From: Candidatus Neomarinimicrobiota bacterium | Lineage (GTDB): Bacteria > Fidelibacterota > Marinisomatia > SCGC-AAA003-L08 > TS1B11 | Assembly: GCA_022560655.1 (NCBI GenBank) | Contig: JADFSS010000012.1 | Span: 1 to 43,984, forward strand | Direction: 5' to 3' | DNA length: 43,984 nt | In this document: positions 1 through 43,984 of the stretch, in pieces | How positions within the stretch are numbered: the first letter of the stretch is position 1 | Layout of the letters: every line of letters starts with the position of its first letter | Program-made: the position numbers and the translations under genes | Notes under the pieces: model-generated | What the model saw: the letters and a program-made list of their open reading frames with translations, nothing else | Told to the model about the DNA's origin: nothing | Databases searched by the model: none

Positions 1-263
1 ACCTCCGCGGCGATCCTGGCTCCCGGTCCTCGGGCAGGGGTCAGACGCCCGGCCAGCCCGCGGTGCTGACTCAGCTCGATGGGCTTCAGCAGCAGCGGGG
101 CGGCTTCCCGAGGCATCGGGACAGGTTCCGGCGGACCTTCCGGACGCTCCTCCCGCACGGCGATAACCTCGCCCAGTTCCCGGGCCAGAGCCTCCATGCG
201 CCGCAGGAACTCCCCCGGCGTGGTGTCCAGCTTGATGCTGATGGCAGGCAGGCGGTCTTTCAC
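1..263 (-). CDS. Unknown protein, N-terminal part, runs off the window edge
   Basis: The reading frame opens with GTG at 263-261 and stays open to base 1, so only the first 87 codons are visible. An AAGGAG sequence sits six bases before the GTG, a good ribosome site that fixes the start. The product begins VKDRLPAISIKLD, followed by a helix-prone stretch (EFLRRMEALARELGEVIAV) and then a Pro/Glu-rich segment. There is no signal peptide or membrane segment in the visible part. It lies downstream of, and in the same direction as, the djlA-like gene and the lipoprotein gene. I do not recognise the family. Confidence 0.6.
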   Translation of the reverse strand, partial: MKDRLPAISIKLDTTPGEFLRRMEALARELGEVIAVREERPEGPPEPVPMPREAAPLLLKPIELSQHRGLAGRLTPARGPGARIAAE

Positions 264-357
264 GGACGACTCCTTAGTCCACGACCCCTAGTTTCACCCC
301 GCGCTGCCCAATATTCAATTCTATTTTTTCATGTTCACTGGCAGGCCACCAACAGCC

Positions 358-464
358 CCCGCTAGGCCCAACCCTGCTGGGCCTTAATCTCCTGGTAGGC
401 CTCGTTGATGGCCTTGAACTTTTCCTCCGCGAATTGCCGGAATTCCTCGCCCAGGTGGTTCACC
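358..464 (-). repeat. Direct repeat copy 1: duplicated 3' end of the djlA-like gene
   Basis: These 107 bases match 1094-1200 with five mismatches counted by eye (about 95% identity) and in the same orientation. The match stops sharply at both ends. The partner copy is the authentic 3' end of the djlA-like gene. The two copies are 736 bases apart and enclose the lipoprotein gene. Confidence 0.9.
362..463 (-). pseudogene. Orphan J-domain tail fragment
   Basis: In the frame of the parent gene this fragment still encodes the last 33 residues of the J-domain helix region (VNHLGEEFRQFAEEKFKAIN and onward to QQGWA) and keeps the stop codon. The HPD motif and everything before it are absent, and no start codon or ribosome site precedes it. 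The upstream lipoprotein gene ends inside it: its TGA is at 462-460, in a different frame. It is best read as a non-functional copy of the djlA-like 3' end. The intact frame and low divergence suggest the duplication is recent or is homogenised by recombination. Confidence 0.75.
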
Positions 465-1086
465 CGTCCCGGCGTTCGATGTCCACATCAAACTCGATCG
501 AATAGGACTCGGGCATCGGCGGGATCAGGAGCCAGAAATACCGGCTAATGATCTTCTCGCAGGTGCCATAGAAGATGGCGTGTCCCCGGCAAATGTACCG
601 CAGCTGTGCGTCTTCTCTGAACACCTCCACGCCAAAGCTATCGGCAGCGCAGCCGCCACCGCCTATTCCAATGCCCAAAAGGGTGTGGCTCGAGAAATCA
701 ATCTTGGGAAAACCAAAGATCGGCGGATCATCGGGATAGCCGCAATCCTTGACCATGCTGAAGGGGAGGAATTGGAACATCATGTCCTTGACCAAGGCCT
801 CGTATTCTTCGTCGGTGAGCCCCGGGTTTTGCTGTTTCGCGGTTTCGAGAAGACCGGGATAAAAGCGCTCCCAATGACTGTCCAGTTTTTGCGTAAATCT
901 ATCGTCAAGGAACTGTTCGTATTCTTCTTGCGTCCGGACGACAAGCGTACCCGGAGCCATGATGTTGGGCATACACTTCAACGAAATCAGATCGAACGTC
1001 ACCGATTCCAAGTCGTTTTCATCGTGAATTTCAGCACACGCGATCAGAAGTACCAGGCCGGAGAGGGATAAGTACCTATGTTTCAT
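460..1086 (-). CDS. Unknown lipoprotein between djlA-tail repeats
   Basis: The likely start is the ATG at 1086-1084. An ATG seven codons earlier lies inside the repeat copy and would put a short extension before the signal peptide. The product of about 208 residues begins with a signal peptide and a lipobox (LSGLVLLIAC), so it should be lipid-anchored after cleavage before the Cys. The mature part has few obvious motifs: an acidic helical region (QEEYEQFLDDRF, TDEEYEALVKDM), then a F-x-K-I-D-F-S-S-H-T-L-L-G segment and a Gly-rich stretch G-I-G-I-G-G-G-G-C-A, with several further Cys. The IDFS-H-TLLG pattern recalls small lipoproteins I have seen in Bacteroidetes-type genomes, but I cannot name a family. 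Codon use looks less GC-rich than the neighbours, and the gene lies precisely between 107-bp direct repeats, suggesting acquisition. Confidence 0.75.
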   Translation of the reverse strand: MKHRYLSLSGLVLLIACAEIHDENDLESVTFDLISLKCMPNIMAPGTLVVRTQEEYEQFLDDRFTQKLDSHWERFYPGLLETAKQQNPGLTDEEYEALVKDMMFQFLPFSMVKDCGYPDDPPIFGFPKIDFSSHTLLGIGIGGGGCAADSFGVEVFREDAQLRYICRGHAIFYGTCEKIISRYFWLLIPPMPESYSIEFDVDIERRDG

Positions 1087-1093
1087 TATGTAT

Positions 1094-1200
1094 CCCGCTA
1101 GGCCCAACCCTGCTCGGCCTTAATCTCCTGGTAGGCCTCGTTGATAGCCTTGAACTTTTCCTCCGCAACTTGCCGGAATTCCTCGCCCAGGTGGCTCACC
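1094..1200 (-). repeat. Direct repeat copy 2: authentic 3' end of the djlA-like gene
   Basis: This is the partner of 358-464 (five mismatches in 107 bases). It spans the last 34 codons of the djlA-like gene including its stop, plus four bases beyond the stop. Recombination between the copies would delete the lipoprotein gene and leave a full-length djlA-like gene. Confidence 0.9.
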
Positions 1201-1826
1201 TTGTCGGGGTGGTAGCGGTTGGCCATGCGGCGGTAGGCTTTTTTCACGCTGTCGGGGTCGGCGTTGGTGTCCACCTCCAGCACCTTGTAGGCGCTGGTGG
1301 TATCGCGGACAAACATGGCCTTGATGGACTCGAAATCCGCGGGGGCAATGCCCAGGTCGGCGGTGATGCGGGCGATGACCTTGATCTCGGCGGGGTGAAT
1401 TTCACCGTCGGCTTGTGCCAGGCCGAACAGCAGGTGGAGCAGCTCCAGGCGGGAGGGGTGGTCCATGTGGCGGCGTATCTGGCGACAGACATCGCGCAGG
1501 GGGTAGTCCTGCTCCAGGATGTCCTTGAACAGGACCATCCGTTCCTGGGCGAATTCCGGGCCGAAAGTACGAATGAAGAAGTCCTTGACGAAATCGAGTT
1601 CGGACTTGAGGAGGCGCTTATCGGCGCGCATGACCGCCCCCAGTAGTACCAGCAGCGACACGCCGAAGTCGCCGGGGCGGGTGCGGGGGTAGGCGTCCGT
1701 CCGGCGGGCGGCACCCCCGAAGCGCTGGGCGCGCAGGGACCCCAGGGCAAAGCCCACGATGAGCCCGATAGGCCCTGCAACGGCCCAGCCCAGGCCGCCC
1801 CACAGCCATTTCTCCCAACCGGGCAT
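1098..1826 (-). CDS. djlA: DjlA-like membrane-anchored J-domain co-chaperone
   Basis: This 242-residue protein has an N-terminal hydrophobic segment (about residues 8-28, GGLGWAVAGPIGLIVGFALG). A TerB-like all-helical acidic domain follows (about 55-175, with LAQADGEIHPAEIKVIARI), then a C-terminal J domain with the HPD triad at 206-208 (RYHPDKVSH). This is the DjlA layout, so it is expected to sit in the inner membrane with the J domain in the cytoplasm and stimulate DnaK. The J domain ends shortly after helix III, so the gene is full length. GGGAG lies seven bases before the ATG. It is divergent from the metallopeptidase gene. Its 3' end is duplicated downstream at 358-464. Assignment to the family is secure; the client is unknown. 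Confidence 0.85.
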   Translation of the reverse strand: MPGWEKWLWGGLGWAVAGPIGLIVGFALGSLRAQRFGGAARRTDAYPRTRPGDFGVSLLVLLGAVMRADKRLLKSELDFVKDFFIRTFGPEFAQERMVLFKDILEQDYPLRDVCRQIRRHMDHPSRLELLHLLFGLAQADGEIHPAEIKVIARITADLGIAPADFESIKAMFVRDTTSAYKVLEVDTNADPDSVKKAYRRMANRYHPDKVSHLGEEFRQVAEEKFKAINEAYQEIKAEQGWA

Positions 1827-2007
1827 CAGGGCACTCCCGGGGGACTAGCCGTCACGGACAGGCGCATATTCTCAGCCTCATACGCGGAACTTATGCCTGT
1901 GCGGTGAGGTGCCACAAGGCATGATCAGGCTACGGGCTGCGTGGCGCTTACGGCGCGCCCGCCAAGGGCGTCAAGGGTCACAGTGGCGGCAGATCGGTCA
2001 CCAGGTG

Positions 2008-2036
2008 TGGACTTCGCGGCGGGGAGTGTCTATCTT
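2008..2036 (+). promoter_or_regulatory. Candidate sigma70-type promoter for the envelope cluster
   Basis: TGGACT at 2008-2013 and TATCTT at 2031-2036 are separated by 17 bases, each matching four of six consensus positions. Transcription would start near 2043, about 24 bases before the ATG at 2067. This fits the choice of the downstream start for the metallopeptidase gene. Prediction by eye only. Confidence 0.4.
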
Positions 2037-2066
2037 CCGCATGATGCTCCACCGGACCCGACCCAG

Positions 2067-4901
2067 ATGACCCGCCGCCCCAGCACCCGGGCAACCTGGG
2101 GCCAGACTGCCCGCGCCGCTACGGGGCTACTGGCCCTGATGGTGGTCCTGGCGGGGACACTCCACGGGCAGTTCTACTTCGGGCGCAACAAGATCCAGTA
2201 CGACCACTTCGACTGGCAGGTGCTCAGCACACCCCACTTTCAGATTTTCTACTACCCGGAGGAAGAGGAGCTGGCACGGGCGGCCGCTTTCTGGGCCGAG
2301 GAGGCGTTCGGCGAGCTGGAGCAGAAATTCAACCACACCCTGGCGCGCCAGGTGCCGCTGGTGATTTACAGCAACCACCTTCACTTTCAGCAGACCAACA
2401 CGGCCCCGTTTATGATTCCCGAGGGCGTGGGAGGCTTTTTCGAGTTTGTCAAGGGGCGCGTGGTGCTGCCCAACAACGGTTCCATGTACGACTTCCGGCA
2501 CGTCATCCGGCACGAGCTGGTGCACGTGTTCATGTACGCCAAGATCAACGGAAAGGCAGCGGAGTCGGGTGTTTGGGAACGGCGGCTGCCGCCCTTGTGG
2601 TTCATTGAGGGGCTGGCGGAGTGGTGGTCCATTGCGTGGGACAGCCAGGCGGAGATGGTCATCCGGGATGCCCTGCTGAACGACCATCTGCTGCCGCTGG
2701 AGAGTATGTCGCTGATGGCAGCGGGGTTCCTGATGTACAAGGAGGGGCAGTCGTTTCTGCGACACTTGGATGCCCAATACGGCTCCGACCGCATCCGGCA
2801 GGTCATGGAGGAGTTCTACGCCCACGATACGTTCGAGGAGGCGCTGGCGGCGGTGACGGGCAAACTCTATTCTGAACTCATGCGGGACTGGCGGCAAGCC
2901 CTGAAGCAGAGCTCCGCCAATGCCCTGGCGCAGCAGTCCCTGCCCGGCAACAATGCCCGGCAGCTGACCCGTGCCGGAGCCAACGTGGCCCCCTCGGTCT
3001 ACCGCGACGGTAAGGGCCAGGACCACCTGGTCTACCTCTCCTCCCGGGACGGCTACACCAATATCTACCGGCAACGCCTGGGCAGTTCCAAGGAGGAGCT
3101 CCTGATCCGGGGCGAACGGACCGCCGATCTGGAATCGCTGCACTTCCTGCAGAGCGGGCTGAGCGTTTCAACCGGAGGTGTGCTGGCCTTTGTGACCAAA
3201 TCCTACGAGCGGGATGAGATTCGGCTGGTGGACCTGGAGAGCCTTGAGGAGGTGGGCAGTTACATTCATCCCGAGCTGCCGACCCTCCGGTCGCCCAGTT
3301 GGTCGCCCGATGGCCGCAGCCTGGTTTTCAGTGCCCAGAACCGGGGCGGAGTCACCGATCTGTATCTCTGGTCCCTGGACGACAGCGCCGCCGTGCGCCT
3401 CACCGATGACATTTACCTGGACCGGGAGCCGAGTTTCAGCCCGGACGGCAACTCGGTGGTGTTCAGCTCCGACCGCGGCCGCCCGGAACTCGACGGGGGG
3501 ACCAACCTGTTCCTCCTTAACCTGGCGACCCGGGAGCTGCGCATGCTGACCAGCGGCCGCCACAAGGACCGGCGGCCCCGGTGGGCCAGCGGCAGCCCCG
3601 AGACCATCCATTTCGTCTCCGACCGCTCGGGGACCCCCAATATCTGGCGGCTCGGGCTGCAGGGCGAGGGCGCCACCGGCAGCGGAAATCCCACCCTGAC
3701 ACCGGTGACCAACCTGCACGTGGGGGCCGTCGACATGCTGCCACTGGCGGGGGACAGCCTACTCATCACGACCTTCCAGGGCTACAGCTTCCAGCTGCAG
3801 CTGGCAGCACCGGACCCGGGTGAGCCACTGCCCAATGCCAGGTTGCCTGAGGGCTCTGCAGCCAACTGGACGCCGCCCCAATACGAGGGGCCCAGCACCA
3901 CAAAAGGCCAGCCCTACCGCCTCAAGTATAGCCTAGACATCGCCCAGACGGCCGTCGCTTACGATCCCATCTTCGGATTTCTCGGTGGCGTCCAGGTGGG
4001 CGTGTCGGACATGCTGGGGAACCGCTACTACCACTTTCTGGTGGCCAATACGGCCCAGTCCAGTTCGCAGTTCCTGAGCCGCTTCAACCTGGCCGCCACC
4101 GCCGCCAACCTCACCCACAGGGTCAACTATGCCGGGGGTGTGTTCCGCTTCGCCAACGAGTACTTCGACCCGTTTCAGGGCTTTTTCTTCGAGGAGGCTG
4201 TGGGGGTCAGAGCGGCCATGAACTACCCGCTCAGCGTCTTCCGGCGGGTAGAGCTGAGCGGCAGCCTGTGGCAGTCACACAAGGAATTCTTCGGAGGACG
4301 GGGCACGACAGACGCCACACTGGCTTCCAACTACGTGTCGTTCGTCCACGACAATTCCCTGTGGGTCCCGGTGGGCCCCATCGACGGCTGGCGGCTGCGT
4401 GTTACGGCGGGGCAAACCTTTGACTTTTCCCGGTCGCGGATTCACAACTACACCCTGTTGCTGGACAACCGCGTCTATTTGCGGCTGGCCCGACGCCTGA
4501 CTTTCGCCCAGCGCACCATGCTGTGGTACAACGACGGCACCGACATCCGGCGGTTCTACATCGGGGGGAGCTGGGGCCTGCGGGGCTACGGATTCACGGA
4601 AATATCCGGGCGCAAGTATATCATGTTGAACCACGAGCTGCGCTTCCCGTTCGCGAGCAGCCTGGTGCTGAATACGCGCTCTTTCGCCCTGGGCATGGCC
4701 CCCATTCGGGGCGCCCTGTTCTTCGACGTGGGCAATGCCTGGGACCAGGAATTCCCCGGCTTTATCGGCAGCTACGGGTTCGGCCTGCGGGGTGTGTTTA
4801 TGGGCGGACTGGTGCTCCGCCTGGACTACGGCAAGCGTACCGATTTCCATTCCAAGGACAGTCCCTTGTTCAGCCAGTTCTTTTTCGGTTGGGATTTTTA
4901 G
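2067..4901 (+). CDS. Exported zinc metallopeptidase / beta-propeller / outer-membrane barrel protein
   Basis: I choose the ATG at 2067 because it is followed directly by a signal peptide (ATGLLALMVVLAGTLHGQ) and lies just after the candidate promoter. An in-frame upstream start at 1941 would add 42 residues with no export signal. The product is 944 residues. Residues about 30-260 form a peptidase-MA-like domain with HELVH at 149-153 and the third-ligand motif FIEGLAEW at 179-186. About 330-560 holds TolB/PD40-type propeller blades (PSWSPDGRSLVFS, PSFSPDGNSVVFSSDRG). The last 250 residues resemble the bacterial surface antigen (Omp85/BamA C-terminal) barrel, with GGSWGLRGYGFTEISG and a terminal aromatic residue (GWDF). 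This architecture occurs in FCB genomes, but its substrate is not known to me. It leads a cluster with a BamB-like lipoprotein. Confidence 0.85.
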   Translation: MTRRPSTRATWGQTARAATGLLALMVVLAGTLHGQFYFGRNKIQYDHFDWQVLSTPHFQIFYYPEEEELARAAAFWAEEAFGELEQKFNHTLARQVPLVIYSNHLHFQQTNTAPFMIPEGVGGFFEFVKGRVVLPNNGSMYDFRHVIRHELVHVFMYAKINGKAAESGVWERRLPPLWFIEGLAEWWSIAWDSQAEMVIRDALLNDHLLPLESMSLMAAGFLMYKEGQSFLRHLDAQYGSDRIRQVMEEFYAHDTFEEALAAVTGKLYSELMRDWRQALKQSSANALAQQSLPGNNARQLTRAGANVAPSVYRDGKGQDHLVYLSSRDGYTNIYRQRLGSSKEELLIRGERTADLESLHFLQSGLSVSTGGVLAFVTKSYERDEIRLVDLESLEEVGSYIHPELPTLRSPSWSPDGRSLVFSAQNRGGVTDLYLWSLDDSAAVRLTDDIYLDREPSFSPDGNSVVFSSDRGRPELDGGTNLFLLNLATRELRMLTSGRHKDRRPRWASGSPETIHFVSDRSGTPNIWRLGLQGEGATGSGNPTLTPVTNLHVGAVDMLPLAGDSLLITTFQGYSFQLQLAAPDPGEPLPNARLPEGSAANWTPPQYEGPSTTKGQPYRLKYSLDIAQTAVAYDPIFGFLGGVQVGVSDMLGNRYYHFLVANTAQSSSQFLSRFNLAATAANLTHRVNYAGGVFRFANEYFDPFQGFFFEEAVGVRAAMNYPLSVFRRVELSGSLWQSHKEFFGGRGTTDATLASNYVSFVHDNSLWVPVGPIDGWRLRVTAGQTFDFSRSRIHNYTLLLDNRVYLRLARRLTFAQRTMLWYNDGTDIRRFYIGGSWGLRGYGFTEISGRKYIMLNHELRFPFASSLVLNTRSFALGMAPIRGALFFDVGNAWDQEFPGFIGSYGFGLRGVFMGGLVLRLDYGKRTDFHSKDSPLFSQFFFGWDF

Positions 4902-4907
4902 GCCATC

Positions 4908-6092
4908 ATGACGGTGCTGAAAATGCATGCCCATAAGGTGCTGAGCCTACTGCTGGCGGGCCTGCTGGCCCAGGCGTGCAGCCGGGGTCCCCGCCTGACC
5001 CCTGACGAGCTGGCCGCAACGGATGCAAGGCCTGATCTAACGGGCGTACCGGAGCTGGCCTGGGAAGTGAAGCTGCCCTCGCCGCCCGCGGCCCTGCTCT
5101 CAACGGGAGCCGAAACCCTGATCATTACAACGCATCGTGGCGAGCTGTACACCTTTGACCTAGAGGCGGGGATGCGCGCCAGCCCCCTGAGGCAGCCGTT
5201 GCGTAAGTCGATCTCGGCCCAACTGGTGGATACAGAGCGGCCGGCCATTTACATTGCCTCCTCAGCGGCGGCGGAGCTGCGGGCCTATGGCCTGGCCGAC
5301 GGCAAGATGCTGTGGAAAATGAAACGCCACCGGGTCACCGGCCCCATGGCGCTCATGGACGGCCTGCTGCTGACGGCCAGCCGGGCGGGCAAGGTTTCGG
5401 CCGTGGACGTGGAAGACGGCCACATCCTGTGGCAGCGGCAACTGCGGGGACGAATCTATCAGGGTGTGTGGCGGGTTGACAGCCTGGCGGTTGTGCTCAC
5501 CGATGGCGGGATCCTCTATGCCTTCCGCCCCCGTCCGGGGATGGATACCAGCGAAGAAGACCTGGCCGACTATCCGCATGTGTGGCGGCACGAACTGGGT
5601 TTGAGGCCCAATGCGGTGTTGGCGGCCGGGTCGGAGCGACTGCTGCTGGGCGATTCGGACGGCCAGCTGGTGAGCATCCGGGTGGGTCGCGAGGAACCCG
5701 ATTTTCAGGTCCGGCTGGATGCGCCGATCTACAGCCGTCCCCTGATAACCGACCAGCTCGTGGTGGTGGCAACCTCCGCCGGGGAGGTCAGCGCATGGCA
5801 GGCCAGCGACGGCGCCCCGGTGTGGCGGGTGCAGGGGAACGGGCTGGTCAGGGAACCCCTGCTGGCATCCGCGCACAGCGCCACCAGCCCCCCAACGGCG
5901 GTACTGGTGCCCTTTGCCCGGGGTGAGCTGCTGGCGCTGGAACTGGCCACGGGCCGGGAGCTGTGGCGGCATACGTTTGAGCGGCCCCTGTCGCTGGTTA
6001 AGCTCACGCCGGGCGGGGTGGTGGCGGTCAACCGGCGCAACGAGCTCAGTTATTTGCGCCTGAAGCAGTCGTCCATACTCCAGCGGCCATGA
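4908..6092 (+). CDS. BamB-like PQQ-propeller lipoprotein
   Basis: This 394-residue protein has a signal peptide ending in a lipobox (LLAGLLAQAC), so it should be lipid-anchored. The rest consists of repeated PQQ-type beta-propeller blades with the characteristic 'D-G-x-x-x-W' strands (LADGKMLWKMKRH, VEDGHILWQRQLRG, SDGAPVWRVQGN, ATGRELWRHTFE). BamB has this design and helps the BamA barrel-assembly machine. The gene starts six bases after the stop of the BamA-type barrel/peptidase gene, which supports a partnership with that protein, although PQQ-propeller lipoproteins serve other roles too. The next gene overlaps its stop by four bases. I leave the symbol empty because orthology to bamB cannot be shown here. 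Confidence 0.75.
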   Translation: MTVLKMHAHKVLSLLLAGLLAQACSRGPRLTPDELAATDARPDLTGVPELAWEVKLPSPPAALLSTGAETLIITTHRGELYTFDLEAGMRASPLRQPLRKSISAQLVDTERPAIYIASSAAAELRAYGLADGKMLWKMKRHRVTGPMALMDGLLLTASRAGKVSAVDVEDGHILWQRQLRGRIYQGVWRVDSLAVVLTDGGILYAFRPRPGMDTSEEDLADYPHVWRHELGLRPNAVLAAGSERLLLGDSDGQLVSIRVGREEPDFQVRLDAPIYSRPLITDQLVVVATSAGEVSAWQASDGAPVWRVQGNGLVREPLLASAHSATSPPTAVLVPFARGELLALELATGRELWRHTFERPLSLVKLTPGGVVAVNRRNELSYLRLKQSSILQRP

Positions 6093-6526
6093 GCCCCAGG
6101 CTGGCCCTGCTGGGCTCCCTGCTGGCGGTGGGGGCCCTCGCAGGGCAGACGGCAGACTCCAGCGACCGGGCCCCCCTAGCGCTGCCGCCTGAGTACTTCC
6201 CAGTCTGGAGCCTGCCCCCAGGCGCGGTACCGCTACCGGCGGCAGACACACTAGCCCTGCCGGGAACGGACTCCCGCCAGCGTCCACGGCTGAAGTCGGC
6301 CCGCTGGCTGGGCGTGGGAGCAGCTGCGTTATTTAGCGTGCTGGCATACCAGACCTACCAGCAGGCCGACGCGGCCTACCGGGCCTACCGGCGCTCGGCC
6401 AATCCCACCGAGCTGGATGCCCTGTTCAAGGAGACTAAGCGCCTGGACCGCCGCGCGGGCTGGTATTATGCCGCGGCGGAGGCTGGGCTCGTACTGGCAA
6501 CGGTGTCGGTTGTCCTGGGCCGATGA
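6089..6526 (+). CDS. Small exported protein with a C-terminal membrane-helix pair
   Basis: This 145-residue protein starts at an ATGA overlap with the BamB-like gene, so it is probably translationally coupled. It has a signal peptide (LALLGSLLAVGALAGQ), a Pro-rich spacer, then two hydrophobic helices (about WLGVGAAALFSVLAYQTY and YYAAAEAGLVLATVSVVLG). They flank a charged helix with YRAYRRSANPTELDALFKE. Exported FCB proteins with this late pair of helices (for example DUF5683-like) look similar, but I cannot assign a family. Coupling on both sides places it in the same envelope module as its neighbours. Confidence 0.7.
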   Translation: MSPRLALLGSLLAVGALAGQTADSSDRAPLALPPEYFPVWSLPPGAVPLPAADTLALPGTDSRQRPRLKSARWLGVGAAALFSVLAYQTYQQADAAYRAYRRSANPTELDALFKETKRLDRRAGWYYAAAEAGLVLATVSVVLGR

Positions 6527-7785
6527 TGCGCGGGGCGCTGCTGCTGGCCGGGCTGCTGACCTTGGCCTGCTCGGACCGGGCGCGATCCAATCCCCTTGAC
6601 CCCCTGAATCCGGTCTCCCACGGCGCGCCGACGGGTTTCCACGCCGCCACCAACCGCGACACCGCCCACCTTGTCTGGCAGTCCATGGACGTGGATGGCC
6701 TGTTGGGCTACCGGATCCATCGTGGTGTCGGCAACAATCCGCTGGCGGAGCTGGACACCGTTCAGCCAGCGGTTACCCGCTTCATGGATACACCGCTGCA
6801 ATACGACACGCGCTACGCGTATGCGGTACAGGCGATCACCCCGGAGGGGCAGCCAGCCATTTCGACGCCCGACACGGTGGTGCCGGGACCGCACAATTTC
6901 TGGTTGGCCGACTTTAACCGCGGCAGTGTTGAGCGGGTGACATACGACGGCGGTCACTTGCTTGGCCAGCGGCAGCTGATTTCCCCGGAGGCGGTGGCGT
7001 ACCTGCCGCAGGAGGGGCTGTTGTGGGTGGCCGATTTCTTTGACCGGACCGTGTTGCTGCTGGATGCCGGCCTGCGCGAGCTGCTCACGATCCGCCTGCC
7101 GGGGACGCCTATCGAGCTGGCCGCTGATGAGGGCGGCTCAGCGGTCTACGTTCTGCAGATGGACCCCGATTCGATTTACCACCTGGGGACCGGGGGCCAG
7201 GTCCTGGAGGCGTTTGGCGCGCCAGCGGAGGTGAGCATCGGCGGCTCCCTGGCATATAATGGTGTAACGGGTGCCCTCTGGCTGGGCCAGCCGGTGACAA
7301 CAACACAGGGCCGGGTCTATCACCGGGCGCTGGGCGCAGGAGGCGACTGGGCCTTGGCCGCCAGCGGGCCACCCCCCCGCCGCCTGGCCGCCGACCCCAT
7401 CAACGGCGGCTGCTGGGTGGCGACCGATGCGGGGGTCGTCAAACTCGATCCGGCGGGAGGCAGGACGACGTTTCTCCCGGAGATGCAGGTCTGGGACGTA
7501 AGCGTGAATACTGCCAACGGCGACTGCTATTACGTGGGCTGGATACAGGCGGAGGACCGCTGGCAGGCGGGGCGCATCCACGGCTGGCCGGATGCCAAGA
7601 TTGCCGTCATCCTGGACAATAGTTACACCTCCCTCGTCCGCATTCAGGCGCTGCCGGGTCCAGGACAGACCGGGTTTATTACCAGCCAATCCACCACCGG
7701 CCGCATCCTCCGATTTGACGGGGCCGGCCAGCTCATGGGCGTGCTGGAAAACTACAGTTTTCCCCTGGAATTCGCGCTGGAATAA
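6523..7785 (+). CDS. Lipoprotein with fibronectin-III-like domain and beta-propeller
   Basis: The start ATG overlaps the preceding stop (ATGATG at 6523). The 420-residue product has a signal peptide and lipobox (LLLAGLLTLAC). An FN3-like beta sandwich covers about residues 35-120 (APTGFHAATNRDTAHLVW ... YRIHRGVG ... YAYAVQAITPEGQP). The remainder is an NHL/SMP-30-like propeller with blades such as FWLADFNRGSVERVTYDGG and GLLWVADFFDRTVLLLD. It is likely a surface or periplasmic binding protein; no catalytic residues stand out. It is the last member of the coupled envelope cluster. A 69-base gap follows before the symporter gene. Confidence 0.75.
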   Translation: MMRGALLLAGLLTLACSDRARSNPLDPLNPVSHGAPTGFHAATNRDTAHLVWQSMDVDGLLGYRIHRGVGNNPLAELDTVQPAVTRFMDTPLQYDTRYAYAVQAITPEGQPAISTPDTVVPGPHNFWLADFNRGSVERVTYDGGHLLGQRQLISPEAVAYLPQEGLLWVADFFDRTVLLLDAGLRELLTIRLPGTPIELAADEGGSAVYVLQMDPDSIYHLGTGGQVLEAFGAPAEVSIGGSLAYNGVTGALWLGQPVTTTQGRVYHRALGAGGDWALAASGPPPRRLAADPINGGCWVATDAGVVKLDPAGGRTTFLPEMQVWDVSVNTANGDCYYVGWIQAEDRWQAGRIHGWPDAKIAVILDNSYTSLVRIQALPGPGQTGFITSQSTTGRILRFDGAGQLMGVLENYSFPLEFALE

Positions 7786-7854
7786 CAGCAGCTCCAGCGC
7801 CTATCGCGCAGGCAGACAGATGGTGGCGGCCTGTGTACCTAAATTAGCGGCCTT

Positions 7855-9336
7855 ATGACCGCCATCTGGGCAGCCTTTTTGCTATACGCCGCCGGGGCGA
7901 TTGCCCTGGGTTGGCGGGCCAACCGGCGCTCACGCGCCCAACGGGACCCCGCGGCCACTGAGGACGAATTCTGGACTGCCGGGCGGCAGCTGGACGGGCT
8001 ATCCGTGGGGCTGTCCATCTCGGCGGGCTTCATGTCGGTGTCGTGGTCGTGTGTTTACGCGGTGCAACTGTTCTATTGGTACGGGCTGGGGGCGCTCTGG
8101 CTCATCACGATCCCGTGGCTGCTGAGCCTGGCCGGCATCTACCTGCTGGCACGTCGCTACCACGGGCTGAGAGCGTTCAGCCAGCCGGAAATGGTGGGTC
8201 TGCGCTTCGGCGCAGCGGCCCGGCGAACCGTGGCCCTGGCCCTCGCACTGGTATTTCTGATTTGGGGCGGCGCCGAAATCTACGTGGCGGCCACCCTGCT
8301 GGCGCCGCAAATGGGAACTTCGCCCCAGGTGGTCACCATCATGGTGAGCGTCGTCGTCGGGGTGTACGCCACCCTGGGCGGGTTCCGGGCGGTGGTTGCC
8401 ACTGACAAGTTGCAGTACGTACTGGTGGCACTCTATATCGTGTCGATGGGCTGGCTGGCCGCCAAGGGGCTCGCTCTGCTTGACCAGGGGCTGCCACCGG
8501 CCGCCACTACGGGCACGAAGTCCCAGCTGGGCTGGACCCGGCTGCTGTCACCGGGCCTGGCTACCGTCGCACTGACGTTCCTGGCCTACCTGCCGGGCTG
8601 GTTATTTGAGACCGACCTGTGGCTGCGGGTACAGGCTGCCCGCGATGATCGCGCGGCCCGCAAGGGGGTGGCACTGGCCGGGGCCAATGCGCTGGTGTTC
8701 GTGGGCGTGCTGCCCCTGTTTATCGGCGTTGCGGCCCTGGCCCTGTTTCCGGTGGAGGGCGGAACTTACCCCGCAGTTGTGGGCGCGGAGGGTGATGCTA
8801 TCTTCGCCGCACTGGTGACCCGCTATGCGCCCGGCTGGTTGGCGGTGCTGGTAGCGGTGGGACTGGTGGCCGCCGCCATGAGCACCATCGACACCACGGC
8901 CAATGTGGTGGCGCTGGCAGTGGCCTACGATATGCTGGAAACCCACCGGCGGCCCGGGGGGCGGTTGTGGTCGCGGGTAGCGACGGCGGGGAGCATGGTT
9001 GCAGCGGCCGTGGTGGCCCTCAACATCGAATCGCTGTGGGACCTTTTTTACCTGTCATCGGGCATCCTCACGGCAGCGGTGGCCTTTCCCGTGGCGGCGG
9101 TCTTCCTGCCGTGGGCCAATCGCCGCGGTGTGTTTTGGTCTGCCATGGCCGGGCTGGTGGGCATCATCGCGGCCTACTTCCTGGAAGCCAGAGGCCCCCT
9201 CCTGGTTTGGGAGCCAGTCTGGCTGGCGGATTCGGGGTTGGGCTTTATTTTGTGGGGGCTTGTGGCGGCGGTGACGGGCTATCTTCTGGGGTGGCGGGCG
9301 GATGCGATCGTCGCGCGATCCGCAGCACGGCGCTAG
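7855..9336 (+). CDS. Sodium:solute symporter (SSS family)
   Basis: This 493-residue protein is almost wholly hydrophobic, with roughly thirteen membrane helices. The N-terminal region has the SSS-family pattern DEFWTAGRQLDGLSVGLSIS followed by a helix ending GFMSVSWSCVYAVQLFYWYG. Later segments such as GGFRAVVATDKLQYVLV and VAAAMSTIDTTANVVALAV match the conserved helices of this fold. It would couple sodium influx to uptake of an unidentified solute across the inner membrane. The ATG at 7855 has no strong ribosome site. The next gene begins two bases after the stop, so the two transporters are probably cotranscribed. Confidence 0.85.
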   Translation: MTAIWAAFLLYAAGAIALGWRANRRSRAQRDPAATEDEFWTAGRQLDGLSVGLSISAGFMSVSWSCVYAVQLFYWYGLGALWLITIPWLLSLAGIYLLARRYHGLRAFSQPEMVGLRFGAAARRTVALALALVFLIWGGAEIYVAATLLAPQMGTSPQVVTIMVSVVVGVYATLGGFRAVVATDKLQYVLVALYIVSMGWLAAKGLALLDQGLPPAATTGTKSQLGWTRLLSPGLATVALTFLAYLPGWLFETDLWLRVQAARDDRAARKGVALAGANALVFVGVLPLFIGVAALALFPVEGGTYPAVVGAEGDAIFAALVTRYAPGWLAVLVAVGLVAAAMSTIDTTANVVALAVAYDMLETHRRPGGRLWSRVATAGSMVAAAVVALNIESLWDLFYLSSGILTAAVAFPVAAVFLPWANRRGVFWSAMAGLVGIIAAYFLEARGPLLVWEPVWLADSGLGFILWGLVAAVTGYLLGWRADAIVARSAARR

Positions 9337-9337
9337 C

Positions 9338-10246
9338 ATGAATCTTACCCGCGGGAACCCGCTGCTACCCGAACTGGTCCTCCTGCTGGCGGTGTTTATC
9401 TGGGGCGCCACTTTCACGGTGGTCAAGCAGGCCCTGGAATTCACATCACCGTTCATGTTCATGACCCTGCGCTTTGCCATAGCCCTGGCCATCATCTCCG
9501 TAGCGAGCGCGCCGAGGCTGGGCGCCATCACGCGGCGGGAACTGCTGGGGGGCGCCATCACCGGGGTTGCCCTGTTCGCCGGATTCGCCTTCCAGACCTG
9601 GGGCCTGGTCTATACCAGCGCCAGCAAATCGGCCTTCATCACCGGTCTGAATGTGGTGCTGGTGCCCATCATGCTGTTTGGGTTCAACCGTCGGCCGATT
9701 GCGGGCAAGCGCTGGGCGGCGGTGGGGCTGGCCACATTGGGCCTGTTACTGCTGACAGACCCCACCAGCGCCGCCGGACTCAACCGTGGTGACGTGCTCA
9801 CCGTGGGTTGTGCCGCCGCCTTTGCAGGGCAGATCATATTTCTGAGCATCTATGCACCCACTGTCAACACGCTGCGCTACTTCTGGGTGCAGCTGATCAC
9901 CGTCACCACCCTGGCGGCGGCCGCCACGCTGGCTGTGGGTGGCTGGCGAGTGACGCCAACGGCCACGCTATGGTGGAGCCTGGGCATCACCGGTGTGCTT
10001 GGCACCGCCCTGGCCTTCCTGGCACAAACCTGGGCGCAGCGACGCACCTCGCCGACCCGCACGGCCCTCATCCTGACGATGGAGCCGGTTGTCGGGGCGC
10101 TCTTTGCCGTCGTCGTGGCCGGAGAAACGCTCCCGGCGACCGCGTGGTTGGGGGGCATCATTGTGGTTGCGGCGATTGTGTGGTCCGAGCTGGGGGTGAG
10201 CGGGAGAGAAGCGCTCAGGACGAGAGGTGCGACACCAGAGCCTTGA
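9338..10246 (+). CDS. EamA-family (drug/metabolite transporter) permease
   Basis: The ATG at 9338, two bases after the symporter stop, gives 302 residues starting MNLTRGNPLLPELVLLLA. An upstream in-frame start at 9302 would sit inside the symporter gene. Ten hydrophobic helices are organised as two EamA halves: the first contains FIWGATFTVVKQALEF and FITGLNVVLVPIML, the second GTALAFLAQTWAQRRTSPTR and ALILTMEPVVGALFAVV. The conserved E-P in the last repeat is typical. Its substrate cannot be predicted. Its 3' end overlaps the convergent dehydroquinase-like gene by 32 bases. Confidence 0.85.
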   Translation: MNLTRGNPLLPELVLLLAVFIWGATFTVVKQALEFTSPFMFMTLRFAIALAIISVASAPRLGAITRRELLGGAITGVALFAGFAFQTWGLVYTSASKSAFITGLNVVLVPIMLFGFNRRPIAGKRWAAVGLATLGLLLLTDPTSAAGLNRGDVLTVGCAAAFAGQIIFLSIYAPTVNTLRYFWVQLITVTTLAAAATLAVGGWRVTPTATLWWSLGITGVLGTALAFLAQTWAQRRTSPTRTALILTMEPVVGALFAVVVAGETLPATAWLGGIIVVAAIVWSELGVSGREALRTRGATPEP

Positions 10247-10649
10247 GTGCCCCGGCCAGCTGCTCCCCATCGGGACCCGCCGCGCTCAGCACCGCCACAT
10301 CTCGAAAGACGGCATCTTCTTCCAGGGCCCACGGTCCCGGCTCCGGTGTCAGCTGGAAGACGGCCACCGGCAGGCCGACCAGCGTGAGCGTCTCGCGGAG
10401 GAGCAGGCCCGTGCGCGCCCATATACCCGGTATGAGCAGGACGCCGGCCACCTTCCGGCGCTGGCGTTGAACGAGTTTGCTGGCCGCGGCTTCGTCCTGG
10501 AGCTGGGCAATGTGCAATTCTACACTCAACCCGGCTGCCTGACGGCGGAGAGCACGGTTCAGCTTGTCCAGGGTTAGCCGGCCACCCGCAGCTCGAGATA
10601 CCAGACCGAGCAGATTGAGGTTGGGGCCGTACAGGACCAATATTCGCAT
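10215..10649 (-). CDS. Type II dehydroquinase-like protein lacking catalytic residues
   Basis: This 144-residue protein opens with MRILVLYGPNLNLLG, the hallmark N-terminus of type II 3-dehydroquinate dehydratase (AroQ), and has the length of that family. The flavodoxin-like pattern continues (TLDKLNRALRR, VAGVLLIPGIWART, LVGLPVAVFQLTP, FRDVAVLSAAGPDG). However, the positions that carry catalysis in AroQ have changed. The R-E-P-x-x-Y-G loop with the catalytic Tyr reads LVSRAAGG, QSNxEG reads AQLQDEA, N-P-G-A-x-x-H reads IPGIWAR, and E-V-H-x-S-N reads VFQLTP. It therefore cannot be a normal dehydratase. It sits 28 bases downstream of the Nudix gene on the same strand and overlaps the convergent EamA gene. 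Confidence 0.75.
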   Translation of the reverse strand: MRILVLYGPNLNLLGLVSRAAGGRLTLDKLNRALRRQAAGLSVELHIAQLQDEAAASKLVQRQRRKVAGVLLIPGIWARTGLLLRETLTLVGLPVAVFQLTPEPGPWALEEDAVFRDVAVLSAAGPDGEQLAGALKALVSHLSS

Positions 10650-10677
10650 GCCAGCTGCCTGCCCTACTCAGGCGCGG

Positions 10678-11223
10678 CTACGCCCCGCCGGGAGCACCGG
10701 GCACTGCCTGCAAGATAACATCGGGAATGGTCATACCTTCGAGGTACATGCGAATGAGCTCCCGATGGCAGGCGAACACCACCGGGGGCAGGTGTTGCCA
10801 GTCGAAGAAGGTCGCCTCGACGGCATCGTCGCCGGGTGCCAGCTCGCCCGATATGCCGTCGGCCGTGCAGCCAATGACCAGCACGTCGCCCCGGACGCCG
10901 CCTGGATGGGGGCAAACGCCCAGCAGTTTCAAGGTCTCCGCGGTGAGGCCGGTCTCTTCGGTCAGTTCTCTGCCAGCGGCCTGGGTCAGGCTTTCACGCA
11001 GCTCCATGAAACCGCCCGGCAGGCTCCAGTGGCCTTTGCCAGGGGGCACACCGCGCCTGATAAGCAGCAGTCGCCCTGCCGCGACCACCAAGATAACCAC
11101 GGCGGGGAGGGGATTCTCATAGTGGATCGTGCCGCAGTTGGGACAGACCTGCCGGGAACGCCCATCAAACTGCCGGGTCTGATTCTGGGCCCCACAGTGG
11201 GAGCAGTATATCAGGTTGCCCAC
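10678..11223 (-). CDS. Nudix hydrolase with N-terminal zinc ribbon
   Basis: This 181-residue protein has a four-Cys zinc ribbon (C7, C10, C27, C30) followed by a Nudix domain. A complete Nudix box runs from G71 to L93, with E77, R85-E86, E89-E90 and G92 in the canonical GX5EX7REUXEEXGU spacing. The zinc-ribbon/Nudix arrangement is shared with NADH pyrophosphatase (NudC-type) and with ADP-ribose/nucleotide hydrolases; the NudC-specific SQPWPFPxS motif is absent, so the substrate is open. The start ATG at 11223 lies in the divergent region facing the PfkB gene. It probably shares a transcript with the dehydroquinase-like gene. Confidence 0.85.
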   Translation of the reverse strand: MGNLIYCSHCGAQNQTRQFDGRSRQVCPNCGTIHYENPLPAVVILVVAAGRLLLIRRGVPPGKGHWSLPGGFMELRESLTQAAGRELTEETGLTAETLKLLGVCPHPGGVRGDVLVIGCTADGISGELAPGDDAVEATFFDWQHLPPVVFACHRELIRMYLEGMTIPDVILQAVPGAPGGA

Positions 11224-11296
11224 AAATCAAATTAGACTTGATTGGGAGGCATTCAAACTTGCTTTTTGCTACGCTGCCGTCCTAAACTGGTCTGTT

Positions 11297-12193
11297 GTGG
11301 CTGCAAAACCAATCCTTGCAGTGGGCTCCATCGCCCTCGATACCATTGAGACGCCCCATGGCGGGCGCCAGGAGGTATTGGGCGGGTCAGCCACCTTCTT
11401 CGGTGTGGCGGCAGCCCTGTTCGCCCCCGTGCGGCTGGTGGGCGTCGTTGGCACTGACTTTCCGGATGCAGGCTGGCAGCTGCTTGAAGACCGTGGCATC
11501 GATGTCACCGATGTTCAGCGTGTGAAAGGCGCCACTTTCCGCTGGGGTGGCCGCTACTCAGCCGACCTTGACAGCCGCGAAACGCTGTTCACGGAGCTGG
11601 GCGTGTTCAAAAACTTTCGACCCAGCCTTACGGATGCAAACCGTGACTGCCGGATCGTCTATCTGGGCAATATCCAGCCCAGCCTGCAGCTGGCCATCTG
11701 TGCCGAAATGCGCAACGGTCCGGCAATCATCAGCGACACGATGAATCTCTGGATCGACCGCAACCTTGATGAACTAAAGCAGGTTCTGGCCCTGAGCCAT
11801 ATCCTGCTTATCAGCGACGAGGAGGCCCTGCAGCTCACGGGCCAGAGCGAGGTGGCCCAGGCGACGGATCGCCTGCTGGAGCTGGGTCCCGCGACCGTGG
11901 TGGTCAAGCTGGGTCGGGCAGGCGCCATCCTGGCAACCGGCAGTGAGCGCACCCTCATCCCGATCTATCACCCGGCACCCCGGGTCGACCCCACTGGTGC
12001 CGGCGACAGCTTTGCCGGGGGCCTGATCGGACACCTGGCCAACCACGGCGGGGCCGACATGGTGGCCGCGGTCATCATGGGCACGGCCACGGCGTCTTAT
12101 ACCATCGAAGGATTTGGCCTGGAGGGTCTTTTGAAGGCCACACCAGAGGGCATTAGGGCCAGAGCGGAGGCCGTGCGGCAAGCGATGGACTAA
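11297..12193 (+). CDS. PfkB-family sugar kinase
   Basis: The GTG at 11297 gives 298 residues beginning VAAKPILAVGSIALDTIETP, the usual PfkB start. Upstream in-frame starts, including one at 11216 overlapping the Nudix gene, would add residues with no family counterpart. The substrate-side GG motif (LGGSATFFGVAAALF) is near the N-terminus. The C-terminal signature DPTGAGDSFAGG spans D231-G242, with D237 as the expected catalytic base. The protein should phosphorylate a sugar or nucleoside using ATP; the exact substrate is not evident. It is divergent from the Nudix gene, and 81 bases separate it from the TPR lipoprotein gene downstream. Confidence 0.85.
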   Translation: MAAKPILAVGSIALDTIETPHGGRQEVLGGSATFFGVAAALFAPVRLVGVVGTDFPDAGWQLLEDRGIDVTDVQRVKGATFRWGGRYSADLDSRETLFTELGVFKNFRPSLTDANRDCRIVYLGNIQPSLQLAICAEMRNGPAIISDTMNLWIDRNLDELKQVLALSHILLISDEEALQLTGQSEVAQATDRLLELGPATVVVKLGRAGAILATGSERTLIPIYHPAPRVDPTGAGDSFAGGLIGHLANHGGADMVAAVIMGTATASYTIEGFGLEGLLKATPEGIRARAEAVRQAMD

Positions 12194-12274
12194 TCCTTCG
12201 TTCCACCAAACCGATGGTTGTATATTCATTAACAGAGTGGTACCACAGGTGCCCAAGGACATAGAGGCAAATCC

Positions 12275-13363
12275 GTGAACAACAAAATTGCTTTCCTGGC
12301 GGGGTCATTACTCCTGGCTGCCTTGGGTTGCGAGAGCCAGGAATTTGTATCCGCCAAAATGTATATCCAGCAAGATGACCTGGAAAGCGCGGAGGAATAC
12401 TTCCTCCTCGCAATGGACGTGGAAACCGAACAGCGCAATGCGGTGGTGCCATTTCTGCTCGCCCGGGACGTTTACGCCAAGCAACGGCGTTATGAGGACA
12501 TGAACCGCATGCTGGATGAAGCCCTGCGGCGTAATCCCGCCCAAAGGCTGGACAATTTTGCGATGGATGAACTCGTACTGAACCTGCGGCGGATGGAGTG
12601 GTCCGCGGCTTACAAGCAGGCCGCTGCGCTATATAATGCGGTGATCGCCGAAACGGGCGGCGCCCCCCCGAACGACCTCCAGCGGGAGCAGCTGATCAAG
12701 GCCAAGGACCATTTCAAAACGGCCATCCTCATCTGGCCCGAAGAGCCATCAACGTTTGCAAACCTGGTTTATTGCTACCGCCACCTGGGAGATACGGAGA
12801 GCGAGAGGGCCGCCATTGCAACCGCCCTGGAGAAGGACCCCGAGAATGGCGTGATACTGCTCCTGGCCGGGGAGCAGGCCTGGAAGCTAGACGAACGGGA
12901 GCGCGCACTGGGGCTATACCGCCGCGCCTTGGAGGCCATGCCCGACAATATCGATGCGATGCAACGGCTGACGACGGCCTACCTTGAACTGGGTGACCGC
13001 GAGTCTGCACTGGAAACATTGGAGCTCACCCAGCGGCACGCCCCCAAGGACCCCGACGTTTACTACAATATCGGGACGGTCTATGCCAACATTGGAAATG
13101 ATGCCGTGCAGCGGGGGCAATCACTCTACCGCGATGCCGTCGGTATGGAGGAGATACCCGTTCATAAACTCGTTGAGGCGGAAGAGGATTTCAAGCAGGC
13201 TCAGAGGGCGTTTTCAGAATCTCTTTATTTCATGGATAACACGTTGGCACTCAATCCGGATGATGAGGCGGCCACCCGCGCGATCAACGAAATACAGAAG
13301 ATGAAAAAAATTCTCATCACGCTCCAGCGGTCCACTGAAGAGCTGATCAAACAGCGTGAGTGA
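12275..13363 (+). CDS. TPR lipoprotein
   Basis: The GTG start at 12275 is preceded by AGAGG at a suitable distance. The 362-residue product has a signal peptide with lipobox (SLLLAALGC) and then helical TPR-type repeats (AKMYIQQDDLESAEEYFLLA, VYCYRHLGDTESERAAIATA, AWKLDERERALGLYRRALEA, TAYLELGDRESALETLEL). It should be anchored on the periplasmic side and act as a protein-protein interaction module. The next gene, for an exported protein with a haem-like motif, starts eight bases before this stop, so the two are coupled and may work together. Confidence 0.8.
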   Translation: MNNKIAFLAGSLLLAALGCESQEFVSAKMYIQQDDLESAEEYFLLAMDVETEQRNAVVPFLLARDVYAKQRRYEDMNRMLDEALRRNPAQRLDNFAMDELVLNLRRMEWSAAYKQAAALYNAVIAETGGAPPNDLQREQLIKAKDHFKTAILIWPEEPSTFANLVYCYRHLGDTESERAAIATALEKDPENGVILLLAGEQAWKLDERERALGLYRRALEAMPDNIDAMQRLTTAYLELGDRESALETLELTQRHAPKDPDVYYNIGTVYANIGNDAVQRGQSLYRDAVGMEEIPVHKLVEAEEDFKQAQRAFSESLYFMDNTLALNPDDEAATRAINEIQKMKKILITLQRSTEELIKQRE

Positions 13364-13973
13364 TCCCCGCCTAACGGTGGCGACCCGTTCGATGGGGGTC
13401 GTTGCGCTGGTGGGTCTGGTCATGCTTACCACGGGCACCCTGTGGGCCGCCCACTACGGCAAGGGGGCCCGGTCTGCCAGCACCAACGCCCCCGGCGAGC
13501 CGTCCTGCCAAGCCAGGAAGTGCCACACCCAGAACGAGCTGAACAGCGGCAATGGATCGTTGCAGCTGGCCGGGATTCCTAAATTTTACGAGCCGCTGAA
13601 GCGCTATACGGTTACCGTCACGCTGCAGCAAGAGGGGCAAAAGCGCTGGGGGTTTCAGGTCACCGCGCTGGATTCGAACAATCTGCCCATAGGCGATTTC
13701 TGGCTTAAGGACGAGGAACAGACCCAACAGAAAACACACACCTTTGAGGATGGCTCGGTACGCCAGTACGTGGAACACACGCTCAAAGGATCTTTCATGG
13801 GCCAACTGGACGGCCCGGTGGGCTGGCAATTTGGCTGGACGGCGCCGGGCAAAGGGGCGGGGCCGGTTTACTTTTACACCGCTGCCAATGCGGCCAACTT
13901 CAACAAGAAGCCCTGGGGCGACTATATTTACACCCATGTTGACACTGCCGAATCATCGGCACCCAGCCTGTAG
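13356..13973 (+). CDS. Exported choice-of-anchor V / Reeler-like protein with CX4CH motif
   Basis: The GTG start at 13356 overlaps the TPR lipoprotein stop. The 205-residue protein has a signal peptide (VVALVGLVMLTTGTLWAA), then SCQARKCHTQNELNSGNG, then a beta-rich domain. That domain matches the choice-of-anchor V/Reeler pattern: FYEPLKRYTVTVTL, a central RWGFQVTALDS, and GPVGWQFGWTAP with VYFYTAANAANFN. Relatives commonly carry a CXXCH cytochrome c motif at the Cys site; here the spacing is CX4CH, which also binds haem in some multihaem cytochromes. It is probably periplasmic or outer-surface. Whether it binds haem is inference. Confidence 0.75.
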   Translation: MSDPRLTVATRSMGVVALVGLVMLTTGTLWAAHYGKGARSASTNAPGEPSCQARKCHTQNELNSGNGSLQLAGIPKFYEPLKRYTVTVTLQQEGQKRWGFQVTALDSNNLPIGDFWLKDEEQTQQKTHTFEDGSVRQYVEHTLKGSFMGQLDGPVGWQFGWTAPGKGAGPVYFYTAANAANFNKKPWGDYIYTHVDTAESSAPSL

Positions 13974-15763
<1,790 letters not shown>

Positions 15764-16524
15764 CGCTGGATTCACCCTTGTTCTGTGTCTCTGGCTGACG
15801 CCACTGTCGGGCGCCTTTGAGGGGGCAGGTCTGTTTCGGACCGTCGGCGGCGGGGCTGAAGGCATTTTTCCGCCCGCCATGAACAATCCCGCCCGCCTGC
15901 CGGACCGGCCGTTGTGGTTGGCGCTGGGGTGGGGACAACCCCTGGGGTTGCCGTGGGCCAGCTATGGGAGCGCCTCGTTGGGCGGGGCGATCCACGACTG
16001 GCGGGGCGCGGCTGGCGTGTGGAGCTCGGGCGACGAGATCTACCGGGAAGTGAGCCTCAGCGCCGCCTTTGCCCGGCACATTCCCGGACTCTTTACCGCC
16101 GGTTTCAGTCTCGCTTACAACCAGGTCTCGATTCAAGACTTTCCACCGGCGCAGTCGGAGCTCCTCATTGGCCTGGGGATTGTAGCGCCTTTCACCAGCA
16201 GCAGCGAATTCAGTCTGTGGTATGCGGGCCAAACCCTCACCGATGAGCAGGCTTACCAAAGCCTGGGCCGGCAGCTGTATCAGTTGGCGGTAAGTTCGCG
16301 CGCTGGAGAGGCAGCCCGTTGGACCCTGGCGTTGGAGAAAACACCGGGTTACGACTTGCGCCAGTTGGCAGAGTTCAACCTGTTGGCCCGGCAAGGGGCG
16401 GCCCTACAGCTGGGGTATCGCACGAGCCCTGGCACAACCTACGTTGGGGTGCAGCTGCCTCTGCGGCGATTGTCCGTCAGCCTCCGGGTAAATATCCAGC
16501 CCCTGTTCGGGCTCTCCACCGCTA

Positions 16525-18375
16525 TTGGCATCAGTTACAAGTAGGCTCCTGCCGGCCCTATTTATCGCGCTCCTTCGAGCGCAATCGCCCGAGCCTTTCA
16601 GCGGCGCCGTGCGCCACCTGCAGCTGCTCTCGGATGACGACCTTGCAGGCCTGTCATCCTTGTTGGACAATCCCATCAGCCTCAACGACGCCACAGAGAG
16701 CGACCTGTGGTTCTTGAGTGCTTCGCTGGTTGCTGCAATCGTCTCGGCAAAGGGGGCCGTGAATTTTCGCGACTGGGCCGATGTGGCCCGGCGCACGGCA
16801 CTCCCGCTGGCGGCCATCAACGCGCTGCGACCCTTTTTCCGGCTACCCGACCCCGACCAGCTGGAAGCCCGTATATCGACCCGTGTCACAGCAACCGGTA
16901 GCGATGAGCGCCTTCGTACCCGGTTGAACCTGAGCTCAGGCTCCTGGCAGGCCCAATGGGTGCTTCAGAGGGACCCGGAGGAGTACAATCTGGCCGACCT
17001 GTCTGCCCTGAGCCTGAGTTTGCGCCGGGACTGGGGGCAGGTGGTCTTGGGAACGCACCGTATGAACTGGGGACTGGGATTGGTGTTGGCCGGAGAATTC
17101 GCCACGCCAAGGGGCGAGGCCCTCCTGCGGCCGGTGTCACGACTGGTGCGCCTGCGAACGGGTTTCAGCAACAGCAACATCGGCGCGCTGCGGGGGGCCG
17201 CCGCCGATATCCAGTGGGAGCGCCTGCGACTGGTGGCCGGCACTAGCGCCCGGCAAACCGACATTACCCGCGGCCCCGATGGCGGGCCCCGGGTGGTGGC
17301 CTACCGCACTCACGACGCACCGGCAGCCACCACGGGCGAGACCTTGCACTACCTCGCAACCACCATCACCGTGCTGGGTACGCGTGTTGGCGGGCTGGTC
17401 AGCCGCTATCACCTGCAGGCTACGGCGGAGACGGACCTGCTGCGGGACATGATCTACTCACTGGTGATCCAGCGCGAGTATCAAGGCCAGCTGGGCGCAT
17501 GGCAGGCGACCCACGAACAGGCGCTGCGAACGACCTCCACGGGACCAGCTAGGGGCCAGAATGCGAGCCAGACCCGCCTGACGTTTGCATCACCCCGGGG
17601 GCTGGGCAGAGCGCAGCTGCGCCTGGCGCTGATGTATCGGCGCTACCCGCCGGGTTGGACCCCACTGCGTGGTCGGGCGGTAGGCCGGCGGGTAAGCCGG
17701 GGCAATGAATCCGGGTGGTTTTTCGGCTGGCGCATAAGCCGCAGCCGCCTTCGGGTCCACGGCTACCTGGACCTGTACCAGCAGAGGGAGGCCGAATCAG
17801 CCGGCGGCTGGCCCCGGGGCGGATCGGAGTGGGGGCTTACCGCCACGGCAAGCAAGCGCCCCGCCGAGGTATCCGCCTACTACCGCCAACGGGAGGAGGT
17901 CTCCACGAGCACCGTTCTAGACGGCAGGGGGCTGGAAGTGGTGGCGCAGCAGCTGGCCCGGTCACACTATGCCAGCCTCACTTGGGCACACGCTTGGTCC
18001 GCGGCTATCAGCACCCGGCTGATCGCCAGAGTCAACGTTTTTCCGCAGAACGGCCAGGTGCTCTGGGGGCGGGCAACCGGGGGCAGGCTGCTGCTCAGGA
18101 TACGCTCGGCAAGTTCACTTGCTCTAGGTCTGCACACCTACCGGAGCGACGGGTGGGAGCAACGTGTCACGATCTATGAAGATGGCCTGCCCGGAGAATT
18201 CAACCTGCGGGCTCTGTCCGGCCGTGGGGTGCGCGTTCATACCCGTTGGGGACTGAACATCGGCAAAGGCGAGCTCTCCATCCGGGCGGCTTGGCAGTGG
18301 CAGCGAAGCAGTTCAGACCCTGCAGTGCTTGAAAGAACTGTTCAGACCGGCCTTCAGATGGATGTTGCACTGTAG
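16525..18375 (+). CDS. Helix-hairpin-helix / outer-membrane barrel protein
   Basis: The frame begins with TTG at 16525, overlapping the preceding gene by 20 bases. This start gives a short signal peptide (SRLLPALFIALLRAQ). After it, residues about 40-105 resemble ComEA-type helix-hairpin-helix repeats (NPISLNDATESDLWFLSASL followed by a second HhH-like turn ending AALNALRPFF-like). The remaining 500 residues are beta-rich with alternating aromatic strands (WGQVVLGTHRMNWGLGLVLA, SGWFFGWRISRSRLRVHGYL) and look like a large barrel. HhH-plus-barrel proteins occur in Bacteroidetes-type genomes with unknown function; DNA handling at the surface is one idea. The start codon is the least certain part. 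Confidence 0.7.
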   Translation: MASVTSRLLPALFIALLRAQSPEPFSGAVRHLQLLSDDDLAGLSSLLDNPISLNDATESDLWFLSASLVAAIVSAKGAVNFRDWADVARRTALPLAAINALRPFFRLPDPDQLEARISTRVTATGSDERLRTRLNLSSGSWQAQWVLQRDPEEYNLADLSALSLSLRRDWGQVVLGTHRMNWGLGLVLAGEFATPRGEALLRPVSRLVRLRTGFSNSNIGALRGAAADIQWERLRLVAGTSARQTDITRGPDGGPRVVAYRTHDAPAATTGETLHYLATTITVLGTRVGGLVSRYHLQATAETDLLRDMIYSLVIQREYQGQLGAWQATHEQALRTTSTGPARGQNASQTRLTFASPRGLGRAQLRLALMYRRYPPGWTPLRGRAVGRRVSRGNESGWFFGWRISRSRLRVHGYLDLYQQREAESAGGWPRGGSEWGLTATASKRPAEVSAYYRQREEVSTSTVLDGRGLEVVAQQLARSHYASLTWAHAWSAAISTRLIARVNVFPQNGQVLWGRATGGRLLLRIRSASSLALGLHTYRSDGWEQRVTIYEDGLPGEFNLRALSGRGVRVHTRWGLNIGKGELSIRAAWQWQRSSSDPAVLERTVQTGLQMDVAL

Positions 18376-18420
18376 CCGGCCCTCCTCTAAGTTTTCCTCC
18401 CGAGGACGCTAATTGACCGC

Positions 18421-19989
18421 ATGCGACAAGTCAGCAGGAATCCCCACACGCACTCCACCCCGATGAGGCGCCGCCCAATCAGCGCACACTCGAGCCACCT
18501 GGGCTGGCTGCCCTATGTGGTCATGGTCATGCTGGCCAATGTTGTCCGCCCGGATGAAATACGGGTCGTGTTTCCCAACCAGCCAAATCGCCAGGAAGCG
18601 CTGCGTACCTTTTTTCGTGGCGACGTAGAGTATCTGAACAGCCGAGAGCTGGCCACCATATTTTCAGTCAATACATACGTCAATGATGACGTGAACAAGC
18701 TGGTGCTCTATTTTCGGGAGGGCGACGTCAAAATTACGGCGTTTTCATCTTTCGTGGTGGTGGACGAGCAGGCTTACCAGATGCCCTTGCCGGCCTATTT
18801 TGACGGCCAAGACTATTTCCTACCGGCGCAGTCCTTCTTTACCGTGCTGGGCGCAACCGTCTTGCGAGGCGCTCGCTATGATGTTGTTGACCGCACTTTC
18901 ATCGGGCCATCTGCTCACACGGTATACAACATCCACTCTGCCACGGTAGAATCCAAGCAGAACGGCACCCTTATCCGGGTGAAGACCAGCAAGCGCTTCG
19001 ACGGCCGCAACATCGTGCGGTATATCACCGATAACGGCTGGCTGGTTGTGCAAGTGCCGGGCGGCATCGTGGATACGCTGGCGCTGAAGCGGTCGTTGCT
19101 GGGGGGGATCATCAGGGCTGCATGGGGACGCCAGCTCGAGCGCTCAGCGGAGCTGCGTTTCAAGCTTGCCGAGAAGGTGAGCCTGCCGGAAGTCTACCAG
19201 GTTGACCAGGGCGCCGAACTACACGTGGCCATCCGCAATCCCGTGCGGAAGAACCGCGACCGCCGCGCGGCCATGCGGGAGCAGTGGTTCCTGGACACCA
19301 TCGTCCTGGACCCGGGACACGGCGGCATCGATGCGGGCACGCTGGGTAAAGGGGGCCTGAAGGAAAAGACCGTGACGCTGGACGTGGCGCTACGCCTGGG
19401 TCGCCTCATCAAGCGCAAGACCAATTTGCGGGTGGTATACACCCGGGACGAGGATGTCTTTATCCCCCTTTGGCAGCGCACCAAGATTTCCAACGAGGCG
19501 GGCGGGAAACTGTTCATTTCCATCCATGCCAACGGGGTGGATAACAGGTCGGCCCATGGCTTTGAGACCTGGTTACTGGCGCCGGCGAATACTGAGGAAG
19601 CCATCGAGGTGGCCCGGCTGGAAAATGCCGTGATCGCATTGGAGGAGTCGAACCACACCTACCAGGATTTTTCCGATGAGGCGCTCATCCTGTCCACCAT
19701 GGCCCACAGTACCTGGATGAAGGATAGTGAGGTGCTGGCCGAATTCATTCAGGCGGAGCTGGCGAAGCGGCTCGACGCGCCCAACCGGGGGGTGAAGCAG
19801 GCGGGATTCCTGGTGCTCATCGGGGCCACCATGCCCAATGTTCTGGTGGAGGTGGGCTTCATCAGCAACCGCATCGAGGAGAAAAAACTCACCCAGAACG
19901 AATACCGGCAGAACCTGGCAGAGGGTCTTCTCGCGGCCATTGTGCGTTTCAAGGAAAAGTATGAGGGCACCATGCTTGCGAAGCAGTAG
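18421..19989 (+). CDS. N-acetylmuramoyl-L-alanine amidase (Amidase_3) with AMIN-like N-terminal region
   Basis: This 522-residue protein cuts the amide bond between muramic acid and the stem peptide of peptidoglycan. A hydrophobic segment near residue 30 (LGWLPYVVMVMLANVV) should export it; an alternative ATG at 18463 would give a more ordinary signal peptide. Residues about 45-285 are beta-rich and resemble the copper-amine-oxidase-N/AMIN regions of amidases. The catalytic Amidase_3 domain starts at TIVLDPGHGGIDAG, with zinc ligands and catalytic residues at H300, E315, H369 (FISIHANG) and E477 (NVLVEVGFISN). It is followed by folC after 64 bases. Confidence 0.9.
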   Translation: MRQVSRNPHTHSTPMRRRPISAHSSHLGWLPYVVMVMLANVVRPDEIRVVFPNQPNRQEALRTFFRGDVEYLNSRELATIFSVNTYVNDDVNKLVLYFREGDVKITAFSSFVVVDEQAYQMPLPAYFDGQDYFLPAQSFFTVLGATVLRGARYDVVDRTFIGPSAHTVYNIHSATVESKQNGTLIRVKTSKRFDGRNIVRYITDNGWLVVQVPGGIVDTLALKRSLLGGIIRAAWGRQLERSAELRFKLAEKVSLPEVYQVDQGAELHVAIRNPVRKNRDRRAAMREQWFLDTIVLDPGHGGIDAGTLGKGGLKEKTVTLDVALRLGRLIKRKTNLRVVYTRDEDVFIPLWQRTKISNEAGGKLFISIHANGVDNRSAHGFETWLLAPANTEEAIEVARLENAVIALEESNHTYQDFSDEALILSTMAHSTWMKDSEVLAEFIQAELAKRLDAPNRGVKQAGFLVLIGATMPNVLVEVGFISNRIEEKKLTQNEYRQNLAEGLLAAIVRFKEKYEGTMLAKQ

Positions 19990-20053
19990 TCGGCACGCCG
20001 TCAACCCCAGTCCAGGTCCGCCTGTCGGGCCAAGATCAGCCCAACCTCAAAAC

Positions 20054-21286
20054 ATGCTCCACTCCCGTCACGAGACCGAACGCCCCCATCTGGATTATCT
20101 GTTCGGCCTTGAGCGTCGCGGCATCAAGCTGGGGCTGGGCCCCACCACCGAGCTGCTCAGGCGCTGCGGAGACCCCCAGAGCGACCTGTCCATTGTGCAG
20201 ATTGCCGGCACCAACGGCAAAGGAACCACGGCCGCCCTTACTGCCCGCATCCTCCAGGAGCATGGCCGGCGGGTGGGGCTGTTTACATCGCCACACCTGC
20301 TGCGGCTCCACGAACGCATCCGCGTTGATGGAGCCCCTATTGAGGACGGCTATATCATCGCTTGGCTTGACCGGCAACGGCCGGACATCGAAGCGATTCC
20401 GGCCACGTTCTTCGAGGCTATCACCGCTCTAGCTCTGTGCTATTTCAGTGACCGGCAAGTGGATGTGGCCGTGCTGGAGACCGGGCTGGGTGGCCGCCTG
20501 GATTCCACCACCGCCACAACCCCCTCCTGGACTGCCCTGACACCCATCGCCATGGATCACATGGACATGTTGGGCGATACGCTGGAAGCGATTGCCCGCG
20601 AGAAGGCGGGTATCCTGAAACCGGGCGTGCCGTGCTACTCGGCCCAGCAGAGACCCGAGGTGGAAGCGGTTATTCGGGCTGAAGCGCAGCGGGCGGCCGC
20701 GCCTGTTATTGACCTTGACCCACACGAACAAGTTCCCCAACCACGCAACCTGGCAGGCGCCCATCAGCATGCGAATGCCCGGTTGGCCTGGGCACTGACG
20801 CAGGGCATATTGGGCGGCGACTTTGACAGTGGCCGTGCAACCCGTGCGGTGGCAGCCACCATCTGGCCCGGCCGATACCAGCAACTTGGATCGCACCCGA
20901 AAATCATTTACGACGTGGCGCACAACCCTCACGGGATGGCCGCCTTTCTGGGAACGCTGGCCGCCGAGCCCGTCCGGGGACGCCGGAGGCTGGTGCTGGC
21001 CCTGCAGGAAGGCAAGGGGGCTGAAGAACTGCTGAGTCTGCTGCTACCAGTATTCGACGCTGTCACGTTTACCCAGACCGAAACGCGGCATTTCATTCCC
21101 GCCGCGCACCTGGCGAAGCTCGCAGCGGGTGGAAAGCATCGAACCCGAACTGAGCCGAACCCGATCGCAGCAATTGCGGCAATTCTCTCGGAGGCGGGGC
21201 AGGATGACCTGGTGGTCATCCTGGGGTCGCACTATCTGGGTCCGGCAGTTGCGGAGGTGTTCAAGATTTCATTTGACAACCTGTGA
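20054..21286 (+). CDS. folC: Folylpolyglutamate / dihydrofolate synthase
   Basis: The ATG at 20054 gives 410 residues starting MLHSRHETERPHLDYLFGLE. An upstream start at 19838 is inside the amidase gene and is rejected. The typical FolC opening (LDYLFGLERRGIKLGLGPTT) is followed by the ATP loop GTNGKG at 52-57, the LFTSPHLLRLHERIRVDG segment, and the AVLETGLGGRLDSTTA and ITPIAMDHMDMLG-type stretches of the Mur-ligase fold. The C-terminal domain has YDVAHNPHGMAAFL. It adds glutamate to dihydropteroate and/or folates in the cytoplasm. A 461-base gap to rho follows. Confidence 0.93.
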   Translation: MLHSRHETERPHLDYLFGLERRGIKLGLGPTTELLRRCGDPQSDLSIVQIAGTNGKGTTAALTARILQEHGRRVGLFTSPHLLRLHERIRVDGAPIEDGYIIAWLDRQRPDIEAIPATFFEAITALALCYFSDRQVDVAVLETGLGGRLDSTTATTPSWTALTPIAMDHMDMLGDTLEAIAREKAGILKPGVPCYSAQQRPEVEAVIRAEAQRAAAPVIDLDPHEQVPQPRNLAGAHQHANARLAWALTQGILGGDFDSGRATRAVAATIWPGRYQQLGSHPKIIYDVAHNPHGMAAFLGTLAAEPVRGRRRLVLALQEGKGAEELLSLLLPVFDAVTFTQTETRHFIPAAHLAKLAAGGKHRTRTEPNPIAAIAAILSEAGQDDLVVILGSHYLGPAVAEVFKISFDNL

Positions 21287-21551
21287 TAAATGAGACAATT
21301 TATGGGCAAGCGCCTTACCCCGCTGATTTGATCCCAGAAATCATCGTCTTCAACCGCATAATTCGTTGCAAAAGGCGTAGCAGCTAAAACAGGACGACAA
21401 CTGGTGTAGGACCGAAGGGGATGATCGACTGGTGGCGGGGAACTTTGGGGCGTAGAAAACATTTTATTGGGGACCGGCGGGCTGCAGATTAGCCGGTCGT
21501 GGCGCGGCAGCGTCAAGCAACCGACCCTTTTATTTGCATCCAAGTCCAGGG

Positions 21552-21570
21552 ACTCATGCACGGCATGAGT
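21552..21570 (+). promoter_or_regulatory. Perfect hairpin in the rho leader
   Basis: ACTCATGC and GCATGAGT form an 8-bp perfect inverted repeat around a three-base loop. It could be an RNA hairpin or an operator palindrome. Confidence 0.4.
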
Positions 21571-21585
21571 TCTCATATTGCAACC

Positions 21586-21616
21586 GGAACGCAACGAGCG
21601 TTCCAGACCGTTTTTT
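21586..21616 (+). terminator. Terminator-like hairpin in the rho leader (attenuator candidate)
   Basis: GGAACGC (21586-21592) pairs with GCGTTCC (21598-21604) around AACGA, and six T follow from 21611. An alternative pairing, with CGG at 21585-21587 closing onto CCG at 21608-21610, would bring the stem flush against the T-run. It lies 131 bases before rho, so any termination here would act as attenuation. Confidence 0.35.
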
Positions 21617-21747
21617 CTAACCGCAGGGACCTATTATGGACCTGTATGCTGGCAACTGGATACAAAAGCAGTGCCGGCTTCAGGGTGCTGGCCGCTGCCG
21701 GCATCAACGATCCCAATTGATAACCCGTATTAGAATCTGAATTTTTC

Positions 21748-23013
21748 ATGGCAGAGACGACTCAAATGGACATTAGTGAACTGCAATCACTGCGGGTGAA
21801 GGACCTCACCAAATTGGCGCAGGACCTGGAGGTCAGCGAGTTTTCGGGGTTAAAGAAACACGAGCTGATCATGAAGATCCTGGAATTCCAGGCCCAGAAG
21901 CAGGGGAACGTGTATGCCCGTGGGGTCCTGGAGATCATGCCCGATGGTTACGGCTTCCTGCGCTCGCCCGATTACAACTACCTCCCGGGCCCCGATGATA
22001 TATATGTGTCCCCGTCGCAGATCAAACGGTTCGGCCTGCGCACAGGGCACCTCATCAGTGGTCAGGTGCGACCCCCCAAGGACAATGAACGCTTTTTTGC
22101 TCTGCTGCGCGTGGATGCTGTTAACGGTATCTCGCCGGATGAGATCAAGACGTACCCCCACTTTGAGGACTTGACGCCTGAATTCCCCACTGAGCATCTG
22201 GTCCTGGAAACCACCGCCAAGGAGAGCTCTGCGCGCATCATTGACCTGGTGGCACCCATCGGTCTGGGCCAGAGGGCACTCATTCCGGCGCAGCCCAAGA
22301 CGGGTAAGACCATCCTTCTGCAGAAAATTGCCAACGCCGTGTCGCAGAATTATCCCGACCTCTTCATGATTATCCTGCTCATTGATGAGCGTCCCGAGGA
22401 GGTCACTGAAATGAAGCGGGGGGTGGATGCCGAAGTCATATCCTCTACCTTTGACGAGCCTCCCGAGCGTCACGTTCAAGTGGCCGAAATGGTGCTTCAG
22501 CGGGCCCGACGAATGGTGGAGGTGGGTAAGGATGTCATGATTCTGCTGGATTCCATTACCCGTCTTGCCCGGGCAAATAACACGGTGATTCCTCACAGTG
22601 GAAAAATTTTGTCGGGAGGCGTGGACGCAAACGCGCTGCAGAGACCCAAGCGCTTCTTCGGCGCGGCCCGAAATATTGAGGAAGGCGGCAGCCTCACGAT
22701 CGTGGCCACAGCTCTCATCGATACGGGCAGCCGCATGGACGACGTCATTTTTGAGGAGTTCAAGGGTACCGGCAACATGGAACTGGTGTTGGACCGCAAC
22801 CTCAGCAACCGCCGCGTCTACCCGTCCATCGACATCAATCGCTCCGGCACTCGGCGCGAGGAAAAGCTGCTCAGCCGGAAGGACCTGTCGCGCATCTGGA
22901 TACTGCGGCGGTTGCTGAGCGAGATGAGCGTGGTGGAGGCCATGGAATTCCTGCTGGACCGCCTCCAACGCACCAAGACCAACCGGGAATTTCTGGATAC
23001 GATGGGTAGCTAG
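21748..23013 (+). CDS. rho: Transcription termination factor Rho
   Basis: Rho is a hexameric RNA helicase that ends transcription at Rho-dependent sites. The 421-residue protein has the N-terminal Rho_N helix bundle ([18 protein letters not shown]) and the RNA-binding cold-shock-like domain ([20 protein letters not shown]). The RecA-type motor has a Walker A loop ending P-K-T-G-K-T (K184, K187), Walker [17 protein letters not shown], a Q-loop region [20 protein letters not shown], and the arginine-rich [20 protein letters not shown] segment. It has no long insertion, unlike some Actinobacterial and Bacteroidetes Rho proteins. There is no clear Shine-Dalgarno before the ATG. The leader is described separately. 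Confidence 0.97.
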
Positions 23014-23023
23014 ACCGGTGTAC

Positions 23024-23188
23024 TGACAACCCGGGTCCACCAGCGACTCCGGCTGGGTTGTCATCGGCGGCAAGTCCCCGCCGTCCTGGGGCCACCACTA
23101 GCGCTAGGCTCCGTGGCCCTGATTCCGTGAAACATGGCCGCCGCTTGCATTCATTCCGCACTGGGCGGAACTTCGTGCATGATGAATG
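23024..23188 (+). promoter_or_regulatory. Multi-hairpin structured leader between rho and the aminotransferase gene
   Basis: Four hairpins lie in series. (1) TGACAAC 23024-23030 with GTTGTCA 23057-23063, plus an inner CCAGC 23040-23044/GCTGG 23052-23056. (2) CGGCGG 23065-23070 with CCGCCG 23078-23083. (3) GGGCCAC 23089-23095 with GTGGCCC 23113-23119, enclosing the palindrome CTAGCGCTAG. (4) CATTCAT 23148-23154 with ATGAATG 23182-23188, enclosing TTCCGC/GCGGAA. The last stem ends ten bases before the ATG at 23199 and could hide the ribosome site. No T-run follows, so a simple terminator is unlikely. I do not recognise a known riboswitch. Confidence 0.45.
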
Positions 23189-23198
23189 GGACTGGATC

Positions 23199-24386
23199 AT
23201 GACGTTTGCTGATCGGGTCGGCCGCATTAAGGGATCCATTACCCTGGAAATGACCGCCCGGGCTGCCGAGCTCAGGGCCCAGGGGGTGGATGTATTGAAC
23301 CTTTCGGCCGGCGAGCCCGACTTCCCCACGCCGGATCACATTATTGAGGCCGCCAAGCGAGCCATGCACGAGGGCTACACGCGTTATACGCCGGGGCCGG
23401 GCCTGCCACAGGTGCGCCAGGCCGTGGCAGAGAAGCTTGAACGGGACAATGCGGTGCGGGTGACCCCCGATCAGGTCATCGTGAGCAACGGATGCAAGCA
23501 TGCGCTTTTCAACGCCAGCATGGCCCTGTTCCAGCATGGAGATGAGGTGATTATTTTCGCGCCCTACTGGGTGTCATTTCCTGAGCTCGTAAACCTAGCC
23601 GATGCCACCCCGGTGATCATCAGTACCGATCCCGAAAAGCAATTCGAGCCCCTTTTCGATGAATTGGAAGACAGCATTACGCCGCGCACCAAGGGGATTA
23701 TTTTGAACTCACCCTCTAATCCCACCGGTGGAGTATGGAGCCGCGAAGCCGTTGAGCGCATCCTTGAACTGGTCCGACGCCACGACCTGTGGCTGTTTTC
23801 CGATGAGTGCTACGAGGCCCTGTCCTACGACCGGCCTTTCGAATCACCTGCCGCATTGGATCCCGATTTTGAGAAATTGCTCACCTTCCAGAGCTGCTCC
23901 AAGACTTACGCCATGACGGGCTGGCGCCTGGGTTACATGGCGGGCCCGGTCTCATTGGTCAAGGCCATGACCAAGATCCAGAGCCAGTCCACCTCATCTC
24001 CTAATTCCATCAGCCAGATGGCTGCCGTGGCCGCGCTCACTGGCGATCAGGCGATTGTGGCTGAGCGCAGGGAGGCGTTCAGGCACAGGCGGCAGATCAT
24101 CGTGCAGGAACTTGCGCAGATTCCGGGCTTGTCGTGCCGGAACCCTGGGGGTGCTTTTTACGTATTCCTAGGGGTCCGGGACCTATTCGGCCAGACTGCG
24201 GCCGGCAAGACGCTCCGCAATGCGACCGATGTGACCGAATATTTTCTTGACCAGGCCCGAGTGGTGACCGTCAGTGGCGAGGGTTTTGGCGACCAGGAGC
24301 ATATACGCCTGACCTATGCCGTTTCGGATGCCGATATTAGCGCCGCTACCAGCCGCATTGGCTCAGCGGTGGCACAATTAGAATAA
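23199..24386 (+). CDS. Class I PLP aminotransferase (aspartate aminotransferase-like)
   Basis: The ATG at 23199 gives 395 residues opening MTFADRVGRIKGSITLEMTA, as in the family. The in-frame start at 23058 would translate the structured leader and is rejected. Hallmarks are the LSAGEPDFPTPDHI substrate/PLP loop, GYTRYTPGPGLPQVRQAV, the ILNSPSNPTGGV motif, the PLP-contacting Asp in FSDECYEALSYD, the Schiff-base lysine K235 in SCSKTYAMTGWRLGYMAG, and the substrate-binding Arg in HIRLTYAVSD. It transfers amino groups, most likely between aspartate and 2-oxoglutarate, although related enzymes accept other amino acids. It lies between rho and rpmE. Confidence 0.92.
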   Translation: MTFADRVGRIKGSITLEMTARAAELRAQGVDVLNLSAGEPDFPTPDHIIEAAKRAMHEGYTRYTPGPGLPQVRQAVAEKLERDNAVRVTPDQVIVSNGCKHALFNASMALFQHGDEVIIFAPYWVSFPELVNLADATPVIISTDPEKQFEPLFDELEDSITPRTKGIILNSPSNPTGGVWSREAVERILELVRRHDLWLFSDECYEALSYDRPFESPAALDPDFEKLLTFQSCSKTYAMTGWRLGYMAGPVSLVKAMTKIQSQSTSSPNSISQMAAVAALTGDQAIVAERREAFRHRRQIIVQELAQIPGLSCRNPGGAFYVFLGVRDLFGQTAAGKTLRNATDVTEYFLDQARVVTVSGEGFGDQEHIRLTYAVSDADISAATSRIGSAVAQLE

Positions 24387-24401
24387 TAGGGAAGAAAAGC
24401 C

Positions 24402-24614
24402 ATGAAAAAGGACATCCACCCCGAATACCATCTGGTGACGGCACACTGCGCCTGCGGCAACACCTTCGAGACGCGTTCCACGGCGACAGAGCTGCGCGTT
24501 GAGATCTGCAGCGCCTGCCACCCGTTTTACACCGGTAAGCAGAAGCTGGTGGACACGGCCGGCCGGGTGGAGAAATACCGGCGCAAGTATAAGCTTGAAG
24601 CGCCTGCGGAATAA
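24402..24614 (+). CDS. rpmE: Ribosomal protein L31 (zinc-binding type)
   Basis: This 70-residue protein of the large ribosomal subunit begins [20 protein letters not shown]. Four Cys (C16, C18, C37, C40) form the zinc site of the C+ paralogue, and the C-terminus [18 protein letters not shown] matches the family. GGGAAG lies ahead of the ATG. The order rho, rpmE, prfA, prmC is conserved in many bacteria. The next gene probably starts inside its last codons. Confidence 0.95.
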
Positions 24615-25575
24615 TCTGCCGCTGCCCCTGCTGCTGGCGGGCCAGTCCCGTATTCTTGTGGGCGGGCAGGCCGTTATCGAAGGGGTCATGATGCGTGTGC
24701 CGGGCGCCTACGCCGTGGCGGTGCGCGATCCCGAGGGCGAAATTCGCACGCGGCGGGAGGCCTTTACCTCCGCCGTGGAGCGTTGGCGCTGGCTGAAACT
24801 GCCCCTTCTGCGGGGCATGGTACATCTGTTTGAGTCGCTGAAAATCGGCCTGGCCGCCCTTAACTGGTCGGCCGACGTGGCGCTGGCTGCCGATGAGAGC
24901 AAGGCGGGCTCTGCGTCCAACGTGGGGGGCACCATTCTGGCGCTGGTGCTGGGGGCGGGACTGTTCTTTGTGGCGCCGCTGTGGATCTCCTCCCGCCTCA
25001 TCGAGCTGGAGCAGCACGCCCTGGCGTTTAACCTGATCGCGGGAACCATCCGCATCACGTTCTTTTTGCTCTACCTGGCCCTTATCTCCCGCCTGCCGGA
25101 TGTGCAGCGGCTGTTCCAATACCACGGCGCCGAACACATGACCGTGTTTGCGTTCGAGGCCGGCAAGCCCCTCACGGTGGACAGCATCCGCGATTACCCC
25201 ACTCAGCACCCTCGCTGCGGAACCAGTTTCATTTTCATTGTGCTCGTTGCCGCGATCCTGGCATTCGCCCTCATCGATAGCATCATACTGGCGGTGACGG
25301 GTGAGATTTCACTGGGACTGCGGCTGCTGGTGCACCTGCCGCTGATTCCGCTGGTGGCTGGGTTGGGCTATGAGGCTCTCAAATTGACCTCCCGCTACCA
25401 GCACGTGGCCCTGTTCCGATGGCTGTCCAGGCCCGGAATCTGGCTGCAGTATATCACCACCAAGGCACCCGATGACGAACAGGTGGCCGTGGCGCTGAAC
25501 TCACTGAAGGTAGCCTTTGGCCCCGAGCTGAGCCGGGTGGAGGGCCGCCGGTACCTCGCTGATGCCATCGGCTGA
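24595..25575 (+). CDS. DUF1385 membrane protein (YqhQ-like)
   Basis: The family starts close to the [12 protein letters not shown] motif, so I choose the TTG at 24595, which overlaps rpmE by 20 bases and gives 326 residues; a GTG at 24658 is an alternative. The frame is open back to 24499, but that part is antiparallel in sense to nothing known and overlaps rpmE. Residues 25-36 hold [14 protein letters not shown]. Membrane helices follow ([17 protein letters not shown] and others), with the conserved [16 protein letters not shown] and [13 protein letters not shown] motifs of this family. Its biochemical role is not established. The rpmE-DUF1385-prfA order is common. Confidence 0.85.
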
Positions 25576-25581
25576 GCGGCC

Positions 25582-26643
25582 ATGATTACCAAGCTACGCG
25601 AAATTATCCAGCGGCAGGACGACCTCACCGAGCGCATGTCCGAGCCGGAGACCGCTTCCGACCCCAAGCGCTACGCCCAGTTGGCGCGGGAACACAGCGA
25701 GCTGAGCGAAGTCGCGGACAAGGCCCGCCGCTTTGTTGACCTGGACGGGCACCGGCATGAAATCGAGGACATGCTCACGGGCGATGATGAGGAACTCAAG
25801 GTGCTGGCTGCCGAGGAACTCCCGACCCTGATTGCACAGTTGGCCGCGTTGGAGGAGGAGCTCAAGGTGCTGTTGCTGCCCCGCGATCCGGCTGATGACA
25901 AGAACACGATTCTGGAGATTCGCAGTGGCACCGGCGGTGAAGAGGCGGCCCTGTTCGCAGCCGACCTGTACCGCATGTACAGCCGCTATGCCGAGCGCCG
26001 CAACTGGGACACCGAGGTGCTGTCGCTGTCGGAATCGGAAACGGGCGGCATCAAGGAGATTATCGTCTCTGTAAAGGGCAAAGGGGCCTATGGTGACCTG
26101 AAATACGAGCGCGGCGTCCACCGGGTTCAGCGGGTGCCGGCGACCGAATCGAGCGGGCGTATCCACACCAGTGCGGCTTCGGTGGCTGTTCTTCCTGAGG
26201 CCGACCCCGTGGAAGTGAACATTGTCCAGGCCGACCTGAAAATCGACACCTACCGGGCTTCAGGCCACGGCGGACAGCACGTGAACAAGACCGACTCGGC
26301 GGTGCGCATCACCCACCTGCCGTCCGGTATCGTGGTGACGTGCCAAGACGAGAAATCGCAGCACAAGAACCGCCTGAAGGCCATGAAAGTGCTGGCCGCG
26401 CGCCTCTACGCCAAGCAGTTAGAGAAGCAGCAAAACCTCCGGGCCAAGGAGCGGCGCAGTATGGTCTCCACGGGCGATCGCAGTGCCAAAGTGCGCACCT
26501 ACAATTTTCCCCAGGGGCGTGTCACCGATCACCGCATCAACCTGACCCTGTATCGGCTCAGCGAGATCACCGATGGGGACCTGCATGAGTTGATCGCCCA
26601 GCTGCGGCTGCGGGACCGGATGGATCGTCTGGCCGAGGTGTGA
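25582..26643 (+). CDS. prfA: Peptide chain release factor 1
   Basis: RF1 reads UAA and UAG stop codons and triggers peptide release. The 353-residue protein has the RF1 stop-recognition tripeptide P186-A187-T188 ([13 protein letters not shown]) and the catalytic GGQ at 230-232 within [20 protein letters not shown]. The PCRF domain ([19 protein letters not shown]) is complete. The residue before GGQ is His where many RF1 proteins have Ala. The start ATG lies six bases after the DUF1385 stop. prmC, whose product methylates the GGQ glutamine, overlaps its stop, the standard pairing. Confidence 0.97.
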
Positions 26644-27533
26644 GCAGCGCCGCTCCTCCCCGGGGGCGCACAGCTAACGGGGCGACCCAGTGGGACATCG
26701 TAGGGCTTATCCGGTGGGCCAGCGGTTACTTTGCAGCAAAAGACATATCCAATGCACGGCTGGAAAGCGAATGGCTGCTGGCCCACGTATTGGGCCTGGA
26801 GCGGGTCGACCTTTATGTTCAGCATGACCGTCCACTGGGGCCCGGCGAGTTGGCGCAGTTCAAGGCCCTGGTGAAGCGGCGTTCAGGGGGGGAACCGTTT
26901 CAGTATATCCTGGGCAAGGCGCCCTTTTATGGCCGTGACTTTCGCGTAACGCCGGATGTGCTTATTCCCCGCCCGGAAACCGAGACCCTCATCCGCGTGC
27001 TGCACCAAAGCATGGGCGCGCCGGAGCCCGGCGCCATTCTGGATATCGGAACGGGTTCGGGTTGCCTGGCCATCACAGCGGCGCTGCTTTATCCCGAGGC
27101 CAAAGTGCTGGCGGTGGACATATCCGCGGACGCCCTCAGTCTGGCGCATGAAAACGCGCAGCGCCTGGGCGCGGACAACGTGGACTTTCAGCGGCTGGAT
27201 GTTATGACGGAAGAACCCATCGGGACATTTGATGCCATCCTGTGCAATCCACCCTACGTAGCCAGCGGGGAGCTGCCCGGCCTGCAGCGGGAAATTCGCG
27301 ATCATGAGCCACTCGCGGCTATCACCGATGGGGCCGATGGGCTGAGTTTTTTCCGGCGGTTGGCTGCGATCGGCGCCAACCTGCTATACGACGGGGGGCG
27401 CCTCATCATGGAGCTGGGGGGGGTGCCGCAGGCAACGGCGGTGAGCGGGATGTTTAGACAGGCAGGCTTCGCGGTCACGATCCACGACGACTTGCAGGGT
27501 GATCCGAGGGTCTGCGAGTCCCTGAAAAAATAG
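26640..27533 (+). CDS. prmC: Release factor glutamine methyltransferase
   Basis: PrmC methylates the glutamine of the GGQ motif in release factors. The GTG start overlaps the prfA stop (GTGA). The 297-residue protein has an N-terminal helical domain (RLESEWLLAHVLGL), GEPFQYILGKAPFYGRDFRV, then VLIPRPETETLI. The SAM-binding motif is ILDIGTGSGCLAIT, and the catalytic NPPY is at 203-206 (ILCNPPYVAS), with DGADGLSFFRRL near the end. The family match is unambiguous. Confidence 0.96.
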   Translation: MSSAAPPRGRTANGATQWDIVGLIRWASGYFAAKDISNARLESEWLLAHVLGLERVDLYVQHDRPLGPGELAQFKALVKRRSGGEPFQYILGKAPFYGRDFRVTPDVLIPRPETETLIRVLHQSMGAPEPGAILDIGTGSGCLAITAALLYPEAKVLAVDISADALSLAHENAQRLGADNVDFQRLDVMTEEPIGTFDAILCNPPYVASGELPGLQREIRDHEPLAAITDGADGLSFFRRLAAIGANLLYDGGRLIMELGGVPQATAVSGMFRQAGFAVTIHDDLQGDPRVCESLKK

Positions 27534-27902
27534 GCGGGGTGAAACGGCCTAGCTGATATCCTTAAATGATGCCGCCGTGACTCGCCGGTCCAGGTAGAGC
27601 CGGCGGTTGAGCTGGATGCGTCGATCGGCGCCGCTCCTGTGTTCCTGGCTGATGGCTATGACATCGATGCGCCGGATCATTACCTGTCGCCGGAGCATAT
27701 CCCTGCGGCGTGCCGCGCCACTTCTTTTGTCCACTTCCGGATGCCCCTCTCGTACAGAAAAAACTGTCGGTGAACGGATATTAGCATGCGCCCACCCTAT
27801 GGACGGTGATCATGGTCACAGGCATTGCGCCGGAAAGATCAAACTCCTGCTGAGCTAAAAAGGGGGCCGTGCGCAGCTGGTCAAGACCCCCTAAATTCAG
27901 CC
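27534..27902. other. Intergenic stretch between prmC and the prenyltransferase gene
   Basis: This 369-base stretch has no strong gene apart from a weak minus-strand frame at 27549-27734. It contains AGGGGG (27859-27864 region) matched by CCCCCT about 20 bases later, a possible hairpin in the leader of the prenyltransferase gene, and a near-palindromic GTGATCATGGTCAC near 27806-27819 that could bind a regulator. No tRNA-like fold was seen. Confidence 0.4.
27549..27734 (-). CDS. Possible small arginine-rich protein
   Basis: A GTG-started frame of 61 residues on the minus strand is convergent with prmC. The product is very rich in Arg, and its second half, HRSGADRRIQLNRRLYLDRR, shows a heptad-like recurrence of R-R resembling the R-S-G-x-D-R-R motifs seen in small proteins of FCB-type genomes. 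AGAGGGG lies about 11 bases before the start. It has no signal peptide. The gene may not be real: the frame is short and nothing else supports it. Confidence 0.3.
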   Translation of the reverse strand: MDKRSGAARRRDMLRRQVMIRRIDVIAISQEHRSGADRRIQLNRRLYLDRRVTAASFKDIS

Positions 27903-28751
27903 GTGGATTTCGTCTGGGCGGCAGTCCAACTTCTCCGACCCCTTAACCTTATTTTAGGGGCCTTGGCTGTGATGATTGCTGCCACGCTGGTGCCGGCCTG
28001 GCCGGATACGGAAGCGCTTATTGGGGTGCTCGTCACTGTTCTGAGCTATAACGGTGCGGCCAACGCGCTGAACGACTACTTCGACTACCCCGCCGATAAG
28101 GTGAACCGTCCCGGCAGGCCTCTTCCCCGAGGTGGACTCCGGCGTGGTGCGGCGCTCTGGCTGGCGGTGATACTGTTTGCCATTGGCAGCCTGTTTGCCC
28201 TGCACCTGCGCCCACTGGCCACGGCCATCGCCGTGCTTATTGCCCTTCCGCTTATGGCGTTCTACTCACCGGTGCTGAAAGGATTAGCGCTGGTTGACAA
28301 TGCCATTATTGCCGCGCTTCTGGGGCTCACGTTCCTGTTCGCCGGCGCAGCGTTTGGGCAGCTGCCCGCCATGTGGCCCCCGGCGGGCTTGGCCTTTGGC
28401 TTCAATCTGTTGCGTGAGCTGGTGAAGGACATTGAAGATCTGGAGGGGGACGAAGGGGTCGGCGTAAGAACGTTTCCTGTGCGCTACGGCGCAGAAGCCG
28501 CGATAAAATTGGCCTTGATTCTGACTTTAATTTTGATGTTCGGCTGCCTGTTGCCTTACATTCTGGGTGTCTATAACAGCACCTATTTGGCCGCTGTTAT
28601 TATCGGGGTTGAGATACCCCTTCTGTATGCCTTCAACTACCTGGTCAAGCATCCCACTCCAGCGGGTGCGGGATGGGTGGCCAAGGTGCTGAAAGTGGAC
28701 ATATTTGCCGGCCTATTGGCCATTTATTTGTCAGGGATCGGCACGGGTTGA
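27903..28751 (+). CDS. UbiA-family prenyltransferase (archaeal DGGGP-synthase-like)
   Basis: The GTG at 27903 gives 282 residues starting VDFVWAAVQLLRPLNLILGA, the usual distance before the RPLN motif. A TTG at 27825 in the same frame is possible. Eight to nine membrane helices are predicted. The two Asp-rich Mg-diphosphate motifs are N57-D-Y-F-D61-Y-P-A-D65 and D176-I-E-D179-L-E-G-D183. The sequence around the first (NDYFDYPADKVNRPGRPLPR) resembles geranylgeranylglycerol-phosphate geranylgeranyltransferases and chlorophyll-synthase-like members more than MenA or UbiA, so the acceptor may be a polyprenyl-glycerol phosphate. It would act in the inner membrane. The exact substrate is inference. 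Confidence 0.8.
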   Translation: MDFVWAAVQLLRPLNLILGALAVMIAATLVPAWPDTEALIGVLVTVLSYNGAANALNDYFDYPADKVNRPGRPLPRGGLRRGAALWLAVILFAIGSLFALHLRPLATAIAVLIALPLMAFYSPVLKGLALVDNAIIAALLGLTFLFAGAAFGQLPAMWPPAGLAFGFNLLRELVKDIEDLEGDEGVGVRTFPVRYGAEAAIKLALILTLILMFGCLLPYILGVYNSTYLAAVIIGVEIPLLYAFNYLVKHPTPAGAGWVAKVLKVDIFAGLLAIYLSGIGTG

Positions 28752-28762
28752 CGCGGCCTCCG

Positions 28763-28859
28763 GGCTCGTGGAACCTTGCCGTCCATCCACTTGGGGAGCC
28801 AGCACGAATATTCGGCCCGCGCACGAGCCTCAGATTTCCAGCCACGCTGAGTGGACGGC
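28763..28859 (+). promoter_or_regulatory. Interleaved inverted repeats upstream of dnaE (possible pseudoknot)
   Basis: GGCTCGTG (28763-28770) pairs with CACGAGCC (28822-28829), and GCCGTCCA (28778-28785) pairs with TGGACGGC (28852-28859). The order is A-B-A'-B', so both 8-bp helices together would form a pseudoknot. It ends 39 bases before the dnaE ATG. It may be chance in GC-rich DNA. Confidence 0.3.
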
Positions 28860-28898
28860 CGATTGTGCCCGGCAGCTAACCCAGTTGCTCCGCCAGGC

Positions 28899-31800
28899 AT
28901 GACCAACTTCGTTCACCTCCATAACCATTCCGACTATTCGCTACTGGACGGCGCCCAGACCATCGATACATTTGTCAGCACCATCGGTGATCTCAACATG
29001 AGCCGGGTCGCCATTACGGAGCATGGCAACCTGTTCAGCATGGTGCCCTTTTACCAAGCGGCGGTGAAAGCCGGTATCCAACCTATCATCGGCTGCGAGG
29101 CGTACATCGCCAAGGGTGACCACCGCAAGCAGGAGTCCACCCGTGAATCTGGCTGGGGCTACAACCATCTGGTGCTCCTGGCCCAGAATCAGACTGGCCT
29201 GCGGAACCTGGTGAAGCTGGTGTCGATCGGCTATTTGGAGGGCTTTTACTATCGACCCCGGATGGATAAGAACCTGCTGCGCAAGTATGGGGAGGGGCTG
29301 ATCTGCCTGTCCGGCTGTCTGAAGGGAGAAGTCCAGGAAAAGGCCGTCAGCGGCGACCTCGACGGGGCTCGCGCGGCCGCTCTAGAATTTGCCGAGATTT
29401 TTCCTGACCGCTTTTACCTGGAAATACAGCACCACGGCATACCCGAGGAAGATGCTGCCCGGGAAGCCAACGTGAAGCTATCATCGGAACTGGGCCTGCC
29501 GCTGGTGGCCACCAACGACTGCCACTACGCCCAGAAATCCCACTGGGAGGCACACGACATCATGTTCTGCCTGGGGACCGGGAAGGCCCGTAATGATCCC
29601 AACCGCCAGCGCTATGCGACCCCAGAGTTCTATTTTAAGACCGGCGACAGCATGTACCAGATGTTCAAGGATAGCCCCCAAGCCCTGGAGAATACGGTGG
29701 CGATTGCAGAGCAATGTTCCGTGGAGCTGGACCTAGGTAAGCTGCACCTGCCACAGTTTCCCATACCCCAAGAGGCCGACACACAAGACCCAGACGACTA
29801 TCTTCGGCACCAGACCCAGACTGGCCTGGGGCAAAGAATTGCGGATGTTTCGGATGAGGTGCAGGCGCGGCTTGACCATGAGCTACAGGTCATCAAGGAT
29901 ACCGGCTACGCGGGCTACTTCCTCATCGTGGCGGACTTCATCCGCTATGCCCGCAGCCAGAATATCCCGGTGGGACCCGGCCGGGGCAGCGCGGCGGGCA
30001 GTCTGGTGGCCTATGCACTGGGTATTACCGGTGTTAATCCCATTGAGTACGATCTGCTCTTCGAGCGCTTTCTCAATGCCGAGCGCGTTTCCATGCCGGA
30101 CATTGACATCGACTTCTGCCAGGAACGCCGGGGAGAGGTCATCGATTACGTGAAGCAGCGTTACGGCGAGAACGCCGTCAGCCAGATTATCACTTTCGGT
30201 AAGCTGAAGGCGCGGTCTGTTGTTAGGGATGTTGCCCGGGTCCTGGGCATGAATTTCAGCGAGGCAGACCGGTTGGCGAAGATGATCCCCGACAGCCCCA
30301 GGATCACCATAGATCAGGCCATGGAGGAGAACGCAGAGCTGGCGCAGGCAGCCTCGGTGGATCAACTGCATCAGGACCTGTTCACGTTCAGCCGCGTGCT
30401 GGAGGGCATGAACCGCCATGCATCCACGCACGCGGCGGGAGTTGTCATTGCCCCGGGAGAGCTCACCGACTATGTAGCGCTTTACCGGAATCCAAAAACG
30501 GGCGAGGTGGCCACGCAGGCGGACATGAACGGCCTGGAAGACTTGGGCCTGCTGAAAATGGACTTCCTTGGCTTGCGCACCCTCACTGTCATTGACAAGA
30601 CGGCAAAAATGCTGGCCAAAAAGGGGCTCAAAATTGATCCTGAAAAGCTACCCCTGGATGATGAAGCGACCTTCGAGCTGTTTGCCAAAGGTCAGACCAC
30701 GGGCATCTTTCAGTTTGAATCTTCAGGCATGCGGGAGTTTCTCACTCGACTGCGGCCCACCAGTCTGGCCGACCTGATCGCCCTGAATGCCCTTTACCGG
30801 CCCGGGCCCATGGCCTTCATTGGTGAGTTTATCGACCGTAAGCACGGCCAACAAAAGATCGCCTATCTGCACCCCATGCTCGAGCCCATCCTGAAGGAAA
30901 CCTACGGCATCATCGTCTATCAGGAGCAGGTTATGCAGATCGCCCATGCCGTGGCCGGCTTCAGCCTCGCACAAGCCGACATCATGCGCCGGGCCATGGG
31001 GAAGAAAAAGAAGGCGGAGATGGCCCGCATGCGGGCCGATTTCCTGAAAGGTGCCACAGCAAATGGCTTTGCCGATGATAAAGCCCGCCAGGTGTTTGAT
31101 CTCATTGCCCGGTTTGCCAGCTACGGTTTTAACAAGAGTCACTCCACTGCTTATGCCCTGCTGGCCTATCAGACGGCCTATCTGAAAGCCCACCATCCGG
31201 CGGAATTCATGGCGGCGAATCTGTCATCGGAGATGGGCAACCCGGACCGCGTAGCCGTGTTGCTGGCGGAGGCACGCAGCATGAACCTGCAAGTGCTGCC
31301 ACCAGACGTGAACCACTCCGGGCGCAATTTCAGGGTAGATAGCGAAGGCCAGATCATCTTCGGGCTCAACGCCATCAAACACGTGGGCCAGAAGGCAGCG
31401 GACATCATTAAGACCGCGCGCAAAGCTGGCGACGGGTGGAAAACTTTACCCGCATTTGCGGCAGACGTGGACATCCAGTTGGTCAACCGCAAGGCTCTAG
31501 AGTGCCTGATCAAATCAGGAGCCTGCGACAGTCTGGAAGGTACCCGGAGCCAGAAATTTGAGTCCATGGACGACGTCATCAGGTTTGCCCAAAGCGCGCA
31601 GGCCGGCGCAAATTCGAATCAGGAAAGCCTGTTCAGCGCCAGCGCCGACCTGCCCCTGATTGCCGAGCCGCCTCTGCCCCCCGTTCCATCCTGGACCGAT
31701 GAGGAGCACTATGAGATGGAAAAAGAGCTCACCGGTTTTTACCTCAGCGGGCATCCCTTGGAGGCTTTCGAAGAGGATCTGGCCGAATTTTCCACGCACG

Positions 31801-32411
31801 AGCTGACCGTTCAGTCACCGGCGTCCGGACAGGACCAGCTCCGCCTGGGAGGACTGGTGGCTAACCTGAAATTGCACCAGACCAAGAAGGGCACGCCCAT
31901 GGCCTTCTTTACACTGGAAGGATTGGTGGGCCATGCTGAAATTGTCGTCTTTTCCGATCTGTATACCCGCATTCGGGATCTGCTGACCATAGACGCCAAG
32001 GTGTTTGTTATCGGGCGGCAATCCACCCGGGGATCGTTTCCGGGTAACGGCCAGGGCAATGGCGCAACGGGCTCCAACGGCTCCCAGCCTGCAGATGGGC
32101 TGAAGGTGGTGGCTGAGGATATCCTGCCGCTGGAGGAGCTGCGGCAGCGCCTCGCCAAACGAATCAATGTGCGGCTCAGGCTGAGCAGACTGGATTCTGA
32201 GGTCATCCAGAAAATCCGTTCCCTTTCTGACCAGTATCGCGGAACGTGTGAACTTTGGTTGCACGTCGCGGATGACACCCTACCGGATGATGGGGCAGCA
32301 GGTCCTTTGCGCCGAATTCGCTCCACCGCTGTTCACGTAGCGCCTGCACAAAGTTTTCTCAACGATTTGAGGGCCCTCATCGGCGACGAAAATGTCTGGG
32401 TATCCACGTGA
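28899..32411 (+). CDS. dnaE: DNA polymerase III alpha subunit
   Basis: This is the replicative polymerase. The ATG at 28899 gives 1170 residues beginning MTNFVHLHNHSDYSLLDGAQ, the normal PHP-domain start; an in-frame start at 28851 adds 16 atypical residues. The PHP domain (about 1-280) keeps His-rich motifs (HLHNHSDYS, AITEHGNLF, NDCHYAQ). The catalytic aspartates are D401 and D403 in MPDIDIDFCQERR and D555 in LLKMDFLGLRTL. GPGRGSAAGSLVAYALGI is the palm motif. A helix-hairpin-helix region and a C-terminal OB fold (LRLGGLVANLKLHQTKKGTP) follow. No intein interrupts it. It starts a coupled run: dtd begins on its last base. Confidence 0.97.
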   Translation: MTNFVHLHNHSDYSLLDGAQTIDTFVSTIGDLNMSRVAITEHGNLFSMVPFYQAAVKAGIQPIIGCEAYIAKGDHRKQESTRESGWGYNHLVLLAQNQTGLRNLVKLVSIGYLEGFYYRPRMDKNLLRKYGEGLICLSGCLKGEVQEKAVSGDLDGARAAALEFAEIFPDRFYLEIQHHGIPEEDAAREANVKLSSELGLPLVATNDCHYAQKSHWEAHDIMFCLGTGKARNDPNRQRYATPEFYFKTGDSMYQMFKDSPQALENTVAIAEQCSVELDLGKLHLPQFPIPQEADTQDPDDYLRHQTQTGLGQRIADVSDEVQARLDHELQVIKDTGYAGYFLIVADFIRYARSQNIPVGPGRGSAAGSLVAYALGITGVNPIEYDLLFERFLNAERVSMPDIDIDFCQERRGEVIDYVKQRYGENAVSQIITFGKLKARSVVRDVARVLGMNFSEADRLAKMIPDSPRITIDQAMEENAELAQAASVDQLHQDLFTFSRVLEGMNRHASTHAAGVVIAPGELTDYVALYRNPKTGEVATQADMNGLEDLGLLKMDFLGLRTLTVIDKTAKMLAKKGLKIDPEKLPLDDEATFELFAKGQTTGIFQFESSGMREFLTRLRPTSLADLIALNALYRPGPMAFIGEFIDRKHGQQKIAYLHPMLEPILKETYGIIVYQEQVMQIAHAVAGFSLAQADIMRRAMGKKKKAEMARMRADFLKGATANGFADDKARQVFDLIARFASYGFNKSHSTAYALLAYQTAYLKAHHPAEFMAANLSSEMGNPDRVAVLLAEARSMNLQVLPPDVNHSGRNFRVDSEGQIIFGLNAIKHVGQKAADIIKTARKAGDGWKTLPAFAADVDIQLVNRKALECLIKSGACDSLEGTRSQKFESMDDVIRFAQSAQAGANSNQESLFSASADLPLIAEPPLPPVPSWTDEEHYEMEKELTGFYLSGHPLEAFEEDLAEFSTHELTVQSPASGQDQLRLGGLVANLKLHQTKKGTPMAFFTLEGLVGHAEIVVFSDLYTRIRDLLTIDAKVFVIGRQSTRGSFPGNGQGNGATGSNGSQPADGLKVVAEDILPLEELRQRLAKRINVRLRLSRLDSEVIQKIRSLSDQYRGTCELWLHVADDTLPDDGAAGPLRRIRSTAVHVAPAQSFLNDLRALIGDENVWVST

Positions 32412-32857
32412 TGATCGCCGTGCTCCAGAGGGTATCCAGAGCCCGGGTGTTCGTGCATGGGGAAGTCACCGGCGCGATTGATTTGGGACTGGTGATCCTG
32501 CTTGGCGTGCACCGCGATGATTCGGAGGAAGACAGCAGCTATCTGGTGGAAAAGACCGCCATGCTTCGTATCTTCGCAGACGATGCCGATAAAATGAACC
32601 TGTCGCTACTGGATGTGGGCGGTGGCGCCCTGGTAGTGAGTCAGTTTACGCTCCTGGGCAACTGGCGCAAGGGCCGCCGGCCAAGTTTTACCCGTGCCGC
32701 CCCACCCGATACTGGAGAGCGGCTGTACCGGCATTACATCGACAGCCTGGCCGCGCGTGGCGTGCCAGTGAGCAGCGGCAGATTCGGTGCACGGATGGAG
32801 GTCGAGCTGGTGAATGATGGTCCCGTTACATTTGTGCTGGACAGCAAGGAGCGCTGA
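32411..32857 (+). CDS. dtd: D-aminoacyl-tRNA deacylase
   Basis: Dtd removes D-amino acids (and glycine from tRNA-Ala) mis-attached to tRNA. The ATG at 32411 shares its A with the dnaE stop (TGATG) and gives 148 residues starting MIAVLQRVSRARVFVHGEV. Conserved features are LGVHRDDSEEDSSYLVEK, ALVVSQFTLLG, KGRRPSFTRAAPP, and the cross-subunit Gly-cisPro motif in NDGPVTFVLDSKE. The length is normal. The next gene follows with no gap. Confidence 0.95.
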   Translation: MIAVLQRVSRARVFVHGEVTGAIDLGLVILLGVHRDDSEEDSSYLVEKTAMLRIFADDADKMNLSLLDVGGGALVVSQFTLLGNWRKGRRPSFTRAAPPDTGERLYRHYIDSLAARGVPVSSGRFGARMEVELVNDGPVTFVLDSKER

Positions 32858-33295
32858 GTGGCCCGGAAAATTCGTGTATTGATGGCCAAACCGGGGCTGG
32901 ACGGTCACGACCGTGGCATCAAGGTTCTTGCGCGGGCCTTTCGGGATGCTGGCATGGAGGTCATTTATCTGGGCCTGCGCCAGAAACCGGACATGATCGT
33001 AAGGGCAGCGGTGCAGGAGGACGTGGATGTGGTCGCCCTGTCCATCCTCTCCGGAGCCCATATGACCATCTTCCCCAAGGTGCTGGAACTCATGCAAGCG
33101 GCAAGTCTGGATAATGTACTGCTCACCGGTGGCGGCATTATTCCAGCCAACGATAGGGAAGCCCTCCAAAAGCAGGGGGTGGGCCGCCTGTTCGGTCCCG
33201 GCAGCTCCATGGCAACGATCACCGAGTATATCATCGGCTGGGTGAGGGAGCACCGTATGGAAGCAACGGCCACAGGGAAAAGAACCGACGCCTGA
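32858..33295 (+). CDS. Methylmalonyl-CoA mutase cobalamin-binding subunit/domain
   Basis: The GTG at 32858 directly follows the dtd stop. The 145-residue protein is a free-standing B12-binding domain with D15-x-H17-x-x-G20 ([18 protein letters not shown]), the Ser-containing [16 protein letters not shown] loop, and [16 protein letters not shown]. In methylmalonyl-CoA mutases that are split in two, this polypeptide carries adenosylcobalamin while a separate larger subunit holds the substrate; that subunit is not in this window. It works with the acyl-CoA carboxyltransferase encoded next, linking propionyl-CoA to succinyl-CoA. The stop and next start share one base. Confidence 0.92.
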
Positions 33296-34854
33296 TGGCC
33301 TCAACTGGTCATGCAAGCAACGAAGCGATCCTCGCGGCAGCCCGGGCCGAGGCACTGCTGGGCGGCGGTAAGGAGCGACTGCAGACACAGCACGACAAGG
33401 GCAAACTCACTGCCCGGGAGCGGCTGGACCTCTTTCTGGACGAGGGTTCGTTCACCGAGCTGGACATGTTTGTCCGTCACCATTCACATGAATTGGGGCT
33501 GGAGAATAATCGGCCACTGGGTGACGGTGTCGTCACCGGCTATGGCACTGTGGACGGACGGAAGGTATTCGTATTTGCCCACGACTTCACCGTGTTTGGC
33601 GGTTCGCTCTCTGAGTCATTTGCCGGGAAGATTTGCAAGATCATGGACCTGGCCATGAAAGTGGGCGTGCCGGTGATTGCATTCAACGACAGTGGCGGAG
33701 CGCGCATTCAGGAAGGGGTGGTGAGCCTGGGAGGATACGCCGACATTTTCCTGCGCAACACGCTGGCCAGCGGCGTCATCCCCCAGATCAGCCTGGTACT
33801 GGGCCCCTGTGCCGGCGGTGCCGTCTATTCACCAGCCATAACCGACTTCATCATCATGGTCAAGGGCACCAGCCATATGTTTGTCACCGGACCCAATGTG
33901 GTCAAGACGGTGACCCACGAGGAGGTCTCGTTCGAGGAGCTGGGCGGGGCCGAGACTCACGCCACCAAGAGCGGCGTCGCTCACTTCGCCTGCGAGAATG
34001 AGGTGGAGGCCATCGGCTACGCGCGGCAGCTGCTCAGCTACCTGCCGCAGAACAACCTGGAGAGCGCGCCGCGGGTCAACACCAATGATCCTGGCAGCCG
34101 TGAGGAGGTCGCCCTGGACAGCCTGGTGCCGGAAAACCCCAACAAACCTTACGATATGCACCTGGTCATCGAAGCGGTGGTGGACCAGGCGGAATTTCTC
34201 GAGGTTCACCGCCAGTTCGCCGCCAACCTTATTGTGGGGTTCGCGCGCATTGAGGGCAGAGCGGTGGGTATCGTAGCCAACCAGCCCGCACATCTGGCTG
34301 GAGTTCTGGACATTGACGCCGCCACCAAGGGGGCGCGCTTCGTGCGCTTCTGTGATGCTTTCAACATTCCATTGGTCACATTCGTGGACGTCCCAGGTTT
34401 CCTGCCGGGAACCGATCAGGAATGGCGGGGCATTATCCGGCAGGGAGCCAAGCTGCTGTTTGCCTACTGCGAAGCGACGGTTCCCAAACTGACCATCATC
34501 ACGCGGAAGGCGTACGGCGGCGCTTACGACGTGATGAGCTCGAAGCACATTCGCGGTGATATCAATTTGGCCTGGCCAGGCGCCGAGCTGGCAGTGATGG
34601 GACCCCGGGGTGCCGTGGAGGTGCTGTGGAAGCGGGACATTGAGGCCGCCGACGATCCTGAGGCCCTCACCAACAAACTGATTCAGGAGTACCGGGAGAT
34701 GTTCGCCAATCCATACGTGGCCGCCGAACGGGGGTTTCTCGACGACATCATCCTCCCCCGGCAAACGCGGCCCCGCCTGGCCGCCGCGCTGAGCATGCTG
34801 GCAACCAAAGTGGATACCAATCCACGCAAGAAGCACGGCAATATTCCACTGTGA
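33295..34854 (+). CDS. Propionyl/methylmalonyl-CoA carboxyltransferase subunit
   Basis: This 519-residue carboxyltransferase has the crotonase-fold halves of PccB/MmdA proteins: [85 protein letters not shown], then [38 protein letters not shown] and [16 protein letters not shown]. It either moves CO2 from biotin onto propionyl-CoA or runs the reverse decarboxylation coupled to a sodium pump; the sequence alone does not decide, and no biotin carrier is encoded here. The ATG overlaps the B12-subunit stop by one base. The giant repeat gene starts four bases before its end. Confidence 0.94.
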
Positions 34855-37800
34855 GCGAAGCAGGCCTACACCAGCCGGAAACGTTGAGCCGGCAGGAGCG
34901 GAAGCGGCGGCTGGAACACCACTTCGCATCGAATTTCGATTCGCTGGCCTACCCTCTGCTGGCCGAGTTCTACTTCGCCGAGGGTGACTCGAAGCGGGCG
35001 CGCAAGGTTTGCGCCATCGGCCTTAAGCAGCACCCCAATCATGCGCTCGGTTTGTACATGTTGGCGAAGTTGACCATTCGTGAAGGCCAGCTGGAGAAGA
35101 CTGAGGAACTGCTGCAGCTGGCATTGGCTAGCGACAGCCACCATGTGGAAGCGGCCGAATTGCTGGTGGCGGTGCAGGAGCGCCTGAAACGCCAGGGATC
35201 CATTCTTGAGCAGGCCTATCGCCAATTATTGGTAGCAAATCCGCTGAGCCGGGGCGCCCGGCAAAGACTTGAACGCATTGAGGCGGACCGGAACATGGTG
35301 CTGGAAGTAACGGCCCACCTGCAGGTCGAAGAGACCGGTGAAGAGCCCCCACTTGGCGCCGCCAGAAACAGCACGGCAGCCATAGCGCCACCGCGGAAGC
35401 AAACGGCCACGCCGAAGAAACAGGGTGACGTTGCCCCCGGTGCTCCTCCCGTGCGGAGTTCGACCCCAGCAAAGGTTGCGGCACCTACGGAACAGGCTCA
35501 TCAGGCAGCTGGGGATGAGTTGACCTGGGAAGCCAACATCAAACGCCTGGGCGCGACTGTATCTCTGACAGGCGCGCAACAGGCCGAGTTGGAGGGGCCC
35601 ACCCCTGACAGCGAGCCTGAGTCCCCCGCTGAGCCGGCAGCCGCACCCGAGGTTATTCCCGCTATGCTCAAGCCCCCAGCGCCGCCCATCGATGTAGGTC
35701 CCACTGGTACTGGACAGGCCAAACAGTCAGTTGCCCCTGCTACCGGACCGATGACAGCAGAACGGACCCATGGGGAGTCGCCGTACACCGGGGATGAGGT
35801 CGCGGACAAGTCCACGGACGTGAAGCCATCAATGGTCAGCGGTAAAGGGGCGGGGCGGGAAGATCGAATGGCCCCTGCCAGCGTCGCGCGAGAGCCGATC
35901 AGCATGGAATCGGGCTCCCTGGAAATGGGTATTGGCGCCGACGAAAACACTGCACAGCCGGGCGGGGTGCGCACTAATCAAGAGGAGAGTCAAGCGGCTA
36001 CGGAGGTGCTTGAGTCTTTAGCGATAGCGACACTGGAAACGGAGCCAGAGGAACTGTTGGCGGTGCTGGATGACAGGGCGCCGGACGAGCTCAGCTCCAC
36101 GACCGAAACTTTCGAGCCGGGGGCGGATGCAGAGCCTACAACCGAAAGCATGGATCCCGACCAGATCGAGGACACCATGACTGCCCTGGAAGAGGCGGAA
36201 CGGAATGGCTCCAGAAGTATCTGGCCTGGTGAACATGACCTGCCGGAGTCAGATGAACTCCCCGGCGGAGACCCGACCCGCCGCGGACCCGAGGACAGTT
36301 TGCAGGCCGCCCCGCCCGTATTGCCGGCAGACCAGCTGGGGCCGGTCCCCGCGATGGAAGGAGAAGACGAGCCAGCCTCGGCAGCTTTGGCGCTGGATGA
36401 CAATCTCGATCCGGGCGGCGGCGAGTCGCCTGCGTCGAGTAAGTCCGTTGAAGAAATTGACACCGACGGGACCGTCGCACTGCCAATGCGGGGCACCCCC
36501 TTTCAGCCTGGCGATACCGAGTTACCCTCCTCCGCCAGCCTGGCCCCCGCTGAATCGACCGATGTTGACGTTACCCTTGCAGACCAGCATACCCGAGCCC
36601 ACCCGGCCGAGGCTGGCGAAGCGCATGAGGATGCCGATAGCGATCAAGAGTTGCGGGACGAAGTCAATTCGGAGACTTTTGAGCAGGCCAGCCCTGATAA
36701 TGACGTAGAGGGCGAAACACCCGCGCTGGAAGAACAGACCGAGGACGGCGGGCTGGACGAAATCAGGGGCACACCTGAGCAGGAGTCCCCTTTCCAGCCC
36801 GGCGATGCAGCAGCTGCTTCACCTACCTACCAGTCGACCATCGCCGGCTCAGATCACGAGGACGAAGACATCGATCTGATGCCGGAGGGCGCGCGCTCCC
36901 CCATGGCGGGCGGACCAACCACTGAGGATGAAGCGGAGCTCGAGCAGGCGCTCACCGCCGATTCGGAGGCCACCGATCTCGACGGCGATACCCCCGGTGA
37001 TGACGACACGACTGAGGTCGGCGATCGTGAAAACGCTAATGGAGACGAGGCCAACGAAACCCCTTTCCAGCCCGGTGAGGCCGCAGCTGCATCACCTGCT
37101 TTCCAGTCGACCATCACCAGCTCAGATCACGAGGACGAAGACATCGATCTGATGCCGGAGGGCGCGCGCTCCCCCGTGGCAGGCGGAGCCACCACTGGGG
37201 ATGAAGCGGAGCTCGAGCAGGCGGCCGCCGCCGATTCGGAGACCACCGCTATCGACGGCGATACTCCCGGTGAGGACGACACGACTGAGGTCGGCGATCG
37301 TGAACACGCTGACGGAGACGAGGCCAACGAAACCCCTTTCCAGCCCGGCGATACCGAGTCGCCCTCCTCCGCCAGCCTGGCCCCCGCTGAATCGACCGAT
37401 GTTGACGTTACCGGTGCAGACCAGCATACCCGAGCCCACCCCGCCGAGGCTGGCGAAGCGGATGAGGATGCCGATAGCGATCAAGAGTTGCGGGACGAAG
37501 TCAATTCGGAGACTCTGGAGCAGGCCAGCCCTGATGGTGATGTTGAGGGAGAAACACCTGCGCTGGAAGAACAGACCGAGGACGGCGGGCTGGATGAAAT
37601 CAGGGCCACACCTGAGCAGGAGTCCCCTTTCCAGCCTGGCGATGAAACAGCTGCCTCATCCGCTTTCCAGTCGACCATCACCAGCTCAGATCACGAGGAC
37701 GAAGACATCGATCTGATGCCGGAGGGCGCGCGCTCCCCCGTGGCAGGCGGAGCAACCACTGAGGATGAAGCGGAGCTCGAGCAGGCGCTCACCGCCGATT

Positions 37801-39845
37801 CGGAGACCACCGATATCGACGGCGATACCCCCGGTGATGACGACACGACTGAGGCCGGCGATCGTGAACACGCCAATGGAGACGAGGCCAACGAAACCCC
37901 TTTCCAACCCGGTGAGGCCGCCACGCCCACAGCCACAGATCAGCTCCGCCGGGAAGAAGCAGCGATGGAAGGTGAGCAGGACCTGATTGAGGCCGGTCAG
38001 GAGCGTGTGTTAACGGCAGATAAGCGAGTGTCCGATTCGAAGGCCGACCCGTTGGAGGTGGCCGACTCTCATGCCCTGGACCAAGACATCAGTTCCGGCG
38101 AGGCCGACGGAATAACGCCGGGGGCCACTGACGACACCGAGCGTGACAGCGCCATCACCGAGATACCTGAGCCTGCCTTCCGACCGGGCCAGGATACCAC
38201 ACCTGGCGGTGAAGCTCAGCTTCCGGAACAGTCGTCTGCCAGCGAGTCCATTGACAGCGGTCAGGCTCCGGAGTCTGCATCACCAGATGATCAGTCTGCC
38301 CACAATCAAGGAATGGGTGCTGATGACTTGATGACCGGAAGCGAGTCCAGGACTCCCGATTCTGAGGAAGATCATACCCGGCCCGGGGGGGATACGCCGA
38401 GCCTGGATGCCACGCTTGGTACCGATGATGCCCCCGAGCCAGCTGCCAGCAGCGATGATGCTACGGAGGCTGTCTTCCAGCCTGGTGAAGCAACGGGGCT
38501 GCCCGCCGACGGATTGACGCAGGAGACGCAAGCTGACATCACTCCTGCCGCTACGCCGTTACAGGGGGAGTCCTATCCTCATGATGTTGCGCCACGGGAT
38601 CAGGATCGTGGTGAAGAGCGGGATTCATCTGCGACGTACGCATCAGATACCGAAAAAATGTCCGGCGATCGTGAAGCACTGGATGGCGAGACCCCCAGCG
38701 AGGATGAGTCGAGTGAGGCAAGCGGGATTGAGGTCGGGGACGATGCTGAAGGTGCGCCAGCCCCCTTCCAGCCTGGGACGGGGTCCTCGACGGTTGCTCG
38801 TGACGAGGTAGTGCCTGGCGGCGAGGGGAGCGATACCGAGGGCGCTGACGTGGCCGCAGCGGATCCCTTTGAATCGGATGGGCCGGTCGACGCAGAACAC
38901 ACCGCCGGGTCTGTCAGCGCTGATGCTGACGGCGGTACGGTTGCTGTTCAGCCCCAGAAGGATGAGCCCTTGCCAGGCGCCGAGTCCGGTGGCGACGCTA
39001 CGCCCGAACCTGAAGCTGTGCCCGAGGATGGGCCCGGTCTCGATGGCAATAATGATGAGACATTTCAGCCAGGAAAATCCGCGGTCAGTGAAGGTGACGG
39101 GCTACCGCAAGGCGAGTCCAAGGAGCAAACATCCCCCGATGAGCTTGTTCGTGCCGGAGGCGGACCCGACGCCGAAACGACTCTGAATGACGATGCCGAA
39201 AATGACCGGGCCGTACTCGACCGTAAGGACCTTGTGACCGGAACCCCCGCGGACGAAGCCAACCTGGATTCAGGGACGGCTGACCCGGATCGTGGCGCCG
39301 ACAGCGAAGTGGCCCTGGATAGCGATGATCTGGGCGCAGCACCCTTTGAGCCTGGCGACAAGTCAGAAGCAGCCGAAGAGTCGCCCAGCGAGGTGGATAG
39401 TTCGCAGGAGGCAGAGCGCGCAGGCGGGGATGATTCACAAGAGCCCTACCGGTCCGATATCGTCATGCTTGAGAAGGCAGCAGATCAGGAGGCCGAAGAC
39501 CTGGACAAGCTGGCCCACGCGGGCGGGGACATGCCTGGAGAGCGGTTTGAGCCTACCCGGATCAAGCCTAAAGCTCCTGACGACGCGCCGGAGACGGACG
39601 ACGAAACAGTCACGACTGAAAGGGAAGCCGACCAGGAAGAGGCTGATGCCGAACGTGACGCTCTGCAGATTGATCCCAAGCTGGCCACCTTTACTCTGGC
39701 GACCATTTACAAGGTGCAGGGACTGTATCATCAGGCCCTACAGGTGCTGGATATGCTGGAGGAAAAGGGCGCTGATCCGGAACGCATCAACGCCGAGCGC
39801 GATTCCATCCGCAAAGTGATGACCTCCGACACGAAATCGGAATGA
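34851..39845 (+). CDS. Giant acidic repeat protein with TPR-like ends
   Basis: The GTG start overlaps the carboxyltransferase stop (GTGA). The 1664-residue product has no signal peptide or membrane segment. Residues about 8-150 are TPR-like helices ([40 protein letters not shown]). Residues about 160-1580 are extremely rich in Asp, Glu, Ser, Thr, Pro, Gly and Ala with almost no bulky residues, and are probably disordered. Residues about 1605-1660 return to a TPR-like helix pair ([20 protein letters not shown]). Within the disordered part a [P/T/V]-F-[Q/E/R]-P-G motif starts at F551, 648, 739, 830, 927, 1018, 1110, 1209, 1306, 1405 and 1499, with outliers F421 and W458 (WPGE). I do not recognise a family; a cytoplasmic scaffold is one reading. 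The M24 peptidase gene overlaps its stop. Confidence 0.85.
36501..37901 (+). repeat. Near-identical coding tandem repeats, order A-B-B-A-B
   Basis: Five in-frame units start at an F-Q-P-G codon set: A1 36501-36791, B1 36792-37064, B2 37065-37337, A2 37338-37628, B3 37629-37901. A units are 291 bases (97 codons) and B units 273 bases (91 codons). Copies of each type match over most of their length, with long identical runs such as the GATCACGAGGACGAAGACAT segment in all three B units. A and B share the ending T-P, 24 residues, then F-Q-P-G. Confidence 0.9.
37902..39350 (+). repeat. Diverged continuation of the ~95-residue repeat array
   Basis: After the near-identical block the FxPG motif continues at codons starting 38178, 38475, 38766, 39063 and 39345, spaced 92, 99, 97, 99 and 94 residues. 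DNA identity is low, but each unit keeps acidic composition, and most keep a T-P about 20-26 residues before the F (for example [10 protein letters not shown] before PAPFQPG). Confidence 0.7.
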
Positions 39846-40942
39846 CCCCCACACAGCAACGCCTGGCCCGGCTCAGGTTGCGGCTGGCGGAACAGGGGTT
39901 GTCCAACTTGCTGGTTACCAATCTCACCAGCATTCGCTACCTGACCGGCTTTAGCGGTTCAGCCGGCATGGCTCTCATCAAGGAGGAGGAGGCGCATTTC
40001 TTCTCTGATGGTCGCTATCAGGAGCAGGCGCGCCAACAGGTTTCCGGCTACCAAATTCATATTGACGCAGGGACTGCTCAGACCCAGGCTCCGGGACTGG
40101 CTGGCTTTATTCAGGGGTTGGACCTCATTGACGCCGCACAGCACATTGCCTTTGAGGCAGACCATCTGACCGTGGCGGCTCTGAATCAGTGGCAGGAACT
40201 GTTCCCGCAGGTCACCTGGGTCGAGACAGCGGGCATGGTATCCGACCTGGCGGTGGTGAAGGATGACGAGGAGCTGGCCGCCTTGAAGCAGGCCGTCGCC
40301 ATTACGGACCGGGTGTTTGAGTCGCTCCTGGAGGCGCTACGGCCAGGGGCTGTGGAGCGGCAGGTGGCCGCCCGCATCTCCTACCTCATCAAGCACCACG
40401 GCGGCGACAGTGACAGTTTCGAGCCCATCGTGGCCAGTGGCTGGCGGGGCGCCTTGCCCCATGCACGCCCCTCGGACAAAGTCTTTGAGCGGGGTGACTT
40501 CGTGGTGCTGGACTTCGGCGCCCGATTTGGCGGCTACCACGCCGACATGACCCGTACCGTCTGTGTCTCGTCGGCCAGCGACCGCCATCACGAGATCTAC
40601 GACATCGTGCTGGAGGCCCAGCGCCTGGGAATCGCCGCTGCCCATGACGGGGTGCCTACGGCCGATGTGGACGCCGCGTGCCGGAACTATATCGAAGCCA
40701 AGGGTTTTGGCGACTATTTCATCCACGGCACTGGCCACGGGGTGGGACTAGAGGTTCACACGGCGCCACGCCTGTCGAGACAAAGCCGTGAAGTGCTGGC
40801 AGCGAATATGGTGGTGACGGTGGAGCCGGGCATTTATATCCCGGATTGGGGCGGCGTGCGCATCGAGGATGACATCCTTGTCGGCCTCGACGGCAGCGCC
40901 CCACTCAACAAATCGACGAAAGAATTACTGGTAGTTGGTTAG
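39842..40942 (+). CDS. M24 metallopeptidase (Xaa-Pro peptidase)
   Basis: This 366-residue protein starts at an ATGA overlap with the giant repeat gene. An N-terminal creatinase-like domain (LLVTNLTSIRYLTGFSGSAG, HFFSDGRYQEQA) is followed by the pita-bread catalytic domain. All five dimetal ligands are present: D224 and D235 (VLDFGARFGGYHADMTRT), H299 (HGTGHGVGLEVH), E328 (VTVEPGIYIPDWGG) and E342 (RIEDD). It should remove N-terminal residues before proline or split Xaa-Pro dipeptides in the cytoplasm. It closes the dnaE-led coupled gene run and is convergent with the next gene, 16 bases away. Confidence 0.93.
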   Translation: MTPTQQRLARLRLRLAEQGLSNLLVTNLTSIRYLTGFSGSAGMALIKEEEAHFFSDGRYQEQARQQVSGYQIHIDAGTAQTQAPGLAGFIQGLDLIDAAQHIAFEADHLTVAALNQWQELFPQVTWVETAGMVSDLAVVKDDEELAALKQAVAITDRVFESLLEALRPGAVERQVAARISYLIKHHGGDSDSFEPIVASGWRGALPHARPSDKVFERGDFVVLDFGARFGGYHADMTRTVCVSSASDRHHEIYDIVLEAQRLGIAAAHDGVPTADVDAACRNYIEAKGFGDYFIHGTGHGVGLEVHTAPRLSRQSREVLAANMVVTVEPGIYIPDWGGVRIEDDILVGLDGSAPLNKSTKELLVVG

Positions 40943-40958
40943 TATAGTCGGTTAACAA

Positions 40959-41729
40959 TTATTGCCCATCGGCAGGCACGGGTTCGCCCAGGTCATTGCC
41001 TGGTGATTCGGTGCCACCGCTGCCGTTTTGCCCGCTAGCATGCGGGACCTCAGACTGACCATCATCCAGAAGCTGCTTCAGGCGCGCCAGCATGATGGTC
41101 AGATCTATCATGTCCATAAAGTGGTTGACGGTACGACCACCATTCTCAGCCAACAAATCCTCTAGCTCCGCCTTGCCCAGGACTACGCCGGCGTGTTCGG
41201 CCCTATCGCCCGCTATCGTGCTCCTTACGTCCTTCATCATGAGCTGCACCATTGACATGATATCCGCCTCCCGCAGGAAAGGTGAAGCCGTATTGCGGCT
41301 GACTTGGGAGACACCCAACCTCAAATGCGCTACATAGGCACGCCTCAGCGGGCGCGCCTCCGAGGCGTCATACTGAAGATCACGATAATGTGATTCAAGC
41401 TCAAGTGATTGGGCTGAGGCAGGATTTGAGGCCGCCACGGCGAGCTGGCCACCCTCGGTGGTCGCGCGCTTATCTGCCAGCCTCTGACCACGGGGGTCTG
41501 CCAGCGCCTTCATTTGTCCAGGCGTCAAACCCACCTTTGACAGCGAAACGGCGAGAGGGGAGAGCTGGGTGGATACACCGGGCTGCTCAGCAACTGAGGG
41601 CGCGAAATGCCGAGAACGACCTGCCGGGCGTAATCCCCGCAACGGCTGGGGCTTTTGCAGAGCATCCTTCCCCAACAGTAGCATGGCGCTCATTCGAACT
41701 GATTCAACCGAATTGTGCATGCTATTCAT
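40959..41729 (-). CDS. Unknown protein, helical C-terminal half
   Basis: This 256-residue minus-strand frame starts at ATG 41729 with GAGAG nine bases upstream and a perfect TATAAT at 41774-41769. It has no signal peptide. The N-terminal third is Pro/Ser/Arg-rich and probably flexible, with SKVGLTPGQMKALADPRGQR in the middle. The C-terminal half has amphipathic helices (READIMSMVQLMMKDVRSTI, KAELEDLLAENGGRTVNHFM, DLTIMLARLKQLLDDG), then a Gly/Ser/Pro-rich tail. I do not recognise a family. Promoter, ribosome site and sensible composition support a real gene. Confidence 0.6.
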   Translation of the reverse strand: MNSMHNSVESVRMSAMLLLGKDALQKPQPLRGLRPAGRSRHFAPSVAEQPGVSTQLSPLAVSLSKVGLTPGQMKALADPRGQRLADKRATTEGGQLAVAASNPASAQSLELESHYRDLQYDASEARPLRRAYVAHLRLGVSQVSRNTASPFLREADIMSMVQLMMKDVRSTIAGDRAEHAGVVLGKAELEDLLAENGGRTVNHFMDMIDLTIMLARLKQLLDDGQSEVPHASGQNGSGGTESPGNDLGEPVPADGQ

Positions 41730-41768
41730 CCGAACTCTCTACATCCACTTATCGGCGCGCCCAGCCCT

Positions 41769-41774
41769 ATTATA
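41769..41774 (-). promoter_or_regulatory. Candidate -10 element for the unknown gene
   Basis: The minus strand reads TATAAT here, a perfect -10 hexamer, about 40 bases before the ATG at 41729. No good -35 sits 17 bases upstream, so an activator or a non-standard promoter may be involved. Confidence 0.4.
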
Positions 41775-41817
41775 ACCCAAAAGATGCGTTTTCGTGAGAT
41801 CATTTCCAGTGTGCATG

Positions 41818-41842
41818 GGGGGATAACAAAATCTATCACCCC
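41818..41842. promoter_or_regulatory. Interrupted palindrome in the divergent promoter region
   Basis: GGGGGATA and TATCACCCC form an imperfect inverted repeat around an A/T-rich centre, 21 bases before the methyltransferase ATG and between two divergent genes. It could be an operator for either gene. Confidence 0.3.
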
Positions 41843-41862
41843 AGCGATTAAATTCAGACACC

Positions 41863-42636
41863 ATGCCGCAGCGCCATTCCAAGCCAGATTTGAACATCTA
41901 TCAGGATGCGGCCAGGTACGACGCTGAAAACTGGTGGAAGACTGACGACCTGGCGTTCTGGGGCGAGATGGCACGTGAATTTGGCCCCAACGTGCTGGAG
42001 CTGGCTGCGGGCACCGCCCGTCTGGCCCCTACCATCCTGGATTCCGGGGCCAGCTATACCGGACTTGACGCGGCCACGGAGCTTTTGCAGCGTGCCGGCA
42101 GCAAGGTGGCAGAGTACGGTGAGAGGGCCCGGTTGCTGGAGGGCGACATGCGCCAATTTGACCTGGGCAATACCTTCGACCTGATTATTATCGCCTTCAA
42201 CTCGTTCCTGCACCTGCTTACCGATGAGGATGCGCTGGCGGCCCTGGCATGCATTCGCCGGCATTGCCACGCCCATACGCGCTTTGCTCTTGACATATTC
42301 GTGCCCGACCCGCTATTTCTATATCGCCCGGAAGGCCAAAAAGTCCCCGCCAAGATCTATACCGACCCCGCCACCGGTGCCAAGGTCAACGTGATGGAAA
42401 CCAATCGCTATGAACCGGGCACCGATCTCAACCAACTACGCTGGTACTATTCCACGGCGGACAACCCGGATTTCCTGGTGCTGGACTTCACCTTGCGCAT
42501 GATCTTTCCCGATACCATGGACCGCCTCCTGCATGATGCCGGATTCCGGGTGCTGGAGAAATGGGGAGACTACCGGCGGACGCCACTCAACAGCGGAAGT
42601 GCGCTACAGATTTATATGGCCGAGCGTGCGGGTTGA
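41863..42636 (+). CDS. Class I SAM-dependent methyltransferase
   Basis: This 257-residue protein has a Rossmann-type SAM site: motif I VLELAAGTARLAPTIL (about residues 44-59), the acidic end of strand 2 in YTGLDAATELLQRA, LLEGDMRQFDLGNTFDLIII, and the motif IV region AFNSFLHLLTDEDALAAL. The C-terminal part is beta-rich (LDFTLRMIFPDTMDRLLHDA). The substrate is unknown; the N-terminal YQDAARYDAENWWKTDD resembles small-molecule methyltransferases. No Shine-Dalgarno precedes the ATG; the leader is A/T-rich. It is divergent from the unknown gene and convergent with the lipid kinase gene. Confidence 0.85.
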   Translation: MPQRHSKPDLNIYQDAARYDAENWWKTDDLAFWGEMAREFGPNVLELAAGTARLAPTILDSGASYTGLDAATELLQRAGSKVAEYGERARLLEGDMRQFDLGNTFDLIIIAFNSFLHLLTDEDALAALACIRRHCHAHTRFALDIFVPDPLFLYRPEGQKVPAKIYTDPATGAKVNVMETNRYEPGTDLNQLRWYYSTADNPDFLVLDFTLRMIFPDTMDRLLHDAGFRVLEKWGDYRRTPLNSGSALQIYMAERAG

Positions 42637-42656
42637 TTCGGTGGGGACTGATTAGG

Positions 42657-42672
42657 GCGCCAGAAGCGGCGC
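42657..42672. terminator. Possible bidirectional hairpin between convergent genes
   Basis: GCGCC (42657-42661) and GGCGC (42668-42672) form a 5-bp stem around AGAAGC in the 38-base gap between two convergent genes. There is no strong T-run on either side, so support is weak. Confidence 0.3.
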
Positions 42673-42674
42673 TG

Positions 42675-43568
42675 CTAGATCAACATTTGAAATGCGCGCG
42701 GCATCATCTTCACGTGCAGGGGGCCGGCTGCAGTTAGTTCGCCATCGATATTGTTCCGCTCGTCCTTCTCGGGTATGATGGAAAACTCCGCTGTTTGAAC
42801 ATACTCAAGCAGCGGCGAGTTCACGTGCGAACCGTCGAAGACCTTGGGCAGCAGACGCAGGATTTTCAGTCGCGGGGCCGCACGGACAATGATCAGATCG
42901 ATGAGTCCATCGGACACGTCTGCGCGGGGCGCCATGCGCATCCCCTTGCCAGTATAAGGCGTATTGCACCCCAGTATGAAACTGAAGCGATCGGTAGAAT
43001 CGCGGCCATCGAAAATGAGGCGCGCCCGCCGCCGCCGGCCCTTGAGCACTTCCAGTGCGCTTGCCAGGGTGTAGCGTGTTTCCCCCAGCCAGCGGAGCTT
43101 CTCCGAAGTAGCCAGTACGTCGGCAACCAGCCCCCAACCCACGATGTTAAACGCATAGATGGTCTGATCACCCAGGGAGACGTGCGCAGCGTCGATGGCC
43201 CGAGCGTTGCCGGCGACAATTCGCCGGGCAGCATCGACGGGGTCCAGGCATTCAAACCCATGCAGAAAGGCATTGCCGCTACCGGCGGGAATCATGGCCA
43301 AAGGGAGTGCAGGCTTGTCCGGCCGGGACAGCAGACCGTTCACCGCCTCGTGCATGGTGCCGTCGCCACCCACAACGCAGAACGCGTCCAGCTCACTGGT
43401 GTCCAGCTGCCGCACCAGGTCGGCCGCGTGGCCGGCGTGCCGGGTCTCATGGATTGTGAGGGCGACATCGGCGGCCTCGAAGATGGGCATGAGACTGCGC
43501 AGGATGGACGGCCCGCGGCCGCCACCGCTATGGGGATTGACTGCGATCCAGAGGCGCCGGGGGATCAT
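42675..43568 (-). CDS. Diacylglycerol-kinase-fold lipid kinase
   Basis: This 297-residue protein belongs to the DagK/YegS/sphingosine-kinase fold. The N-terminal domain has IAVNPHSGGGRG and the nucleotide-binding G-G-D-G-T at 67-71 (VVGGDGTMHEAVNGL), then PLAMIPAGSGNAFLHGF. The C-terminal beta domain has FSFILGCNTPYTGKGMRMAP and RADVSDGLIDLIIV, ending NNIDGELTAAGPLHVKMMPR. It should transfer phosphate from ATP to a lipid such as diacylglycerol at the inner membrane. It lies 31 bases downstream of the sorting-domain gene on the same strand. Confidence 0.92.
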   Translation of the reverse strand: MIPRRLWIAVNPHSGGGRGPSILRSLMPIFEAADVALTIHETRHAGHAADLVRQLDTSELDAFCVVGGDGTMHEAVNGLLSRPDKPALPLAMIPAGSGNAFLHGFECLDPVDAARRIVAGNARAIDAAHVSLGDQTIYAFNIVGWGLVADVLATSEKLRWLGETRYTLASALEVLKGRRRRARLIFDGRDSTDRFSFILGCNTPYTGKGMRMAPRADVSDGLIDLIIVRAAPRLKILRLLPKVFDGSHVNSPLLEYVQTAEFSIIPEKDERNNIDGELTAAGPLHVKMMPRAFQMLI

Positions 43569-43599
43569 GTACCCACTCGATTAACCGAGTTGCCGAAGC

Positions 43600-43984
43600 C
43601 TACTTTAGTATGACCAGTTTGCGCGTTACGGCAAGATTGCCTTGCCGCAGACGATACAGATAAAGGCCCGATCCAACGCCCTCCCCGGCCCAACTGGCCT
43701 GATGGCGTCCCCTGGTCTGGACCTCATTCACAAGGGTCGCAACCCACCGCCCAGCGATATCGTAGACCGTCAGCGTAACCTGTCCTGACTGGGAAAGGTC
43801 GTACCGAAGCGTCGTGCCTGCGTTGAAGGGATTGGGAAAGTTCTGCGCCAGCTGGATTTGGCTGGGCAGGGGATCGGCGGAGGGACGGGTATCGACCGCG
43901 ACCCAGTCCACCTCCAGCACGTAGAGTCCGGTTTGCATGTCGGAAGCAATGATTTTGCCCGATTCGAAGTAGGGATAGACCGAC
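43600..43984 (-). CDS. C-terminal part of a choice-of-anchor B surface protein with T9SS-type sorting domain
   Basis: The frame is open to the window edge, so the 5' end is missing; the ATG at 43938 is internal. The visible part begins SVYPYFESGKIIASDMQTGLY, the last LVIVD-type blade of choice-of-anchor B proteins. After a linker comes a classic type A sorting domain: LAQNFPNPFNAGTTLRYDLS, VTLTVYDIAGRWVATLV, SGLYLYRLRQG and the ending TRKLVILK. In FCB bacteria such tails direct export through the outer membrane and are cleaved. This is the clearest lineage marker in the window and implies a type IX-like system elsewhere in the genome. Confidence 0.9.
   Translation of the reverse strand, partial: SVYPYFESGKIIASDMQTGLYVLEVDWVAVDTRPSADPLPSQIQLAQNFPNPFNAGTTLRYDLSQSGQVTLTVYDIAGRWVATLVNEVQTRGRHQASWAGEGVGSGLYLYRLRQGNLAVTRKLVILK

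Follow-up and report, generated by a model that had tools for sequence, protein, structure and literature searches.

In a 43,984-nt stretch of DNA from Candidatus Neomarinimicrobiota, here called the window, we found a gene (10215..10649, minus strand) for a protein with the type II dehydroquinase (AroQ) fold and none of the seven catalytic residues checked, as seen from its PF01220 match, an AlphaFold model and a residue alignment. The retained fold has probably taken on a different role. Our best reading, drawn from sequence comparison and held with about as much belief as doubt, is that of a shikimate-independent small-molecule ligand-binding protein derived from a displaced dehydroquinase. 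The broader account, which we put forward tentatively, with doubt slightly prevailing, is a dehydroquinase displaced throughout the phylum, whose intersubunit pocket was rebuilt around Trp79, Arg/Lys81 and Asp/Glu88 and which may now be a metabolite sensor or a new enzyme, also in aromatic auxotrophs, while sister families still carry the intermediate steps. This points to a new function in an abundant, largely uncultured marine phylum.

An AroQ fold without the dehydroquinase active site

The open reading frame, complement(10215..10649), starts with ATG at 10649 and encodes 144 amino acids with the N-terminus MRILVLYGPNLNLLG. It is intact, as an earlier note made from the sequence alone had described it; that note named no strand, and the gene lies on the minus one. 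The protein matched PF01220 (DHquinase_II) with 50.8 bits (E 1.9e-13; gathering cut-off 23.3), and this was its sole Pfam match at E up to 1. The AlphaFold model (monomer, built on 16 homologues) had a mean pLDDT of 90.9, and its best structural matches were solved type II dehydroquinases, with 3lwz_D at Z 21.0 and rmsd 1.8 over 139 residues. By homology and fold the protein is a member of the AroQ superfamily (PF01220), and both the Pfam score and the Z score agree with the fold named in the earlier note. The fold, the length, the GPNxN loop, the TL of helix 1 and the Q of the QSN motif are common to the window protein and type II 3-dehydroquinate dehydratase (AroQ, PF01220). However, the window protein has none of the seven catalytic residues, is retained where the pathway is absent and stays far under the NCBIfam aroQ equivalog cut-off (TIGR01088; 49.4 bits against a curated 169.85).

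The seven residues, numbered as in M. tuberculosis AroQ, were R19, Y24, N75, H81, H101, R108 and R112. All are replaced in the window protein (R19V, Y24G, N75I, H81R, H101Q, R108P, R112E), which confirms the substitutions noticed earlier, and D88E is also found. According to an excerpt of PMC6011038, Arg19, Tyr24 and the Asp88 of the neighbouring subunit are essential in type II dehydroquinase, and Asn75, His101, His81 and Arg112 contact the substrate. Since none of the seven is kept, Arg19 and Tyr24 among them, the window protein would be expected to no longer dehydrate dehydroquinate.

The comparison AroQs, taken as active from their residues, kept all seven in 35 of 36 cases, the exception being the Bacillus enzyme 1gqo with Phe at position 24. 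Asn75, His81 and Arg112 were each present in 36/36. Among 71 pseudoenzyme sequences we counted Tyr24 in 0/71, Asn75 in 12/71, His81 in 3/71 and Arg112 in 1/71. The pseudoenzymes of the window's class (n=52) still have His101 in 15/52 and Arg19 in 26/52.

Distribution and selection

A homologue of the window protein was present in 51/60 relatives (E up to 1e-4, both AroQ types counted). We searched the genome contigs of 84,980 species with the pattern TLDK[LVI]NRxLR, the single pattern by which presence outside the phylum was judged, and 26 stretches matched, of which 17 were confirmed. Sixteen of the confirmed loci carry Neomarinimicrobiota or Marinimicrobia in their titles and one carries FCB group bacterium; NCBI's current name for the phylum is Fidelibacterota. 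The sequences come mostly from metagenome assemblies. The frame is open in all recovered genomes that were read; about a dozen homologue matches report one internal stop, which we took to lie past the gene end, the listed open frames being 143-234 aa long.

Of 14 pseudoenzyme pairs, one was saturated and the others gave a dN/dS ratio (Nei-Gojobori, own script) of 0.094-0.319 (13 pairs); three pairs of canonical AroQ gave 0.071-0.183. The pseudoenzyme is under purifying selection, with a constraint about equal to or somewhat below that of canonical AroQ. The earlier note had named a gene in decay, with relaxed selection and no homologues sharing its substitutions, as the outcome that would speak against a new role. 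We found the opposite, a clade with these ratios.

A probably displaced lineage with living intermediates

The window's genome has a separate canonical AroQ, as the earlier note proposed to check, at C16:19787 (172.6 bits). It comes right behind aroB, and its contig also carries chorismate synthase further upstream. In the tree this AroQ stands apart from the window protein, a placement by which an origin through recent duplication of this AroQ was rejected. The assemblies G180 and G147, both metagenomic, each hold two canonical AroQ copies, and G180 is without a chorismate synthase match.

The tree has 86 sequences but only 146 columns, a ratio that calls for caution. The class pseudoenzymes (31 rows) grouped together at 99/95, and the 17 rows of families f26-f29 formed a separate group at 100/96. 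All 50 pseudoenzyme rows, the class, f26-f29 and two f24 proteins, came together at 100/97. The variant thus forms a well-supported clade in Candidatus Neomarinimicrobiota, which had been left to check. Seven AroQs of families f23, f30 and f31, with all seven residues kept, adjoin the pseudoenzyme rows, and a 100/100 branch separates the pseudoenzymes and these basal AroQs from the second AroQs and five PDB AroQs. L013 (a run of X) and L107 (a fragment) were excluded from the tree and the residue counts, and 21 further distinct class pseudoenzymes outside the tree were included in the counts.

At L116 the basal AroQ gene of f23 is the last in an operon that also holds aroB, a gene resembling shikimate kinase and other aro-like genes; the aroB clusters with that of L137, and the other names were read from the sequence and a chorismate synthase match at that place. 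In f24 (L137 and L078) the AroQ is half-dead, with the changes Y24F, H81F and R108G. At L137, where R19, N75 and H101 are kept, it lies at 6452-6907 and overlaps the end of aroB, and a canonical AroQ is on another contig.

We read these loci as one AroQ lineage that would have lost its active site stepwise after another enzyme took the reaction over. The phylum's own AroQ type, with the signature TLDK...RxR, would be the apparently functional aroQ in the shikimate operon of the basal families. On the way to the window's class, the dehydroquinase reaction would have passed to AroD or to a different AroQ type. The displaced gene may then have lost the lid tyrosine first and the remaining active site later, with the fold kept, and selection would have retained the protein for a role that can be filled without the shikimate pathway. 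The extant proteins offer a natural series, from intact AroQ (f23, f30, f31) through a half-dead copy in an aro operon (f24) and a partly dead one beside AroD (f26-f29) to a fully dead one without the pathway, so the steps from enzyme to pseudoenzyme are testable with no need of resurrection.

Retention without the shikimate pathway

We compared 59 good genomes of the class (completeness >=90, contamination <=5) in a table compiled by hand from separate profile-search results, in which the pseudoenzyme was called at A3 E <1e-30 and canonical AroQ at PF01220 E <1e-28. Among the AroQ calls, a weaker additional PF01220 match in G049 and G156 may represent a fragment, and the AroQ match of G118 reaches just 9.6e-40. 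The pseudoenzyme was present in 47/59. Of these 47, 29 have both AroQ and chorismate synthase, 16 have neither, one has AroQ only and one chorismate synthase only. The 12 genomes without it divide into nine with AroQ and chorismate synthase, one with AroQ only and two with neither. Because these 12 good genomes do without it, the pseudoenzyme is not essential throughout the class.

The 16 genomes that keep the pseudoenzyme without AroQ and chorismate synthase are also without AroD, and 14 of them have no match for DHQ synthase (aroB), which was matched in all six control genomes. The exceptions are G127 with a clear match (6.3e-33) and G046 with a marginal one (3.6e-6). AroD was found in 10 of the 245 phylum genomes searched, all outside the class, and 8 of these 10 keep a homologue of the f26-f29 group and have no canonical AroQ. 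The pseudoenzyme therefore survives both the replacement of the pathway enzyme, in AroD-bearing genomes, and the loss of the pathway, and its role looks independent of the shikimate pathway.

AroD and chorismate synthase share one contig in seven genomes (G199:C64, G200:C1, G201:C31, G205:C76, G206:C1, G207:C114, G218:C6), which looks like an exchange of the old shikimate genes for a complete block of a different type. With lengths of 504-679 aa, the AroD frames of f27 and f28 suggest fusions.

Gene neighbourhood

A zinc-ribbon Nudix hydrolase gene (10678..11223, minus strand) lies 28 bp upstream of the pseudo-AroQ gene on the same strand. In the window's order the Nudix gene is directly upstream in 30 of 31 pseudoenzyme genomes, and in the exception the two are on different contigs. 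From the 28-bp spacing and the conserved adjacency, the two genes are likely co-transcribed in this order. The adjacency pointed out in the earlier note therefore holds for the order, but it does not extend to the other contexts of the family: the Nudix gene was absent from those we read outside the order, and seven other genomes of the order have it without the pseudoenzyme. The Nudix neighbour, order-restricted and also occurring alone, thus says little on the family-wide function. As an obligate partner it was rejected, with the Nudix alone in those seven genomes and an M23 peptidase gene in its stead at 12 of the 14 distinct loci that lie in the class but outside the order.

The M23 peptidase gene, tested in one representative, lies downstream and starts like a lipoprotein. 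In 11/14 of the loci a small membrane protein with no Pfam match is nearby. In f26-f29 a transglutaminase-domain protein follows downstream in 6/8 loci. These six are L141 (4426-6015, minus strand) and five similar loci, where the protein next to the f26-f29 homologue has a beta-propeller as well as the transglutaminase domain. We saw no partner gene or metabolic pathway common to all the neighbourhoods read (the order, the rest of the class and f26-f29), and with no constant partner, guilt by association does not point to one function.

A rebuilt pocket and the possible roles

In real AroQ the acid at position 88 is contributed by the neighbouring subunit. All 52 class sequences have Trp79, Asn12 and Asp/Glu88 (52/52 each), and 36/52 have Arg or Lys at position 81, where the pseudoenzymes vary between Arg, Lys, Gln, Asn, Ser and others. 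In families f26-f29 position 79 is Leu or Met, not Trp. Such constancy in a rebuilt pocket would speak for a ligand or a new reaction more than for a bare scaffold. The ligand would bind between subunits in the pocket around Trp79, the mostly basic position 81 and the acid at 88, and the ligand-bound state would be passed on to a partner protein.

A second set of conserved residues lies in the TLDK and RxR motifs. The class pseudoenzymes have Lys or Arg at the TLDK lysine in 52/52, R(+9) in 49/52 and Arg or Lys at R+5 in 52/52. The basal AroQs with all catalytic residues have the TLDK Lys, R+3 and R+5, each in 7/7. None of the 29 other AroQs has the TLDK Lys, while some of them have the second Arg of RxR. 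The TLDK Lys and the RxR pair are thus common to the basal AroQs (7/7) and the pseudoenzymes, independent of the tree. The idea that the two motifs form a new binding site was rejected, as basal AroQs with intact residues also have them.

The idea of the earlier note that the dead fold serves a new role is well supported by its evolution. The nucleotide binding it had suggested has no support beyond the order-specific Nudix gene. The main rival of the ligand-binding reading is a neofunctionalised enzyme, which we consider unlikely, if worth keeping in sight. Here the rebuilt pocket (Trp79, Arg/Lys81, Asp/Glu88, Asn12) would catalyse a different reaction, and the protein would be a new enzyme instead of a pseudoenzyme. 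The conserved residues would suit a new catalytic function equally well, the old active-site positions are not drifting freely, as the invariant Trp79 and Asp/Glu88 attest, and the neighbour genes include enzymes such as the Nudix hydrolase and the M23 peptidase. However, position 81 is variable, no obvious nucleophile replaces the lost lid tyrosine and the two lost C-terminal arginines, and the neighbourhoods share no metabolic pathway. Rather improbable to us is a protein-protein scaffold or partner subunit, in which the AroQ oligomer would be a platform and the basic residues of helices 1 and 2 (TLDK..R, RxR) the interface. Their conservation in the class fits such a surface, but the catalytically intact basal AroQs (7/7) already have the same residues, which makes them inherited and no evidence of a new role, and no constant partner gene was seen.

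The two remaining alternatives fare worse. A regulatory subunit that forms mixed oligomers with the active paralogue would be conceivable in the 29/59 good class genomes that hold the pseudoenzyme, canonical AroQ and chorismate synthase together, but we consider it very improbable. The pseudoenzyme persists without AroQ in 16 good class genomes, its homologue does so in 8 of the 10 AroD genomes outside the class, and the tree shows a wide distance between the two AroQ types; the mixed oligomer is largely refuted by this persistence. The loss of the catalytic residues would also be expected of a decaying pseudogene or a residual dehydroquinase, which we find scarcely credible. The frames are open, the clade is ancient and selection is purifying; the pseudogene is rejected by the dN/dS of 0.094-0.319. 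Against residual activity, Arg19 and Tyr24, essential according to the excerpt of PMC6011038, are lost and Asp88 is Glu. PF01220 matches in Fidelibacterota should not be annotated as aroQ.

Comparison with known systems and other features of the window

Judged by titles and the starts of abstracts, we found no description of a dead type II dehydroquinase or of the present gene in the open-access papers searched, and the sole pseudoenzyme match of that search was TrpC-TrpF (PMC11528492, seen as an excerpt). The fungal repressors QutR, GaaX and TanX are, in the excerpted text of PMC10512348, derived from shikimate enzymes like the window protein. However, QutR-type proteins join a type I dehydratase domain (PF01487) to kinase and dehydrogenase domains and have a zinc-cluster activator as partner, whereas the window protein has PF01220 only and no such regulator adjoins its gene. 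In trypanosomatid prozymes, as far as the excerpts of PMC5201418 and PMC3663545 go, a dead paralogue activates the live enzyme. The likeness lies in a dead and a live copy in one genome, but the pseudo-AroQ also persists in genomes without the live enzyme.

Elsewhere in the window, the plus-strand frame at 34851-39845 encodes a 1664-aa acidic protein with near-identical internal repeats carrying FQPG motifs. The repeats are 300-nt units, with three copies at 90-100% and two copies at 94-100% identity. The C-terminal part of a minus-strand open reading frame at 43600-43938 resembles, by eye, a type A secretion sorting domain of the FCB group.
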